From positions 1-64,000 of the forward strand of contig SIBG01000007.1 of assembly GCA_009695305.1 (NCBI GenBank): a DNA stretch of 64,000 bases, given 5' to 3'. How positions within the stretch are numbered: position 1 is the first letter of the stretch; each line of letters opens with the position of its first letter. This document shows positions 1 through 64,000 of the stretch, one piece after another. A program made the position numbers and the translations under genes. The notes under the pieces were generated by a model. The model saw nothing but the letters and a program-made list of their open reading frames with translations. It was not told where the DNA came from and searched no databases. This DNA comes from Opitutus sp. (GTDB taxonomy: Bacteria; Verrucomicrobiota; Verrucomicrobiia; Opitutales; Opitutaceae).

Positions 1-665
1 AGCTGGGGCTGGTGGTCGTAGATGTTGACGGCTTTGTTTTTCGCGACGGCTTCGGCGGCGCGGGCCTGCGCTTCGCGGTTGCCGCGGCCACCGGTGTCGA
101 TGGCTTTCGGGGTGTAGGCGGTGGCGAGGACGTGGGCTTCGGGCGCGAGATCCATGTCGTAGTAGATCTCGTCGTTCATCTGCCAGTTGGAGGCGTGGCG
201 GGTGATGGGATGCTCGCGGTCGATGAAGTAGAGGTGCATCGGGGCCTCGAGGAACTTGGTCGTGCCCTGGCGCCACGAGCCGCCGATGATGGTTTTATAC
301 CAATCGGTGTCCTTCGCGACGGCGGCGGCGTGGATCACGACGAGGCCGCCGCCGCGGGCAAGGTAGGTATTGAGATTGGCGCGGTCGGGTTCGGCGATGT
401 TGCCGGCTTCTTGGGCGTGGAGGACGAGGACGTCGGTGGCGGCGAGTTGTTCAGCGGTGGGAAACGTGTTGCCGCCGGAGGCGACGGCGCCGCGGGAATT
501 GAGAAGCGGGACCCACTCGGCGAGAAAGCGTGGGTGGTCGTGGGCGCCGGGGCCGTGGGATTTTGGGCCGGAGCGGATGAAGACGCGGAGCGGGGCGTCG
601 GCAGCGGAGAGCGCGGTGGTGAGCGCGACGGCGAGGAGGGTGACGAGGGAGAGGAGGCGTTTCAT
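1..665 (-). CDS. ThuA-like domain protein, secreted, 3' end outside window
   Basis: The reading frame starts at ATG 665 on the minus strand and runs off the left edge without a stop, so only the first 221 residues are visible. The N-terminus 'MKRLLSLVTLLAVALTTALS' is a signal peptide. The mature part has ThuA-type class I glutamine amidotransferase-like fold segments: 'GPKSHGPGAHDH' near residue 35, 'TDVLVLHAQEAG' near 80, 'GGGLVVIHAAA' near 105 and 'DEIYYDMDL' near 170. ThuA proteins are linked to trehalose and other sugar use; in Verrucomicrobiota and Planctomycetota they are often N-terminal modules of larger exported proteins with haem or PQQ domains, so the missing part may hold more. 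It is last in a minus-strand group with the cupin, PHP-like and PEP-hydrolase genes. Confidence 0.8.
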   Translation of the reverse strand, partial: MKRLLSLVTLLAVALTTALSAADAPLRVFIRSGPKSHGPGAHDHPRFLAEWVPLLNSRGAVASGGNTFPTAEQLAATDVLVLHAQEAGNIAEPDRANLNTYLARGGGLVVIHAAAVAKDTDWYKTIIGGSWRQGTTKFLEAPMHLYFIDREHPITRHASNWQMNDEIYYDMDLAPEAHVLATAYTPKAIDTGGRGNREAQARAAEAVAKNKAVNIYDHQPQ

Positions 666-746
666 TTTAGGATGGGGAATCTTGAAAACTGAAAATCGGG
701 CATCTGAAATCTGAAGATTTCGGACTCCGGGAATCGAAAATTGTTA

Positions 747-770
747 GATGACCGATGACCGATGACCGAT
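747..770. repeat. 7-bp tandem repeat, three units plus
   Basis: The unit 'gatgacc' occurs three times in succession, followed by 'gat', in the 126-bp gap between the ThuA-like and cupin genes. The flanking bases also have a phrase-like repetitive look ('ctgaaaatcgggcatctgaa'). No hairpin or promoter is evident. It looks like one of several short-unit intergenic repeats in this window. Confidence 0.6.
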
Positions 771-791
771 TTCAAGATTTCTGTTTTTTGA

Positions 792-1241
792 TCAAAGACG
801 AGTGCGGCAGGGAGTGAGATGGTCGCGGAGGCTGGCCCAGGGTTCTTGGGTGGAGACGTCCTGGGGATCGGCGATGGCGGCGAGGGCGTCGGGAAGTTTC
901 GCGGGGGAGAGCATCGCGAGGAAGACGAGCGGCTCGGCGTGGGGGTTGTAGGTGGCGTGGATGGTGCCGGCCGGAATGTGCGCCATTTCGCCGGCGCTGA
1001 GGATGCGATACTCGTTGCCCACCCATTGTTCGGCGCGGCCGTAGAGCACGTAGATGATTTCTTCGCGGTGCGGGTGATAGTGAAACGGGTGGCAGTGCAG
1101 TGGGTCCATGTTGGCGCGCACGAGGAGGAGTTTCTCGGCGGCGACGAGGTCGGGGCGGCAAAGCCATTCGTTGTTGGTCCACGCGTTGGGTTCGCGGAGG
1201 GCGTCGGCGATTTGGACGAAGCGGCGGTCGGCGGGATTCAT
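792..1241 (-). CDS. Cupin-domain protein (single-domain)
   Basis: The 149-residue protein is one cupin barrel. Cupin motif 1 is seen around residues 52-75 ('HPFHYHPHREEIIYVLYG', with two metal-type histidines and a glutamate), and motif 2 around residues 84-99 ('GEMAHIPAGTIHATYN'). Metal binding is therefore likely. Such small cupins may act as sugar isomerases, ligand sensors or enzymes; nothing here fixes the substrate. There is no signal peptide. It lies 36 bp downstream of the PHP-like gene on the same strand and is probably co-transcribed with the carbohydrate group. Confidence 0.85.
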   Translation of the reverse strand: MNPADRRFVQIADALREPNAWTNNEWLCRPDLVAAEKLLLVRANMDPLHCHPFHYHPHREEIIYVLYGRAEQWVGNEYRILSAGEMAHIPAGTIHATYNPHAEPLVFLAMLSPAKLPDALAAIADPQDVSTQEPWASLRDHLTPCRTRL

Positions 1242-1277
1242 GGAAAGGGGCGAGAGGGGAAGATTTCGGAGGCGGAG

Positions 1278-3452
1278 CTAGTTGAGGTGGACGGGTTGGG
1301 TGAAGGCGCCGTTGGCGGCGATGTCCCAAACTTCAAGGCGGACCCAGCGCCAGTTTTTCGCGGGGAGGGTTTCGTCGAGCAGCTGCGTGCCGTAGGATTT
1401 CGTGGTGCTGAGATCGATGCGCTGACGGTGGATGTGCACGCCGTCGCCGGCGACGATTTCGGCGAAGGCCAACGGGAAGGTCCAATCGAGTTGGGCGCGG
1501 ACGCGGACGGTGGCGGCTGGGTTGCGCGGGGCGGGCAAGGCGGAGCCGGCACCGTTGACGGAAAAATTCGTGAAGAGGATTTCACCGGTGGTGACAAAGA
1601 AGTCGCCGCGGCGGAGGACGTCGAGGACGGGCTGCCAGCCGTCGGTGAAGCGCGGGAGGCGGTCGAGCTTCACGTAGTTGATGTTCATCGCGCCATAGAG
1701 CTCGTAGTCGGGCTCGATCTTGAAGACGTCGACTTCGCCGAGGACTTGTTTGGGCGCGCCCCAGTTGTTCATGTCGTCGAACAGATCGAGCACGCGCCAG
1801 CCGAGGGTGGGGCGGGAGTAGTCGGCGGGCATGGCTTTCCAGGCGGCGCCGAGGAAGTGGGGCGAGTTGAAGAAGGGCTCGTGCCGATACGCGTCGGGAA
1901 AACCGATGGACGATTTGATGCGGGCGTGGGCGGTCCACATGAGGCCGTTTTCGCGCTCCATGAGGGTGAGGATATCGGCGGGGCTACCGACGCGGTAGAT
2001 GGTTTCGCCGGCGGGCGTTTTTTCCTCGAAGGGCTCGTTGGGGCCGCGGTGGAGAATCCAGTTTACGGGGCGCGGAAAGAAACTGATCCAGTGGCCGCCG
2101 AGGTGGACGTTGGGCTCTTCGCCGGGGAGGAGGAGGAAGTCTTCGTCGGAGAGGCGGGCGCATTCGGCGTGCAGCGTGCGGAGCTGGGCGAGGCGCGGTG
2201 CGGCGGCGAGTTTCGGGGTCTGGCCGTTGTGAAATTCGGCGAGGTGGACGATGTCGACGCCGCTGCCGCGGAGGGCGCGGACGAAGCCGGGTGTGCGGAG
2301 GTCGGCGGGAATTTCGGTGGTGTTGTCGGCGGCGGCCTGGGCTTTGAGGAGTGTGAGGGTGTGTTCGACGTGGAAGTGGCTGGTGAAGGTTTTGTAGCCG
2401 GGGAGGGCGACGTAGTGATCGTCGTGCGTGAGGCGTTTGACGGCGGCGAGCGCGGCGGGGGCGGCGTCGCTCACGAGATAGAAAACACCGAGGCGCTGGT
2501 CGGTGCCGGGAGGGGCGTTGACCCACGGAACGAAGCGTTTGTCGCCGTCGGGCGGCTGGCGAACGCCGAAACCGTCACCGGGGGCGAGTTGATCTCGGCC
2601 GGCCCACGTGAAACCGAAGTTATCGGCGAAATCGAGGGGGTAGAGAAAACGGTGCGGCGCGGGAAACGCAGCGATGGCACCGGTGGCGGTTTCGGCGATG
2701 ACCACGCGGTGTTTGACGGGGAGGGGCGTGGGCAAGGAGGTTGCGGAGGCAGAGGCGGAGCCGGCCGGTGCGGGTGTGGGCGCGGGCGCGGGCGCGGGCG
2801 CGAGGTCGGCGTGCGTGAGCGCCCCGGTTTTGGGGTCGACCCACGTGTAGCGCGTGATTTGGCCGGGGGCGGAGACGAGGCCGGTGTCGTAGAGGAGGGC
2901 GCGGCTGTTTTCCGCGGTGTGCAGGACGGTCTCGGCCTGGAAGAATGCGCTGCCGGAGTAGAACGTGAAGACGAGTTGACCGGAGAAGGCGCCTGCGCGC
3001 ACGCCGGTGAGGGTGAGTTGCGCGCGCGTTGTGGTGGAGGTCGCGGTCGCGGCGGTGAGCGCGCGCTTCACGGGGAAACGTTGCGAGGGGCGCGTGTTGA
3101 CCTTGTCGAAGAAAACCATCCAGCCGTTGCGCGCGAGGTCGCGTTGGCCGACGGTGATCGTGGTGGTGGGCTCGAGGTCGTGGCCGACGAGTCGGGGCGA
3201 GGCGTCGCGGCGGGCGCGGGTGGCCAGGGACGCGATGAGCGGATGCTCGGGCGCGAGATCAAAGGTCGCGATGGCGGTGGAGGCGGAGGCGCCGACGGGC
3301 CACTCGATCGTGACGGTGGAGCCGGCGGTCGTGACGCGGATTTCGCTCAAAGGCGCGAGCGCACCCACATCGACGACCGGCGCGGAGGCGGCGGCGAGGA
3401 CGCGGGCGAGCGCGAGTGTCGCAAGGGCGGAAATCAGCGCGAGGTGGCGCAT
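1278..3452 (-). CDS. Secreted PHP-like (putative metal-dependent hydrolase) protein
   Basis: The 724-residue protein starts with a signal peptide ('MRHLALISALATLALARVLA'). Residues of roughly 25-330 look like a beta-rich all-secreted region with a proline/alanine linker near 215-230. The second half carries a PHP-like layout: a histidine pair in 'FTSHFHVEHTL', then 'GVDIVHLAEFHN', then 'LLPGEEPNVHLGGHWISFFP', and later 'LMWTAHARIK'. These resemble the spaced His/Glu metal ligands of PHP phosphoesterases, but the first motif departs from the usual HxH...DG. Function is unknown. It sits between a PEP-hydrolase-family gene and a cupin gene on the same strand, 44 and 36 bp away, suggesting a shared operon for processing an extracellular substrate. 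Confidence 0.65.
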   Translation of the reverse strand: MRHLALISALATLALARVLAAASAPVVDVGALAPLSEIRVTTAGSTVTIEWPVGASASTAIATFDLAPEHPLIASLATRARRDASPRLVGHDLEPTTTITVGQRDLARNGWMVFFDKVNTRPSQRFPVKRALTAATATSTTTRAQLTLTGVRAGAFSGQLVFTFYSGSAFFQAETVLHTAENSRALLYDTGLVSAPGQITRYTWVDPKTGALTHADLAPAPAPAPTPAPAGSASASATSLPTPLPVKHRVVIAETATGAIAAFPAPHRFLYPLDFADNFGFTWAGRDQLAPGDGFGVRQPPDGDKRFVPWVNAPPGTDQRLGVFYLVSDAAPAALAAVKRLTHDDHYVALPGYKTFTSHFHVEHTLTLLKAQAAADNTTEIPADLRTPGFVRALRGSGVDIVHLAEFHNGQTPKLAAAPRLAQLRTLHAECARLSDEDFLLLPGEEPNVHLGGHWISFFPRPVNWILHRGPNEPFEEKTPAGETIYRVGSPADILTLMERENGLMWTAHARIKSSIGFPDAYRHEPFFNSPHFLGAAWKAMPADYSRPTLGWRVLDLFDDMNNWGAPKQVLGEVDVFKIEPDYELYGAMNINYVKLDRLPRFTDGWQPVLDVLRRGDFFVTTGEILFTNFSVNGAGSALPAPRNPAATVRVRAQLDWTFPLAFAEIVAGDGVHIHRQRIDLSTTKSYGTQLLDETLPAKNWRWVRLEVWDIAANGAFTQPVHLN

Positions 3453-3475
3453 CGGGTGGAGCGGGGGAACGGAAA

Positions 3476-3500
3476 GGGCGGGTCAAAGACCCGGCCCTAC
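3476..3500. repeat. GTAGGGC-type hairpin repeat arm (minus orientation)
   Basis: On the minus strand this reads gtagggc, cgggtctttgacccg, ccc: a short inverted repeat opening with GTAGGGC. The TAG of the repeat is the stop codon of the upstream PEP-hydrolase-family gene. Similar arms occur near 51.1, 57.2 and 60.2 kb. It may act as a terminator-like or mRNA 3'-end hairpin between the two genes. Confidence 0.6.
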
Positions 3501-4369
3501 TTTGCGGCGGGTTTGCGTTTCAGGGATTTGAATTTGCGGGTGAGGTTCGTGAGGGATTCTTCGACGCCCATGCGTTCGAGGCTGCTGGCGCCGACGAAGC
3601 CGTCGCAGGTGGTGGCGGAGATGACGCGGTGGGCGTCTTCCGGGGTGTTGATCGGACCGCCGTGACACAGGAAGAAGATGTCTTTCCGGATGGTGGAGGC
3701 GGCATCGATGATGTCCTGCGTAGTCTTGATGGTGTGGTCCCAACTGACGACGGCATTCTTGACGCCGATGCTGCCGCCGACGGTCGTGCCAACGTGGGCG
3801 ATGATGGCGTCGGCGCCGGCTTTGGCCATCTCGATGGCTTCCTCGGGACAGCCGACATAAACAACCGAGAACAAATCCATGCGACGCGCGAGGGCGACCA
3901 TCTCGTATTCTTTTTTCACGCTCATGCCGGTTTCCTCGAGGACGCCGCGGAAATGGCCGTCGACGATGGTGTGCGTGGGAAAATTGTTCACGCCCGAGAA
4001 ACCCATTTCTTTGACCTGACCGAGCCAGTGCCACATGCGGCGGCGCGGATCGGTGGCGTGGACGCCGCAGATGACGGGACATTCCTCGACGACGGGGAGC
4101 ACCTCGTATTCGCCGATCTCCATGGCGATGGCGTTGGCGTCGCCGTAGGCCATCATGCCGGCGGTGGAGCCATGGCCCATCATGCGAAAGCGGCCGCTGT
4201 TGTAGATAATGATGAGATCGGCCCCACCCTTCTCGATGAACTTCGCGCTGATGCCGGTGCCGGCGCCAGCAGCGATGATGGCGTCGCCTTTCGCGAGCGT
4301 GGCGTCGAGGCGGGCGCGCACTTCTTCGCGCGTGTAGGGGTTTCCTTTTCCGGTCCAAGGGTTGGGCAT
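3497..4369 (-). CDS. PEP-hydrolase-family TIM-barrel protein
   Basis: The 290-residue protein matches the phosphoenolpyruvate hydrolase / TIM-barrel 'signal transduction' family. Landmarks are 'NPYTREEVRARLDATLAKG' at the start, 'GADLIIIYNSGRFRMMGHGS' near 45, 'VICGVHATDPRR' near 90, 'GFSGVNNFPT' near 113, 'GADAIIAHVGTTVGGS' near 183 and 'FFLCHGGPINTPEDA' near 228. Members occur beside sugar and aromatic catabolism genes; the exact reaction is not settled. I chose ATG 4369 (MPNPW) because conservation begins there and upstream codons are low-complexity repeat. The stop TAG is provided by a hairpin repeat. A scrambled copy of this gene lies at 9196-9320. Confidence 0.8.
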   Translation of the reverse strand: MPNPWTGKGNPYTREEVRARLDATLAKGDAIIAAGAGTGISAKFIEKGGADLIIIYNSGRFRMMGHGSTAGMMAYGDANAIAMEIGEYEVLPVVEECPVICGVHATDPRRRMWHWLGQVKEMGFSGVNNFPTHTIVDGHFRGVLEETGMSVKKEYEMVALARRMDLFSVVYVGCPEEAIEMAKAGADAIIAHVGTTVGGSIGVKNAVVSWDHTIKTTQDIIDAASTIRKDIFFLCHGGPINTPEDAHRVISATTCDGFVGASSLERMGVEESLTNLTRKFKSLKRKPAAK

Positions 4370-4380
4370 GGGGAGGGTGT

Positions 4381-4494
4381 TGAGCGTTGAGGGCTGAGAG
4401 TTGAGAGACGGAGAGGGAGGGAAGGACCAAGGTTCAAGGTCCAAGGACCAAGCGTTGGAGCGGGATTAGGGAATGACTAATGTCTAATGACTAA
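4381..4494. repeat. Short-unit phrase-like intergenic repeats
   Basis: Upstream of the PEP-hydrolase-family gene are runs of near-repeated words: 'gttgagggctgagagttgag' (4380-4400), 'ccaaggttcaaggtccaagg' (4427-4450) and 'aatgactaatgtctaatgac' (4472-4492). They are not coding and do not form a clear strong hairpin. Similar word-like repeats occur in other gaps of this window. Confidence 0.55.
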
Positions 4495-4534
4495 GGGGCG
4501 GATGAGGCGGCGGGAAGGGTGGAGTTCACACATT

Positions 4535-4561
4535 GAGGTGACGATTTTCCACCTCGTTTTT
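4535..4561 (+). promoter_or_regulatory. Hairpin with T-run in the araC-type gene leader
   Basis: GAGGTG (4535-4540) and CACCTC (4550-4555) form a six-base stem with a nine-base loop, followed by GTTTTT. It is terminator-like in the plus direction but lies between divergent genes, 41 bp before the GTG start of the AraC-type regulator, so it may be an attenuator or operator rather than a gene terminator. Short stem; weak call. Confidence 0.3.
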
Positions 4562-4602
4562 CTCGTGCGTCGGGCCCGGACCCGGGTCTTCAATGGGCGG
4601 CC

Positions 4603-5454
4603 GTGGCCACCCGCGCGTCTCAACACCCCTTTAAGGAAACGACCATCGACGGACCGCGCACGCGGCGATGGTCACTTGACACGAAGCAATGCCCGGAGCT
4701 GGCGGTGCATCACATCTCCTGGCTCGGCATCGACACGGTGCATGCACCCTACCGCCGGGTGCGGCTCGCACCTTCCGGCAGTTTTTTTCTGGCGTGCCAG
4801 GAGGGCGAGGGGCGAATGCTCCTGGAAGGCCGCTGGGAACGCGTGACGGCTGGTTCGCTTTGCCTCGCGCCGCCACGCGTGCTCAACGCCTTTCACGCGG
4901 TGCCAGGGAAGAGCTGGACCTTTGGCTGGGTGCGCTACGAGGAGGCGGCGTGGGCGCGCCCCCTCGTCGGCGCCAATTCCCCGCTGCGGCTCAGGCAGGG
5001 CACGGAGGAGCTGGGGCGCGCGCTGGCGGGTTTGCGCGCGGAGTGGCTGGGCGAGCGCGACGCCGCGATGGTGCGGCATTGGGTGAGCCTGGTGCAGGGG
5101 TTCACGCACCGGTTCGCGCGACCCTGGCGCACGGGCGCGCGGGTGGCCAAACTGTGGGAGACCGTCGCGCGCGATCTCACGAAGGATTGGAAGCTCAGCA
5201 CGCTCGCCGCGGAGTGTTCGCTCAGCACCGAACACCTGCGCCGACTTTGCCGCCGCGAGCTGGGCCGCACGCCGATCGAGCACGTGACCTACATGCGAAT
5301 CCAGCGCGCGCAGGAACTGCTCGAGCGCACGGGCGAAAAACTCGAAGCCCTCGCGCCGCGCGTCGGCTACCGCAGCGCCGTGGTGTTTTCGCGAGCGTTT
5401 GTGCGTTGTGTGGGAATGACCCCGTCGCAATACCGCGAGCATCACGGGGCCTGA
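4603..5454 (+). CDS. AraC-family transcriptional regulator
   Basis: The 283-residue protein has an N-terminal sensing region (about 30-130, cupin-like, with 'GRWERVTAGSLCLAPPRVLN') and a C-terminal AraC DNA-binding domain with two helix-turn-helix units. The first is 'LSTLAAECSLSTEHLRRLCR' near 200 and the second is 'LEALAPRVGYRSAVVFSRAF' near 250, closing with the family signature 'GMTPSQYREH'. The GTG at 4603 is the longest reasonable start; no Shine-Dalgarno site marks it, so the true start may be further in. It is divergent from the PEP-hydrolase group and 164 bp upstream of the TonB-dependent receptor, so it probably controls sugar-responsive expression of one or both. Confidence 0.85.
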   Translation: MATRASQHPFKETTIDGPRTRRWSLDTKQCPELAVHHISWLGIDTVHAPYRRVRLAPSGSFFLACQEGEGRMLLEGRWERVTAGSLCLAPPRVLNAFHAVPGKSWTFGWVRYEEAAWARPLVGANSPLRLRQGTEELGRALAGLRAEWLGERDAAMVRHWVSLVQGFTHRFARPWRTGARVAKLWETVARDLTKDWKLSTLAAECSLSTEHLRRLCRRELGRTPIEHVTYMRIQRAQELLERTGEKLEALAPRVGYRSAVVFSRAFVRCVGMTPSQYREHHGA

Positions 5455-5494
5455 GGGGCGCGCGCCGGGCCCGCCGCGAGGCCGCGGTTTGGAT

Positions 5495-5509
5495 ATTCGT
5501 CGGACGAAT
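5495..5509. promoter_or_regulatory. Perfect 7-1-7 palindrome upstream of TonB receptor
   Basis: ATTCGTC-G-GACGAAT is a perfect inverted repeat 110 bp before the receptor start and 40 bp after the AraC-type gene stop. It is a plausible operator for a dimeric regulator. AraC proteins usually bind direct repeats, so the link to the neighbouring regulator is only a guess. Confidence 0.35.
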
Positions 5510-5618
5510 GTGTGAGCCACGGCCTTGCGCCTGCAGGTTTTCGGCGTTGGCTGTCCGCCGATCCCAAACGCCGCTGCCGACCCGCGAGCGTGTTTCCCCC
5601 ACAGAACCCGAACCCACC

Positions 5619-8600
5619 ATGAACCTGCACGCCTGCCGTTTCACTCTCGCCGCCTTCGCCGCGGCCGTTTGCTTTTCACCCCGCGCGCTGCGGGCGCAAG
5701 CCGCTCCGGCGCCTTCGCCCAATCGCACCTCGCCGGCGGCCGCGGCTGACACCGCGACGAGCGGCCAAGTGGTCGAGCTGTCGCCCTTCGTGATCGCGGC
5801 CGGCGACGAGGCCGGATGGGTCGCCACGCAGACGCTCGGCGGCTCGCGCATGAAGACCGACTTCAAAGACCTCGCGCAACCGATGGAAGTCCTGACGATG
5901 GATTTCATGCGCGACCTCGGCGTGAACAGCTTCGAGCAGGCGCTCATCTACTCGACCAACATCGAAGGCCCCGCCGAGATCGTCGACGGCGACGGGACAG
6001 GCTTCGGTGTTTTTCAGCCTCGCAACAACACGCGCGTCCGCGGGCTCACCGGCGCCACGCTCTCGCGTAACTTCTTTGAGGCCGGGATGCCGACCGACAA
6101 CTATAACCTCGATCGCGTCACGATCGCGCGCGGCCCCAACGCCATCCTCTTCGGCCTCGGTTCGCCCTCGGGCATCGTCGACGTCTCGCTCCAGCGCGCG
6201 AGCCTCCGCCGCCGCTCGGCCGCGACGGAGCTGCAATACAACTCCGAGGATTCCCGCCGCGCCTCGCTCAATTTCAACCAACCGCTCCTGAAGGAAAAGC
6301 TCGGCGTGCGTGTCGCCTGGATGTCCGAGGAGAGCGTCACGAGCATCAAGCCCAACCTCGACCGCCAGGACCGCTACTACGGCGCGATCACCGCGCAGCC
6401 GTTCAAGCACACGACGATTTCAGTGCATGGCGAGAAGGTGGAGCGCTTTAGCAACCGCGCCCCACGCATCACGCCGGTCGACGCGATCTCGCTCTGGGAA
6501 AACGCCTCGCGCGTCGCCGGCAGCCTCTATGCGGCAGACAAGCCGCTCTTCGACAACCGCGTCACCGGTTCCTCCAATCCCGGCAATCTCACCGTGGGCG
6601 GTCTCGGCAACCACCCGGTCTTCGCGCGACAAGGCAACCCCGCCGTCTGGCTCTACGGCGCCGGCGCGCTCAACGGCGATTTCCGCGGCTGGAACAACGC
6701 CGTCGAGTCCCGCGAGCCGCAGAACATCCCCGGCACGCTCAACCCCTACAACTCGCTCGATCGCCAGTCATTCACGTTGGCGGACGAGCACGTGACGCCA
6801 TTTCGCACCAATCTCTATGGCATGAGCCGCGGCCAGCAGCTGAACTCGGATCTGTTCAACGTCTTCATCGAGCAGCGCCTCGCGCGCGATCTGCATCTCG
6901 AGCTCGCCTACAACAACGAGGACCTTGACGAGCGCACCGCCGATTCCGGCTTCGGGCCCAATACCCTCAAGGTCGACGCCAACCGCTGGATGCCTGACGG
7001 CGTCACGACCAATCCCAACGCCGGCCGCTATTACATCCAGAGCCGCGCGACCGGCAGCGAGATTTGGGAAAACCGCAAAGACTGGCGCGCCACGCTCTCC
7101 TACGAGTTCGACTTCGGTCGTCAGTTCGCCTCCAACCGCGTTCTAAAGTGGTTCGGCCGCAACCGTGTCGCCGTTCTTGCCTCCGGCGCCGAATCCTCCA
7201 GCCGCCGCCAACAGCTCCAACGCGGCATCCTCGAGCAGACGCCCACCGTCACCGGCGTCACCTATCCCACCGGTTCCTTCGGCAGCCCGACCGGCACCGG
7301 CACGCAGCTTTGGGCCAGCAACGGCGCGCGCGATTTCCACACGCGCTTCTATCTTAACGGGCCCCAGGGAAACTCCGCCTTCCAGCCCTTTGACGGCCTC
7401 TACAACACGTGGAAATTCACCGACAGCGCGGGTCGCCCGATGGGCGCCTATCTCTTCGATTCGCCCTACGTGAACAGCCAAGGCTGGAAACTTCTCCGCA
7501 CCGGCTCGGGTCCCGAGGGCACCCTCACGGAGAACGCGACCCAGATGTTCGCGTGGCAAGACTACCTGCTGAAAGACCGTCTCGTGCTCCTCTTCGGCTA
7601 CCGCAAGGACACCGCGAAGAGCGCCACCATCGATCCGAAATATCAGGTGCGCGACTGGAGCGGTCTTTATCCCACTGTCGCGGTGGCGGAATTCGGCGCG
7701 TATGGCGCGAGCCAGTCCGGCATCACGCGCACGTATGGCGCGGTCTTTCACGTCACCAAGTGGGCGTCCGTCACCTACAACAAATCCGACACCTTCCAGC
7801 CCAACATCGGCCGCTTCGATCCCTTCGGCAACGAATACCCCGGTGCCGTCGGCGTGGGCGACGACGTCGGCGTCTCCCTCGGGCTTTTCGACAACAAGCT
7901 CGTCGTGCGCGCCAGCCGTTTCTCGAATACCGCCGGTCCCACGCGCGCCGGCAACACCGGCTTCAACGATCCCTTCCGCGACCAAGTCTACAACATCGAC
8001 AACAACATGAAGAACTTCGATCCCGCGCTCCCGCAGATCAACGCGGGCCGCGGCGGGTATCGCGAGAAGGGCCGCGCCAATTACTGGGTGATGTTCGACG
8101 CCGAGGCCAAGGGCTACGAGCTCGATGTGAGCTGGCTGCCCAACCGCAACTGGAGCTTCAAGGCCAACGCCGCCAAGCAGGACTCGGCCGAGTCCAACAT
8201 CGGCACCGTGTGGTTCGATTGGATGGCGCAGCGTCTCCCGGTGTGGAAGGCCTTCAACGTCCCGGAAGGCGGCAAGACCAACCCGCGCGACGTCGATGGC
8301 AACGGCACGATCGGCACGTGGACTTGGAGCACCGCGCCCTACGATGGGAACGCCGCGAGCAAGAGCTTCGAGCGCTATTTCAACGAGGACGTCGCGTCGT
8401 CCGTCGCCTTCATGAAAGCGGTTGACGGCCGCGGCCGCTCGCAGGGCCGCAACCTGCGCTGGAATTTCATCTCCGCTTACAACGTTACCGAGGGCAAACT
8501 CCGCGGCCTGAGCAGCAACCTCGCCTTCCGTTTCCGCTCTGCGCCCAACCTCGGCTATGGCCTCAAGACGCTGCCCGACGGCACCGTGACCTTCGATCTT

Positions 8601-8828
8601 GCGAAGGCGCTCGAGGGCAAGACCGAGTTCTACACCGACCTCGGCCTCTCCTATCGCGGCAAGACCAAGTTCCTCGGCAACGCCGGCTACCGCGTGCAGC
8701 TCAACGTTCGCAACCTCCTCGATCAGCACGACCTCGTGCCCAACCGCGTCCTCTCCACCGGCCAATACGTCGCGTGGGCCCGCGTCGAGCCGCGACTGTT
8801 TGTGTTCACCGTGGGCTTCGACCTCTAA
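5619..8828 (+). CDS. TonB-dependent outer-membrane receptor
   Basis: The 1069-residue protein has a signal peptide ending near 'SPRALRAQA', then an N-terminal stretch 'GQVVELSPFVIAAGDEAG', typical of Verrucomicrobial receptors. A plug domain follows ('DLAQPMEVLTMDFMRDLG', 'NNTRVRGLTGATLSRNFFEA', 'VTIARGPNAILFGLGSPSGI'). The rest is a long beta-barrel ending in an aromatic-rich strand and 'FVFTVGFDL', the usual C-terminal outer-membrane signature. It should import a large or scarce ligand using TonB energy. Neighbours (AraC regulator upstream, sulfatase remnant downstream, isomerases and oxidoreductases nearby) suggest a sugar or sulfated glycan rather than iron, but this is inference. The ATG at 5619 follows a C-rich leader without a Shine-Dalgarno site. 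Confidence 0.9.
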   Translation: MNLHACRFTLAAFAAAVCFSPRALRAQAAPAPSPNRTSPAAAADTATSGQVVELSPFVIAAGDEAGWVATQTLGGSRMKTDFKDLAQPMEVLTMDFMRDLGVNSFEQALIYSTNIEGPAEIVDGDGTGFGVFQPRNNTRVRGLTGATLSRNFFEAGMPTDNYNLDRVTIARGPNAILFGLGSPSGIVDVSLQRASLRRRSAATELQYNSEDSRRASLNFNQPLLKEKLGVRVAWMSEESVTSIKPNLDRQDRYYGAITAQPFKHTTISVHGEKVERFSNRAPRITPVDAISLWENASRVAGSLYAADKPLFDNRVTGSSNPGNLTVGGLGNHPVFARQGNPAVWLYGAGALNGDFRGWNNAVESREPQNIPGTLNPYNSLDRQSFTLADEHVTPFRTNLYGMSRGQQLNSDLFNVFIEQRLARDLHLELAYNNEDLDERTADSGFGPNTLKVDANRWMPDGVTTNPNAGRYYIQSRATGSEIWENRKDWRATLSYEFDFGRQFASNRVLKWFGRNRVAVLASGAESSSRRQQLQRGILEQTPTVTGVTYPTGSFGSPTGTGTQLWASNGARDFHTRFYLNGPQGNSAFQPFDGLYNTWKFTDSAGRPMGAYLFDSPYVNSQGWKLLRTGSGPEGTLTENATQMFAWQDYLLKDRLVLLFGYRKDTAKSATIDPKYQVRDWSGLYPTVAVAEFGAYGASQSGITRTYGAVFHVTKWASVTYNKSDTFQPNIGRFDPFGNEYPGAVGVGDDVGVSLGLFDNKLVVRASRFSNTAGPTRAGNTGFNDPFRDQVYNIDNNMKNFDPALPQINAGRGGYREKGRANYWVMFDAEAKGYELDVSWLPNRNWSFKANAAKQDSAESNIGTVWFDWMAQRLPVWKAFNVPEGGKTNPRDVDGNGTIGTWTWSTAPYDGNAASKSFERYFNEDVASSVAFMKAVDGRGRSQGRNLRWNFISAYNVTEGKLRGLSSNLAFRFRSAPNLGYGLKTLPDGTVTFDLAKALEGKTEFYTDLGLSYRGKTKFLGNAGYRVQLNVRNLLDQHDLVPNRVLSTGQYVAWARVEPRLFVFTVGFDL

Positions 8829-8865
8829 TCTTGTTTCCCAACTGGCCAGGGCCGATGCTCGAGCG

Positions 8866-9195
8866 ATGCTCCGGTTACTCCTGCTGCTGCTCGTAGCCAG
8901 TTTCGGCGCTGGCACCGCTGCGGCCGCTCCGCCCAACCTCGTCTTCATCCTCGCCGACGATCTCGGCTGGAACGGCATCGGGCCTTACGGCAACAAGGAC
9001 GTCTCCACGCCCAACCTCGACCGGCTCGCGCGCGAGGGCATGACGTTTCACCGCGCCTACGCCGAGCCGCAGTGCTCGCCCACGCGCGGCGCGTTCTTCA
9101 GCGGCCAGTGGCCCGCGCGCACCGGGATGTTCGCCGTCACCCACGAGATGGATCCCGTCGCTGCGCCGCTCACACCGCCGCCGCACACCATGGTG
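8866..9195 (+). pseudogene. Truncated sulfatase (N-terminal 110 residues only)
   Basis: A signal peptide ('MLRLLLLLLVASFGAGTAAA') is followed by a classic sulfatase start: 'PPNLVFILADDLGWNGIGPY' with the metal-binding Asp pair, 'TPNLDRLAREGMTFHRAYAE', and the formylglycine motif CSPTR in 'PQCSPTRGAFFSGQWPARTG'. Family members are usually 450-600 residues; here homology ends after 'PPHTMVLPPTV' and the frame runs into antisense PEP-hydrolase-gene sequence, stopping at 9288. The substrate-binding and C-terminal parts are absent, so activity is not expected. It lies 37 bp after the receptor stop and was probably its operon partner. Confidence 0.85.
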
Positions 9196-9320
9196 CTGCC
9201 ACCGACGGTCGTGCCGACGTGGGCGATGATGGCGTCGCCCTTGGCCAGCGTGGCGCGGAGGCGTTCGCGCACTTCCTCGCGCGTGTAAGGGTTTCCTTTT
9301 CCGATCCAGGGGTTGGGCCT
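9196..9320 (-). pseudogene. Scrambled remnant of a PEP-hydrolase-family gene
   Basis: Bases 9223-9320 align without gaps to 4272-4369 of the intact gene (98 positions, about a dozen mismatches by hand count), and 9196-9237 align to 3771-3812 (two mismatches). In the intact gene these blocks are 474 bp apart. They are joined here at the shared 15-base word gcgatgatggcgtcg, which occurs in the intact gene at 3798-3812 and 4272-4286. The deletion is in frame (158 codons). The start codon is also lost (ATG to AGG on the minus strand at 9318-9320). This is a decayed second copy fused to the broken sulfatase. Confidence 0.85.
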
Positions 9321-9457
9321 GTGAGTGGGGAGAATTTGCGAGGCTAACCGCAGGCGTCGAGCCCTACCGATTTTCGGGTTAACCGGCTAGCGCGATTCCG
9401 CGCCCCATCTGCCGAATCCTCGCTTGTCGTTTGCAGCAACGACGCTAACCTACCGCC

Positions 9458-9670
9458 ATGAGTTCCCATGCGGCCACCAGCATCGACCCCGAGATCCTCG
9501 GTGGCGAACGCGTCTTCACTGGCACGCGCGTGCCAGTGCGCAGCCTGTTCGATCACTTGGAAGCGGGCGATTCCATCGACGATTTTCTCGAAGGTTTTCC
9601 CAGCGTAAAGCGCGAGCAGGTGATCTCCGTCCTCGAAGAATCGCGCGCCCACATCCTCCAGCCAGCGTGA
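9458..9670 (+). CDS. DUF433-family antitoxin
   Basis: The 70-residue protein has the DUF433 signature: 'SIDPEILGGERVFTGTRVPV', then 'LEAGDSIDDFLEGFPSV' and a terminal helix 'REQVISVLEESRAHIL'. DUF433 proteins are small winged-helix-type antitoxins that pair with PIN-like DUF5615 toxins. Its stop is one base before the start of the next gene, a tight two-gene unit. It sits directly after the sulfatase/PEP-hydrolase debris, and may have arrived with or after that rearrangement. Confidence 0.85.
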   Translation: MSSHAATSIDPEILGGERVFTGTRVPVRSLFDHLEAGDSIDDFLEGFPSVKREQVISVLEESRAHILQPA

Positions 9671-9671
9671 C

Positions 9672-9989
9672 ATGCGGATTCTCCTCGATGAGAATCTCGA
9701 CTGGCGGCTGAGTCGAAGCCTGCCCGGCCACGAAGTAAGCTCAGTCCCGTTGATCGGTTGGGCTGGAACCAAAAATGGTGCGCTGCTGGTGCGGACCAGC
9801 GGTCAGTTCGACGTGCTCGTGACGATGGACAGCGCCATGGTGCGCGAACACCACCTTACCAGCATTAACCTCATCGTGGTAGCCTTGCGCGCCCGTTCAA
9901 ACCGATTGGCGGACACGCAGCCTCTGATGCCTGAATTACTCCGAGTCCTTCCGATGCTCAAGTCCGGCCAGTTCGTCACCCTCGGATAA
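9672..9989 (+). CDS. DUF5615-family PIN-like toxin
   Basis: The 105-residue protein opens with 'MRILLDENLDWRLSRSLPGH', the PIN-like acidic start of the DUF5615/Mut7-C-like family, and has 'VLVTMDSAMVREHH' near 55 with the second acidic residue. These proteins are predicted metal-dependent RNases. Together with the upstream DUF433 gene (one-base gap) it makes a type II toxin-antitoxin module. Both key aspartates are present, so the toxin looks intact. Confidence 0.85.
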   Translation: MRILLDENLDWRLSRSLPGHEVSSVPLIGWAGTKNGALLVRTSGQFDVLVTMDSAMVREHHLTSINLIVVALRARSNRLADTQPLMPELLRVLPMLKSGQFVTLG

Positions 9990-10012
9990 GTCGCGGCAAT
10001 CGCTCGCATCGA

Positions 10013-10813
10013 TTACCACCAAGCCTTCGCCTTCGCCGCGGTCAGCGCCTCATCGAGCGGGGCGAGATACGGGTGCCACAGTTTTTCCCACTCGAGGCTG
10101 ACCGGCCCCGCGAATTTGTCCGCCCGCCACGTCGCGAGCAGCGGTGCCATCGGAAAGGTCCCCTCACCCGGCAGCACATAGGTCCACGAGTGCTTCGCGC
10201 TCGGCACTCTCACACTGTCCTTCACATGGGCGTGCACAACACTGGCACGGATCGCCTGCCACGTCGTCACCGGGTCCTCCCCGCCTTTCATCCACGTGTG
10301 CTGCGTGTCCCACAAAATCGCCGTGCCTGGCGCCACCGCGTGGAACCGCTGGATCGCCGCCGCCGTGAACAGCAAATCGTGCGTCTCCACCATGATGTCC
10401 GCGCGCCAGCCCCGCTCGCGTCGCAATGCCCGCCACCAACCTACCGTGTCGGCCGCCTGCGCCATCTCCGCCGCCTCGCCCGACTTGCCGCCGTCGAACA
10501 CCCGCAGCCGCTCCACGCCCAGCGCTTCGGCCCACGGCAGAAATTCCAAGAAGGCCTCGCGCTCACCCGGCCCGCGCGCGACCAGATGCAACGAGGTATC
10601 GAGCGAAAAAATCCGGATCGGCCCGCCGCGCAGCTTCGCCGCCAGCGCCGCCGGCGACCCAAATTGCGCTGCGAAATAACGGGGCAGCTCCACCGTGCCG
10701 CCGAGCGCGCGCAGCTCGACGCCCTCCAGTCCGTGCTTCGCCGCCAGCGCAAGCACCTCGGCCAGCGAGAAATCCGGACAGCCCAGCGTGGAAAAGCAGC
10801 GGAGGAAACTCAT
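10013..10813 (-). CDS. Sugar phosphate isomerase/epimerase-like TIM barrel
   Basis: The 266-residue protein is of the xylose-isomerase-like/AP-endonuclease-2 superfamily. Metal-ligand blocks are visible in order: 'DIMVETHDLLFTAAA' (Glu, near 142), 'AILWDTQHTW' (Asp/His, near 171), 'VVHAHVKDSVRV' (His, near 194) and 'VSLEWEKLWHP' (Glu, near 240). The N-terminus 'FSTLGCPDFSLAEVLALAAK' is the family's usual opening. It should act in the cytoplasm on a keto- or aldo-sugar derivative; the substrate is not determinable. It converges on the DUF5615 gene with a 23-bp gap. Confidence 0.85.
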   Translation of the reverse strand: MSFLRCFSTLGCPDFSLAEVLALAAKHGLEGVELRALGGTVELPRYFAAQFGSPAALAAKLRGGPIRIFSLDTSLHLVARGPGEREAFLEFLPWAEALGVERLRVFDGGKSGEAAEMAQAADTVGWWRALRRERGWRADIMVETHDLLFTAAAIQRFHAVAPGTAILWDTQHTWMKGGEDPVTTWQAIRASVVHAHVKDSVRVPSAKHSWTYVLPGEGTFPMAPLLATWRADKFAGPVSLEWEKLWHPYLAPLDEALTAAKAKAWW

Positions 10814-10833
10814 AGGCGCACCCTATCCTGTTT

Positions 10834-10927
10834 GTCATTCTGAGCGAAGCGAAGAATCCAGCAGGGCATTCGCAGCCCAAAAGCGCAACCGATACCCACG
10901 TGGATTCTTCGCTGGGCTCAGAATGAC
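10834..10927. repeat. REPIN-like inverted doublet, 'gtcattctgagc' type
   Basis: A left arm beginning gtcattctgagcgaagc at 10834 and running to gaagaatcca (10860) is mirrored by tggattcttc (10901) through ctcagaatgac (10927). The arms are inverted copies of about 27 bp around a 40-bp centre, 94 bp in all. The same layout occurs at 43491-43584. It lies between divergent isomerase genes. Confidence 0.8.
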
Positions 10928-11007
10928 ATTGGTCTTGCCGCCGCCGCGCCGCGCGGCGAAACCAGTTGCCCGCCGTTCGTCTTCAACCCTCGTCTCCCCT
11001 CCTCGCC

Positions 11008-12048
11008 ATGCCCAGACCCGTCACGCTCTTCACCGGCCAGTGGGCCGATCTTCCCCTCGCTAAGCTCGCCCCGCTCGTCAAGAAAATGGGCTACGACGGC
11101 GTCGAACTCGCCTGCTGGGGCGACCACTTCGACGTCGATCAAGCCGCCAGCTCCAAGAAATACGTCCACGAACGATGGGCACTTCTGAAGGACTACGGCC
11201 TCACCTGCTACGCCATCTCCAGCCATCTCGTCGGCCAGGCCATCTGCGATAACATCGACGCGCGTCACCAGTCCATCCTCCCGGCCGATGTCTGGGGGGA
11301 CGGCAACCCCGAGGGCGTCCGCAAGCGGGCGGCGAAAAAAATGATCACCGCCGCCAAGGCCGCGCGCGCCTTCTTTGACGCCAAGCCCGGCAATAACGGC
11401 AAGGACGACTTCCCCGCCGTCGTCAACGGCTTCACCGGCTCGTCGATCTGGCACTCGATCTACGCCTTCCCGCCCACGTCTCAGGCATACTGGGACGCCG
11501 GATATGCTGATTTCGCCCGGCGCTTCGGCCCCATTCTCGAGGCGTTCGACAAACTCAACGTCAACTTCGGCCTGGAGGTTCACCCCACCGAAATCGCCTT
11601 CGACCTCGCCAGCGCCCAGCGCGCCGTCGACGCGGTCAAGGGCCACAAGCGTTTCGGTTTCAACTACGACCCCTCGCACTTCGGCTACCAAGGCGTGGAT
11701 TACGTGAAGTTTATCCGCACCTTCGGCCCCCGCATCTTCCACGCCCACATGAAGGACGTGTGGTGGGGCCACGGCGACGGCAGCGTCGGCGTCTTCGGCG
11801 GCCACGTGAGCTTCGGGGACGCCCGGCGCCACTGGGACTTCCGCTCGCTCGGCCACGGCGACATTAACTTTGAGGAAATCATTGTCGCCCTCAACGACGT
11901 CGGCTACCGCGGCCCCCTCTCCGTCGAGTGGGAAGACAGCCGGATGGACCGCATCCACGGCGCGACCGAGGCCGCGGCCTTCGTGCGCAAAGCCGACTTC
12001 CCCTCCAGCGCGATCGTCTTCGACGCCCAATTCGACAAGAAGGGCTGA
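11008..12048 (+). CDS. Sugar phosphate isomerase/epimerase family protein
   Basis: The 346-residue protein is a xylose-isomerase-like TIM barrel. The opening is '[20 protein letters not shown]' with '[16 protein letters not shown]'. Metal-type residues are seen in '[15 protein letters not shown]' (Glu), '[13 protein letters not shown]' (Asp/His), '[12 protein letters not shown]' (His) and '[11 protein letters not shown]' (Glu). I chose ATG 11008 (MPRPV) because upstream codons are unlike the family and the ATG follows a CT-rich leader. The following two genes are Gfo/Idh/MocA oxidoreductases on the same strand, a frequent trio in sugar or inositol-like catabolism. Confidence 0.9.
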
Positions 12049-12060
12049 TCAACGATCTCG

Positions 12061-12152
12061 TCACAGAGGACACGGAGGAGTCACAGAGACCACCGAGTCC
12101 CATCAGTCTCCGCTCCGTGACCTCTGTGCCTCCTCTGTGACCTCCGTGTCCC
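12061..12152. repeat. 'cacagaggacacggag' inverted phrase repeat
   Basis: The block starts tcacagaggacacggagg and ends with the opposing tgacctccgtgtcc; the inner words 'tcacagag' and 'ctctgtg' also oppose each other. It can fold into a long imperfect hairpin in the gap between the isomerase and the first oxidoreductase. Position after a stop codon would suit a transcript-stabilising or terminator-like role. Confidence 0.6.
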
Positions 12153-12204
12153 AACCTCAGCTCCCCGTTCACTTTCACTCTCCCTTTCCTTTTCACTTTC
12201 TAAC

Positions 12205-13287
12205 ATGAGCACCAAAATTGCCATCATCGGCGCCGGCGGCATGGCCGCCTATCACGCGAACGGATTCCGCCAAGCTGGCGCCGAAATCATCGCGCTCTGC
12301 GACGTCAACCAAGGTGCCGCCCACAGGGCGGCCACCAAGCACAACATCCCCGGCATTTTCACCGATGTCGCCGCGATGCTCCACAAGCTCCCCGAGCTCG
12401 ACGCCGTCTCCGTCATCGTCCCCAACAAATTCCACGCGCCCCTCGCCCTCCAGGCCCTGAAGGCCGGCAAGCACGTCTTCTGCGAAAAACCCCCGGCGCT
12501 CAGCGCCAAGGAAATGGCGGTCATGAAGCTGACCGCCGAAAAAGCGAAGAAGACGCTGATGTTTAATTTCAACAATCGCGCCCGGCCCGAGAGCTACGCG
12601 ATGATGGACTACATCGCGAACGGCACCGTCGGCTCCATCAACACGTGCCAGGCGAAATGGATTCGCCGCGCCGGTATCCCTGGCTTCGGCGGCTGGTTCA
12701 CCACCAAGGCCATCTCCGGCGGCGGCCCGCTCATCGACCTTCTTCACATGGTGGATCTCGGCCTGCATTTCATGGGTTACCCGGAGCCCGCGCACGTCCT
12801 CGCGCGCACCTACACCGATCACATCACCAACAAAGCCTTCAAGGGCCCGTGGGGCATCCCCGATGTCGCGAAGGGCACGACCGATGTCGAGGCCGCCGCG
12901 CACGGCTTCGTCACCTTCAAGACCGGCCAGTCGATGAACTTCGCCGTGTCGTGGGCCGAGATGAATCAACGCGAGGAAGTCTCCGTCACTTTCCAAGGCA
13001 CGAAGGCCGGCGGCCTCGTCCGCCGCCTCTTTGGGGTCGACGGCCTCGATAACACCGCGATCGACGCCTGCCAGCTCTACACCCTCGAAAACGGCCGCCA
13101 CGTGAACCGCGATATCATCGTCCCCGCGGACGAGACGATGGGCCGCGTCCGCTCGGCCATGAATTTCGTGCGCACGCTCGAGGGCACCGAAAAACCGCTC
13201 AACACTCCCGCCCAAGCCCTCGCGCTGATGAAGCTCATCGACGGCGCCTACCAGTCGGCGGCGACGGGCAAGCCGGTGGCACTGTAA
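12205..13287 (+). CDS. Gfo/Idh/MocA-family NAD(P)-dependent oxidoreductase
   Basis: The 360-residue protein has an N-terminal Rossmann fold with 'KIAIIGAGGMAAYHANGF' and the family's 'GKHVFCEKPPALSAKEM' motif near 93, whose EKP lysine is catalytic. The second half is the alpha/beta substrate domain, with 'GGPLIDLLHMVDLGLHFMG' (near 172) carrying the usual Asp/His pair. It should oxidise or reduce a sugar or cyclitol hydroxyl. The ATG follows a striking pyrimidine-rich leader ('tttccttttcactttctaac'). It lies between the isomerase and a second member of its family. Confidence 0.9.
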   Translation: MSTKIAIIGAGGMAAYHANGFRQAGAEIIALCDVNQGAAHRAATKHNIPGIFTDVAAMLHKLPELDAVSVIVPNKFHAPLALQALKAGKHVFCEKPPALSAKEMAVMKLTAEKAKKTLMFNFNNRARPESYAMMDYIANGTVGSINTCQAKWIRRAGIPGFGGWFTTKAISGGGPLIDLLHMVDLGLHFMGYPEPAHVLARTYTDHITNKAFKGPWGIPDVAKGTTDVEAAAHGFVTFKTGQSMNFAVSWAEMNQREEVSVTFQGTKAGGLVRRLFGVDGLDNTAIDACQLYTLENGRHVNRDIIVPADETMGRVRSAMNFVRTLEGTEKPLNTPAQALALMKLIDGAYQSAATGKPVAL

Positions 13288-13331
13288 TTCGCCGGGGCGC
13301 CGCTTGACGACGCCCCTCGCTCCTCCCTCCT

Positions 13332-14501
13332 ATGAAACTCAACCGCAAACTCCGCATGGGCATGATCGGCGGCGGCCGCGGCGCCTTCATCGGCTCCGTC
13401 CACCGCATGGCCGCCCGCCTCGATGGCGAAATCGATCTCGTCGCCGGCTGCTTCTCCTCCGATCCCGAAAAATCCAAAGCCTCGGGCGCCGATCTCTTTC
13501 TCGATCCCGCCCGCGTCTACTCCACCTACCAGGAGATGGCGCAAAAAGAGGCCGCCCTGCCCGCCGGCCAGCGCATCGACTTCGTCTCAATCGTCACGCG
13601 CAACAACACCCACGCCGCCGTCGCCAAGACGTTCCTCGAGGCCGGCTTCCACGTCATCTGCGACAAGCCCCTCTGCTTCACGCTCGCCGAGGGCCGCAAA
13701 CTTCGCGACGTCGTGAAAAAATCCGGCAAGGTTTTCGCGCTCACGCACAATTACACCGGCTACCCGATGGTGAAGGAAGCCCGCGAGTGGGTGCGCACCG
13801 GCAAACTCGGCAAGCTCATGAAGATCGTCGTCGAGTATCCCCAGGGCTACGCGATCACCGCGCTCGAAGCGAAGACCGTGAGCAAAATCGCCAACTGGCG
13901 CATGGATCCAAACGTCTCCGGCGTCTCCAACTGCATGGGCGATATCGGCACGCATGCCCACAACCTTGCCCGCTACATCACCGGCCTTGAGGTCGAGTCG
14001 ATCTGCGCCGAGCTCTCTACTTTCATCCCGGGTCGCCTCCTCGACGACGACGGCAACTGCCTCGTCCGCTTCAGCGGCGGCGTAAAAGGCATCCTCTTCG
14101 CCTCGCAGATTTCCAGCGGTGAGGAAAACAACCTCAACATCCGCGTCTTCGGCACCCAGGGCTCGCTCCAGTGGTTCCAGGAAAATCCGAACGAACTCAT
14201 CTGGAAAAAAGCCGACGCCCCCCAGCAGGTTTACCGCCGCGGGAATGGCTACGTCTCCGCCGCCGCCGCAGGCGCGACGCGCACGCCGTTCGCGCACCCC
14301 GAAGGTTTCATCGAGGCCTTCGCCAACGTTTATCGCAGCGCCGCCGTGGCGATCGCCGACTCAATTGAAGGCCGTAAAGCGCCGAAGGAAGGCTACGATT
14401 TCCCGACGATCACCGACGGCCTCGCCGGCATGGCGTTTATCGAGACCACCGTGAAGTCCGGCAAAGCCGGCGCGAAGTGGGTGAAGTTTCCGAAGCTGTA
14501 G
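13332..14501 (+). CDS. Gfo/Idh/MocA-family oxidoreductase
   Basis: The 389-residue protein opens with 'LRMGMIGGGRGAFIGSVHRM', the longer type of Gfo/Idh/MocA Rossmann start common in sugar clusters. The catalytic block is 'GFHVICDKPLCFTLAEG' near 105, with DKP in place of EKP, a known variation. 'NCMGDIGTHAHNLARYITG' near 200 supplies the Asp/His pair of the substrate domain. It starts 44 bp after its paralogue, suggesting one transcript and two successive redox steps or two substrates. A CT-rich leader precedes the ATG. Confidence 0.9.
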   Translation: MKLNRKLRMGMIGGGRGAFIGSVHRMAARLDGEIDLVAGCFSSDPEKSKASGADLFLDPARVYSTYQEMAQKEAALPAGQRIDFVSIVTRNNTHAAVAKTFLEAGFHVICDKPLCFTLAEGRKLRDVVKKSGKVFALTHNYTGYPMVKEAREWVRTGKLGKLMKIVVEYPQGYAITALEAKTVSKIANWRMDPNVSGVSNCMGDIGTHAHNLARYITGLEVESICAELSTFIPGRLLDDDGNCLVRFSGGVKGILFASQISSGEENNLNIRVFGTQGSLQWFQENPNELIWKKADAPQQVYRRGNGYVSAAAAGATRTPFAHPEGFIEAFANVYRSAAVAIADSIEGRKAPKEGYDFPTITDGLAGMAFIETTVKSGKAGAKWVKFPKL

Positions 14502-14528
14502 CCCCCATACCATCGCGCGCTCCCGCTT

Positions 14529-14657
14529 GTCATCGCGAGGAGCGCAGCGACGTGGCGATCCATCTCTCCACTCGCGCGCGCCAGCGCACCGCCCCTCCTC
14601 CTCCACCGTCCGCCCTCTCGTTTGTCATCGCGAGGAGCGTAGCGACGCGGCGATCCA
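14529..14657 (+). repeat. Two direct REP-like copies, 'gtcatcgcgagga' type
   Basis: Copies at 14529-14562 and 14624-14657, each 34 bp, begin gtcatcgcgaggagcg and end ggcgatcca; they differ at two positions. Both point toward the GIY-YIG gene that starts at 14736. More copies, some inverted, lie just beyond that gene. Read in one frame they would spell a 'CHREERSDVAI' peptide, a common cause of false gene calls. Confidence 0.85.
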
Positions 14658-14735
14658 TCACTCCATCCCCCCGCACGCCAGCGCATCGGCAATTCTCCCT
14701 TCCGTCCTCCCTTCACTCCCGCCGCGTCGCCACTC

Positions 14736-15062
14736 ATGCGTGTCACCGGCCACACCTACTGGGTCTACATCCTCGCGAGCCAGAAAAATGGCACCCTCTA
14801 CATCGGTGTGACCAACAGCGTCGAGCGCCGGACGTGGCAGCACCAACATCCGAAAAACGCCCAAACCTCCTCCGGTTTCACGCAACGCTACGGAGTCGAC
14901 CGCCTCGTCTACTTCGAAGATTTCGGTGACGTCGCGAATGCCATCGCCCGCGAAAAACAGCTCAAAGCCGGCTCGCGCGCCAAGAAGATCGCCCTGATCG
15001 AAAAAGACAATCCCGAGTGGCGGGACCTGAGCGAAGGTTGGTTCGATCCGCCAGCACTCTGA
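14736..15062 (+). CDS. GIY-YIG nuclease-domain protein (UPF0213/YhbQ-like)
   Basis: The 108-residue protein is a lone GIY-YIG domain: 'YWVYILASQKNGTLYIGVTN' holds the two tyrosine-type motifs, followed by 'SVERRTWQHQ' with the conserved arginine, and 'GVDRLVYFEDFGDVANAIAR' and 'EKQLKAGSRAKKIALIEKDN', which is the usual C-terminal part with the catalytic-type glutamate. Such single-domain proteins are presumed structure-specific nucleases. There is no partner domain and no signal peptide. It is embedded in a dense cluster of REP-like repeats on both sides, the last of which begins three bases after its stop. Confidence 0.9.
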   Translation: MRVTGHTYWVYILASQKNGTLYIGVTNSVERRTWQHQHPKNAQTSSGFTQRYGVDRLVYFEDFGDVANAIAREKQLKAGSRAKKIALIEKDNPEWRDLSEGWFDPPAL

Positions 15063-15065
15063 CTT

Positions 15066-15455
15066 GTCATCGCGAGCAGCGCATCGACCCCGCCTTTCCG
15101 CCCCCGCTTGTCATTGCGAGAGTTCGGAACCAACGGAACATGCGTGGTGGGGGCAATGATCCTACCGAGGCTTGTCATTGCGAAGGAGGCTTGCCGACTG
15201 TGGCACTACCTCTGGAAACGCCCGATGGATTGCCGCAGTCGCTGAGGCTCCTTCGCAATGACAAACAACGGCTGTTCATTAGCAGGAGCCTTAGGCGACG
15301 TGGCGATCCATCACCCCGCTCTCCGCGAGCCAGCGCATCGCCCCTACTCTTTCCTCCCCTAACTAACCATCGCGAGAGCACGAGAGCAGCAACGCGACCA
15401 TCCACCAAGAGTTTCAGCTGGATTGCCACGCCCGCCGAGCCGGGCTCGCAATGAC
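15066..15455. repeat. Cluster of REP-like singlets and REPIN-like doublets
   Basis: This fills the 428-bp gap before msrB. Forward starts are seen at 15066 (gtcatcgcgagcagcg), 15110 (gtcattgcgag), 15174 and, degenerate, 15369. Reverse copies end at 15262 and 15455. Two inverted doublets result: 15174-15262 (89 bp; the outer 15 bases gtcattgcgaaggag pair perfectly) and about 15369-15455 (87 bp). A partial 3' piece is at 15281-15313. I see no gene in this stretch. Confidence 0.8.
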
Positions 15456-15490
15456 AAACAAATGAGAGCGGCGCCCTTCTTCCTCTCCCC

Positions 15491-16069
15491 CTACTTCACC
15501 ACCCCACCCGCATTCTTCCCCACCCACGCCTCATACTCCTTCCTCGCCACAAATCGCAGCGACGCACTGTTGATGCAGTAGCGCAACCCACCCTGCGCGC
15601 GAGGTCCGTCGGGAAACACGTGTCCCAGATGCGCGCCGTCGACATTGCAGTGCGACTCCACTCGACGCATCCCGTGGCTCGTATCGACGGTCTCACCGAC
15701 GAATGCGTTCTCCATCGGCTTCGTAAAGCTCGGCCAGCCGGTGCCGCTTTCGAACTTGTCCCGCGAATCAAATAACGGCGTGTCGCTGCACACCGAAAAA
15801 TAAACGCCGTCCTCGTGGTGATCCCAAAACTCGTTTTGAAATGGCGGCTCCGTGCCCTGCTGCCGTGCGACGCGAAATTGCATCGGCGTGAGGAGTTTTT
15901 TCCACTCCGCATCGGTCCGCTGCACCGTCGTCTTGCTCATATCGATCACGACATTCGAGGGCAGGCCGCACGCGGACTTTTCCCCGGGCGCGCACGCGAG
16001 CGAATCCTTGGCGGCGTGAGTGCTGTCCGTTGCATCAGACTTGGCGGGAGCGGGAGTGGATTTGTTCAT
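15491..16069 (-). CDS. msrB: Peptide-methionine (R)-S-oxide reductase MsrB
   Basis: The 192-residue protein reduces methionine R-sulfoxide in proteins. The MsrB domain covers about 50-190: '[13 protein letters not shown]' near 110, '[10 protein letters not shown]' near 150 and the catalytic-cysteine block '[12 protein letters not shown]' near 165. The zinc-type CxxC pairs of many MsrBs are not present ('SVCSDTPLF' and '[12 protein letters not shown]' each keep one Cys), so it resembles the zinc-free subtype. The first 45 residues are Ala/Thr/Lys-rich with two extra cysteines and are not a signal peptide. It stands alone; the small ORF upstream on the same strand is uncertain. Confidence 0.92.
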
Positions 16070-16123
16070 TCGCTGTGGGTCCGATACCCCGAAGCTTGCT
16101 TCGGCTTGGTTGGACGGACGGGT

Positions 16124-16273
16124 TTAAGCGCGAATTGCATTATGGTCGGATGAGTTTGCGGCGGTCTTGTCAAATGCCCCGGGGCTTGCCCCGGGGATTT
16201 TTACTTTCATATCGGCCGCGACGCCGGCCACGACAGCCAACGCCAATAGCGAGAAGATCAGACGTGAAAGCAT
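16124..16273 (-). CDS. Possible small exported peptide (49 residues)
   Basis: An ATG at 16273 opens a 49-codon frame with a good hydrophobic signal segment ('MLSRLIFSLLALAVVAGVAA') and a short tail containing 'KIPGASPGAFDKTAANSSDH'. It lies on the msrB strand, 54 bp upstream of msrB. No clear Shine-Dalgarno site at the usual distance; a GAGGTGA lies 17 bases upstream. The 'PGASPGA' portion is the translation of a GC-rich hairpin repeat, so this may be the remains of a longer exported gene overwritten by a repeat. Confidence 0.3.
   Translation of the reverse strand: MLSRLIFSLLALAVVAGVAADMKVKIPGASPGAFDKTAANSSDHNAIRA
16176..16196. repeat. GCCCCGGGGC hairpin
   Basis: Two CCCCGGGG palindromes (16177-16184 and 16189-16196) separated by CTTG make a strong short hairpin, followed by ATTTTTA on the plus strand. 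It looks like a mobile intergenic hairpin or a plus-strand terminator, although no plus-strand gene ends here. Confidence 0.5.
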
Positions 16274-16375
16274 GGTCCCGCTATGAGCAATCACCTCGAG
16301 AAATTATTCCACCTTTTTACCTCGCAGGAGTCAGTCTGCCGTCACCCGCCGCGTGCATCCGCATCCAGCGCGCAC

Positions 16376-16401
16376 AAAAAAGCCCGCCATGCGGCGGGCT
16401 T
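16376..16401 (-). terminator. Rho-independent terminator of the siderophore receptor gene
   Basis: On the minus strand AAGCCCGCCGCATGGCGGGCTT is followed by TTTTG. The stem is eight to nine base pairs and GC-rich, with a run of T directly after it. It lies 45 bp past the stop codon of the receptor at 16446, the expected place. Confidence 0.8.
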
Positions 16402-16445
16402 GAATTCTTTGCCCTTGGCCAACGCCTCGGCGGGTCCGTGATCAC

Positions 16446-18854
16446 TCAGTATTTCGCCGTGAGCGAAAGAACCGCGCGCCCCGGCATTCCGCGCTGTTGA
16501 TTCGCGGGGAAGTATTCGATGTCACTCATGTTCTGCCAATTGAGCGCTGCATTCATGGGACGCTTCTCCCACTTCCAGTCATAGCCCACGGCGGAGTTCC
16601 ACAATGTCTCGGCGGGTAGGTAGAGCTTCGGGTTGTTCGTGCGCTGCGCCTTCTTGCCGGTGTGATTGAAGCCCGCCCCAACCCAGACGCCCTTCAGGGC
16701 CTCGTTCTTAAACGAATAGCGGGTCCACAAATTGAAGAGCGCCTTGACGGTCGCCTCCGGATGCGCGCCGAGGAAAACTTCCACACCCTTCGGCACCTGC
16801 TTCACGCGGATGTCATTCATCGCACCGCTGGCATAAACCTGCCAGTTGTCCATCGGCGACCAGGTGATCTCCGCTTCGATTCCGTTGCTGCGATCCAGCG
16901 TCCCTTGCTGGCTGTTCGTCACCGTCACGCCCGTCGCACTAAAAGAATTGAAGCGCAGGATCCGGTCCTTCTGGTCAATTTGGAATACCGCGAGCGTGGT
17001 GGACACGCGCCCGTTAAACAAATCCGTCTTCACGCCGAACTCATACCCCTTTGACGTCGTCGGGGCCGCGGCTCCCGTCGGGACGTTCTCCTTCGTCAAC
17101 GCTGCGGCGTTGAGCACAAACGACTCGCTGTAGGAGCCGTAGAACATCACGTCGCGCGTGGCTTTCCAACCGAGCCCGAGCTGCGGCGTGGTCTTCTTGT
17201 TTTCGACCTTCGCCAGGCTCGAAGCCGGAGCCAGGTAATTGTCCGTCGAACCGCTGGCGGTGCTGCGGCGCGCCCCGAGCACGGCATTGAGACGGTCCTC
17301 CATCAGACTGAAATTGAGCACGCCGTAGGCCGCCTTGTTGCGCGTCACGGAGAGGTTGTTCGTGGAGAAGGGCAGCGTCACGGGATCAAAGTCAGTCGTG
17401 TAGTCCCACGTCGCCGAATTCTTCATGTCCCAAACGGGGAAGAACTGCGCCGTGGCCGACTGCCGCAAGCGGCCGAAGCCGCGTGCTTCGTTGTAGAGCG
17501 CGCCGAAGAGCGGTTTCACTTTGATACCGTTCAGCACAAAATTTCCGGCCAATTCCACCTGCGAAGACTTGCTCTGACCAAAGGACTCTTGGAGCCGTTT
17601 GCGGCGGCCGAGTTGCGCGGCTGGCGCATTGAGCGCGAGATTGATGTTGTTCAGCAAATCGGCCGCGTAGGCGCGGGCTGCGATCAGATAGTTGGCCGAG
17701 GAAATCGGCAGGGTCGCTCCAGCGGGATAGTAGCTGGGTGGCACCGTGACGCTCACCGCACCGAGGCCGGTGAGTTTCTGCGCCACCCGATTCTTGCTCC
17801 AATTGAAGTTCGCTCGAGCGGTCCACGTATCGGTGATCTTTGCCGTCAGTTCGGCGTTGATCGTCTCGTAATCCGTGAATCGATGGTCGTTGTTCGACGT
17901 ATAGTTGAACGAGCGGGGCAACGGATAATAGCTGAGAAACCCCGGATCGCTGTTGTCGAGCGGGTTGATCAAGACGCCGGTGGCGCTCAGGATTCCGCTC
18001 GCGGGCGGCAGCGCGACCACTTCGGTGTTCGGCTTGATGTGCGCCTGAGGCGGTGTCTCCCGGCGCGAGAACCACTGGTAATCCACCGTCAACGCGACCC
18101 GGTCCGAGATGCGCCACGTCACCACCGGAGCCAACACGGTCGTGCCCTGCTTGCCCGGTTTGATGAATTCAAAGCCATTCTCATGCGCGCCATTGAATCG
18201 AAACAACAGCGTCTTACCAACGAGCGGTTGGTTAACGTCGAGCGTCGTGCGCCAAAAACTCTGTGTGCCCACTTGTGCATTGACTGTGGTCGACGCTTTA
18301 GTGCCTGGCCGCTTCGTGATGTAGTTCACCGTGCCGCCCGGAGCCACTTGCCCGTAAAGCACAGACGAAGGGCCTTTCACGACCTCGACGCGCTCAACTG
18401 TCAGCGTGTCAATGTAACCTTCGCCGACGAATCCGTTGTGCTGGGGCGCCTGATCAAAGCCACGGATCGTGTAGACCGCGTTGCCGGCGTTAAACTCACG
18501 TCCCGCACTCGTGACGCTCGGCGCATACTGCACAACGTCGAACAGGTCGCGCGCACCCACGTCGGTGATGAATTGCTGCGTAAACGCGCTGATCGAGAAA
18601 GGCAGGTCCTTGATCGGCGTATCGATGCGGGTGGCCGACACAGAATTGCCTGCACGGTAGCCTTTGTCGGCCGAGGTGGTCACCTGGAACGTCGACAAGA
18701 CAATCGTTTCTTCGGTGGACGCCGACGCCGGTGCGGCGGCCGGAGTTTGAGCACGCAATCCGACTGCGGCACACGCGAGCATCGCGCAGCCGACGCGAAC
18801 GAAAACAGATCGTGCCGAAGCAGCAACCCGGAGGGGATGAGAGGTTTTGGTCAT
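16446..18854 (-). CDS. TonB-dependent siderophore-type receptor
   Basis: The 802-residue outer-membrane receptor starts at ATG 18854 (MTKTSHPLRV), chosen because a signal peptide follows directly ('CAMLACAAVGLRAQTPAAAP'). Next come 'EETIVLSTFQVTTSADKGY', a plug with 'DTPIKDLPFSISAFTQQFIT', 'YTIRGFDQAPQHNGFV' and 'VEVVKGPSSVLYGQVAPGGT', and a 22-strand-type barrel ending 'MPGRAVLSLTAKY'. Plug spacing and the 'GQVAPGGTVNYITKRP' block match ferrisiderophore receptors. A near-consensus Fur box sits 56-70 bp upstream of the start, supporting a role in iron uptake. A terminator follows. No siderophore synthesis genes are nearby, so a xenosiderophore is likely. Confidence 0.92.
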   Translation of the reverse strand: MTKTSHPLRVAASARSVFVRVGCAMLACAAVGLRAQTPAAAPASASTEETIVLSTFQVTTSADKGYRAGNSVSATRIDTPIKDLPFSISAFTQQFITDVGARDLFDVVQYAPSVTSAGREFNAGNAVYTIRGFDQAPQHNGFVGEGYIDTLTVERVEVVKGPSSVLYGQVAPGGTVNYITKRPGTKASTTVNAQVGTQSFWRTTLDVNQPLVGKTLLFRFNGAHENGFEFIKPGKQGTTVLAPVVTWRISDRVALTVDYQWFSRRETPPQAHIKPNTEVVALPPASGILSATGVLINPLDNSDPGFLSYYPLPRSFNYTSNNDHRFTDYETINAELTAKITDTWTARANFNWSKNRVAQKLTGLGAVSVTVPPSYYPAGATLPISSANYLIAARAYAADLLNNINLALNAPAAQLGRRKRLQESFGQSKSSQVELAGNFVLNGIKVKPLFGALYNEARGFGRLRQSATAQFFPVWDMKNSATWDYTTDFDPVTLPFSTNNLSVTRNKAAYGVLNFSLMEDRLNAVLGARRSTASGSTDNYLAPASSLAKVENKKTTPQLGLGWKATRDVMFYGSYSESFVLNAAALTKENVPTGAAAPTTSKGYEFGVKTDLFNGRVSTTLAVFQIDQKDRILRFNSFSATGVTVTNSQQGTLDRSNGIEAEITWSPMDNWQVYASGAMNDIRVKQVPKGVEVFLGAHPEATVKALFNLWTRYSFKNEALKGVWVGAGFNHTGKKAQRTNNPKLYLPAETLWNSAVGYDWKWEKRPMNAALNWQNMSDIEYFPANQQRGMPGRAVLSLTAKY

Positions 18855-18909
18855 GGGAGGAGGGTTTAGGATCAGCGGGCCGGTAGGGAGCGGCCCAGTG
18901 GGCTCTCTT

Positions 18910-18924
18910 TCATAATTATTATCT
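18910..18924 (-). promoter_or_regulatory. Fur-box-like operator
   Basis: The minus strand reads AGATAATAATTATGA. Against the 7-1-7 Fur consensus TGATAATNATTATCA there are two mismatches in 14 defined positions. The core ATAAT-A-ATTAT is a perfect inverted repeat, and AT-rich sequence is exceptional in this GC-rich region. It lies 56-70 bp upstream of the siderophore receptor start. Confidence 0.65.
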
Positions 18925-18980
18925 CGCCGTGTGTGCCAAGCGAAATCTTCCATCCCGTCCTCCCGGGTGGTGCAACGCAT

Positions 18981-20279
18981 CTACTCCGCCCGCACCCTCA
19001 CCACCCCGTCGGCGAACTCCGCCTGCAAACCTTGCCCGGCACCGACCGCCGCCCGCCGCCCGACCGGTTGCCCGGCCTCGTCACGCATGATCACAAAACC
19101 ACGATTCAACACCGAAACCGGGCTCGCCGCCTGCAACCGCTTCCACACCGACAACAGCCGGTGCGATTCCGTCTGCAACCGAAATTCCGGTGAGACCCGT
19201 GCCAACGCCGCGCTCGTTTCACTCAGCTGCTGCCGCCGCGCTTGCACCGCCGTGCGCAGCGCCGCACTTAGCCGATTCGAAAAATCATCGAGCCGCAAAA
19301 AGCCCTGCTCAACCTGCGCCTCCGGCGACAACAACCGCAACCGCGACCGCGCATGGTCCAGCCGTTCGCTCGCCCGCTCCAGCGCGCCGTCGACGAGCGC
19401 CGTCATCGCCTCGTCCGCCTGCGTCGCACGTTCCGCACACGCCACAAACTCGCTCGATATCAGCTCCGCCGCCGCGCTCGGCGTTTCCGCCCGCACATCC
19501 GCCGCAAAATCGCACAGGGTGAAATCGATCTCATGCCCCACCGCCGAAATCACCGGCACCGCACTCGCCGCCACCGCGCGCACCAGCGCCTCCTCGTTGA
19601 AGGCCCACAAATCCTCCAGACTCCCGCCGCCCCGCCCGATCACGATCAAATCAAAGATCCCCAACTCCTGAGCCTGGGCGAGCATTGCGACCATCTCCGC
19701 CGCCGCGCCCTCGCCCTGCACCTTCGCCGGCAGCACGACCACGCGCCCGCGCCAGCCGCGTCGCGATATAATTCTTATGAAATCCTGCACCGCCGCACCC
19801 GTGGGCGAGGTGATGAACCCCACGCAGGCCGGCATCGCCGGGATTGCGCGTTTTCGCTCCGCCGCGAACAACCCCTCCGCCGCCAGCCGCGCCTTCAGCG
19901 CCTCGAACTCCCGTTGCAATTTTCCGACGCCGTCCTCGATCACCGCGCGCACGATCAGTTGATACTGCCCGCGCGCTTCGTAGACGCTCACCTCGCCGTA
20001 AACCACGACCTGCGCGCCGTCGCGCAGCTTCACCGTCTGCCGGGCCGCGTCGGCCCGAAACAACACCGCACTGAGCTGCGCCCCCACATCCTTCAGCGAA
20101 AAATAAACGTGCCCACTCGCCTGCGCCCGCAGGTTGGAAATTTCCCCGCGCACCCAACCCGGCCGGATGCCCCCTTCGAGCAGCGTCTTCACCCGCCGCG
20201 TGAACTCGCTCACGCTCTCCGCCCGGGCACTGCCGCCTTCGCCGCGCCCGAAATCCAGTTCAATTGTTTCCGCGGGCAT
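18981..20279 (-). CDS. xseA: Exodeoxyribonuclease VII large subunit
   Basis: The 432-residue protein degrades single-stranded DNA with the small subunit XseB. The N-terminal OB fold covers about 22-120 ('VRGEISNLRAQASGHVYFSL'). The catalytic core includes 'VGFITSPTGAAVQDFIRIIS' near 150 and 'DLIVIGRGGGSLEDLWAFNE' near 212, followed by 'PVISAVGHEIDFTLCDFAAD' and 'ADVRAETPSAAAELIS' near 245-268. A helical region to about 400 is normal for the family, as is the length. Its first 20 bases overlap the end of the TVP38-family gene, implying co-transcription; a GAGGA-type ribosome site lies inside that gene. No xseB is present in the window. Confidence 0.95.
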   Translation of the reverse strand: MPAETIELDFGRGEGGSARAESVSEFTRRVKTLLEGGIRPGWVRGEISNLRAQASGHVYFSLKDVGAQLSAVLFRADAARQTVKLRDGAQVVVYGEVSVYEARGQYQLIVRAVIEDGVGKLQREFEALKARLAAEGLFAAERKRAIPAMPACVGFITSPTGAAVQDFIRIISRRGWRGRVVVLPAKVQGEGAAAEMVAMLAQAQELGIFDLIVIGRGGGSLEDLWAFNEEALVRAVAASAVPVISAVGHEIDFTLCDFAADVRAETPSAAAELISSEFVACAERATQADEAMTALVDGALERASERLDHARSRLRLLSPEAQVEQGFLRLDDFSNRLSAALRTAVQARRQQLSETSAALARVSPEFRLQTESHRLLSVWKRLQAASPVSVLNRGFVIMRDEAGQPVGRRAAVGAGQGLQAEFADGVVRVRAE

Positions 20280-20934
20280 ATTTTTTCCTCAACCATTGCA
20301 CCGCGAGGACGACGATCACGATCACGCCGAGCCCCTTCGCCGCGAGCATGAAGTTACCCTTGAGCAGCCCCTGCCCCAGCACGATGAACCCCACGGCATA
20401 CGGCGCCTGACACAACCACGAGGCAATCATGTAGAGCGCGAAAGGCACCTCCGCGACCCCGAGCACATAACCCTGCACCGCATACGGCGATCCCGTCAGC
20501 CGCACGACCAGCGTCACGACCAGGGCATTTCCCGCCGTCACGCGCGGCACGCTGTAACCGTAGCGCTTGAGCAACCCGGTGAGAAACGGCCGCAAGGCAT
20601 AGCGCGCGACCCAGTAGGTCAGCGCCAAATTCACCGCGAGCACCACCAGCGCCACCGCGATCACGCCCCCGAGCCCCATTTGCGCCCCGAAGGCCTCGCC
20701 GGCCGGGATCAAAAACAACGACATCGGAACTGAGATCGTCGGCAGCACCGCCATCGCCGCAAAAAACACCACCGGCCCCACCTCGCGGATCATTGCCATG
20801 CCGCGCTCGATGAGCGCTGCCACATTCACCCCCCGCAGCACCAGCACCGCGCCCACCAGCAGCACGACCGCCGCGATCGTGAGCTTCACGACCGGCAGTT
20901 TCTTTTTTTCCAACGGAGCCTCGGGCGATGACAT
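20260..20934 (-). CDS. TVP38/TMEM64-family (DedA superfamily) membrane protein
   Basis: The 224-residue inner-membrane protein begins 'MSSPEAPLEKKKLPVVKLT' and has about six hydrophobic segments. The VTT/SNARE-associated region is seen in 'VLPTISVPMSLFLIPAGEAF' near 67 and 'VTLVVRLTGSPYAVQGYVLG' near 140. DedA-superfamily proteins are linked to lipid scrambling and membrane homeostasis. I chose ATG 20934 because upstream codons translate a repeat. It overlaps xseA by 20 bases. The 164-bp gap upstream (20935-21098) holds repetitive GC-rich words such as 'gcggcgacgcagcctcgccg' and no gene. Confidence 0.85.
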   Translation of the reverse strand: MSSPEAPLEKKKLPVVKLTIAAVVLLVGAVLVLRGVNVAALIERGMAMIREVGPVVFFAAMAVLPTISVPMSLFLIPAGEAFGAQMGLGGVIAVALVVLAVNLALTYWVARYALRPFLTGLLKRYGYSVPRVTAGNALVVTLVVRLTGSPYAVQGYVLGVAEVPFALYMIASWLCQAPYAVGFIVLGQGLLKGNFMLAAKGLGVIVIVVLAVQWLRKKYARGNN

Positions 20935-21098
20935 CCCCGGAGCCTGCCCACCCGCGCGCAGCACCGTCAAGACCTCGCCAAATGGGGCCGCGGCGCCCTC
21001 GATGGTCTTTTGAGAGTGCGGCGACGCAGCCTCGCCGCCTCGCAGGTGTCTCCACCGGGCTTGCCCGCCTCGCACCTCATCGCTCTCATCGCTGACCG

Positions 21099-21632
21099 AT
21101 GACGCGCCCCGCCGCCTCCGCCCCACCGCCTGCCCTGAGCCCGTCGAACGGGCCTGCCCGCGGACCCGCGCTCAGCTTGTCCAATGGGCTCGGTTTGACC
21201 GGCCTCGCGGGCCTCGTCGTCATCACGCTCGCCAGCCCTGGCTCCACGCGGATGTTCGCCTGGCCCTGGTCGCTCGCCTACGCCGGAGCCCTGCTCGCTC
21301 CCGCACTCGCACTGGTCTTCCGCGCCTTCGATCTCCGCCGCCCGCTCGCCCTGCCCTCACCCGCGTGGCGCACCGCGACCCTCGCCGGCGCCGCGGTCGT
21401 GCTCGCCTCCGCGCTCGCGAGCCCGCATCGCGGCCCCAGCCTGCAATGGAGCGCGCCGCTCCTCGCCTTGGGCGTGATCGGAGAATACCTCGGCCGGATG
21501 TATGAGTCCGTCAAATCCCGGCCGATTTATGTCATCGAGGGAATCTACCAAACCGGCGGAGACCAACCAGGTCTCGCGCGGACGCTGCCGGCGGGAAACG
21601 AGCCCTCTCTCCCGCCGGCACCCCGCGCTTGA
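21099..21632 (+). CDS. Hypothetical membrane ORF with GtrB/DPM1-like C-terminal end
   Basis: The 177-residue frame begins with a low-complexity segment translating two related words ('LSPSNG', 'LSLSNG'), then has three hydrophobic segments ('LTGLAGLVVITLASPG', 'AYAGALLAPALALVF', 'TATLAGAAVVLASALAS'). Its end, 'LGVIGEYLGRMYESVKSRPI', is the signature C-terminus of GT2 glycosyltransferases of the GtrB/DPM1 membrane type. The catalytic glycosyltransferase domain is absent. The N-terminal half looks like the start of another membrane protein, so the ORF may be a deletion chimera. Expression is uncertain. Confidence 0.5.
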   Translation: MTRPAASAPPPALSPSNGPARGPALSLSNGLGLTGLAGLVVITLASPGSTRMFAWPWSLAYAGALLAPALALVFRAFDLRRPLALPSPAWRTATLAGAAVVLASALASPHRGPSLQWSAPLLALGVIGEYLGRMYESVKSRPIYVIEGIYQTGGDQPGLARTLPAGNEPSLPPAPRA

Positions 21633-21655
21633 GGCGCCGGCCAGCGGTGCGATAT

Positions 21656-22723
21656 TTATCGCGCGCGACCCATCCGCTCGCGCCACCGCAGCGCCACGGT
21701 CACCAGTCCGATCAACGCCGGCACCTCGACCAGCGGCCCGATCACCGCCGCAAACGCCGCGCCCGACGCGATGCCGAACACCCCCACGGCCACCGCGATC
21801 GCCAGTTCGAAATTGTTGCCCGACGCCGTGAACGCCAGCGTCGCCGCCCGCGGATAATCCGTCCCCGCCCGCACGCTCATCCAAAACGTCGCAACAAACA
21901 TGATCGCAAAATAGACCACCAGCGGCAGCGCGACGCGCAATACGTCGAGCGGAATCCTCAGCACCGTGTCGCCCTTCAGGCTAAACATCACCACAATCGT
22001 GAACAGCAGCGCCCCGAGCGTGATCGGGCTGATCACCGGCAAGAATTTCTGATCATACCACTCGACGCGCCGGCCGCGCCGCAGCCCAAACCGCGACGCC
22101 AGCCCGCCGAGAAACGGAATCCCCAGATAGATAAACACGCTCTGCGCCACCGCGCCGATGGTCACGCCCGATAGATCGAGCTCGCCAAGGTTCACGCCGA
22201 CGAGCGGGGGCAGCACTTTTAAGAACAGCCATGCCATCGGGGCGAAAAAGAACACCTGGAAGAGCGCGTTCGCCGCCACGAGCCCGGCGCAATACTCCCG
22301 GCTCCCCTCGGCGAGGTCGTTCCACACAATCACCATCGCAATGCAGCGCGCGAGCCCGATGAGCACCAGCCCCGCGAAATACTCCGGCCGGTCGCGCAGA
22401 AAAACCACCGCCAGCGCAAACATCAGGACGGGCCCGATCAGCCAGTTCTGCCCGAGCGCAAGCGCGAGCACCTTCTTGTCGCGAAATACATCCGGCAGCT
22501 CTTCGTAACGCACCTTCGCCAGCGGCGGATACATCATCAGGATCAGCCCCGCCGCGATCGGCACCGAGGTCGTGCCCACGCTCCACGCCGTCAGCAGCTG
22601 CGGTAACGCCGGCAGGAAACGCCCCGCCAGCACCCCCGCGATCATCGCGAGAAAAATCCAGCCCGTGAGATAGCGGTCGAGAAACGAGAGCCGGCCGAGC
22701 ATCGGATGTTTGGCGGCGTTCAT
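21656..22723 (-). CDS. acr3: Arsenite efflux transporter, ACR3 family
   Basis: The 355-residue inner-membrane transporter has about ten hydrophobic segments and ACR3 hallmarks: '[20 protein letters not shown]' at the start, '[17 protein letters not shown]' near 60, '[20 protein letters not shown]' near 118 with the conserved membrane cysteine, and '[20 protein letters not shown]' near 308. It exports arsenite. It is the last gene of the ars operon and overlaps arsC by ATGA (22720-22723). A GGAGG ribosome site is eight bases before the start. It converges on the ORF at 21099-21632. Confidence 0.95.
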
Positions 22724-23175
22724 CGCGCGGCCTCCGTTTTCGCCGCATCTCGCCGCCCGTCGGCATAGGCCGTGAACGTTTGCCGGATTTCGTCCCGCAC
22801 GCGGCGGAACACCGCCAGCTTCTCCTCGTCCGTGCCCGGCGCGTGCGCCGGATCGTCGAACGGCCAGTGGTGGCGGTTCACCTGCCCCGGAAACACCGGA
22901 CACGCCTGATCCGCATTCCCACACACCGTGATCACCGTCTCCACGTTTTGCGCGAGAAACTCGTTCAGGTGCTTCGAGTGGTGCGCGGAGATGTCGATAC
23001 CGATCTCCGCCATCGCGCGAATCGCGAGCGGATGCACGTAGCCCGCCGGCGTTGAACCGGCGCTCGCGACGGTGAGCCGGTCGCCCGCCGCCGCGCGCAG
23101 CACCCCCTCCGCCAGATGGGAGCGGCACGAGTTGCCCGTGCAAAGGATCAAGACCGTAGGTCGATTTTCAGCCAT
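22720..23175 (-). CDS. arsC: Arsenate reductase, LMW-phosphatase type
   Basis: The 151-residue cytosolic enzyme reduces arsenate to arsenite. The P-loop Cx5R is in '[20 protein letters not shown]' near residue 12. The resolving cysteines are in '[17 protein letters not shown]' near 82-90, and the acid loop Asp is in '[11 protein letters not shown]' near 105. This is the thioredoxin-coupled ArsC layout. It follows sigZ by 12 bases and overlaps acr3 by four, feeding arsenite straight to the exporter. Confidence 0.95.
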
Positions 23176-23187
23176 GGTTCGGAGGGA

Positions 23188-23742
23188 TCAACACGCGCAC
23201 TCCTTCGCGCGCCGCGGCTCATAACCAATGATTTTTCCCATCCGGTCAAACTCCAGCCGGCAGCAATCCTGCAATTTTTTCTTCAACGTCGCGCGGCCGC
23301 GGCGCACGCGCGACTTCACCGCCGTGAGCGACAGCCCCAGCCGCAGCGCGATCTTTGCCAGCGGCAGCCCCTCGAACTCCGCCAATCGCACCGGCTCGCG
23401 ATACCCCGCGGGCAACTCCTCCAGGAAAATTCGTAACGAACGCGTCATCGCCACCGTCACCTCATCCGCCGGTTCCGCCGACTCCGCCGCGAGATTCACC
23501 GGTAACTCGGCACCGGGCCGTTGCCGCCGGTAGAAATCGATCAGCGTGTTCCGCGCGATGCGATACAACCACGCCTCCACTCGTTGACCGTCCTGCAGCG
23601 CTGCACGCGAACGGAAGACCTTCAGTAACGTCTCCTGGGTGAGATCGTCCGCGGTCGCGTCGTCCTGCACCCGCCGCCGGATAAACGCCCGCAGCTTGGC
23701 CCGAAACTCCGTCACCGTTGTGTCGAACTCGACCGCACTCAT
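23188..23742 (-). CDS. sigZ: SigZ-like ECF sigma factor with cysteine-rich tail
   Basis: The 184-residue protein has sigma-70 region 2 ('DDATADDLTQETLLKVFRSR' and 'VEAWLYRIARNTLIDFYRRQ') and region 4 ('FEGLPLAKIALRLGLSLTAV' with 'KSRVRRGRATLKKKL'). The last 28 residues hold four cysteines in 'LQDCCRLEFDRMGKIIGYEP' and 'CAC', as in SigZ-type factors. A GGAGGTG ribosome site lies four bases before ATG 23742. It overlaps arsN2 by ATGA. No anti-sigma gene is adjacent. Its place inside an ars operon and its thiol-rich tail suggest arsenic- or thiol-responsive control; this is inference. Confidence 0.88.
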   Translation of the reverse strand: MSAVEFDTTVTEFRAKLRAFIRRRVQDDATADDLTQETLLKVFRSRAALQDGQRVEAWLYRIARNTLIDFYRRQRPGAELPVNLAAESAEPADEVTVAMTRSLRIFLEELPAGYREPVRLAEFEGLPLAKIALRLGLSLTAVKSRVRRGRATLKKKLQDCCRLEFDRMGKIIGYEPRRAKECAC

Positions 23743-24203
23743 GTCGCACCTCCGGCGCACTCCCGCATCATGCAGACGGCCGAGCGACTGCAGCCGCCCG
23801 AAAACTGTCCCGTCGCCCGCATCACCTCTGGGGCCGCGCTGCGCGCCGCCACCCGAAAGCCGCGCGCCGCGAAAAATTTCTCCGCCGTCGTCGTGAGCAG
23901 CCACCAACGTCGCACACCCCACGAGGCCGCCCGGCGCTCCAGTTCGTCCACCAATCGTCCACCGAGTCCCGCCCCGCGCCGGTCCGGCACCACGACCAGC
24001 GAGCGCAACAACGCCTCGTCGCCCCCGCGCTCCGCGCCCACCGCGCCCACGACTGCCCCAGGTGCGTCGCGGGCCACGAGAAAGTTCGCGACGTGCGGCG
24101 AAAAATCCTCGTGCGGCAAACCCGCCTCACGCAGCAGCGTGGCGATCGCCGGCACGTCCGCCGGCGTCGCCGCTTCAATGGTGAGTGCCTGATCGCGCTT
24201 CAT
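23739..24203 (-). CDS. arsN2: GNAT acetyltransferase, ArsN2 type
   Basis: The 154-residue protein is a GNAT fold: 'LTIEAATPADVPAIATLLRE' at the start, then 'LLRSLVVVPDRRGAGLGGRL' near 65-85 with the acetyl-CoA-binding loop (R-G-A-G-L-G), and 'FFAARGFRVAARSAAPEVMR' near 108-130. The end 'FSGGCSRSAVCMMRE' matches ArsN2-type proteins found in arsenic islands. ArsN1 acetylates organoarsenical antibiotics such as arsinothricin; for ArsN2 the substrate is less certain. It is joined to arsM and sigZ by four-base overlaps. Confidence 0.85.
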   Translation of the reverse strand: MKRDQALTIEAATPADVPAIATLLREAGLPHEDFSPHVANFLVARDAPGAVVGAVGAERGGDEALLRSLVVVPDRRGAGLGGRLVDELERRAASWGVRRWWLLTTTAEKFFAARGFRVAARSAAPEVMRATGQFSGGCSRSAVCMMRECAGGAT

Positions 24204-25060
24204 GCGGCTCCGGGCTTATACGCGGTAATGAGTGCACTCACGACAAATTCACCGGCCGTCATGTCGTCAGTCCATTGCGCGATATAGGCCCGCGAACTAT
24301 CCTTCGGCGCGATTTCTATTCGGCCAAAGCCCGCCGCCACCAAAAGCTCTCGCAGCTCCGTCACGAGCGTGGCTCCGCCCACACACGCCCCGATCGCGCT
24401 CAATTTCTGCTGCAACGTCGCCGGCAGCGGCTTCGTCGCCACCACGTCCGCGATCGCCAACCGCCCACCGGGTTGCAACACGCGAAAGGCCTCGTGAAAG
24501 ACCCGGGCCTTTTCCGGCGAGAGATTGATCACGCAGTTCGACATGATCAGGTCGACCGTCGCATCGGCGACTGGCAGCGCCTCGATTTCACCGAGGCGAA
24601 ACTCAACGTTTTGATACCCGCCCTTCGCCGCGTTGGCGCGGGCCTTCGACACCATCGCCGCCGTCATGTCCACGCCGATCACCTGGCCCGTGCCGGCGAG
24701 CTGTCGCGCCGCGAGAAAGCAGTCGAAGCCCGCTCCGCTGCCGAGATCGAGCACCGTCTCGCCGGGTTTGATGCTCGCGATGGCCAGCGGATTGCCGCAG
24801 CCGAGCCCAAGGTCGGCCCCCGGGGGCGCGGCGGCCAGCTCCTCGGCGGAATAACCGAGTTTTTCGCCGTAGGTCTTGCCGCCGTCGCAGCACGCCGGCG
24901 CACAGCATTCGGCGTCGGCCTTGACCTGGTCCGGCACCGAGGCGGTGCAGCAGGCCGGGCCGCCGCCACAGTCATTGCCAGCTTGTTCCGCGATCGCGCC
25001 ATAGCGCGCCCGCACGAAGTCGCGAATTTTCTCAGATTCTAACCGGATTGTTTGGTTCAT
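24200..25060 (-). CDS. arsM: Arsenite S-adenosylmethionine methyltransferase
   Basis: The 286-residue enzyme methylates arsenite. A cysteine-rich N-terminus ('NDCGGGPACCTAS', 'AECCAPACCDGG') precedes the SAM fold: 'ETVLDLGSGAGFDCFLAARQ' near 96 and 'VIGVDMTAAMVSKARAN'. The three arsenic-binding cysteines expected from ArsM structures are seen in 'LGLGCGNP', 'IMSNCVINLSPEK' and 'IGACVGGATLV'. It is the first gene of the five-gene ars operon, starting at ATG 25060 without a Shine-Dalgarno site, and diverges from the aquaporin gene 142 bp away. Confidence 0.95.
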   Translation of the reverse strand: MNQTIRLESEKIRDFVRARYGAIAEQAGNDCGGGPACCTASVPDQVKADAECCAPACCDGGKTYGEKLGYSAEELAAAPPGADLGLGCGNPLAIASIKPGETVLDLGSGAGFDCFLAARQLAGTGQVIGVDMTAAMVSKARANAAKGGYQNVEFRLGEIEALPVADATVDLIMSNCVINLSPEKARVFHEAFRVLQPGGRLAIADVVATKPLPATLQQKLSAIGACVGGATLVTELRELLVAAGFGRIEIAPKDSSRAYIAQWTDDMTAGEFVVSALITAYKPGAA

Positions 25061-25202
25061 GGTAATAGTGATTGCCCGTGCTGACGCGGAACGTTGCTGC
25101 CGGACGCAGACTTTCTTCACTCGCGGAAATCGCATTGTCTTTCGCCGGCCCGCTTCCAAGCCTGACCGCCGTCCGACTCCGTCGCCCCATCCCTCCTTCC
25201 CC
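25061..25202. promoter_or_regulatory. Divergent promoter region of ars operon and aquaporin gene
   Basis: This 142-bp gap must hold the promoters of arsM (leftward) and the aquaporin (rightward). I see no ArsR-type imperfect palindrome and no clear housekeeping -35/-10 pair. The last 20 bases before the aquaporin ATG are C-rich (catccctccttcccc). Confidence 0.45.
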
Positions 25203-25826
25203 ATGAAAAAATACCTCGTCGAGTTCATCGGCACGTTCTTCCTCGTTTTCACCATCGGCAACACCGTGATTTCACCCGGCGCCGGCGCGCTGGCCCCGCT
25301 CGCCATCGGCGCCTCGCTCATGGTCATGATCTTCGCCGGTGGCCACGTGTCCGGCGGGCACTTCAACCCCGCGGTGACTCTGGCCGTCTGGATGCGGGGC
25401 CGGTGCCCGACGGTCGACGTCATCCCCTACTGGCTCGCGCAGGTGCTCGCCGCCGTCATCGCCGCGTGGCTCGTGCATTTCATCAAGCTGCCCAACGTCC
25501 CGCTCATGCCGCCGATCGGCTGGAAGGCGGCGCTGCTCGTCGAGTTCCTCTTCACCTTCGCCCTCGCTTGGGTCGTGCTCAACACCGCCACCGCCAAGGG
25601 CACGGCCAACAATTCCTTCTACGGCCTTGCCATCGGCATGACGGTTATGACGGGCGCGTTCGCCGTCGGCGGCATCTCTGGCGGCGCCTTCAATCCCGCC
25701 GTGGCCGTCGGCATCACATTGATGGGCCTCTCGAGCTGGGGCAATTTCTGGCTGTTCCTGGTCGGTAATTTTGGCGGCGCTGCCGTCGCCGCGCTCACCT
25801 ACAAGGTGGTCAACGGCGACGAGTGA
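25203..25826 (+). CDS. MIP-family aquaporin
   Basis: The 207-residue channel has six hydrophobic segments and both NPA boxes: 'GGHFNPAVTLAVWM' near 60 and 'GGAFNPAVAVGITLMG' near 165. The start 'MKKYLVEFIGTFFLVFTIGN' is typical. Short loops fit a water-type aquaporin more than a glycerol facilitator. Its divergent position beside an ars operon recalls arsenite-conducting aquaporins such as AqpS, but similar aquaporins occur away from ars genes, so a link to arsenic is only a possibility. ATG 25203 is chosen over upstream codons with no family resemblance. Confidence 0.9.
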   Translation: MKKYLVEFIGTFFLVFTIGNTVISPGAGALAPLAIGASLMVMIFAGGHVSGGHFNPAVTLAVWMRGRCPTVDVIPYWLAQVLAAVIAAWLVHFIKLPNVPLMPPIGWKAALLVEFLFTFALAWVVLNTATAKGTANNSFYGLAIGMTVMTGAFAVGGISGGAFNPAVAVGITLMGLSSWGNFWLFLVGNFGGAAVAALTYKVVNGDE

Positions 25827-25831
25827 CGGCC

Positions 25832-25981
25832 GGGCGGGGTTTCAATCCGCCCGCAAGCCCGGAAAAAATATTGGTCCGCGAATTGGGCCGTCCACGCGGC
25901 AGGATTTTCGTCGCGTGGGTTCATCCGCTTCATTCGCGGTGCAACCGGCTAGTGCCCCAGGGCGGGTTGAAATCCCGCCCT
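25832..25981. terminator. Two hairpins between convergent genes
   Basis: gggcggggtttcaatccgccc (25832-25852) and agggcgggttgaaatcccgccct (25959-25981) each fold into a seven-base GC stem, and they are close to inverted copies of one another. They lie between the aquaporin stop and the helicase stop, so could end transcription from both sides. They resemble the GTAGGGC hairpin family but lack the GTA. Confidence 0.5.
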
Positions 25982-25991
25982 GCTCCTCCGG

Positions 25992-27692
25992 TTACCGCCG
26001 CACGCCGCGGTGCAACCGGCTCACTGGCTTCGCCGCCGCCGCCACCACCTCGGCCAGCGCCTTTTCATCAAATAGCGCCGAGTAAATGTAGGGGAAGCCT
26101 TCGATTTTTTTCCGTTCCACCGCCATGCCCATGTAGCGCTCGATCGAGCGCGCATCGCGCACATCGTCCTCGGTCACCAGCGTAAAAGCGTCACCGGTGT
26201 TGTGCGCCCGGCCCGTGCGGCCGATGCGGTGCACGTAATCCTCGGCGTTCTCCGGCACGTCATAGTTGATCACGTGGGAGACGCCCGCGATGTCGAGCCC
26301 GCGCGCCGCGATATCCGTCGCGCAGAGCACCTCGTATTTGCCGCTCTTAAAGCCCTCCAGGGCCTCGATGCGCTCGCGCTGGTTCCGGTCGGAATGCATG
26401 ACCCCAACCGTGTGGCCCTTGCTCTCCAGCCGGTGCGCGATGCGATCCGCCCCCATGCGGGTGCGCGAGAAAATGAGCACGCTCTTGAATTCCGTCTGCT
26501 CCAGCAGCAGTTGCAGCAGTTCGAATTTCTGCGATGCCACCACCGGATAAAACGCGTGCGACACCGTCTCCGCCGGCGAACGCTGGCGGCCGATCTCAAC
26601 CTTCACCGGATTGTGCAGCGCCCAGCCCGCGAGCTGTTCGAGCTCCGGCGGCAGCGTCGCGGTGAAGAACAGGGTCTGCCGCGCCTTCGGGCACTTTTGC
26701 ACGATCCGCCGCACATCCGGCAGAAATCCCATGTCGAGCATCCGGTCCACTTCGTCGAGCACGAGGATGTCGATGTTCTCGAGCGAGCAGTTGCCCTGCT
26801 CGATATGATCCAGCAGCCGGCCCGGCGTCGCCGCGAGGATGTCCATGCCGCGCTTCAGATCCTCGAGCTGCTTGCCGTAGCCCACGCCACCGTAGACGAT
26901 CGTCACCCGCAGGTCGGTGAACTTGGCAAATTTTTGGAACGCTTCCTCCACCTGCAGGGCGAGCTCGCGCGTCGGCTCGAGAATCAGGCAGCGCAACTTG
27001 CCGTGCGTGCCGAGCCGCTGGATGATGGGCAGCGCAAACGCCGCCGTCTTGCCCGTGCCGGTCTGCGCGGACCCGATCACGTCGCCGCCCTGGAGCACGA
27101 CTGGAATTGCCTGCGCCTGAATGGGCGTGGGCGTCACGTAGCCCATCTCTTGCACGCCAAACGCCAGCTCATTGGACAACCCGAGGGCCGTGAACGCCGT
27201 GTCCATCACCGGCACATTCACCGGAATCTTCGGCTTCACGTCGGTCGTGCGCGGATGGTCAAAAGTCTTGTCGATCATCGGCCGCTCGCGTTCGCCGCGC
27301 GGCCCGCCCCGGCCGGCCCCACCACCGAAGCGTGAATGCAATCCGCGGCCCGCGCCCGAGAATCCGCCCGGCGAGCTGGAACTCGCGGCCCCCCGTCCAC
27401 CCGGACCATGGTCGTCGCGCCGCGACCGTGCCTCCGGCCCGCCGCCGGCACCCGCGGCGCGCGGTTCGCGATGCGGCTCTTCCCGCGGATCCCGCGGCTG
27501 ACCGCGATATTTGTCATAAGGCCTGGTGCCGGAACCATGGCCCGCGCCGCGGTCAGGGCGCGGTTCGCCGCGCGACGATGAGCCATGGGCCTTCGAATGG
27601 GCAACAGGTTTGGCGGCCTCGGGGTGAGCCGGCTTCTTGGCGCGCGACCGCGAGATGGTTTCGCGCAGCTTCGCAAAAATTTTCTTTAGCAT
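25992..27692 (-). CDS. DEAD-box RNA helicase, RhlE-like
   Basis: The 566-residue protein has an unusual N-terminal extension of about 165 residues rich in Arg, Gly, Ser and His, then a DEAD-box core. Motifs in order: Q motif 'FTALGLSNELAFGVQEMGY', I 'GSAQTGTGKTAAFALP', Ia 'LEPTRELALQVEE', II 'LVLDEVDRMLDMGF' (DEVD, not DEAD), III 'FFTAT', V 'ATDIAARGLDIAGVSHVINY' and VI 'YVHRIGRTGRAHN'. It should unwind structured RNA or ribosomal precursors. Basic RG-rich RNA-binding tails usually sit at the C-terminus in this family. Start ATG 27692 (MLKKIF) was chosen over an upstream repeat-like stretch. It diverges from the PilT-type genes across 219 bp. Confidence 0.92.
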   Translation of the reverse strand: MLKKIFAKLRETISRSRAKKPAHPEAAKPVAHSKAHGSSSRGEPRPDRGAGHGSGTRPYDKYRGQPRDPREEPHREPRAAGAGGGPEARSRRDDHGPGGRGAASSSSPGGFSGAGRGLHSRFGGGAGRGGPRGERERPMIDKTFDHPRTTDVKPKIPVNVPVMDTAFTALGLSNELAFGVQEMGYVTPTPIQAQAIPVVLQGGDVIGSAQTGTGKTAAFALPIIQRLGTHGKLRCLILEPTRELALQVEEAFQKFAKFTDLRVTIVYGGVGYGKQLEDLKRGMDILAATPGRLLDHIEQGNCSLENIDILVLDEVDRMLDMGFLPDVRRIVQKCPKARQTLFFTATLPPELEQLAGWALHNPVKVEIGRQRSPAETVSHAFYPVVASQKFELLQLLLEQTEFKSVLIFSRTRMGADRIAHRLESKGHTVGVMHSDRNQRERIEALEGFKSGKYEVLCATDIAARGLDIAGVSHVINYDVPENAEDYVHRIGRTGRAHNTGDAFTLVTEDDVRDARSIERYMGMAVERKKIEGFPYIYSALFDEKALAEVVAAAAKPVSRLHRGVRR

Positions 27693-27911
27693 GGCAGGTG
27701 GTGAACACGCGAGCCTCTGGGAAACCCCCGCCTTTGCAACCCCGGATATGGCCACCCTGATTGCGCCCGGCGTTCATCCAACCCCCGTGCGGCCCCCAGC
27801 CGGGTTCTCGCCTGGATTCGCGCCCGCGCTCCGCGCCCAGCGGGGGCCAACGTTCACGCTTGGCTTGGCCGCGCGCCGTGCCAGTCTCCGCCCGTCCCCA
27901 CTCCGCCGCGC

Positions 27912-29348
27912 ATGAATAACGACATCAGCTGGCTCGCCCGTCTCGGGATCGACCACGGCCTCTTCACCCGCCCTCAAGTTCTCCAGATCCGGACCAAACT
28001 CGGCGACACTACCGACCTCATGGGCTATGCGCAGGAGTTCATCGACTCCGGCGTCGTCACGGACGTCGAGACCCTGGAGAAACTCGCCGACCTCGCCATC
28101 GCGAAAGGCGCGAAGGGCCCGCCGGCCGCGGACCCGTTCGACGACGATGACGGCGCCCCGGCCATGGTGCAGACTGGCCCGGCCGGTCACGCCGCGGGAA
28201 AAAAAGAAGCTCCCTCCGGTCCCATGGCCGTGGGCGACGCCCCAAAATTTGCCTTCGACACCGTGGCCTCGCTGGCCGACCCCGCGCTCGCCACCGCGCT
28301 CCGCACTCTCCTCAAGGACATCGCCCGCTTCGGCGCGAGCGATCTCCACTTCTCGACCGGCGCGCGCCCCTTCGTCCGGAAGGATCGCGCGCTCTCCTAC
28401 CTTTCCGAATACGTCCTCACCGCGCCGGACGCCCTCCGCCTCAACACCGTCCTCCTCGCCGACCATCAAAAGAAAATCTTCCTCGAGAAAAAGGACTACG
28501 ACTACGCGCTGGCCCTGAGCGACGCCGACCGCTATCGCGTGAATCTCATGTTTCACAAGAACGGCGCGGCCGGGGCCTACCACATGGTGCCCGCCGAGAC
28601 GCGCACGCTCGAAGAACTCGGCTACACCCAGCACATCGCGACGCTCCACAAACTCCTCTCCTACCACAACGGCCTCATCCTCATCACCGGCCCCGTCGGT
28701 TCCGGCAAGACCACCACGCTCGCCGCGATGGTCGCCTACCTCAACGAGACGCGCACCGACCACATCATCACCGTCGAGGATCCCATCGAGGTCGTGCAGC
28801 CCGCGAAAGGATGCAACGTCACCCAACGCGAAGTCGGCCCCCACACGCGCAGTTTTGCCGCCGCCTTGAAGGGCGCCCTCCGCGAAGATCCCGACGTCAT
28901 CATCATCGGCGAACTCCGCGACCTCGAGACGATCGAGATGGCGATCAGTGCCTCCGAGACCGGCCATCTCGTCATCGGCACCATGCACACCAGCGACGCC
29001 GCCACCACGCTCAACCGCGTCCTCGATGTCTTCCCCCCCGCGCAGCAAACGCAAATCCGCGCCAGCGTGGCCGAGAGCCTCCGCGGTGTCGTCTGCCAAC
29101 GCCTGCTCCCCTGCCCGACCGGTGGCCTCACGCTCGCCTGCGAGATTCTTATCACCAACACCGCCATTCAAAACCTCATCCGGGAAGGCAAGTCCACCGG
29201 CCTGCGCAACACGATGGAGACCGGCATCAAGGAAGGCATGTGCCTGATGGACACCGTCGTCTTCGGCCTCTGGAAGGAAAAAAAGATCTCCGCCGAAACC
29301 GCCCAGATGAACATCTCCAACCGCGTATTGAAGGCCAAGATCACTTAA
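27912..29348 (+). CDS. PilT-type type IV pilus retraction ATPase with N-terminal extension
   Basis: The 478-residue ATPase has an extra 100-130 residues at the front ('LARLGIDHGLFTRPQVLQIR', then an acidic linker 'ADPFDDDDGAP'), followed by a PilT core. Walker A is 'LILITGPVGSGKTTTLAAMV' near 260; the Asp box is 'VEDPIEVV'; Walker B is 'VIIIGELRDLETIEMA'; the His box is 'GTMHTSDAATTLNRVLD'. The PilT-specific motif near the end is 'AIQNLIREGKS'. It would power pilus retraction at the inner membrane. A second PilT-type gene starts four bases after its stop, so the two probably work as a PilT/PilU-like pair. Confidence 0.92.
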   Translation: MNNDISWLARLGIDHGLFTRPQVLQIRTKLGDTTDLMGYAQEFIDSGVVTDVETLEKLADLAIAKGAKGPPAADPFDDDDGAPAMVQTGPAGHAAGKKEAPSGPMAVGDAPKFAFDTVASLADPALATALRTLLKDIARFGASDLHFSTGARPFVRKDRALSYLSEYVLTAPDALRLNTVLLADHQKKIFLEKKDYDYALALSDADRYRVNLMFHKNGAAGAYHMVPAETRTLEELGYTQHIATLHKLLSYHNGLILITGPVGSGKTTTLAAMVAYLNETRTDHIITVEDPIEVVQPAKGCNVTQREVGPHTRSFAAALKGALREDPDVIIIGELRDLETIEMAISASETGHLVIGTMHTSDAATTLNRVLDVFPPAQQTQIRASVAESLRGVVCQRLLPCPTGGLTLACEILITNTAIQNLIREGKSTGLRNTMETGIKEGMCLMDTVVFGLWKEKKISAETAQMNISNRVLKAKIT

Positions 29349-29351
29349 CCC

Positions 29352-30428
29352 ATGGCCGCCATCGACGCCCTCCTCAAAACCATGCTCGAAAAGGGCGGGT
29401 CCGACCTGCACCTCACCGTCGGTCTCCCGCCGAAGACCCGCGCCTCCGGCACGCTGCAGGCGATGGGCGACACGCCCGTCACTGCCGTCCAGATGGAGTC
29501 CTGGCTCAAGGAAATCTGCCCCGAGAAACGCTGGCTCGATTTCCTTGACCGCAAGGACCTCGACCTCGCGCACGAGATTCCCGGCCTCGCGCGGTTCCGC
29601 GGCAACTACCTCTACAACCACTGGGGCCAGGCCGCCGTCTTCCGCCAGATCCCCGCGAAGATCCTCTCGTTCGAGCAGCTCAATCTCCCCGAGGCGCTGA
29701 AAAAACTCTGCCACCTCGACCAGGGCCTCGTCGTCGTCACCGGCCCCACCGGCTCCGGCAAGTCCACCACGCTCGCGGCGATGATCGACTACATCAACTC
29801 GAACCTGGCGAAACACATCATCACCATCGAGGACCCGATCGAGTTCGTCCACCCGGTGAAGAAGTGCGTGATCGTCCACCGCGAAGTCGGTGAGCACACC
29901 CAGTCCTTCGCCAACGCGCTGAAAGGCGCGATGCGCCACGACCCCGACATCCTCCTTCTCGGCGAAATGCGCGAGATGGAGACCATCAAGCTCGCCCTCG
30001 GCTGCGCCTCAATGGGCATGCTCGTCTTCGGCACGCTCCACACCAACAACGCCCCCAAGACCGTCGACCGCATCATCAACACCTTTCCCGCGGAGGAGCA
30101 AAACCAGGTGCGCATCATGCTCGGCAGCTGTCTCGCCGGCGTCGTCGCCCAGTTGCTCTGCAAAAAAATTCCCAAGGGTCGTTGCGCCGTCCACGAAATC
30201 CTCCTCACCCACGAGGCCCTGCCCAATACCATCCGCAGCGGCCAGATCGCCAACATCAAGACGATCATCGAGAGCGGCGGCGGCGACGGGATGATCACGA
30301 TGGACAACAGTCTCATGAACCGCGTGAAGGACGGCACGATCGAGCCGAAGGAAGCCTATATGAAAGCCGCGATCAAAGCCACCTTCGCCCCGCTCCTGAA
30401 ACCCGGCGACCTCGACGGCGGCCACTGA
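29352..30428 (+). CDS. PilT/PilU-type retraction ATPase
   Basis: The 358-residue protein is a normal-length PilT-family ATPase. It opens 'LLKTMLEKGGSDLHLTVGLP', with Walker A 'VVVTGPTGSGKSTTLAAMID' near 127, 'IEDPIEFVHPVKKCVIVHRE' near 155, Walker B 'DILLLGEMREMETIKLA' near 197 and His box 'GTLHTNNAPKTVDRIINTFP' near 225. The AIRNLIRE motif is changed to 'LPNTIRSGQIANI', as in PilU-type paralogues. It is translationally close to the upstream PilT-type gene. Pilin and assembly genes are not in the window. Confidence 0.92.
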   Translation: MAAIDALLKTMLEKGGSDLHLTVGLPPKTRASGTLQAMGDTPVTAVQMESWLKEICPEKRWLDFLDRKDLDLAHEIPGLARFRGNYLYNHWGQAAVFRQIPAKILSFEQLNLPEALKKLCHLDQGLVVVTGPTGSGKSTTLAAMIDYINSNLAKHIITIEDPIEFVHPVKKCVIVHREVGEHTQSFANALKGAMRHDPDILLLGEMREMETIKLALGCASMGMLVFGTLHTNNAPKTVDRIINTFPAEEQNQVRIMLGSCLAGVVAQLLCKKIPKGRCAVHEILLTHEALPNTIRSGQIANIKTIIESGGGDGMITMDNSLMNRVKDGTIEPKEAYMKAAIKATFAPLLKPGDLDGGH

Positions 30429-30440
30429 CGAAAAAGGCGG

Positions 30441-30519
30441 AAAGACCGAAGGGCTGAAAGGCTGAGCCAAGACTTTTTTTGGCTTCGCCGCCCCGCATTT
30501 TTTCAGCCCTGCGGTCTTT
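30441..30519 (+). terminator. Large inverted repeat after the PilT pair
   Basis: aaagaccgaagggctgaaa (30441-30459) pairs with tttcagccctgcggtcttt (30501-30519), 18 of 19 positions, around a 41-base centre containing a T7 run. It sits between convergent genes, 13 bases after the PilU-type stop, and likely ends transcription in both directions. Confidence 0.65.
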
Positions 30520-30540
30520 CGCTTCTTCAGCCTTTTCTTC

Positions 30541-30981
30541 CTACACCTTGGTCGCCTTCTTCGCCTCATGCCGCAGCACGGCGCTGATGCGCCAGCCGCC
30601 GCGCTCCTTGACCAGCGTAAAATCGTAGGAGGCCTCGCTGTCCTTCGCAAATACGCGCACCACCAGCATCGCGCGCGCGCCATCGTCGCGCACAAGTCCA
30701 AACTCGGCGCGCGTGTTGGCCCAGATCTCGGGATAATTGTCGCGCACGATCTCCGCAAAAGCCCGCAGTGGTTTTTGCGCCCGCAGCTCCGCTGACGCGA
30801 AGGCATAGGCCTGCACCAGATCGCCGGCGCGAAACGCCGCGCACTGGGCCTCGATCACGGTGGTGATCTCCTTCCGCACCTCGGGCTTGCTCGCGCGCAG
30901 CGCACCCTCACCCGCCCCCCGGACAAAACTCGTCCCGAGCCAGAGCCCGACCAGCGCCGCCGCCATCGTCCATCGTTTCAT
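30541..30981 (-). CDS. Exported DUF4864-like protein
   Basis: The protein of about 146 residues has a signal peptide ('MKRWTMAAALVGLWLGTSFV'), then a single small domain. Pattern 'VIEAQCAAFRAGDLVQAYAF' followed by 'LRAFAEIVRDNYPEIWANTR' and ending 'YDFTLVKERGGWRISAVLRH' resembles DUF4864, an NTF2-like fold of unknown role. I prefer the ATG at 30981 over the one at 30993 because the signal peptide begins there. No functional link to neighbours is visible. Confidence 0.7.
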   Translation of the reverse strand: MKRWTMAAALVGLWLGTSFVRGAGEGALRASKPEVRKEITTVIEAQCAAFRAGDLVQAYAFASAELRAQKPLRAFAEIVRDNYPEIWANTRAEFGLVRDDGARAMLVVRVFAKDSEASYDFTLVKERGGWRISAVLRHEAKKATKV

Positions 30982-31023
30982 GCACGCCACCATGACGACT
31001 GCCCGCCTCAGCGCAATCCGCCT

Positions 31024-33584
31024 TCAGCCGACCCGCCCGCCACCAACCCCGTCACTGATCACCTCGCGCAGCGTCCGCGCAAATTCCGCCAGCCGATACG
31101 GCTTCGGCACCATCCCGCGGAACCCATGGGCGCGGTAGTCCGCCATCACCGGGCTGTTGGAGTAACCGCTCGACACGATGCCGCGCGCGCCGGGATCGAT
31201 CTTGAGCATCTCGCTCATCGCCTCCGCTCCACCCATCCCACCAGGCACGGTGAGATCCATGATCACCACATCGAACGGCCGGCCGCTGACTCGCGCCATC
31301 GCGAACTCGCGCACCGCCTCGTCCCCGTCGGTGGCCAGTGTCACCTCAAGCCCGAGTCGCTCGAGCAGCGTCTGGGTCATCCGGCGGATCGGCTCCTCGT
31401 CGTCCATGAACAACGCGCGGCCCCGCAGCGGCTCAAAGGGCGACACGCTGTTCGCCACCACCGCCGGCTCCTCCCCCGCGGCGGGCACCCACACGACGAA
31501 GGTCGTGCCGCGCCCGACTGTGCTTTCCACGGTGACATGGCCCTGATGTTTTCTAATCACCGAGTAAACGGTCGCCAGCCCGAGGCCCGTGCCTTGTTCC
31601 TTCGTCGTGAAAAATGGTTCGAAAATTCGCGCGAGCTGCTCGGGGGCGATGCCGTGGCCACTGTCCGCGACTTGGAGCCGCACGTAATTGCCCGCGGGCA
31701 GCGGCGGTCGCGTGTTGGCCAGGAGCGGCTCGTTGCGCAACTCCACGCGGATGACGCCGCCCGTCGGCATCGCGTGCACCGCGTTCATGACCAGATTTTG
31801 CACCACCTGACCGATCTGGCCCTTGTCGGCATCGGCCGGCCACAAGTCAGCTGCCAGGTCAAATTCGCAGCGCACGGCCGTGCCATGCAGCGCGAATTCC
31901 GCCGCCTCGCGCACCACCTCGGCCAGGCGCACCGCACTGCGCACCGGCTCACCGCCCTTGGCAAACGTGAGCAACTGCTGGGTGAGCCCACGCGCGCGGG
32001 CCGTGCCACGCTCCGCCTCGCGCAACCACTAGCCGCCCGCCGCCTCCACCCGCTCGTCGAGCAGGGCCAGCGTGAGGTTGCCCATGACAATCGCGAGCAG
32101 GTTGTTGAAATCGTGCGCAATCCCGCCGGCCAGCACGCCGACGGACTCCAGCTTCGACGCCCGCAGCAGCTCCGCCTCGAGTCGCGAACGCGCGGTCACA
32201 TCGTGCAGCACCAGCACTCCGCCGATCGCGCGACCGCCGAGATCGCGCAACGGCGCGCTCCGCCCCTCGACGAGGCGCGGCGCGCCCGCGCGCGGTCGCA
32301 GCAGCGTGCGGGCCGGCAGATCGAACGCCCGATCCGCCGCCAATGCCGCGACCGTCGCGCCGGTATTCTCGTGCTGCAGGGTGCAGACCTCTGTCAGCCG
32401 CTGGCCCACCGCGGCGGCCGGCGACCAACCGGCCAGCTCGCCCGCGGCCTCGTTCATAAACAGGATCACCCCCGCCGTATTGGTCGTCACGACGCCCTCG
32501 GCCATCGCACTCAGCGTCACGCTCAACCGTTCGCGTTCGATGGCGAGATCGGACTGGGCGGCCTTGATGGCCGTGAGATCAATCAACGCCAACTGCGTGC
32601 GCTCAAACTGCGGACGGCCCTCCACGACCGGCACCCTCCAGTGGTGGTAGACGCGGCGCAGCGTGCCGTCGAGCGAGCGCATCGTGAGTTCGCTCTCGGT
32701 TTCGTTGCGCCCGTGCCAGACCGCCAAAAAACTTTCGCGGCGCACTCCGATGCTGTCGGCGGTGAAGACGCGCGGCAGGCTGGCCACCGCCTGTTCGAAG
32801 TTCTCGGCGCGATGAGCCGCAGGGCCGCCCGATTGGCGCCGATCACCCGAACCATCGCCAGGCCCGCGCCAAACTCCTTCGGATGCGCCTCAAACCAGCT
32901 GCTGAGATCGGTCACGCCCGCGGTCCGCAGACCGTCGAGCCAGGTCACGATCGCACGGTAGTCGTGCTCGACGATGCCGACCGGCGAATATTCAAACAGC
33001 GCGCGGTAGCGTTCCTCGCTCGCGCGCAGCGCCATCTCGGTCTGCCGGGCAACCGTGACATCCGACACGAATCCCTGCAGATAAAGGAGGCCGCCCTGCG
33101 CATCCCGGACCGCGCGCACGTTTTCTTTGATCCACGCCGTCGTGCCGTCCGGTCGCCGGATCTCCGATTCGAAATTCGTCACGTGGTCGCTGGCCCCGAG
33201 CAAGGCGAAAAATTCCTCCCGCCGGCTGGCCGAGACATACAACCGCGCCATCGCTTCCGGCGTCAGCGCCGCCAGCTCCGCCGGGCTCGCGTAACCGAGA
33301 AGGCGCGCCATCGCGGGATTGGCGCGGCGAAATCCTCCCGCGGGCGGGTTCTCATACACTCCCTCGACCGCATGTTCAAACAGCGCGCGAAACTGCGCCT
33401 CGCTCTCGCGCAACTCGCGCGTCCGCGAACCAAACATTCCAATCATCCACCGTGCGAGTCCGAGCAGGAATATCACGGCCACTCCGGCTAGCATCGTCGC
33501 GGCGATTTCCATCCACCGACCCGTCGCGTCCGCGCTCACGGCTGCCAGCCCGGGATTGGTCACTAAATTTATCGCGTGCATCAT
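31024..33584 (-). pseudogene. Hybrid sensor histidine kinase, broken by frameshift and stop
   Basis: Homology runs from ATG 33584 ('MMHAINLVTNPG', then a membrane segment 'MLAGVAVIFLLGLARWMIGM') through two PAS domains ('FRALFEHAVEGVYENPPAGG', 'RYRALFEYSPVGIVEHDYRA'). A frameshift near 32803-32818 moves it to the frame of 'FEQAVASLPRVFTADS', a third PAS, and the H-box 'VGVLAGGIAHDFNNLLAIVM'. An in-frame TAG at 32029-32031 then interrupts it just before 'WLREAERGTARARGLTQQLL'. The ATPase domain ('GQIGQVVQNLVMNAVHAMPT', 'GTGLGLATVYSVIRKH') and a receiver domain ('DVVIMDLTVPGGMGG', 'PKPYRLAEF') follow. All domains are recognisable, so damage is recent or an assembly artefact. Confidence 0.85.
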
Positions 33585-33690
33585 GCCGGTAACAGGGACC
33601 CAGCCAATCGCCCAGCGCCGCGGTTGTCGAGGACCGACGCCCCGCGGAAAACCCATCGCGTCCACCGGACTCATCCCGCAACCTGCCGCC

Positions 33691-34215
33691 ATGCCGCCGC
33701 TCATCCGCCCTGCCACCCCTGACGACCTGCCGCTCATTCTCTCGTTCATCCGCGGCCTCGCCGAATACGAGCAGCTCCTGCCCGAGGTCGAAGCCACCGC
33801 GGAGCGACTGCGCGGCACGCTCTTTGCCCCCAATCCCGTCGCCCATTGCGTGCTGGCATTTTCGCTGGCCGCGCCGTCGCTGGACGAACCCAGCATGGCT
33901 CCGGGCGCCAAGCCCGACCTTCAGCCGGCAGGCTTCGCGATCTATTTTTTCAACTACTCCACATTCCTCGCGAAGCCCGGGCTTTACCTCGAGGATCTGT
34001 TCGTGCCGCCAGAATTCCGCGGCCGCGGGATCGGCAAGGCGCTGCTGCTTCATCTCGCCCAAATCGCCAACGCCCGGGACTGCGGCCGGATGGAGTGGTC
34101 GGTGCTCGACTGGAACCAGCCCGCCATCGAGTTCTACGAAAAAATTGGCGCCCGCCGGATGCGCGCATGGCAAATCTTCCGGCTGACCGGCCCAGCGCTG
34201 CAGCAATATGCGTAG
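33691..34215 (+). CDS. GNAT-family N-acetyltransferase
   Basis: The 174-residue protein is a diamine-acetyltransferase-like GNAT. It begins 'PLIRPATPDDLPLILSFIRG', contains 'ATAERLRGTLFAPNPVAHCV', then 'GLYLEDLFVPPEFRGRGIGK' near 108-128 with the acetyl-CoA loop R-G-R-G-I-G-K, and 'WSVLDWNQPAIEFYEKIGAR' near 145. The order and 'YLEDLFV' motif match spermidine/spermine-type acetyltransferases. A short insertion near residue 65-80 ('LDEPSMAPGAKPDLQPAG') is unusual. It diverges from the broken kinase. Confidence 0.88.
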   Translation: MPPLIRPATPDDLPLILSFIRGLAEYEQLLPEVEATAERLRGTLFAPNPVAHCVLAFSLAAPSLDEPSMAPGAKPDLQPAGFAIYFFNYSTFLAKPGLYLEDLFVPPEFRGRGIGKALLLHLAQIANARDCGRMEWSVLDWNQPAIEFYEKIGARRMRAWQIFRLTGPALQQYA

Positions 34216-34388
34216 CGCCTTGGCGCCGGGCCACCCTGCTGGGTGGCAGTTACCTCGCGCCGGCCCGCCGGCGGCCGCGTGATCGTCGCCCACCCGACCG
34301 CGCGGGAGCCGCGGGGCGCAAATTCGCTCTGAGCATTTTCCGCATTTTATTGTTTTGCACCGCACCCGGGATTCCATGCGCTTGCGAC

Positions 34389-34727
34389 ATGTCCAGCGTG
34401 CCTCCGCCTACACCAGCCCTCGCCGAACTCGCCGAAGTGCTCGGGGAGGACAACGTCCGCACTCTGGTCTGCACGTTTCTGAAGGATTTCCCGACGACGG
34501 TGAGCGAATTGTCGGCGCCCGAGCGCCATAACCGGCACCGCGCGGCCCACAGCATGAAAAGCAATTCGCGGCTCATGGGCGCGATCGCATTGTCGGACCG
34601 GATGGCCGCGCTCGAAGCCCGGCTCGAAAAGGCCGATGGCCAGGATGTCACGCCCGAGGACCTCGCCGCCGTGATCGCAGACTTCGAAGCCGTGGCCGGC
34701 CCGCTTCGCGCGTTTACCGGCGAGTAG
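34389..34727 (+). CDS. Histidine phosphotransfer (HPt) domain protein
   Basis: The 112-residue protein is a single HPt four-helix domain. The phospho-accepting histidine lies in 'RHNRHRAAHSMKSNSRLMGA' (the H before SMKSNS), and 'LSDRMAALEARLEKADG' forms the next helix. It would shuttle phosphate between a hybrid kinase receiver and a response regulator. The nearby hybrid kinase (31024-33584) and LuxR fragment are its obvious partners, but both are damaged, leaving the HPt apparently orphaned. No Shine-Dalgarno site precedes ATG 34389. Confidence 0.85.
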   Translation: MSSVPPPTPALAELAEVLGEDNVRTLVCTFLKDFPTTVSELSAPERHNRHRAAHSMKSNSRLMGAIALSDRMAALEARLEKADGQDVTPEDLAAVIADFEAVAGPLRAFTGE

Positions 34728-34736
34728 GCGCGGTCG

Positions 34737-34892
34737 TCAGTTGTCGACCAGCCCAACTTGGATGCACCAGCGCGTGAGGCTCGCGACTTCGCGGACGCCC
34801 ACTTTTTCCATGATGTTGGCGCGGTGTTTCTCCACCGTGCGGACACTCAGGTTGAGCTTCGCCGCGATTTCCGCGCCGTCCTCCTGCTGCAA
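34737..34892 (-). pseudogene. LuxR-type HTH fragment of a response regulator
   Basis: The minus strand encodes 'LQQEDGAEIAAKLNLSVRTV' followed by 'EKHRANIMEKVGVREVASLT' and 'RWCIQVGLVDN', the C-terminal 50 residues of a NarL/FixJ-type response regulator ending in a normal stop. The receiver domain and the first part of the HTH are missing. Upstream of about 34893 the sequence instead encodes, on the opposite strand, part of an AAA protein. The fragment therefore lost its front by deletion. Confidence 0.8.
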
Positions 34893-35761
34893 GGCGAACG
34901 CGGCAGCCCCTTCGAACTCATCGCCCGCAATCTCGCCGAGATTTCGATGTTTCGCGACGGTCCCGTGATGACGTGCAGCCCCGTCCAGTTCGAGACCCAC
35001 CGGCTCCTCAGGCGCTCGCCCCCTCCCTCCTGTCGCACGACGCCGGCACGCTCATCATCACCGGCATCGAAACCTTCACCACTGAGCAGCAAAAAATTCT
35101 GGGGAACCTGGTCTCCAGCCGTGAGGTATTTCTGCCGTTCGCCCGCCGCTTTCGGCTCGTGCTCGCTACCGCCGGCAACCTCTCCGACCTGGTCGAGGCC
35201 GGATCATTCGAAGATACCCTTTTCTACAAGATCAGTTCGCTCTCCCTGACGGTGCCGGCGCTGCGCGAAGTCCGCGGCGACATCCTGGCCAACGCCCAAC
35301 ATATCCTCGACGAGCATCGCTCCGCCACCAACGCCTCCGCGCCGTTCACCCTGACGCCCGACGCCGCCGCCTGGCTTGAAGCCCAAGACTGGCCGGGCAA
35401 TTATGGACATCTCTCGCGCCTCCTGCGCGCCGCCGCCGTTGATTCCCGCGGCCCCGAACTCGACGTGCCGGTCTTGGAAGCTGAAATCCGCGCCAGCGAA
35501 AGAGAACTCGTCCACCACGAACCCGCGCCTCTCCCCATCGCCGAAGCCGCCACTCCTGCTCCACCGGAGGAAATATCCGTGCCGGTTCCCGTGCTCACCG
35601 CGGTCGCCACCGCGGCCCCCGCACCCCGCCTGGTCGCTCCTGTCTCATCAATCAGCCCCCTCGCCGCGCGCAGCGCCTTCCGTCCGGCCTCGAGCTCTTA
35701 CGATTTTATTCAGCGCCTCGCCCGGTCCCTCGCCGCGGCCGAAGCCAGCACGGCGGCTTGA
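34893..35761 (+). pseudogene. Truncated, frameshifted sigma-54-activator-like AAA protein
   Basis: The plus strand encodes 'ERGSPFELIARNLAEISMFR' and 'DGPVMTCSPVQFETH', then after a frameshift near 35005-35025 'LAPSLLSHDAGTLIITGIET'. Then come 'FRLVLATAGNLSDLVEAGSF', 'EDTLFYKISSLSLTVPALRE' and 'VRGDILANAQHILDEHR', matching the second half of a sigma-54 AAA+ domain. The Walker A, GAFTGA loop and N-terminal domain are missing. An Ala/Pro linker and a terminal helix follow to the stop at 35761. The left edge abuts the antisense LuxR fragment. Confidence 0.65.
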
Positions 35762-35963
35762 GCCGGCCGCGCGCCGCGCGGCGTCAACCGGCCGCTCGCC
35801 CGAGTTCTCTTTTGGCGAATCCCTTCAATCGCCTTGAGTCGCGCACCCACGCGCCCAGTGTCATTCGAGTCAATCAGAGGAGGTGGCGGAGTTCGCTCCC
35901 CGTCATTTCGCATTCGCCTATCACCTAGATCATCCTGAACGTCGCCGCTCTCTTTCTCGTCCC

Positions 35964-36704
35964 ATGTCTCTCCGACCGTCCAGCGACCACCGCCTCCCAG
36001 CTTCCGGGAAAAACTATGTTCATGATCCGGCCAAAGGGGAGATCCGCGTGTCCGACGGCCGCCGCGTTGCCGCCTATTCCGAAGTGTTTATCCGCCACCT
36101 GCACGACGACCTAACCCAGGAGTCCGGCGACGGTGCCCGGCAGGTGCTCTACCAATGCGGCTACGAGTGGGGGTTGCAGGAGATGGTGGACCTCGCGCAT
36201 CGGCTCCGCGCAAAACCCGGCGACGGCACCCAGGATCTTTGGTAAATGGACGCCAAGTCCGTCCTCGAATCATGGTGGTCGCCGCTCGCCGCCGCCGGCT
36301 GGGGCGCATGGACCCTCGATCTCTCGGTGCAAAGCCGGGGTCTCACTTTTGTTGAAATCCGGTCCATCATGGTCGCCACCGCGCTGGCCCGCGCGGTCGA
36401 GCCGGCTCGCGCCGCTCCGGCCGAGCCCGCCTGCCACCTCTACGCCGGTCTGTTCGCCGCCGCCGCAAGTTTTCTCGGACGCGCCGAGCGCCACGCCGTC
36501 GAGGTGCAGTGTGCGGCGCAAGGCCACGCCACGTGCCGGTTCGTCATCGGACCTGGCCGGCAGATCGACGAAGCTGAGGGCTGGCGCAAGCAAGGCGTCA
36601 GCGCCGACGACATCCGCACGCGCCTCAGCGCCGCCCCGGTGGCCGCGCCCGCCGCCAAGGTCACCGCCGCCAACCTCTTCAAGAAAACTCCCGCCAAGAA
36701 GTAA
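35964..36704 (+). pseudogene. V4R-domain protein split by an in-frame TAA
   Basis: Two frames, 35964-36245 (93 residues) and 36246-36704 (152 residues), are in the same register and separated only by TAA at 36243-36245, directly followed by ATG. Together they match the layout of the intact V4R gene next door: 'ARQVLYQCGYEWGLQEMVDL' before the stop, then 'MDAKSVLESWWSPLAAAGWG' and the V4R end 'VEVQCAAQGHATCRFVIGP' after it. A single CAA-to-TAA change would explain it. The TAAATG junction could let ribosomes restart and make two subunits, so partial function is conceivable. A Lys/Ala-rich tail ends the second part. Confidence 0.65.
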
Positions 36705-36713
36705 GCGTTCCGC

Positions 36714-37364
36714 ATGCCGCCACCCGACGACAATTCTGCCACCCCCTCGCCCGGCCAGCTCTTTGCCGGACGTGAGTTCTCGCGGGACGAGGCGGCGGGC
36801 ACGGTGACCTCGCCCGCAGGTGAGCGCGTCGTGTTCGCCGGCGACGGATTTTCCCGCGCACTCCGCCACGTGCTCGAGGCCGAAAAGCCCGGCACCTGGT
36901 CGGCCACGCTCGCCCGGTCCGGGTCTGGCTGCGGCCGGCAACTTGCCGTCAGTCTCGATCGTGAGCTCGCCCGTCTCGGCCAGCCCGCGCTGGACGCCAT
37001 CCCGCTCGAATCCTGCCTCGGCTTTATCGAACATTATTTCGCCACCCATGGCTTGGGGTTGCTGACGAGCGACCTCTCAGACGCCGCCGACCACGGCTTG
37101 GTGGTCGCACGGCTCACCCGCGGATATTTTCCTGAAATTCTGCCGCACGCGGACGGCTTGGTCGATGCCCTCCCGGCTGGATTGTTGCAGGGCTTTTTCG
37201 AACACGTCAGCGGCCAGACCCTCGGCTGCCTCGAGATTGCCTGCGCCCATTTAGGCGTCCCCCACTGCACTTTCGTGATTGCGACGTCGGACCGGCTCGA
37301 CCCCGTGGCCCCGCTCGCCGGCCGGGAAAGCGCCGAGGCCATCCTCGCGCAGCTTCGCACCTGA
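36714..37364 (+). CDS. V4R-domain protein
   Basis: The 216-residue protein ends in a V4R (4-vinyl-reductase-type small-molecule-binding) domain: 'LQGFFEHVSGQTLGCLEIAC' and 'AHLGVPHCTFVIATSDRLD' with the conserved cysteines. The front has 'FSRDEAAGTVTSPAGERVVF' and 'SGSGCGRQLAVSLDRELARL'. V4R domains bind hydrocarbons or tetrapyrrole-like ligands and are often sensory. It is nine bases after the split paralogue, in a tandem arrangement. No output domain is attached, so it may signal to a separate protein. Confidence 0.7.
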   Translation: MPPPDDNSATPSPGQLFAGREFSRDEAAGTVTSPAGERVVFAGDGFSRALRHVLEAEKPGTWSATLARSGSGCGRQLAVSLDRELARLGQPALDAIPLESCLGFIEHYFATHGLGLLTSDLSDAADHGLVVARLTRGYFPEILPHADGLVDALPAGLLQGFFEHVSGQTLGCLEIACAHLGVPHCTFVIATSDRLDPVAPLAGRESAEAILAQLRT

Positions 37365-37411
37365 GCCCCCGCGCCGGCGTCCAGGCGACCCGCCGCGTCC
37401 CTCGCGGGCCC

Positions 37412-40863
<3,452 letters not shown>

Positions 40864-40871
40864 CCAATCGT

Positions 40872-40946
40872 TCCCGTTCTCCTAATCGTTCTCGTTCTCG
40901 AGAGCGAAACAGGGAGAACGATTACGAGAACGAAAAAAGAGAACGA
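40872..40946. repeat. 'cgttctcgtaatcg' inverted phrase repeat
   Basis: The gyrB-gyrA gap holds repeated words: ctaatcgttctcgttctcg on the left and gagaacgattacgagaacg on the right, opposing each other around gagagcgaaacagg, with one more gagaacgat copy at the end. It can form a hairpin in the gyrBA transcript just before the gyrA start. Confidence 0.7.
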
Positions 40947-40954
40947 TTTTATCC

Positions 40955-43450
40955 GTGTATACCGCCAACGAAAAACTCTCCTCGGCCAACATCACCGACA
41001 TCATGCAGACGGCCTACATCGAATACTCGATGTCGGTCATCATCTCGCGCGCCCTGCCCGACGCGCGCGACGGCCTGAAGCCCGTGCAACGCCGCGTGCT
41101 CTACGCGATGCTCCGGGAGGGCCTCGTCCACAACCGCCCGTTCGACAAGTGCGCCGGCGTCGTCGGCGAGGTGCTGAAAAATTATCATCCCCACGGCGAC
41201 TCGTCCGTTTACGATACGCTCGTCCGCATGGCGCAGCCGTGGGTCATGCGCTACCCGCTGATCGATCCGCAGGGCAACTTCGGCTCCGTCGACGGCGATC
41301 CGCCCGCCGCCTATCGTTACACCGAGGCCCGCCTCAAGGACATCGCCGAGGATCTACTCAAGGACATCGAGGAGGACACGGTCGACTTCGTCCCCAACTA
41401 CAAGGAGTCCACCACCGAGCCCACCGTCCTCCCGTCTGCGCTGCCGAATCTTTTGATGAACGGCTCGACCGGCATCGCCGTCGGCATGACGACGAACATC
41501 CCGCCGCACAATCTCGACGAGATCATCGCCGCCACCTTCGCCATCATCGACAACCCGCGTATCTCCGTCGACGACCTCTGTAACATCGTCCAGGGCCCCG
41601 ACTATCCCACCGGCGGCATCATCTCCGGCCGCGAGGGCATTCTCAGTTATTTGAAGACCGGCAAGGGCATCGTCCGCACGCGCGGCAAGGCTCACACCGA
41701 GGAGCTCAAGGGCGGCATGGAGCAGATCGTCATCACGGAGATTCCGTATAACGTTAACCGCAACACCCTCGTTCTCCGCATCGCCGAGCTCGTCGGGGAA
41801 AAATTGATCGACGGCATCCGCGACCTCCGTGACGAGTCCGACGAAAACACCCGCATCGTCATCGAGCTGAAACGCGGCGAGCAGGCCAAGGTCGTCATCA
41901 ACCAGCTTTTTCAGAAAACGGCCCTCGAATCCTCCTTCGGCGTCACGCTCCTCGCGCTCGACAAGAAGCGCCCGAAGCAGATGAACATCAAGGAACTCAT
42001 CGAGTGCTACATCGAGCACCGCCGTGACGTCGTCACGCGCCGCACGAAGTTCCGCCTCAAGGAGGCCGAGGATCGCGCGCACATTCTCGAAGGCTACATC
42101 ATCGCCCTCGATAACCTTGACGACTTCGTCAAAATCATCCGCGCGTCGCAGAATCGCGAAGAGGCCAAAGTGAGATTGATGGCGAAATATCCGCTCTCCG
42201 AGCGCCAGACCGACGCCATTCTCGAACTCCGCCTCTACCAACTCACCGGCCTCGAGCGCGGCAAGATCGAGGCGGAATATCTCGCGCTGGAAAAACTCAT
42301 TCTTGAGCTCCGCGCCATTCTGGAGTCCGAGGCCATTTTGATGGCTCTGATCAAGAAGGAACTCGGCGAGATGAAGGCGAAGTATTCCTCGCCCCGCCGC
42401 ACCGAGATCGTCGGCGCCGCCGGCGATTTCCGGATGGAGGATGTCATCCCGAACGAGGGCTGCGTCATCACCGTCTCCCACCTCGGTTTCATCAAGCGCA
42501 CACCCGTCTCCGACTACCGCTCGCAGAAACGCGGCGGCAAGGGCGTCATCGGCGCCGAGACTTACGAGGAGGATTTCGTGGAGAACCTCTTCACGGCCTC
42601 CACCCACGATTACATTCTCTTCCTCACGAGCACCGGCCAGTGCCATGCGAAGAAAGTCTACGATGTCCCCGAGGGCACGCGCACCTCGAAGGGGAAATCC
42701 GTCTCGTCGTTCCTCCGCCTCGCCGAGGCCGAGAAGATCGCCGCGATGCTGTGTGTGAAAGATTTCGAGCCGGGGAAATTCCTCGTGATGGTCACCCGCG
42801 GCGGCGTCACGAAGAAAACCAGCCTCACCGACTACGCCAACACCACCCGCGAAGGCGGCCTCATTGGCATCAACCTCGAGGCCGGCGATGCGCTCGTCGG
42901 TTGCGTGCTCACCAACGGCGAAAACGAAATCATTCTCATCAGCCACAAGGGCCAGGCCGTGCGTTTCAACGAAAGCGATCTTCGCGACCAGGGTCGCGGC
43001 ACCATGGGGGTGACGGGCATGCGTTTCAAATACGACGCCGATTTCGTCAAGGCCATCGAGGTCTGCAATCCCGCCGCCCGCCTGCTCGTGGCGCGCGAGG
43101 ATGGCATCGGCAAACGCACTCCGTTCGAGGACTACCGCCTCACCAGCCGCGGCGGCTCTGGTGTCATCGCGATCGATCTACCCGAGGACGGCTCCGTCAA
43201 CGTCGCCGGCGCGCTCAGCGTCAGCGACACCGACGAGGTCATGCTCCTCACGGCGAAAGGCCAGAGCATCCGCACGCGCGTGCACGAAATCCGCGAAACC
43301 GGCCGCGGCGCGAAAGGCGTCCGCCTGGTTTCGTTGGAGCCGGGGGACAAACTCCTCGGCATCGCGCGCATCGTCGAAAGCGCCGAGGAGCAGGAAGCCG
43401 CCGCCAACGGGGCGGGCGACGACGCTCCCGCCCCGCCACCCACCGCGTAA
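40955..43450 (+). CDS. gyrA: DNA gyrase subunit A
   Basis: The 831-residue subunit cuts and rejoins DNA. Near the start is 'YIEYSMSVIISRALPDARDG'. The quinolone region is 'KNYHPHGDSSVYDTLVRMAQ', with the E. coli Ser83 and Asp87 equivalents kept. The catalytic tyrosine is in 'AAYRYTEARLKDIAEDLL'. The C-terminal pinwheel has six blades; a GyrA-box-like element is 'RSQKRGGKGVIGAE', with further blade repeats such as 'DQGRGTMGVTGMRF' and 'TSRGGSGVIAIDLP'. The start is GTG 40955, supported by 'ANITDIMQTAYIEYSMS' alignment. It shares an operon with gyrB. Confidence 0.97.
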   Translation: MYTANEKLSSANITDIMQTAYIEYSMSVIISRALPDARDGLKPVQRRVLYAMLREGLVHNRPFDKCAGVVGEVLKNYHPHGDSSVYDTLVRMAQPWVMRYPLIDPQGNFGSVDGDPPAAYRYTEARLKDIAEDLLKDIEEDTVDFVPNYKESTTEPTVLPSALPNLLMNGSTGIAVGMTTNIPPHNLDEIIAATFAIIDNPRISVDDLCNIVQGPDYPTGGIISGREGILSYLKTGKGIVRTRGKAHTEELKGGMEQIVITEIPYNVNRNTLVLRIAELVGEKLIDGIRDLRDESDENTRIVIELKRGEQAKVVINQLFQKTALESSFGVTLLALDKKRPKQMNIKELIECYIEHRRDVVTRRTKFRLKEAEDRAHILEGYIIALDNLDDFVKIIRASQNREEAKVRLMAKYPLSERQTDAILELRLYQLTGLERGKIEAEYLALEKLILELRAILESEAILMALIKKELGEMKAKYSSPRRTEIVGAAGDFRMEDVIPNEGCVITVSHLGFIKRTPVSDYRSQKRGGKGVIGAETYEEDFVENLFTASTHDYILFLTSTGQCHAKKVYDVPEGTRTSKGKSVSSFLRLAEAEKIAAMLCVKDFEPGKFLVMVTRGGVTKKTSLTDYANTTREGGLIGINLEAGDALVGCVLTNGENEIILISHKGQAVRFNESDLRDQGRGTMGVTGMRFKYDADFVKAIEVCNPAARLLVAREDGIGKRTPFEDYRLTSRGGSGVIAIDLPEDGSVNVAGALSVSDTDEVMLLTAKGQSIRTRVHEIRETGRGAKGVRLVSLEPGDKLLGIARIVESAEEQEAAANGAGDDAPAPPPTA

Positions 43451-43490
43451 ACGGCGCGGCGGAGTCTGGCGAGTGCCGCAAAAGCCGTTT

Positions 43491-43584
43491 GTCATTCTGA
43501 GCGAAGCGAAGAATCCAGTGCGATGATCGCAGCCTGCAAAGCATCCGACATCCAAAGGGACGTCTGCACATCGCTCAGAATGAC
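43491..43584. repeat. REPIN-like inverted doublet, 'gtcattctgagc' type
   Basis: gtcattctgagcgaagcgaa begins the left arm and tcgctcagaatgac (43571-43584) ends the right arm; the outer 14 bases pair perfectly. Total length is 94 bp, identical to the copy at 10834-10927. It fills the gap between gyrA and the convergent hypothetical gene. Confidence 0.8.
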
Positions 43585-43617
43585 AGGCTTTCATTGAATC
43601 TGAAGACCCTCCCCGGC

Positions 43618-44211
43618 CTATTTTCCTCCGCCAACTTTCATCACGCGCACGCGCGCGTTTACGCCCTCGATCTCCAGCCAGAATCCGCCGAACGACGCCG
43701 GCCGGATGGTCGCCTTCGGGCGGGACATCGGCGGGGTGTAGTAGCCATCGCTGTTGGCCACCACCTGCCAGCGCTCGCCGTTTTCCAGCGTCAGGATGGT
43801 CCGACTCTGCCAGCCCGCAAAGTCGCCCACGATCCGGCTCTCCGTGGCCGCATATTCCACCGCGGTCCCGGGCGTGAGCATCACCTTGGCCTTCTGCAGC
43901 AATCCACCGTCGCTCTTCTTCTCCTTGGCCGTCACCGCGGCGTGCGCCACCTGCACCGCCGCAACCTCGCGCTGCGCGGCGGCCAATGCGCCGGTCTTGT
44001 AATCGCGCACGAGGGTGTCGAGGCGGGCGAGTTCCTCGGGCGAAAGCTTCGCGAGCCCCGCCGCGGAAAAATCCGCCGCGCGCACCGTCTTGGAAAAATT
44101 CTCGTCCGCCGCCGGTGCCGCCCGTGCGTCGGCCGGACCTAAACCTGTCGCCCGGGCCGAATCTGCCACCAGCGCCGCGCCCATGCATCCGATCACCAGA
44201 AATCGTTTCAT
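43618..44211 (-). CDS. Exported hypothetical protein
   Basis: The 197-residue protein has a signal peptide ('MKRFLVIGCMGAALVADSAR'), a helical middle ('LAKLSPEELARLDTLVRDYK'; 'AQREVAAVQVAHAAVTAKEK') and a beta-rich end with 'TILTLENGERWQVVANSDGY' and 'FWLEIEGVNARVRVMKVGG'. The last part has the look of a small SH3-like or OB-like fold seen in periplasmic proteins of this phylum. I do not recognise a named family. It is convergent with gyrA and separated from it by a repeat. Confidence 0.65.
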   Translation of the reverse strand: MKRFLVIGCMGAALVADSARATGLGPADARAAPAADENFSKTVRAADFSAAGLAKLSPEELARLDTLVRDYKTGALAAAQREVAAVQVAHAAVTAKEKKSDGGLLQKAKVMLTPGTAVEYAATESRIVGDFAGWQSRTILTLENGERWQVVANSDGYYTPPMSRPKATIRPASFGGFWLEIEGVNARVRVMKVGGGK

Positions 44212-44400
44212 GCCCCTAACTCAGCGGGCGCCTCCCGCCCGCGCAACGCCATTTCTCCCCCAGCGCCTCAATCTCTTCTCGGTCCGCCTTCGTCGCCCGC
44301 TGCACTCCGCCCGGCGTCCGTTACTTCCTGCCTCCGGTTTTCCATTTTTTCTGCTTCCGCCTTTCGCTTTTCTCCTTTCACCTTTCGTTCCCATTCTCGC

Positions 44401-44871
44401 ATGGCCGGCAAAATCACCTCCCTCCTCGATCCCACCCGCATCGTGCTCACCGTCCAGAGCACCAAGCGCACCGCCGCGCTTCACGAAGTCGCCCGCCTGC
44501 TCGACGGCCACCCCGACGTCGCCAATTTCGCCGCCTTCTACGAGGAACTGCTCGCCCGCGACCGCCTCGACACCACCTGCCTCGGCAATGGCATTGCCCT
44601 CCCGCATGCGCGCACCGAGCACGTAAAAAAAATTGTCATGGCCGTCGGCCGCTGCGCCACTGCCATTCCCTTCGACGCCAATGGCGAGACCGTCCGCCTG
44701 TTTTTCGTGCTCGGCACGCCGAAGTCGAAACCCGGCGACTATCTCGCCGTCGTGAGCGCTCTCTGTAAACTCCTCCGCGACCCCGCCGACCGGGCGACTT
44801 TCCTCGCCGCCGAAACTCCCGCTGCCTTCATCGCCGCCCTCTCCGCCGTGGAGTCGAAGCTGGGCTTGTGA
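44401..44871 (+). CDS. PTS IIA domain protein (PtsN/fructose type)
   Basis: The 156-residue protein is a PTS EIIA type 2 domain. 'KITSLLDPTRIVLTVQSTKR' opens it, and the phospho-histidine is in 'LGNGIALPHARTEHVKKIVM' near 64-70. 'TVRLFFVLGTPKSKPGDYLA' near 100 and the terminal 'FLAAETPAAFIAALSAVESK' complete the fold. With no EIIB/C nearby it is probably regulatory, as PtsN is. The 189-bp upstream gap is pyrimidine-rich for about 50 bases before ATG 44401 ('tttctcctttcacctttcg'). Confidence 0.88.
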   Translation: MAGKITSLLDPTRIVLTVQSTKRTAALHEVARLLDGHPDVANFAAFYEELLARDRLDTTCLGNGIALPHARTEHVKKIVMAVGRCATAIPFDANGETVRLFFVLGTPKSKPGDYLAVVSALCKLLRDPADRATFLAAETPAAFIAALSAVESKLGL

Positions 44872-45028
44872 TGACGTCGCCGACCGGCCGCCTCGTCCTT
44901 CGCACCGATTGGCCAAGCTAGGCCGGTCCCGGCAGCGGGTTTCATCGCGCCGGCGCCTCCGTTTCTTTTTTGCGTCTTCCGCGCCTTTTTGTGGTCATTC
45001 TCCCCTTGGTCCGCCACCTTCACCCCCG

Positions 45029-45997
45029 ATGATCCGCTCCTTCATCTTCAGCGACGGCAAACTCGTCGGTTCCGACCTCGAGCGCGAAGCGCTGCGGCTC
45101 GTGCGCGCCGACAAGGGCCTCCTCCTCTGGGTCGATCTGGACCAGCCCACCGACGAGGAATGGAAATTTGTCCTCGAATCCGTCTTCCAGTTTCACCCGC
45201 TCGCCATCGAGGACTGTGTCGCGCCCAACTCCCTGCCCAAGGTCGAGGATTACGAGGACTACCTCTTCATCGTCACGCACGCCGTTGATTTCACGCGCAC
45301 GGATAAATTCAATACCACCGAACTCGATCTCTTTCTCGGCCGCGATTACCTCGTCACCTTTCACCGCGAACCGCTCCGCTCAGTCACCACCCTGGTCGAC
45401 CGCATGCTGAAGGCCGCCGGCGTCGGCCCGCGCGGGCCCGACCGGATCGCCCACACGTTGCTCGACCTGTTGATCGACAACTACGCGCCCGTCCTCGACG
45501 AACTACGCACCGAACTGGAGGAACTCGAGGAGCACGTCCTCGCGCGTGATTCCACGCGCCAGACCCTGGTCACCGAACTCCTCCACGTCCGCGGCGATTT
45601 CACGCGCCTGCGCACCATCGTCCGCCCGCAGCGCGACGTGATCGAACGTCTCGCCCGGGGCGACTCAAAGCTCATCCGCGCGAAGCTGCTCCCCTACTTC
45701 CGCGACCTGCGCGACAACCTCGCCCGTCTCGAGGACACCGCCGCCAGCTACCACGAGCGCCTGATGATGGCCTTCGACATCTATCTCAACAAAGCCGCGT
45801 TCGAGGCCAACGAAGGCATCAAATTCCTGACCGCGATCACCGCGGTCACGATCCCGGTGATGGTCATCGGCACGTGGTATGGTCAGAATTTCAAGAACAT
45901 GCCGGAGCTGGAGCACGGCTACCCCTGGGCTCTCGGTTGCACCATCGTCACCACGATCCTCATGGTGATCTACCTGAGAAAGAAAAAATGGTTTTAG
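45029..45997 (+). CDS. CorA-family divalent cation transporter with GQN in place of GMN
   Basis: The 322-residue protein has the CorA layout: a cytoplasmic alpha/beta domain ('LLLWVDLDQPTDEEWKFVLE', 'HPLAIEDCVAPNSLPKVEDY'), a long helix region ('LDELRTELEELEEHVLARDS'), and two C-terminal membrane helices ('FLTAITAVTIPVMVIGTWYG' and 'YPWALGCTIVTTILMVIYLR') ending 'KKKWF'. The pore signature, normally YGMN, reads YGQN (tat ggt cag aat) followed by 'FKNMPEL'. The central Met is therefore replaced by Gln. Mg2+, Co2+ or another metal may be carried; the variant could alter selectivity. ATG 45029 is chosen for its position before the conserved fold. Confidence 0.9.
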   Translation: MIRSFIFSDGKLVGSDLEREALRLVRADKGLLLWVDLDQPTDEEWKFVLESVFQFHPLAIEDCVAPNSLPKVEDYEDYLFIVTHAVDFTRTDKFNTTELDLFLGRDYLVTFHREPLRSVTTLVDRMLKAAGVGPRGPDRIAHTLLDLLIDNYAPVLDELRTELEELEEHVLARDSTRQTLVTELLHVRGDFTRLRTIVRPQRDVIERLARGDSKLIRAKLLPYFRDLRDNLARLEDTAASYHERLMMAFDIYLNKAAFEANEGIKFLTAITAVTIPVMVIGTWYGQNFKNMPELEHGYPWALGCTIVTTILMVIYLRKKKWF

Positions 45998-46007
45998 GTC
46001 GGGCGCG

Positions 46008-46601
46008 TTATCCCGGCCGCGCCATCCACTCTTCCAGCCGCGCCTTCACCGCCGGCCACTCGGCCGCGATGATCGAAAACATCACAGTGTCGCGCACCCA
46101 GCCGTCCGGCATCACCATCTGCGAACGCAGCACGCCCTCGCGCACCGCGCCGAGCCGCGCGATCGCCGCCTGCGAGCGCTCATTGCGCGCGTCGGTTTTC
46201 AACTGCACGCGATTGCAGCCGAGCGTCTCGAACGCGTGCCGCAGCAGCAGAAACTTGCATTCGGTGTTGATTCCCGTTCGCCAAAATGCGCGCCCGTGCC
46301 ACGTCGAGCCGATCTCCACACGCTTGTCCGTGAGTGCAAGGTCGAGGTAGGTCGTGCCGCCCACCGCCTCACCCCTCGCCACGTCAACAATCGCCCAGGC
46401 GACGACATCGCCGCGCGCCGCGCCCGCCATCGCGCGCTCGAACCACGCGCGCACGGATTCACGCGGATCAGCGCGCAGCGTCGGCATCCAGCGCCAGACC
46501 TCCGCCTCGGCGCCGTGCCGCAGGAGCGAGGTCAGGTGATTTTCGCCGAGCGGCTCGAGCCGCGCGTGCCGGCCCGCCAGGGTGATTGGGGTGAGTGCCA
46601 T
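46008..46601 (-). CDS. GNAT acetyltransferase, RimJ/RimL type
   Basis: The 197-residue protein follows the RimJ/RimL pattern: 'LAGRHARLEPLGENHLTSLL' at the start, 'GEAVGGTTYLDLALTDKRVE' near 80, 'IGSTWHGRAFWRTGINTECK' near 97 and 'HAFETLGCNRVQLKTDARNE' near 120, followed by 'RSQAAIARLGAVREGVLRSQ'. These acetylate protein N-termini or small amines. It converges on the CorA-type gene with a 10-base gap and precedes the dipeptide epimerase region by position only. Confidence 0.88.
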   Translation of the reverse strand: MALTPITLAGRHARLEPLGENHLTSLLRHGAEAEVWRWMPTLRADPRESVRAWFERAMAGAARGDVVAWAIVDVARGEAVGGTTYLDLALTDKRVEIGSTWHGRAFWRTGINTECKFLLLRHAFETLGCNRVQLKTDARNERSQAAIARLGAVREGVLRSQMVMPDGWVRDTVMFSIIAAEWPAVKARLEEWMARPG

Positions 46602-46640
46602 GAAAAACAGGTTCGGTCGCCCGGGCGCACCGACGCCAGC

Positions 46641-47654
46641 TCAAAGCTTGATGACTCCGATGCCCGGTCGGTCCGGCAATGTAACCTTGCCCTCGATGAT
46701 CGTCGCGCCATCGAACCGATCGTTTTTGATCAGCACCGCGCCATCCAAATCCGCCCAGTCCACAAGTGGCGAGAGCTGCGCCGCCGCCGAAATCGCGCAA
46801 GAGGTTTCCGTCATGCAGCCCAGCATCACCTTCAAGCCGAGGGCGCGGGCGAGCGTGATCATCTTGGCCGCTTCGCGCAGGCCCGTGCATTTCATCAGCT
46901 TGATGTTGATGCCATCGAACACGCCGTGCGCCGCCCGCACATCGGCGAGCCGCTGGACGCTTTCGTCCGCGATGAGCGGGAGCGGACTCCGCTCGCGCAG
47001 CCAGGCGGTATCGGCGTTCTGGCCTTTCGGCATCGGTTGCTCGATGAAGACCACGCCCCGCGCCGCCAGCCACTCGATCATCTTCAGCGCCTCAGCGCGG
47101 TCCTTCCACCCCTGGTTCGCATCCACCGTAATGGGTTTGTCGGTCACCTCCCGGATCGTCTCGATCATCATCCGGTCGGTGCCGCCGCCTAGCTTCACTT
47201 TGATAATTTTGTAGATGTCCGCCTCCCGCGTCTTCTGCCGGACCACCTCCGCCGTATCGATGCCGATGGTAAACGAGGTCACGGGCGTTTTCGCCGGATC
47301 AAGTCCCCAGAGGCGAAACCACGGCGCGCCCAACTTCTTTCCGATCCAATCGTGGAGCGCGATGTCGAGGGCGGCTTTCGCCGCGGTGTTGCCCGGCGCG
47401 ATCGCATCGATCGCCGGCAGGATTTCCTCCAGTTGAAACGGATCGGGCCACCGCCCGAAATCGACCGAGCGGAAAAACGCCGCCGCCGATTCCTGGCTCT
47501 CCCCGAGATAGGGCGGCATCGCGGCCTCGCCGTAGCCGACCACGCCATCCTGCTCCACCTCCACCAACACGGCCGGCGTGGTCGTGCGGGAACTCGTCGC
47601 AATCGTGAAGGCGTGCTTCAGCTCGAGCGTGTAGGGGAAAAAGCGGAGTTTCAT
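46641..47654 (-). CDS. Dipeptide epimerase (enolase superfamily)
   Basis: The 337-residue enzyme is of the L-Ala-D/L-Glu epimerase (YcjG/YkfB) group. The N-terminal capping domain has 'PYTLELKHAFTIATSSRTTT'. The barrel has the KxK base in 'YKIIKVKLGGGTDRM' near 152, metal ligands in 'PITVDANQGW', 'FIEQPMPKGQ' and 'PLIADESVQRL', and the second base in 'INIKLMKCTGLREA' near 248. The D-L-D end is in 'WADLDGAVLIKND'. It epimerises dipeptides, likely from murein or diet peptides. Secreted PepF-like and M28 peptidase genes lie directly upstream on this strand or divergent to it. Confidence 0.92.
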   Translation of the reverse strand: MKLRFFPYTLELKHAFTIATSSRTTTPAVLVEVEQDGVVGYGEAAMPPYLGESQESAAAFFRSVDFGRWPDPFQLEEILPAIDAIAPGNTAAKAALDIALHDWIGKKLGAPWFRLWGLDPAKTPVTSFTIGIDTAEVVRQKTREADIYKIIKVKLGGGTDRMMIETIREVTDKPITVDANQGWKDRAEALKMIEWLAARGVVFIEQPMPKGQNADTAWLRERSPLPLIADESVQRLADVRAAHGVFDGINIKLMKCTGLREAAKMITLARALGLKVMLGCMTETSCAISAAAQLSPLVDWADLDGAVLIKNDRFDGATIIEGKVTLPDRPGIGVIKL

Positions 47655-47708
47655 GTCAGGAGGCCAAGACGCCGCGGGCGGCCCGACGCCGGCCGCGCCC
47701 GGCCCGGC

Positions 47709-49607
47709 TTATTTCGTGATCTTCGCCGCTTCCATTTCCATCTGCGAAACGAGTTCGTTCATCTGGTCGACGACCGCCTGCACCGTTTGCCGCTGCGTGA
47801 GATCGACGCCGGCCTTTTGCAGCTGCTTCATCGGGTGATCGTCGCCACCGCTCTTCAGCAGGGTGAGATAGCGCGCCGTCGCCGCCGCGCGCGCGGACGC
47901 CTCGCCCGTGGTCATGTCTTTGAACAGCTTCGCCGACGACGCGAAGCACGTGGCGTATTGGTAGACGTAGTAGGGCGTGTTGAAGAAATGCGGGATCCGC
48001 GTCCAGGTATACTGGTAGAGTTCATCAATCGTGGCGGCGTCGCCGTAGTAGTCCTTCAGCAGCTTCGCATAGATGCCGCTCAGCACCGCGGCGGTGATCG
48101 GCTGACCCTGCTCGACGAGGCGATGCGCCTGCAGTTCGTAGTCGGCGAAGAGCACCTGCGTGTAGAACGTGCCCACGATCGCATCCACGGCATGCTGCAA
48201 CAGTAGGAAACGTTCCTTCGGGTCCGTCGAGCTCTCCAGCAGCTTGCTCAGGAGAAACCGCTCGTTCGTCGTCGACGCGACCTCGGCGACAAAAATCGTG
48301 TAGCCCGACGTCACGAAGGGCTGCGTCTCGTAGGAGAGCACCGTGTGCATCGCGTGTCCCGCCTCGTGCGCAAACGTGAAGACCGCGTCGAGCGTGTCGT
48401 TGTAGTTCAGCAGCAGATAGGGCCCGACCCCATAGACGCCCGCCATGTAGGCGCCGCTGGCCTTGCCGTCGTTCTCGTAAACATCGATGCGCCCGCCCGA
48501 GACAAAATTTTTGTATTTCGCGACATAGTCCGCGCCGAGCGGCGCCACGGACGAAATCACGAGGTCCTTCGATTCATCGTAAGGATAGGTCTTCGCGGTC
48601 TTGTAGATCGGGATGAGCCCGTCGTAGAGATGATAGCTCTCGAGCCCGAGGAGCTGCTTGCGCAGTTTGAGGTAACGCTGGAGCGGCGCCGTGCCCGCGC
48701 GCACGGCTTCAGCCAGCGTCTCGACCACCGCGCGTGGGATCGCGTTCCCGTCCAGCGCCGCCTCCAGCGTGTTCGGATAGTTGCGCGCCTGCGCGTGCGC
48801 CCAGTCGCGCTGGAGAATACCGTTATAGATCGCCGCGTAAGTGTTCGCGGTCGCCGCGTAAGTCTTGAGATACGCCTCAAACGCCTTGGCGCGATCGGGC
48901 TGGTGGTAGTTCGTGTTCTGCACCGACTGATAGACGCCCGGCGAAAGGGTCACCTCTTTGCCGTCGGACAGCGTGACCTTGGGAAACTTGATGTCCGAGG
49001 TGCTCAATTCCTGAAACGCCGCCTGCGGGGTCTGGCCGAAGCGCGACCCATAGGACAGAAGTTTTTCGCCCTTCTCGTCGAGCACGTGCGCCTGCTGGCG
49101 GTAGTTGTCGAGGATGCCGAAACGATACGGCGTGAGCGCCTGCGTCTCGGCGATCCACTGCGCCATCGTCGCCTGCGGAATCGTCAGCAGCTCGGGCGTG
49201 AACCACGCCGTCGTCGTCCCGAACTTCGCAAACACCGCGCCCACGCGCTGAAACTTGCCCGCGATGTCCTGGTTGCGCGTGTCGACGTCACGCTGGAGCT
49301 GCGGATAGCGGTAAACCTTGTATTGGATGACGCCAATTTCGTCGAACGCCACATACGCCTTCAGCACCGCCGCCGGCCCATTTTTCAACGTGCCCTGCAT
49401 CGCGGCAAACGCATCCATCTTCGTCTCCATCGTCTTCATCCCCGCCTCCCATGCTGCCCAATTCGGATAGATTGCGGCGAAGTCCCATTGGTATTTCGCG
49501 GGAATCTCGGCGCGATTGTGCGTCTCGGGCTTGGCCGTGAGCAGGGCGGCCGTCAGGGCCAGCCAGATCGCTGCGCCCGCGGTTCGAAGGAGTGAGGTGT
49601 AATGCAT
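47709..49607 (-). CDS. Oligoendopeptidase F-like M3 metallopeptidase with signal peptide
   Basis: The 632-residue protein begins with a signal sequence ('MHYTSLLRTAGAAIWLALTA'), then the PepF fold: 'AEIPAKYQWDFAAIYPNWAA', 'YRYPQLQRDVDTRNQDIAGK', and the zinc site 'FTFAHEAGHAMHTVLSYETQ' near 415 with the third ligand in 'VAEVASTTNERFLL' near 445. The C-terminal helical part 'YYVYQYATCFASSAKLFKDM' is typical. Most PepF enzymes are cytosolic; export here would target periplasmic or extracellular peptides. Start ATG 49607 was chosen for the signal peptide. It is divergent from the M28 peptidase across 66 bp. Confidence 0.92.
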   Translation of the reverse strand: MHYTSLLRTAGAAIWLALTAALLTAKPETHNRAEIPAKYQWDFAAIYPNWAAWEAGMKTMETKMDAFAAMQGTLKNGPAAVLKAYVAFDEIGVIQYKVYRYPQLQRDVDTRNQDIAGKFQRVGAVFAKFGTTTAWFTPELLTIPQATMAQWIAETQALTPYRFGILDNYRQQAHVLDEKGEKLLSYGSRFGQTPQAAFQELSTSDIKFPKVTLSDGKEVTLSPGVYQSVQNTNYHQPDRAKAFEAYLKTYAATANTYAAIYNGILQRDWAHAQARNYPNTLEAALDGNAIPRAVVETLAEAVRAGTAPLQRYLKLRKQLLGLESYHLYDGLIPIYKTAKTYPYDESKDLVISSVAPLGADYVAKYKNFVSGGRIDVYENDGKASGAYMAGVYGVGPYLLLNYNDTLDAVFTFAHEAGHAMHTVLSYETQPFVTSGYTIFVAEVASTTNERFLLSKLLESSTDPKERFLLLQHAVDAIVGTFYTQVLFADYELQAHRLVEQGQPITAAVLSGIYAKLLKDYYGDAATIDELYQYTWTRIPHFFNTPYYVYQYATCFASSAKLFKDMTTGEASARAAATARYLTLLKSGGDDHPMKQLQKAGVDLTQRQTVQAVVDQMNELVSQMEMEAAKITK

Positions 49608-49673
49608 GATTTTCCGCGAACTTGCGTGGAAACACCGCTTGCGTCGAGCCTCCTGCGACCAATCGTTGAGCTC

Positions 49674-51065
49674 ATGCGTCCCGCTTTCCGCCTCACCGCC
49701 GCCCTCCTCCTCGGCGTCACCCGTCTGGCCGCATCCGCGACCGCCCAACCTCCGCCATCACCCGAGGAGGCGGTGCTCCGCCAAATCTACACCGAGGCGC
49801 TCACCCGTGGCCAAGCCTTCGAAAACCTCCGCGCCCTCGTCACCCAGGCGCCCGGCCGCCTCGCCGGTTCCAAGTCGCTCGAGCGCGCCGTCGTCTGGGG
49901 CGAGCAAACCCTCACCGCCCTCAAGCTCGACCGCGTCTACAAACAAGCCGTGATGGTCCCGCATTGGGAGCGCGGTGAGACTTTCGTGAAAATCGACGTC
50001 ACCGGCGCGACCGTTGCGGTTCCGCCCGCCGGCCTCGCCGCCGTCGCGCTCGGCGGCTCCGAGCCCGGCCAGGTTCTCGCCGAGGTCGTCGAGGTGAAAT
50101 CGCTCGCTGAGGTCGAACAACTCGGCCGCGAAAAACTCGCCGGCAAGATCGTCTTCTTCAACCGCCCGATGGACCCCGCGCTCATCACCGGCGCCTACGG
50201 CGCCGCCGGCGATCAGCGCAACCGCGGGCCCGGCGTCGCCGCGAAATTCGGCGCCGTCGCCGCGCTCACCCGCTCGCTCACCCATGCGCTCGACGACGTG
50301 CCGCACACCGGCGCGACCAACTACATTCCGGGCGAACCGAAAATCCCCGCCGCCGCGCTCAGCACGCTCGCCGCCAACTGGCTGAGCGCCGCCCTTGCGG
50401 CCAGCCCGCACCTCAAGGTCAGCTTCACCCTCAACGCCCGCTGGTTCCCCGACGCGCCCTCGCACAACGTCATCGGCGAAATCCGCGGCGCCGAGTTTCC
50501 CGAGCAAATCATGCTCGTCGGCGGCCACCTCGATTCGTGGGACATCGCGCCCGGCGCGCACGACGACGGCGCCGGCGTCGTGCAATCGATCGAGGTGCTC
50601 CGCCTCTTTCGCGTCCTCGGCCTGCAGCCGCGCCACACGCTCCGCTGCGTGCTCTTCACCAACGAGGAAAACGGATCGCGTGGGTCGACCGCCTACGCGA
50701 GCGCCGCGAAAGCATCCGCCGAGAAACACGTCCTCGCCGTCGAGACCGACAACGGCGGTTTCCAACCCCGCGGCTTCAACCTCGGCAGCACACAGGGCAA
50801 CGCCCACGAACGTGCCGCGCGCTGGCGCCCGCTCTTCGAGCCGTATGGCATCTACTCGTTCGTCAAGGGCGCCGGCGGCGCCGACGTGAATCCGCTCCTC
50901 GTGCAAGGCTGCACTGTCGCCGGCCTCACGCCCGATTCGCAGCGCTACTTCGACTACCACCACACAACGACCGATTCGCTCGACAAGGTAAACCCCCGCG
51001 AACTCCACCTCGGCGCCGCCGCCCTCGCGGCGCTCATCTGGCTGGTGGACACGCAGGGGTTGTAA
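49674..51065 (+). CDS. M28-family metallopeptidase with PA-domain-like insert, secreted
   Basis: The 463-residue protein has a signal peptide ('MRPAFRLTAALLLGVTRLAA'), an N-terminal part with a PA-like domain ('QLGREKLAGKIVFFNRPMD'), and an M28 zinc peptidase. Metal-binding and catalytic residues appear in order: 'IMLVGGHLDSWDIAPGAHDD' near 280, 'VLFTNEENGSRGSTAY' near 330, 'VLAVETDNGGFQP' and 'QRYFDYHHTTTDSLDKV' near 430. It should be an aminopeptidase or carboxypeptidase acting outside the cytoplasm, partnering the divergent PepF-like enzyme. A hairpin repeat follows ten bases after the stop. Confidence 0.92.
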   Translation: MRPAFRLTAALLLGVTRLAASATAQPPPSPEEAVLRQIYTEALTRGQAFENLRALVTQAPGRLAGSKSLERAVVWGEQTLTALKLDRVYKQAVMVPHWERGETFVKIDVTGATVAVPPAGLAAVALGGSEPGQVLAEVVEVKSLAEVEQLGREKLAGKIVFFNRPMDPALITGAYGAAGDQRNRGPGVAAKFGAVAALTRSLTHALDDVPHTGATNYIPGEPKIPAAALSTLAANWLSAALAASPHLKVSFTLNARWFPDAPSHNVIGEIRGAEFPEQIMLVGGHLDSWDIAPGAHDDGAGVVQSIEVLRLFRVLGLQPRHTLRCVLFTNEENGSRGSTAYASAAKASAEKHVLAVETDNGGFQPRGFNLGSTQGNAHERAARWRPLFEPYGIYSFVKGAGGADVNPLLVQGCTVAGLTPDSQRYFDYHHTTTDSLDKVNPRELHLGAAALAALIWLVDTQGL

Positions 51066-51075
51066 CAACCGCGAC

Positions 51076-51147
51076 GTAGGGCGTCTGTCTTGCAGACGCC
51101 GGGCTTGAGGTTTGCGGTCAACGGCGTCTGCAAGACAGACGCCCTAC
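51076..51147. repeat. GTAGGGC-type REPIN-like doublet
   Basis: gtagggcgtctgtcttgcag... (51076-51100, 25 bp) is mirrored exactly by 51123-51147. Each arm is itself a hairpin (ggcgtctg / cagacgcc), so the 72-bp element is a nested palindrome. It separates the M28 stop from the convergent PIN gene. A related doublet lies at 60177-60254. Confidence 0.85.
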
Positions 51148-51170
51148 CCCGATCTTGCGCCCTACACTCG

Positions 51171-51578
51171 TCATCCTTGCGCCAACTCTGCCACCGCTTG
51201 TGCGGGTGTGAGCACACGCGCCCCTTGTAGAATTTTGGGTGGGTAGTGCGCCAGATTGCCGGTGATGATCGTCTTGTCGGCCGTAGCCAGCGCCACCTCG
51301 ATGAAGACAATGTCATCGGGATCGGGCGCGGTCACGGCGACAACCGTCGGCGTCACCATCAACTGTCCGTGCAATCCACTGAGAAACGCTTGGATTTTCC
51401 CCGGCGCCAGTTTCAAGCGCGGGCGATGCAGCACGTCGCGATACTCCGCCAGAATGCGCGCATCGTAAACCAGCTTCACCCGGCCATCGAGCACCGCGTC
51501 CAAGATGCGCGCCGACGGCCCATGCGGATTCAGCAGCCCTGAAACGACGACGTTGGTGTCGATGACCCAGTGTCTCAC
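51171..51578 (-). CDS. PIN-domain toxin (VapC-like)
   Basis: The 135-residue protein is a 'putative toxin component, PIN family' member. It opens 'WVIDTNVVVSGLLNPHGPSA' with the first Asp, has 'LAEYRDVLHRPRLKL' with Glu, and 'APDPDDIVFIEVALATADKT' with the acidic triad, then 'ITGNLAHYPP'. It is a predicted Mg2+-dependent RNase. The GTG start overlaps the antitoxin stop as GTGA (51575-51578), so translation is coupled with antitoxin first. Confidence 0.88.
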   Translation of the reverse strand: MRHWVIDTNVVVSGLLNPHGPSARILDAVLDGRVKLVYDARILAEYRDVLHRPRLKLAPGKIQAFLSGLHGQLMVTPTVVAVTAPDPDDIVFIEVALATADKTIITGNLAHYPPKILQGARVLTPAQAVAELAQG

Positions 51579-51871
51579 TGGCGACGGCGGACGGCCCGCG
51601 CAGCGGCGACCTCCCGGTCGATTTCGGTCATCGTGAGCGCGTCGGTGCCTTGCATCACCGAGTCAGTCCGGATCGCCTCCACGGCCTTCGCCAACGCCAC
51701 GCGGTCGAGCATGGCCAAATCCCCGGCCAAGGTCGCCTCCGAGGTCGGGATCATGATCGCCTTTGGCTTGCCGTCGACGGTGACCAGGACGCGTCCGGCC
51801 CGGCTGACCGCCGCCAAGGTGCGTCCCGGGCGGGCGGAGAATTCACGGGAGGCAATCCACTTGGTCTTCAT
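51575..51871 (-). CDS. Phd/YefM-like antitoxin
   Basis: The 98-residue protein has the Phd-like N-terminal pattern: 'SREFSARPGRTLAAVSRAGR' then 'VLVTVDGKPKAIMIPTSEAT', with a helical, Arg-rich end 'TEIDREVAAARAVRRRQ' that would bind the PIN toxin. It overlaps the toxin gene by four bases. The 147-bp gap upstream (51872-52018) holds no gene; a self-regulatory operator is likely there but I see no convincing palindrome. Confidence 0.8.
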   Translation of the reverse strand: MKTKWIASREFSARPGRTLAAVSRAGRVLVTVDGKPKAIMIPTSEATLAGDLAMLDRVALAKAVEAIRTDSVMQGTDALTMTEIDREVAAARAVRRRQ

Positions 51872-52018
51872 GCGGGCAGTGTCGTGCAGATGTCGGGCAA
51901 GTCAAGGGGCGGCCCGCCGCCGCGCTCAACCGGCTTTTGGACACGCGGCGCTTGAGAGGCACGACGCCTCGCCCCAGCCACTCACCGCCGCAGCGGTGCG
52001 CGGCTGGTTCATTGCTCG

Positions 52019-54907
52019 CTACTTCGCCGCGACTTTTTCCGGCGGGAGGAAATTTTCGACGAGGCCGATTTCGCCGGGCAGAATCTCGCGCAACGTCATC
52101 AGGACCTTTGTGCCGTCGGGCGACCAACTCAGCCGGCTGAGGTTACCCTCGGCGAGTTTTCCCCCAGTGGAAATAATGCGGTCCCAGCTGCCATCTGTAG
52201 CGACGACGTGCAACTCTTCCTTGGTTTCCCCTACGTCGCTCACCAAACGATAGCGGACCTTCGTGCCATCCAAACGATAGCCGACCTTCGTGCCATCCGG
52301 TGATCGGGAAAAAGATTTGATTGAAACCGGCTGGCGAACGCGTGCCAGCACGCGTTTGTCGCCATTTTGGGCATCGTAAACCAATCTTTCTTCCTGGCCT
52401 TCCTTGACGACGGAAACACGCCGGCCGGGCCTTTCCTCGGGGCGCAAGGGACGCGCTTCTCCGGTCGCAATATTGACGGCGAGTTGCCCTGCCCCGTCGC
52501 GCGGTGAAGCCAGGATTTCCTTCCCGTTGTCCAAAAACATGCTGCCGGCGAACCCGAGCTCCGAGTTGGCGCGTTTGAGCCGCTCCGAAACACGTTTTCC
52601 GCTCGCCACGGAAAAAAGATAAGTGCCATTCCCGCCGCTCCATTCATTGCCTACGCCGGCCATGCCAATTAGTTGGCCGTCGGGAGACCAGAATATCCGG
52701 CTGAGTCTGCGCATGGCGGGATCGTAAACCTTTTCCGAATCATCCGCGACGGTGTGAATGCAGAGTAGTGGGTTATCGATACTCGGTCCACGCCAGCGGA
52801 TATATGCGATCTTCTTTCCATCGGGCGAGTATGCTGCGCCGATGTTGCGACCGGAACTGGCGCGCGTGAGCGGCTCCGTCCGCAGCTCGGAACCCTTTCG
52901 CACGCGCGTCAGATCAATCTTGTAGATATCGGAAGCCTCGTGCCCATCGACTCCACTGCTTGCAATGGTGAACGCAATCTTGCCCGAGGCCATCAACCAC
53001 TTGGTGTGATCGCCGAAGTTGTATTTGACTGGGACGGCTTCTCCGGCGGGTCGCCCATCGGCAAAGCGAATCGCCCACAAATCCCAATTTCCGCGGCGAT
53101 TGCTGCTGAACAAAATCCATTTTCCATCCGCCGAGAAGATGGGACAGCCTTCGTCGCTGCCCCAATTCGTGATCCGAGCGGCGGGATTGCCGGCGGCGCT
53201 CAGAACAAAAATATCGCGGTTGCCGTCGATGATTCTCTCACAAAAGATATGGCGACCGTCCGGCGAAAATCGTGCATGCGCACCTTCGGGACCGACCGAT
53301 TGAAGCTCACCGGATTCGATGTCGAGTGTGGCGAGCGTCGGCGGGTTCGGGGCGGTATAATCATACCGAACGTCGACCAGCAGTTTCTTGCCATCACGCG
53401 ACCAGTCGACGGGTGTCGCCCAGGATCCCTCCTTTATCTTCGGAAGAATCCGTGGCGTCCCACCATGGCGCGAAGCGATTCGGACACTGTTGCTGCCGTC
53501 ATCCGCGTCCCATTGATACGCGATGAGTTTCGAATCCGGCGACCAGATCACACCGCTCGGGGATTCATAGGTCTTCTCCTTTTCCGATGCGCTGACGATT
53601 CGTTGCGCAGTCCCAGTGGCCAATTCGCGCACCCTGATGTGTCCGCCCTTGTCGCCCTCCTCGGTGTATGCGATTGCGGATTCGTCCGGCGCTAAGGAGC
53701 CGTAGACATCCTCGCTTGTGCCGGAGAGGAGGGTCCGCACGCGCGGACCATCGGCACCAAACGCCCGAGCCTGTGACGACGCTTCCGTCTGCGCATCCGT
53801 CAGCGTCACGAGCCCCAGCACCCCCACCAGGCCGATGGCGGCGGCCGACCACTGCGTCATTTTCTTGAACTGTGCGATCATGGTTATCCTTTTTTGCATT
53901 TGCGTTTTGTCTTCCAAAATTCCGACGAGGCCGGGCAGCGCGGCGGGGCGCGCGAAGCCTTCGAGCAATATGATGATCGCGTGGCCGTAGGGTTTGTTTT
54001 CCTCGGCGCGTGCGAACGACAGCGCGAGTTCGTCGCACGCCAGCTCGCGGTCGGCGCGCATCCGCGCGAACGCGAACCACACGAGCGGATTCGGCCAGTG
54101 CAGGATCTGCACGAGCGTCGCGAGCCAGTTGACGGCGATGTCGCGCCGCTTGAGGTGCGCCAGCTCGTGTAGGAACACGAGACGCAGCTCCTGCCGCGTG
54201 AATTTTTTCACGAGCCCGTCGGGCAGCAGCAGCCACGGCCGGATGAAGCCGAGCAGCGCCGGACTCTCCACCGCGCGGCTCTGGATGATCGGCAGCACTT
54301 GGTTGACGCCGATCAACCGCTTCGACTCCTCGAGAATTTCAAACACCGCCGGCGGCGTCGCCGTTTCGTGCCGCGCGAGCTGCGCGTTGAGCCGCAGCGG
54401 AATCCAGATGATGCGCGCAAGCAGAAAGACCACGCCGGCGAGCCACACCAGTGAGAGCGTGGCGGGCCATGGAAACGGTTTTGCTGCGACGAGCGGTCGC
54501 GCGGCCGAGCGCGGCGAAGTTGACACTAAAGCAGGGTCGGCCGGCAGCGGCGCGCTCGCGGCGACCGCGGCAGGCGCCGGCACCGACGCCGCGGGTGCGG
54601 CCGGTGCCGGCGCGGTTTTCGTTTCGGTTTTTGTGACCGAGGTTTTCGCCGCGGCCCCGCCGGCGCGGAAGACATTCGCCGGCGCGGCCGTCGTGAAATT
54701 GAACACGCTGAAAGCGCTCTCCAGCGACACCAGCAGCAGCAGTCGCGCGACGACCAGCAGCCAAAGCGTGTAGCGCACGCGCGGGGAGAGCTGCTTCCGG
54801 CCCAGCCATTGCACCAACCCCACTAGAACAATCAAGAGACTCGCCTGTCCGGAGACTTTAAGCAGCCCACTCGTCAACCCGAGCAACGCGGAATTGAAAT
54901 TTTCCAT
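52019..54907 (-). CDS. M56 (BlaR1-like) membrane peptidase fused to a TolB-type beta-propeller
   Basis: The 962-residue protein begins with two hydrophobic segments ('SGQASLLIVLVGLVQWLG', 'YTLWLLVVARLLLLVSL'), an Ala/Pro linker, a further membrane helix, and an M56 domain with zinc motif 'LVFLHELAHLKRRDIAVNWL' near 244 and 'ADRELACDELALSFA'. After another membrane segment near 355 comes an exported six- or seven-bladed propeller of TolB/WD40-like repeats ('SPDSKLIAYQWD', 'FSPDGRHIFCER', 'FSADGKWILFSSNR', 'YSPDGKKIAYIRW', 'SPDGTKVLMTL'). BlaR1 has a penicillin-binding sensor there instead. BlaI-type gene sits three bases upstream. A strong AGGAG site overlaps the BlaI stop and fixes the start. 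Confidence 0.88.
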   Translation of the reverse strand: MENFNSALLGLTSGLLKVSGQASLLIVLVGLVQWLGRKQLSPRVRYTLWLLVVARLLLLVSLESAFSVFNFTTAAPANVFRAGGAAAKTSVTKTETKTAPAPAAPAASVPAPAAVAASAPLPADPALVSTSPRSAARPLVAAKPFPWPATLSLVWLAGVVFLLARIIWIPLRLNAQLARHETATPPAVFEILEESKRLIGVNQVLPIIQSRAVESPALLGFIRPWLLLPDGLVKKFTRQELRLVFLHELAHLKRRDIAVNWLATLVQILHWPNPLVWFAFARMRADRELACDELALSFARAEENKPYGHAIIILLEGFARPAALPGLVGILEDKTQMQKRITMIAQFKKMTQWSAAAIGLVGVLGLVTLTDAQTEASSQARAFGADGPRVRTLLSGTSEDVYGSLAPDESAIAYTEEGDKGGHIRVRELATGTAQRIVSASEKEKTYESPSGVIWSPDSKLIAYQWDADDGSNSVRIASRHGGTPRILPKIKEGSWATPVDWSRDGKKLLVDVRYDYTAPNPPTLATLDIESGELQSVGPEGAHARFSPDGRHIFCERIIDGNRDIFVLSAAGNPAARITNWGSDEGCPIFSADGKWILFSSNRRGNWDLWAIRFADGRPAGEAVPVKYNFGDHTKWLMASGKIAFTIASSGVDGHEASDIYKIDLTRVRKGSELRTEPLTRASSGRNIGAAYSPDGKKIAYIRWRGPSIDNPLLCIHTVADDSEKVYDPAMRRLSRIFWSPDGQLIGMAGVGNEWSGGNGTYLFSVASGKRVSERLKRANSELGFAGSMFLDNGKEILASPRDGAGQLAVNIATGEARPLRPEERPGRRVSVVKEGQEERLVYDAQNGDKRVLARVRQPVSIKSFSRSPDGTKVGYRLDGTKVRYRLVSDVGETKEELHVVATDGSWDRIISTGGKLAEGNLSRLSWSPDGTKVLMTLREILPGEIGLVENFLPPEKVAAK
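52245..52298. repeat. 27-bp tandem duplication inside the propeller gene
   Basis: Two adjacent 27-bp copies, beginning aaacgatagcggacc (52245) and aaacgatagccgacc (52272), differ by one base. In the protein they give DGTKVGYRL and DGTKVRYRL back to back. The reading frame is kept. It adds nine residues to one propeller blade. Confidence 0.9.
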
Positions 54908-54910
54908 GGC

Positions 54911-55285
54911 TCACTCCTTTTGATCGAGCAGCCGTTTCAGTTCCTTGATCTCCGCCGCCGACATCTTTTTGTGCTCCACATAGTGGGCGAGCATCGGCGT
55001 GAGTGCGCCACCGAACACGCGATCGAGAAACGAATCGCTGACCGCCTTCACGCAGTCCACTTCGCGCACCAGCGGCCGGTAGCGGTAGGCTCGCCCGTCT
55101 TTCTCGAAACCGAGCGCCTTTTTCTTCACGAGGCGGCCCAGCAGCGTCTTCGCCGTCTTCGGGTGCCATGCGGCATCCTGCGCGGCGAGCCGCGCGATGA
55201 TGTCCTCGGCGGACAGCGGCGAGCTGGCCCAGAGGACTCGCATCACTTCCCATTCGGTTTCGGAGATTTTCGGGATGGTTTTCAT
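54911..55285 (-). CDS. BlaI/MecI/CopY-family repressor
   Basis: The 124-residue winged-helix repressor has 'KISETEWEVMRVLWASSPLS' at the start, the recognition helix in 'HPKTAKTLLGRLVKKKALGF' near 42, the wing 'EKDGRAYRYRPLV', and the C-terminal dimer helix 'IKELKRLLDQKE'. In beta-lactam systems the M56 partner cleaves or inactivates BlaI; here the partner has a propeller instead of a penicillin sensor. Two operator-like palindromes lie 17-52 bases upstream of ATG 55285, so the pair is probably autoregulated. Confidence 0.93.
   Translation of the reverse strand: MKTIPKISETEWEVMRVLWASSPLSAEDIIARLAAQDAAWHPKTAKTLLGRLVKKKALGFEKDGRAYRYRPLVREVDCVKAVSDSFLDRVFGGALTPMLAHYVEHKKMSAAEIKELKRLLDQKE
54914..54918 (-). 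promoter_or_regulatory. Strong Shine-Dalgarno site of the M56 gene
   Basis: AAAAGGAGTGAGCC precedes ATG 54907: AGGAG is six bases before the start, overlapping the last codons of the BlaI-type gene. It is one of the few clear Shine-Dalgarno sites in this window and marks a translationally coupled second gene. Confidence 0.75.
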
Positions 55286-55301
55286 GGGGATTGAGTAACG
55301 A

Positions 55302-55337
55302 TTACAACTGTAGGCGTTATGGATTACGCTCGTAATC
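55302..55337. promoter_or_regulatory. Two BlaI-type operator palindromes
   Basis: Site 1 contains TACA-AC-TGTA (55303-55312), an exact match to the TACAnnTGTA core of BlaI/MecI operators. Site 2 is GATTACG-CT-CGTAATC (55322-55337), a perfect 7-2-7 palindrome sharing the TTAC(A/G)nn(C/T)GTA pattern. Centres are 22 bp apart, about two helix turns, on the same face of DNA. They lie just upstream of the BlaI-type gene. Confidence 0.7.
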
Positions 55338-55547
55338 GTTCAGCGCAAGAAAAATCTTCGCTTATTTGTCCCGCCCTGCCGCGCCCCGCTTTTGCCGTCG
55401 GCAAGCCAGCCGCCCTCCGGGCCGCCAACGCGCAGAAAAATCCTCGCCACCCCGGCGCCGCCCTGCCTCGCTCCGACGCAACCCTGCATCGCCGCCCCCA
55501 CCCCGAAGCCGCGAGGCATTGGTTATTCGTAATTCTTCACCGTCCCC

Positions 55548-57191
55548 ATGCACTGGTCCCAAATCTACTCCCCCGCCGGTGGCATCGGCGTCTCCGCGCT
55601 CATCGCCACGCTGCCGGTCGTCACTCTTCTGGGCCTGCTCGCCTTCTTCCACGTGCGCGCGCAGATCGCGGCGGCGGCCGGCCTGCTCGTCGCCCTCGGG
55701 ATCGCAATTTTCGTTTACCATATGCCGGCGCCCCTCGCCGTCGCGTCCGCCGGCTACGGCGCCGCCTACGGGCTGTTTCCCATCGGCTGGATCATCCTCA
55801 ACGCCATTTTCCTCTACTCGATCTCCGTCGAATCCGGCCAGTTCAAGGTGCTCCAGCATCAGATCGCCAACCTCTCCGGCGACCGGCGCATCCAGGCGCT
55901 GCTGATCGCGTTTAGTTTCGGCGCGTTCATCGAGGGCGCGGCCGGCTTTGGCACTCCGGTCGCGATCACCGGGGCGCTGCTCATCGGCCTCGGCTTCCGC
56001 CCACTCGAAGCCGCCAAACTCGCGCTCATCGGCAACACCGCCCCCGTCGCCTACGGCGCGCTGGGCACGCCGCTCATCACGCTCGCCAAAATCACCGACC
56101 TCGATCTCGGCCTGCTCAGCTCGATGGTTGGCCGGCAACTCCCGGTGTTCTCCGTCATCGTTCCGTTTTGGCTCGTGTGGGCTCAGGCGGGCTGGCGCGG
56201 CATGGTGGGCGTCTGGCCCGCGTGCCTCGTGTCCGGCGCGACCTTTGCCGTCGCGCAATTTCTCGTCAGCAATTTCCACGGCCCGTGGCTCGTCGACATC
56301 ATCAGCGCCGCCGTCTCGATTATCGCGCTCGTCGTGCTGATGAAATTTTGGCGTCCCGCGGAGGAGCAATGCATCCCTGAGCCCCCCACCGGCACCGCTC
56401 CGCCCATCCCCTCCTACCCGACCACCGGTCCGGTTTGGCGCGCGTGGTTGCCGTGGATTTTTCTCTCCGTCTTCGTGTTTGTTTGGGGTCTGCCGGACGT
56501 GAAGACTTACTTGAACGGTCGCTTCGCGCCGCTGATCGACGTCCCCCTCCTCCACAAAGCCGTCGAGCGCGTGCCGCCCGTGGTGCTCAAACCCGAGCTC
56601 GAGGGCGCCGTCTTCACCTTCAACGCCCTTTCCGCCACCGGCACCGCCCTGCTGCTCGCCGCCGTGCTCGCGGGTTTCTGCCTCGGCCTGAAGCCGGGAA
56701 AACTCGCCGCCATCTACGCCAGCACGCTCGCGCGCGTCCGCGTCTCGCTGCTCACCATCGCGCTCATGCTCGCCCTCGGTTTCACCACGCGTTACAGCGG
56801 CACCGACACCACGATGGGCCTCGCGATGGCGGGCACCGGTTGGTGGTTTCCTTTTTTCTCCCCGCTCATCGGCTGGCTCGGCGTCGCCCTCACCGGCAGC
56901 GACACGTCGTCAAACGTCCTCTTTGGCAACCTGCAAAAAGTTTCCGCGCAGCAGCTCGACCTCTCCCCGATTCTCATGGCCGCTTCCAACAGCTCCGGCG
57001 GTGTCATGGGCAAGATGATCGACGCGCAGAGCATCGTCGTCGCAAGCGTCGCGACCGGCGGCCACGCCGACAGCCCCGACGCCGGCACCGTGTTGCGCTC
57101 CGTCTTCTGGCACAGCGTCGCCCTCGCCCTCCTCGTCGGCGTCCTCGTGATGCTCCAAGCCTACGTCTTCCCTGGCATAATTCCCAAGTAG
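55548..57191 (+). CDS. L-lactate/glycolate permease (LctP/GlcA family)
   Basis: The 547-residue inner-membrane transporter has about 12-14 hydrophobic segments. Family blocks are '[20 protein letters not shown]' near 78, '[20 protein letters not shown]' near 125, '[20 protein letters not shown]' near 163, and '[20 protein letters not shown]' and '[20 protein letters not shown]' near 450-485. It takes up L-lactate, D-lactate or glycolate with protons. glcFED nearby makes glycolate a good candidate. The TAG stop belongs to a GTAGGGC hairpin repeat. Start ATG 55548 lies after a pyrimidine-rich leader; the rest of the 262-bp upstream gap past the operators shows no gene. Confidence 0.93.
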
Positions 57192-57211
57192 GGCAGGGTC
57201 TCCGACCCGCC
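57188..57211. repeat. Single GTAGGGC-type hairpin arm
   Basis: gtagggcagggtctccgacccgcc begins inside the last codon of the permease gene, and its TAG is the stop codon. It resembles the arm at 3476-3500 (same cgggtc/gacccg stem idea) and could end or stabilise the permease transcript. Confidence 0.65.
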
Positions 57212-57254
57212 ATCCGCGTTTCTCCCGCGAACAGTTTCGCCGCCGCGCCCGCGC

Positions 57255-57719
57255 CTACTTCGCCGGCGGCACGACGCTGTTCCCCGCCGGCTTCATCGAC
57301 TGCCACGCGACCATGCGCCACGTGCCGCCTTCGTTTCGCCAGACCGACAGGAAGCGAATCTTGATCTCCGACCACGTCGGCCCGAGTTTCTTCTTCATCT
57401 CCTGCGCGCCCGCCAGCACGATCACGTCCGCCGCAATCTGCCGCGCCGTCACGTCGGCAGTCTTCAAGTCCGCATAGGCCGTGTCGCCCGCCGTCATGTT
57501 TTTGACGTAGTCCGCCTTCGATTCGCTGCGACCGTCAGAGTGGACGAAGACCACCTCATCGGAAAACACCCGCGCCACCGCCGCGCCATCGCCCGTCCGC
57601 ATCGCCTCCAACCGCGCCGCGTCCGCGCGCAGCACAATTGCCACCGGCGACTCCGCCGCCCGCGCCACCGCCGCCAATCCGACAATAAAAGCCAACCGCC
57701 AGAGTGAGATTTGTTTCAT
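57255..57719 (-). CDS. Exported SnoaL/DUF4440-like (NTF2-fold) protein
   Basis: The 154-residue protein has a signal peptide ('MKQISLWRLAFIVGLAAVAR') and one DUF4440-type domain: 'VLRADAARLEAMRTGDGAAV' then 'VFSDEVVFVHSDGRSESKAD', 'YVKNMTAGDTAYADLKTADV' and the closing 'FLSVWRNEGGTWRMVAWQSM'. Members may bind small molecules or act as steroid-isomerase-like enzymes; the role here is unknown. It lies between the permease and glcF on the glc strand, 96 bp after glcF end. Confidence 0.8.
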   Translation of the reverse strand: MKQISLWRLAFIVGLAAVARAAESPVAIVLRADAARLEAMRTGDGAAVARVFSDEVVFVHSDGRSESKADYVKNMTAGDTAYADLKTADVTARQIAADVIVLAGAQEMKKKLGPTWSEIKIRFLSVWRNEGGTWRMVAWQSMKPAGNSVVPPAK

Positions 57720-57815
57720 GGTGATCGGGGTTTGGTCCGTGTTTTTGTTTTTTCCGTGTTGATCCGTGCAATCCGTGGCAAAAAATTCGCTCCACTTTCC
57801 CCTTCCCTTTCCCTT
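57720..57815. repeat. 'tccgtgttgatccgtgcaat' phrase repeat and CT tract
   Basis: The gap between glcF and the DUF4440-like gene contains tccgtgtttttg, tccgtgttgatccgtg and caatccgtgg in succession, then a pyrimidine run (ttccccttccctttcccttt). On the minus strand these lie after the glcF stop and before the DUF4440 start. Word-like intergenic repeat; no hairpin of note. Confidence 0.5.
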
Positions 57816-59075
57816 TCACTCCCGCCCATACGCGTCGCGCAGCACCTGCATCGTGTGCCGCACTCGCACCGGCGAGCCAAGTTTTTCCAAATGCGCCTTC
57901 AGTTGGGTGAGACACCCGATGTTGCCGCTCGCCACGACGGTGGCGCCGGTGGCGATCACGGTCTTGGCCTTCTGCGCGCCGAGTGACGCGGCCGTTTCCG
58001 GCTGGTCGAGATTGTAGGTGCCCGCGCTCCCGCAGCAGAGGTGGGCGTCGGGCAGCTCGCACAACTCTGCGCCCGGAATCGCGCGCAACAGTTTTCGCGG
58101 CTGCTCGCGCACTCCCTGCGCATTGGCGAGATGACACGCATCATGATAGGCTACTTTCCGTGCGCCGTCGCCGCGCGGCGTCTCGCGCAATCCGAGCCGC
58201 GCGAGAAACACGCTCACGTCTACGACCCGCTGCCGAAAACTCTCGGCCCTCGCCTCGTCCGCCGTGCCGCACAAGATCAAATGATACTCGTGCAGCGCCG
58301 AGCCGCAGCCGGCCGCATTGGTGAGAATCGCGTCCACGTCGGCGGGAAACGCGTCGAGATTCCTTCTCGCAAATTCCCGCGCCGCGCGCAGATCGCCGGT
58401 GTGCCACGCCAGTCCGCCGCAACAGCCCTGAGCCTCCGGCACGATGACCTCCACCCCGTTGCGCGCGAGCACTTCGATCGTCGCGACATTGATATCTGGA
58501 TCGAGCACCTGCTGCGCACAGCCCGCGAGCAGCGCGACGCGCGCGCGGCGCTCGCCGTGTGCTGGAGTCACGCGTGCTAGTTTCACCGCTGGCGGCACCG
58601 TCGCGGGTGCGAGGTCCAGCATCGGCTCCAGCACGCGCGGAACAAACGGGCGAAAAATCTTTCCCAGCCGCGCGCCCCACAACGCCAGCCGGAACCGCCC
58701 CGGATACGGAATCGATTGCGCGGCGAGCCAGCGACGGAGTTTTTCGCCAAATGTCCGCGGAAATTTTTCCTGCGCCGCCGCGCGAAACGGGCTGATCAGA
58801 TCGCGATACGGCACGCCGCTTGGGCACGCCGGCTCGCACGCGAGGCAACCGAGGCAGCGATCCACGTGCGGCTGCGCCGCGCTCCACGGCAGCGTGCCCT
58901 CGAGCACCTGTTTCATCAGCACGATGCGGCCGCGCGGCGAATCCATCTCCTGCCCGAACTCCTGATAAGTCGGACACGCGGCAAGACAGAAACCACAGTG
59001 CACGCAGGCCTCCACCGCGTGTGCCATCGGGGCACCAAGCGGTCCGTGCTCGTCGGGTTTGATCGTGTGGAGCAT
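57816..59075 (-). CDS. glcF: Glycolate oxidase iron-sulfur subunit
   Basis: The 419-residue subunit carries electrons from GlcD. Two 4Fe-4S motifs lie at the front: 'EACVHCGFCLAACPTYQEFG' near 25 and 'VDRCLGCLACEPACPSGVPY' near 72. Two CCG-type cysteine domains follow ('GCCGGLAWHTGDLRAAREFA' near 220; 'LCCGSAGTYNLDQPETAASL' near 350). The opening 'MDSPRGRIVLMK' motif matches GlcF. It starts one base after glcE stops (TGACATG), so the two are coupled. Confidence 0.94.
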   Translation of the reverse strand: MLHTIKPDEHGPLGAPMAHAVEACVHCGFCLAACPTYQEFGQEMDSPRGRIVLMKQVLEGTLPWSAAQPHVDRCLGCLACEPACPSGVPYRDLISPFRAAAQEKFPRTFGEKLRRWLAAQSIPYPGRFRLALWGARLGKIFRPFVPRVLEPMLDLAPATVPPAVKLARVTPAHGERRARVALLAGCAQQVLDPDINVATIEVLARNGVEVIVPEAQGCCGGLAWHTGDLRAAREFARRNLDAFPADVDAILTNAAGCGSALHEYHLILCGTADEARAESFRQRVVDVSVFLARLGLRETPRGDGARKVAYHDACHLANAQGVREQPRKLLRAIPGAELCELPDAHLCCGSAGTYNLDQPETAASLGAQKAKTVIATGATVVASGNIGCLTQLKAHLEKLGSPVRVRHTMQVLRDAYGRE

Positions 59076-59076
59076 G

Positions 59077-60168
59077 TCAGTCGTCGAGATTTGGAAAACG
59101 ATTCTGCGGATCGAGCGCGATTTTCACCGCCCGCATCACTTCGAAACGCGGCGGCGCTCCCGGCCACAACGCCACGTCGCCGCGCAACGTCACCGCCGGC
59201 CAGGCGAACGCCGGCTTGCCCTCCGTAGCCGTGGCGAAGGAGGGAAACGCCGCCCCCGCCGGCAGCGACAGGTAGCCGACGTTTCCACCCGCGCTCACCC
59301 AGCCGCGAGCCACCGCCGGAAATCCCGCGACAAACTCCGGCACCTGCGATGGAGTGAGCGCGAACTTCACGAGCGTTCCGCCCGCGTGCGCCCACGCCGC
59401 TTCAACCACGTCGCTCCACAATTTCGCCGCCGCGTTGTCGGCCAGCACGGTTCCCGGCCAGCGGGAGAGAATTTCCTTCGCCAAGGCGTCGAGCGCCGGG
59501 GCGGGGGCGGCGAGTCGCGCATAGACCGCGCCTTCACCGGGCGACGCGTCCAGCGCGTCGAGTTCCCAGCGCGCGCTGCCGGCGGCCGTGAAAATCTCCG
59601 TCATCGCCGTGGCGTTCTTGGCGTCGAGCCGCAGCGTGCGCGTCGCCAGCGGACGGGGAAACACCTTGAAGGTAACCTCGGCCAGCGCGCCGAACCGGCC
59701 GACGCTGCCGACGAAAAATTTCGGCAGATCGAAGCCCGCGGCATTCTTCACCACCTTGCCCCCGAGCCGCAGCAGCCGGCCGCCGCCGTCGACGAAGCGC
59801 ACCCCGAGGACAAAGTCGCGCAACCCGCCGAAACGAAACCGCCCCGGCCCGCTCACGCCACTCGCCAGCGTGCCGCCCAGCGTCGCCCCTGCCGCCGAAA
59901 ACAGCGGATCGAACGGCAAATACTGTCCGCGTTCCCCCAGCGTCGCCACGATCTCACGCACCGGCGTGCCGGCGAGGGCCGTGAAAGTAAACTCACTCGG
60001 CTCGTATTCGACGACCCCGCGGAGTTTCACCGTCGAAATCTTTACGACGTCGGCCGCGGCGCGGGACATCCTTGGCTTCGTGCCGCCCCCGACCGCCAGC
60101 ACGCGAGGAGCGGAGCGCACCGCGTCGGCGAGTTCGGCCGGTGTCACAGGACTCAAGACGGCAGTCAT
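59077..60168 (-). CDS. glcE: Glycolate oxidase FAD-binding subunit GlcE
   Basis: The 363-residue protein is a FAD-binding type 4 (VAO-fold) subunit. FAD-contact blocks are 'RVLAVGGGTKPRMSRAAADV' near 22, 'LGGTLASGVSGPGRFRFGGL' near 97 and 'LRLGGKVVKNAAGFDLPKFF' near 132. The C-terminal end is 'AVKIALDPQNRFPN'. GlcE lacks the full substrate domain of GlcD and forms the complex with GlcD and GlcF. It lies 115 bp after glcD; a 78-bp hairpin doublet occupies that gap. Confidence 0.93.
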   Translation of the reverse strand: MTAVLSPVTPAELADAVRSAPRVLAVGGGTKPRMSRAAADVVKISTVKLRGVVEYEPSEFTFTALAGTPVREIVATLGERGQYLPFDPLFSAAGATLGGTLASGVSGPGRFRFGGLRDFVLGVRFVDGGGRLLRLGGKVVKNAAGFDLPKFFVGSVGRFGALAEVTFKVFPRPLATRTLRLDAKNATAMTEIFTAAGSARWELDALDASPGEGAVYARLAAPAPALDALAKEILSRWPGTVLADNAAAKLWSDVVEAAWAHAGGTLVKFALTPSQVPEFVAGFPAVARGWVSAGGNVGYLSLPAGAAFPSFATATEGKPAFAWPAVTLRGDVALWPGAPPRFEVMRAVKIALDPQNRFPNLDD

Positions 60169-60176
60169 CGTCGGAG

Positions 60177-60254
60177 GTAGGGCGCGTTATCCCTAACGCG
60201 CCAGAGGGACTTTCGCATCGGCTGCGGCGGCGGCATAAGGATAAGCCGCCCTAC
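60177..60254. repeat. GTAGGGC-type REPIN-like doublet inside the glc operon
   Basis: gtagggcgcgttatccctaa (60177 onward, arm to 60202) faces ggcggcataaggataagccg...ctac (60229-60254). The reverse complement of the right arm also starts gtagggcg and contains ttatcc. Each arm folds alone. It fills the gap between glcD and glcE. Confidence 0.8.
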
Positions 60255-60283
60255 CCGCATCGCGCGCTGTTTTCTCTGCGGGC

Positions 60284-61744
60284 TCATTCGCGGGAAATCA
60301 CTCCGGCCTGCTCCAGTGGATGCATGCCGTGCTGTGCGAGCGCGGGCGCGCCAGTGACCGGAAACATTTTCCCCGGGTTCGCCAGTTCACCCGGATCGAA
60401 GGCCGCGCGCACGCGTTTCAGGCAGTCGATCTCATCCGCGGAAAACATGTCCGGCAGGTAGTCGCGTTTCTCCACGCCCACGCCGTGTTCCCCCGTGATC
60501 GAGCCGCCCATCTCCACGCACATCCGCAGGATTTTCCCCGCGAGCGCCTCCGCCCGCACGAGCCCGTCCGGCTCCCGGCCGTTATACAAAATCAGCGGGT
60601 GCAGATTGCCGTCGCCCGCGTGAAACACATTCGCGCACCGCAGCCCCGCCTCGCGCGACATTTCGCCGATGCGGCGCAAGGCCTCGCCGAGCCGACGCCG
60701 CGGCACCACGCCATCCTGCACAATGAAATCCGGCGAAAGCCGGCCCACCGCGCTGAACGCACTCTTACGTCCCTTCCAAATTGCCATCCGCTCCGCGCCA
60801 TCACGCGCGACTTTCACCTCGACCGCGCCGCTCTTCGCCAGGATTTCGTCGAGCCGCACGCGATCCGCCGCGACCACTTCGCGCGGGCCTTCGAGCTCGA
60901 CAATGAGCACCGCCGCCGAATCCGGCGGATATTCCGCGTGCACGGCGGCGACTGCGGCCTCAAGCGCGAGGGCATCCATGATTTCGATCGCGCCGGGCAG
61001 CAGGCCGCTCGCGATGACTGCCGCAACAGCATCGCCCGCCTGCTCGAGCGTGCGATAACCGGCGAGCACGGTGTGAAACATTTCCGCCCGCGGCAAAAGT
61101 TGCAGCGTGATTTCGAGCGCGATGCCAAACAGCCCCTCGTTGCCGACGAAGAGTCCCGTCCAGTCCGGCCCGACTTGCTCGCGGCTCGCGCCGCCAAACT
61201 CCACCACCTCACCCGTCGCGAGCACGGCCTTGAGCCCGAGCACATGATTCGAGGTCATGCCGTATTTCAGGCAGTGCGCGCCGCCGGAATTGAAGGCCAC
61301 GTTGCCGCCGATCGTGCAGATCGACTGGCTCGACGGGTCGGGCGCGAAGTGCAGGCCGTAGGGCTGGGCTGCCGCCGTGACCGCGAGATTAATCACGCCG
61401 GGCTCGACGACCGCGATCCGCTGCGCCGGATCCAGCCGCAGGATTTTGTTGAGCCGGTTCAAAGTGATGACAATTCCCCCCGCGACCGGCAGGGAGCCGC
61501 CCGACAAACTCGTGCCGCTGCCACGCGCGACAAACGGAATCTTCTCGTCACGACAAAACCGCACCGTCGCGATCACCTCGTCCTGCGTCTCCAGCACGAC
61601 GACCGCGAGCGGCGTGGTCTTGAACGCCGTGAGCCCGTCGCTCTCGTAGGCCGCCAGCTGCGCCGGGGCCTCGAGCACCCGCCCGGCCGGCAGTAGCGCC
61701 GTGAGACGGCGGAGCATGGCGGCGGAGGACGGGGACTTCATCAT
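60284..61744 (-). CDS. glcD: Glycolate oxidase catalytic subunit GlcD
   Basis: The 486-residue flavoprotein oxidises glycolate (or D-lactate). FAD-binding blocks are '[20 protein letters not shown]' near 78, '[20 protein letters not shown]' near 138 and '[20 protein letters not shown]' near 190. The C-terminal cap has '[20 protein letters not shown]' near 375 and '[20 protein letters not shown]' near 420, both diagnostic. Start at ATG 61744 or the adjacent ATG 61741. First gene of glcD-glcE-glcF; the permease upstream of this group likely supplies substrate. Confidence 0.95.
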
Positions 61745-61815
61745 GACTTCGAGATCATGGGTCACGCGTGGGCGAACTGACGAGCGCGGATTCGCTCCGC
61801 CACCCGCCGCGCTCG

Positions 61816-62502
61816 CTACCGTGCATACTCCACAAACCACTTGTCCGTGTAGAGCGCGTGCTCCGTGACCGGCTTGAATCCGATCGCCGCGAACCACGCC
61901 TCCGCCTGCGCCTTTGTCACTTGCAGGGCCGGATCGTTCTTGTGCGGTCCGAGCTCCGGGTGAAAATCGATCACCACGATCCGCCCGGCTTTCTTCAGAT
62001 AAGGCACCAGGTTCTTCAAATACTCCGTGCGGTTCTCGATGTGGTGCAGCACGTCAAAAATCAGCGCGAGATCCACGTCCTTCGCCGGCAGATTCGCATC
62101 CGTAAACTTTCCCAGCACGCCTTGCACGTTCGTCAGTCTTTGCTCGGCGGCTTTCTTTGTAATGTGATCGACCAGCCCCTGCTCGATATCGACCGCATAT
62201 ACTTTCCCCGCCGTCACCGCCTTCGCCAGCGGCACGGTAAAAACTCCCGACCCGGCGCCGATGTCGGCCACGACGCTCCCGGGTTTCAACTTCAGCGCCA
62301 GCACAACTTCGTCGACCTTTAACTTCACGACCCGGTTCTGCGCATCCAGCGTCTTCAGCCATTCCGCCGTGGAGCGCGCCCCGAGCTGCGCCTGCGCCGC
62401 CGGGCCGAAGCCCAACACCGCGGCGATGGCCAGGAACCGCGTCAGCCGGGATCGGCGGACGACAGCAAGGAAGCAGGACCGGGGGGCGGTTCGAGTTGGC
62501 AT
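61816..62502 (-). CDS. SAM-dependent methyltransferase-like protein with signal peptide
   Basis: The 228-residue protein has an Arg-rich start and hydrophobic segment ('[20 protein letters not shown]') like a signal peptide, then a class I methyltransferase fold: '[20 protein letters not shown]' (motif I) near 75, '[20 protein letters not shown]' near 102, '[20 protein letters not shown]' near 143 and '[12 protein letters not shown]' near 172. Exported SAM-fold proteins of this type occur in several phyla with unknown substrates, since SAM is not expected outside the cytosol. Adjacent genes give no clue. Confidence 0.82.
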
Positions 62503-62553
62503 GATGAGATGATTCGGGTTCAGGTCGCGGCATCCACGGTCGAAAGAGTCGCC

Positions 62554-63987
62554 CTAAGTGGTTAGCGTTCGCCGGCCAAAAAACAAGAAAACCCCGACGC
62601 CGGCGAGCAACGGCAGGATGCCGACGAGGGCGAGTTTTCCCGCATAGTCCATGGCCGCATACAGCATGTAGCCACACATGCCGCAAAACACGAGGGGCAG
62701 CAGCGGGAAGAACGGGACGGTGAACGGACGCTCGATGCCCCGGTCCTTCACCCGCAGCACGAACAGGGAAAGCCCGGTCATCAGGAAAAACATCCAGAAG
62801 ACCGGCGCCGTGCATTTCAACAGGGTGTCGAAACCGCCATGACCCTCCCACGACGGGGCCGCCAAACCGGCGCCCGTCATCACGGCCGTGAGCAGCGCCC
62901 GCCCGGCGTCATGACCGACCAGCCACACCAGCAGCAGCGTCAGGCCCATCTGGGTGAGAAGCGCGGGCACCGGCGTGCCCCGCCGCGGATGCCAGCGCGC
63001 GAGGAATGCCAGCACCGCAAAGTCCGCCCCGGCCGCCGCATAAATGCGCGCCCCGGTGAGAATCAAGCCGTTGAGGGCACCGAGCGCGGACACCATCACC
63101 AGGGCCGACATCATCCTCGCCCCCGCCGGGCCCAGCGGGCCCTGCAACACATCCGCGGCGATCGCGTGGGAACTCCGCGCGGCGGCGAACCCGAGCGCGT
63201 TGAGATACGCCGCGTTCACGAGCAGATAAACCACCGCCACTCCGGCCGTGCCCAGCAGCAACGCGCGCGGGATGTTGCGCCGCTGGTCCGTCATCTCCGC
63301 CACCATGTAGGCCGCATCGTTCCACCCGCCATACGTGTAGAGCACGAGAATCAGCGCCAGCCCAAATCCCGGCCCGCCGCCCGGACCCGCCGCGGCGACC
63401 GCCGGCGTCGCACCAGCCTGCGGCCAGAAAAACCCGGCCAGTAAAATGGCCGACAGGCCCAGCGCCTTGAGCGCGGTCAGCCCGTTTTGGGTCCATCGGC
63501 CGGATTGGAGGCCGGCCACATTAATCAGGGAGAACACCACCACCGAAATCAGCGCGAACCACGGGGCCGCCGCTGCCCTCAGGCCAAACAACCGCACCGC
63601 ATAGTCCGCAAAAACAAAGGCCATCAAACCAATGCTGCCGCTCATGAGCACCGTCAATTGGGACCAGCTGAAAACAAAACTGGCCCAGGGGCCAAACGCC
63701 CGCCGCAGGAAATAATAATCGCCGCCGCCCCGCGGATAGGTGGTGGCCAGTTCCGCATAGCACAACGCCCCGACGACCGAAAGCACGCCGCCCAAGGCCC
63801 ACACCAGCATCGCCTGCGCGGGATTCGCGACACAGCTCAGGATGAACGGCGCCGTCTCGTAAATCCCCGCACCAATCACGATGCCGACGATGACCGAAAC
63901 GGAGTCCGCCAAGCCCAAGTGGCCCGCGGTTGGCCGCGCGGCACCCGGCGGCGGTGGCGGGCGGTCGGGAGGAAGTTCGGTCGGCAC
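62554..63987 (-). CDS. APC-family amino acid/polyamine permease
   Basis: The 477-residue inner-membrane transporter has about 12-13 hydrophobic segments. The APC start is 'SVSVIVGIVIGAGIYETAPF' near 30 with the GxG turn, followed by 'GALCYAELATTYPRGGGDYY' near 73 and 'LILVLYTYGGWNDAAYMVAE' near 210. A Pro-rich cytoplasmic head ('PPDRPPPPPGAARPTAGHLG') precedes it. The substrate, possibly an amino acid, is undetermined. The last 13 bases of the window beyond it hold nothing recognisable. Confidence 0.9.
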   Translation of the reverse strand: MPTELPPDRPPPPPGAARPTAGHLGLADSVSVIVGIVIGAGIYETAPFILSCVANPAQAMLVWALGGVLSVVGALCYAELATTYPRGGGDYYFLRRAFGPWASFVFSWSQLTVLMSGSIGLMAFVFADYAVRLFGLRAAAAPWFALISVVVFSLINVAGLQSGRWTQNGLTALKALGLSAILLAGFFWPQAGATPAVAAAGPGGGPGFGLALILVLYTYGGWNDAAYMVAEMTDQRRNIPRALLLGTAGVAVVYLLVNAAYLNALGFAAARSSHAIAADVLQGPLGPAGARMMSALVMVSALGALNGLILTGARIYAAAGADFAVLAFLARWHPRRGTPVPALLTQMGLTLLLVWLVGHDAGRALLTAVMTGAGLAAPSWEGHGGFDTLLKCTAPVFWMFFLMTGLSLFVLRVKDRGIERPFTVPFFPLLPLVFCGMCGYMLYAAMDYAGKLALVGILPLLAGVGVFLFFGRRTLTT

Positions 63988-64000
63988 GGCGATTCGCCGC

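Follow-up and report, generated by a model that had tools for sequence, protein, structure and literature searches.

RAYTs are thought to spread their REPs. The locus described here raises the question of whether an enzyme of another kind may be tied to such repeats in a comparable way. Within the window (the whole 64,000-nucleotide stretch of an Opitutus genome that was analysed), a small GIY-YIG nuclease gene sits amid a tight cluster of REP-like sequences. Below we consider whether gene and repeats belong together, how specific their connection is, and by what mechanism it could have arisen.

The window locus

Gene and repeats together make up an inserted stretch at positions 14502-15490, bounded on the left by a Gfo/Idh/MocA oxidoreductase gene (13332-14501, plus strand) and on the right by msrB (15491-16069, minus strand). 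A separate palindrome, ccccggggcttgccccgggg, was observed upstream of msrB (16176-16197). The gene itself (14736-15062, plus strand), assigned from PF01541, family alignments and an AlphaFold2 model, encodes 108 amino acids. Its product matches PF01541 with 54.6 bits (E 1.3e-14, cut-off 22.6); this was the sole domain found, and the HUH (Y1_Tnp) criterion of REP/RAYT systems is not met. An alignment of 65 GIY-YIG family sequences has Y11, Y22, G24 and H36 invariant and R32 and E73 nearly so. The domain and these catalytic residues meet the definition of the GIY-YIG superfamily, nuclease activity itself being inferred from the sequence.

Eight to nine full or partial REP copies were counted around the gene. 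Two full copies precede it on the plus strand, copy 1 (TTGTCATCGCGAGGAGCGCAGCGACGTGGCGATCCATCT) at 14527-14565 and copy 2 at 14622-14660. Copy 3 (15064-15093, plus strand), which has an intact head and no tail, begins 2 bases past the stop codon and is followed by a copy reduced to its head (15108-15120, plus strand). Further downstream lie an inverted doublet with outward heads, predicted to form one long hairpin (15172-15264; -34.6 kcal/mol, z -8.5), an orphan tail (GCGACGTGGCGATCCATCA; 15295-15313, plus strand), and a second inverted doublet (15368-15457), in which the left arm is decayed and the right arm (15419-15457, minus strand) is well kept. An earlier, sequence-only reading of this DNA had described the cluster, with two direct copies upstream and singlets plus two inverted doublets downstream, and had likened it to a RAYT layout with a different enzyme. 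Both descriptions hold, and so does the likeness: the gene lies between REPs that are also dispersed genome-wide, and the enzyme is GIY-YIG, not HUH. The same reading had supposed that the repeats fold, which stands only for the first doublet; single copies (z +0.4 and +0.8) and the second doublet (z -0.5) fold no better than shuffled sequences.

The head motif TTGTCATYGCGA occurs seven times in the window, always inside 14527-15457 (931 bp). The whole assembly of 4.29 Mb (136 contigs, 87% complete) has 66 occurrences, against 0 matches for the reversed control. The 59 heads outside the window are dispersed, with no second cluster this large anywhere in the genome, and lead to an expectation of 0.013 heads per 931 bp (Poisson P about 1e-17). 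No repeats adjoin the second GIY-YIG gene of the window genome.

Association and matching of nuclease and repeat

Some GIY-YIG match was found in 28 of 100 genomes of the same family, and the subfamily of the window protein in far fewer: eight genomes besides the window's own carry a relative with at least 50% identity over most of the protein, some of them in multiple copies. These close relatives fall mainly into two groups. The KAGSRxKK relatives are flanked by window-like GTCATYGCGA...RATCCA repeats, and the KGWxRxKK relatives by a different repeat, the inverted pair GTCATTCTGAGCG...GAAGAATCCA, often no more than 60 bp away on each side. Elsewhere in the phylum, K[RG]WxRxKK relatives have another repeat again, GTCATYCCGAG...CGAGGRATCTC. 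Inverted repeats flank 11 of the 12 close relatives; among distant GIY-YIG genes, 2 of 17 in the family genomes score as flanked, neither by REP-like sequence, and 0 of 10 further ones elsewhere in the phylum.

By scanning GTDB genomes with the family alignment, we gathered relatives at 80 loci, distributed over Alpha-, Beta-, Gamma- and Deltaproteobacteria, Bacteroidetes, Verrucomicrobia, Firmicutes, Gastranaerophilales, Campylobacterota, Chlorobi, Chloroflexi, Nitrospira, Omnitrophota, Armatimonadota, candidate phyla and others. Flanking repeats were scored without reference to any motif, by locally aligning the 300 bp before each gene with the reverse-complemented 300 bp after it (score at least 32). 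The test was passed by 54 of 79 testable loci (68%), against 0.3% for random placements in the same loci, 15 of 775 control ORFs (1.9%) and 8 of 224 control ORFs gapped on both sides (3.6%). These arms consist of REPs, most of which point their (C/T)GTC head away from the gene and their CCA tail towards it; the median distance to the gene is 31.5 bp on the upstream side and 27.5 bp on the downstream side. In an independent set of IMG/VR contigs 25 of 32 genes are flanked. In all, the enzyme family is found between such repeats in at least a dozen bacterial phyla.

Two relatives were noted for their surroundings: one in Neisseria gonorrhoeae (NZ_CP119140) lies amid many dRS3 repeats, and one on a plasmid of Planktothrix agardhii has an MmeI-like restriction enzyme gene on one side and DISARM drmA on the other, amid TCTGAG-type repeats. 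Membership in a defence system was considered and rejected, the best PADLOC match (E 0.029) not being meaningful. A phage origin was likewise set aside: no relative was present in 50,697 phage records, and the IMG/VR matches may be host sequence.

Loci were then sorted both by repeat class and by a K-x-x-x-R-x-x-K motif C-terminal to the catalytic glutamate. In the window protein the motif reads KAGSRAKK (residues 77-84, codons at 14964-14987, plus strand), and across the family its sequence follows the repeat class. GCGA repeats occur with K[AGS]G[SN]R at 18 of 18 loci from eight groups, TCTGA...AAGAATC repeats with KGWxR at 9 of 10, and perfect hairpins with KxWxRxW at 44 of 47 by script pattern; two of the three misses in the hairpin class are slips of the pattern, since the proteins read KKWKRDWK and KKWNRAWK. 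Concordance between class and motif amounts to 71 of 72 classifiable loci, whereas 10,000 shuffles gave at most 47 and shuffles within taxa at most 61; a Mantel test restricted to between-group pairs gave r 0.23 (P 2e-4). The repeat classes were defined post hoc, after inspection of the data. For two later sets the rules were preset, with a broader GA-loop class in place of TCTGA: the IMG/VR set was concordant at 14 of 15 loci, all predicted as one class, and a set of paralogues elsewhere in the same genomes at 18 of 20, some of these genomes having GCGA and hairpin classes together. A small number of loci from the first set recur among these paralogues. In the hairpin class the matching extends to single residues, an N before the arginine going with C:G as the stem pair that precedes the GCG loop (11 of 12 loci) and a K with T:A (9 of 9).

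In the AlphaFold2 model of the window protein (pLDDT 90), helices 66-78 and 81-91 are joined by a turn at residues 79-80, which places the motif across an inter-helix turn; on this model the 77-84 turn is a plausible tip for reading the repeat. Fold neighbours of the model are UPF0213 proteins, Slx1 (Z about 7), I-TevI (1ln0, Z 5.9) and UvrC, and the middling Z values support just a shared fold. The only sequence matches in the PDB were 1zg2 and 1ywl.

Copy number varies with the gene as well. Family genomes with the matching gene have 66, 10, 50, 10 and 48 GCGA heads, and those without it a median of 1, with 10 or more heads in 6 of 95. For TCTGA heads the counts are 19, 3, 29, 43 and 25 where the matching gene is present; without it the median is 0 (7 of 95 high). 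Across 36 genomes of other groups, the medians for genomes with and without the gene are 16 versus 1 for GCGA heads (P 2e-4) and 49.5 versus 1 for TCTGA heads (P 6e-4), P values that take no account of relatedness. Genomes that bear repeats and no gene may have lost the gene or may be incomplete. Some genomes have several nucleases, with paralogues going with different repeat classes within one genome. The window genome contains 13 TCTGA-class heads (TTGTCATTCTGA), two of them single heads at window positions 10832 and 43489; they may be relics, since no TCTGA-class nuclease was found in this genome.

We regard a specific partnership between the nuclease and the REPs as strongly supported. The sequence-only reading had inferred a nuclease-repeat system and proposed that it be judged by whether repeats cluster beside such genes, whether their number depends on the gene, and whether they co-vary with the nuclease. 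When these checks were run, clustering was found, gene-bearing genomes proved far richer in cognate repeats than most gene-less ones, and repeat class and stem varied with a specific nuclease motif. Neither outcome that would have refuted the proposal, a lack of enrichment near the gene or equal repeat counts in genomes without it, was encountered. The reading of the locus as a nuclease-repeat system is supported in this respect; cutting of the folded repeat and RAYT-like spreading of the repeats are inferred.

Presence and absence at fixed sites, and possible mechanisms

At the oxidoreductase-msrB site, gene and repeats are also present in two other genomes (G061 and G561); in eight relatives, of which six belong to the same genus as G061, the site comprises only 77-129 bp with no gene and no repeats. 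In a further genome (G584, L343:766-1410), a Y1_Tnp (RAYT-like) gene was seen in the same gap. Within the genus g37, five genomes carry a REP-gene-REP unit that others lack; the gap in the latter can be as short as 36 bp (G036), and it measures 36-41 bp in G036 and G102. The unit separates sufB from sufC in Azospirillum lipoferum; three relatives have the two genes side by side. On a plasmid of Sphingobium sp. TomTYG74 (L188:968-1074), a REP-like sequence stands where related plasmids carry the gene; it resembles a hybrid of the two arms, left half from one and right half from the other, and is a possible scar. Exact ends and target-site duplications were not resolved in g37, at the Azospirillum sufB-sufC site, in the Sphingobium plasmids or at the window site, because the intergenic flanks are too diverged.

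In the absence of cleavage or mobility data, the best single mechanism is in our judgement that the nuclease mobilises the repeats, a view that we hold with moderate confidence ahead of homing, domesticated processing and chance association. The locus would then be a repeat-plus-enzyme element similar to REP/RAYT, composed of a GIY-YIG gene and the REPs recognised by its own nuclease. The enzyme is inferred to bind the REP, in single-stranded or cruciform form, via the 77-84 turn and to nick near the hairpin foot at the (C/T)GTC tag; such nicking might release or copy REP doublets together with the gene that they flank. GIY-YIG enzymes cleave DNA by hydrolysis and lack the covalent intermediate through which HUH transposases could join ends, so host repair would be needed to finish the insertion. 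REP doublets without a gene would represent non-autonomous derivatives. Against the mobilising mechanism stand the unresolved ends and duplications and the post hoc repeat classes; moreover, single GCGA-class copies fold no better than shuffles, and the 6 of 95 genomes with at least 10 GCGA heads have them without a GCGA-class gene.

The rival that survives best, although we consider it unlikely, is homing targeted to REPs, in which a double-strand break is made at existing REPs, repair from a REP-flanked donor copies the gene, and the REPs themselves spread otherwise. It would account for a gene between two REPs, the position occupied by the spacer of a doublet, and GIY-YIG domains do occur in homing endonucleases, I-TevI being a fold neighbour of the window protein. 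Homing predicts REPs at sites awaiting the gene, and one gene-less Sphingobium plasmid retains REP-like sequence, but most empty sites, including those at the window site and in G036 and G102, are REP-free.

Ranked next, and also improbable to our mind, is domesticated processing, by which a resident nuclease trims or resolves REP hairpins or cruciforms without any movement, the flanking REPs serving autoregulation or processing of its own gene. Specific matching without a direct sign of mobility is what it would lead one to expect; the Slx1-like fold neighbours are structure-selective, and the gene is held at one site in G000, G061 and G561. The patchy occurrence of the gene, its presence and absence at fixed sites and the paralogues with different repeat classes, however, give it the look of a mobile gene.

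Terminal inverted repeat (TIR) elements complicate the picture. The window genome has TIR elements of about 130 bp (TACCAACGTC ends, apparent 4-bp duplications) with many REP doublets inside, and 8 of 30 sampled heads of this genome lie in such a context. Members of the TIR family with a CGTC-like REP doublet core include L375, L377, L382, L383 and L386, among others; L380 and L391 have a different core instead. In another genome (G458, L363-L365), a GIY-YIG gene and REPs lie within a TIR element with ends GGTTCTTCCGG.../...CCGGAAGGACC and 8-bp target duplications, in several gene copies that are about 95% identical. Conventional transposition thus accounts for part of the spread, and we no longer take copy number by itself as proof that the nuclease drives mobility, near-identical copies lying in TIR elements. 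That small GIY-YIG genes and REPs merely accumulate together in intergenic or mobile junk, functionally unlinked, as these composite elements might suggest, is very hard to sustain when gapped control ORFs are flanked so much more rarely (3.6% versus 68%), other GIY-YIG genes are not REP-flanked, and matching at the level of class and residue, across phyla and within genomes, is left unexplained.

Comparison with known systems

REPs of the CGTC type occur widely among bacteria. Their superfamily was defined by Di Nocera in 2013 and includes the Neisseria dRS3 and Rickettsia RPE-4 and RPE-6 repeats (PMC3733652). These REPs are apparently without a dedicated transposase; tyrosine and other transposase genes had been examined, and GIY-YIG is not mentioned in the text of that survey (PMC3733652). 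Nucleases go unmentioned in a 2025 REP survey (PMC12306157). We found no earlier report of a link between GIY-YIG and REPs in open-access papers, most subscription papers being outside the search, and a literature search by repeat sequence showed nothing relevant among the 20 papers listed. NCBIfam has no family for the window protein, and Rfam gave no credible match.

Since the enzyme family lies between such repeats, and changes with them, in at least a dozen phyla, our analysis makes the GIY-YIG enzyme, by analogy with REP/RAYT, the best candidate for the missing partner of CGTC/TGTC-tagged REPs, dRS3 included. We lean, by no great measure, towards a broader proposal: an unrecognised class of mobile elements in many phyla, bounded by REPs and driven by a single-domain GIY-YIG enzyme whose short, swappable turn reads the repeat and which is the missing mobiliser of CGTC REPs including dRS3. 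If true, this would be a bacterial repeat-spreading system built on GIY-YIG, not HUH, chemistry. A matched nuclease family in many phyla makes the question of the CGTC REP transposase directly testable and offers a putative swappable code between residues and base pairs. It also suggests more than one origin of REP-plus-enzyme systems, with unrelated enzymes, as well as a function for the common anonymous annotation 'GIY-YIG nuclease family protein'.

In size and fold the window protein is like the single-domain GIY-YIG proteins of the UPF0213/YhbQ type, from which its family differs by the K-x-x-x-R-x-x-K turn that tracks the repeat; the more distant GIY-YIG genes are not REP-flanked. With homing endonucleases of the I-TevI type it shares the catalytic fold and possibly selfish spread. 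Unlike them, it lacks a separate DNA-binding domain; its gene belongs to no intron or intein, has inverted REPs at its borders and stands alone between two genes. The window repeat resembles CGTC REPs in its TGTC tag, its stem starting with AT and its unpaired CCA tail (GTC-ATCGC...GCGAT-CCA), as well as in its dispersal (66 heads) and in head-outward doublets in the window and elsewhere. Most repeats of the relatives fit an 8-bp stem with a 4-nt loop, whereas in the window copies an outer stretch of about 5 bp pairs around an irregular interior; the criterion of CGTC REPs (8-9 bp stem, 4-5 nt loop) is therefore not met, and we file the window repeat as CGTC-like, outside the four published families. 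The differences from REP/RAYT (TnpA_REP) systems are i) a GIY-YIG enzyme in place of the HUH tyrosine transposase, ii) a (C/T)GTC tag (TTGTCAT in the window head) and a CCA tail, RAYT REPs being GTAG-tagged, and iii) that no chemistry or movement has been shown for the GIY-YIG unit. The likeness lies in the architecture, in that short REPs, which also occur across the genome as single copies and inverted doublets, border a small nuclease gene, and in the matching of enzyme and repeat families.
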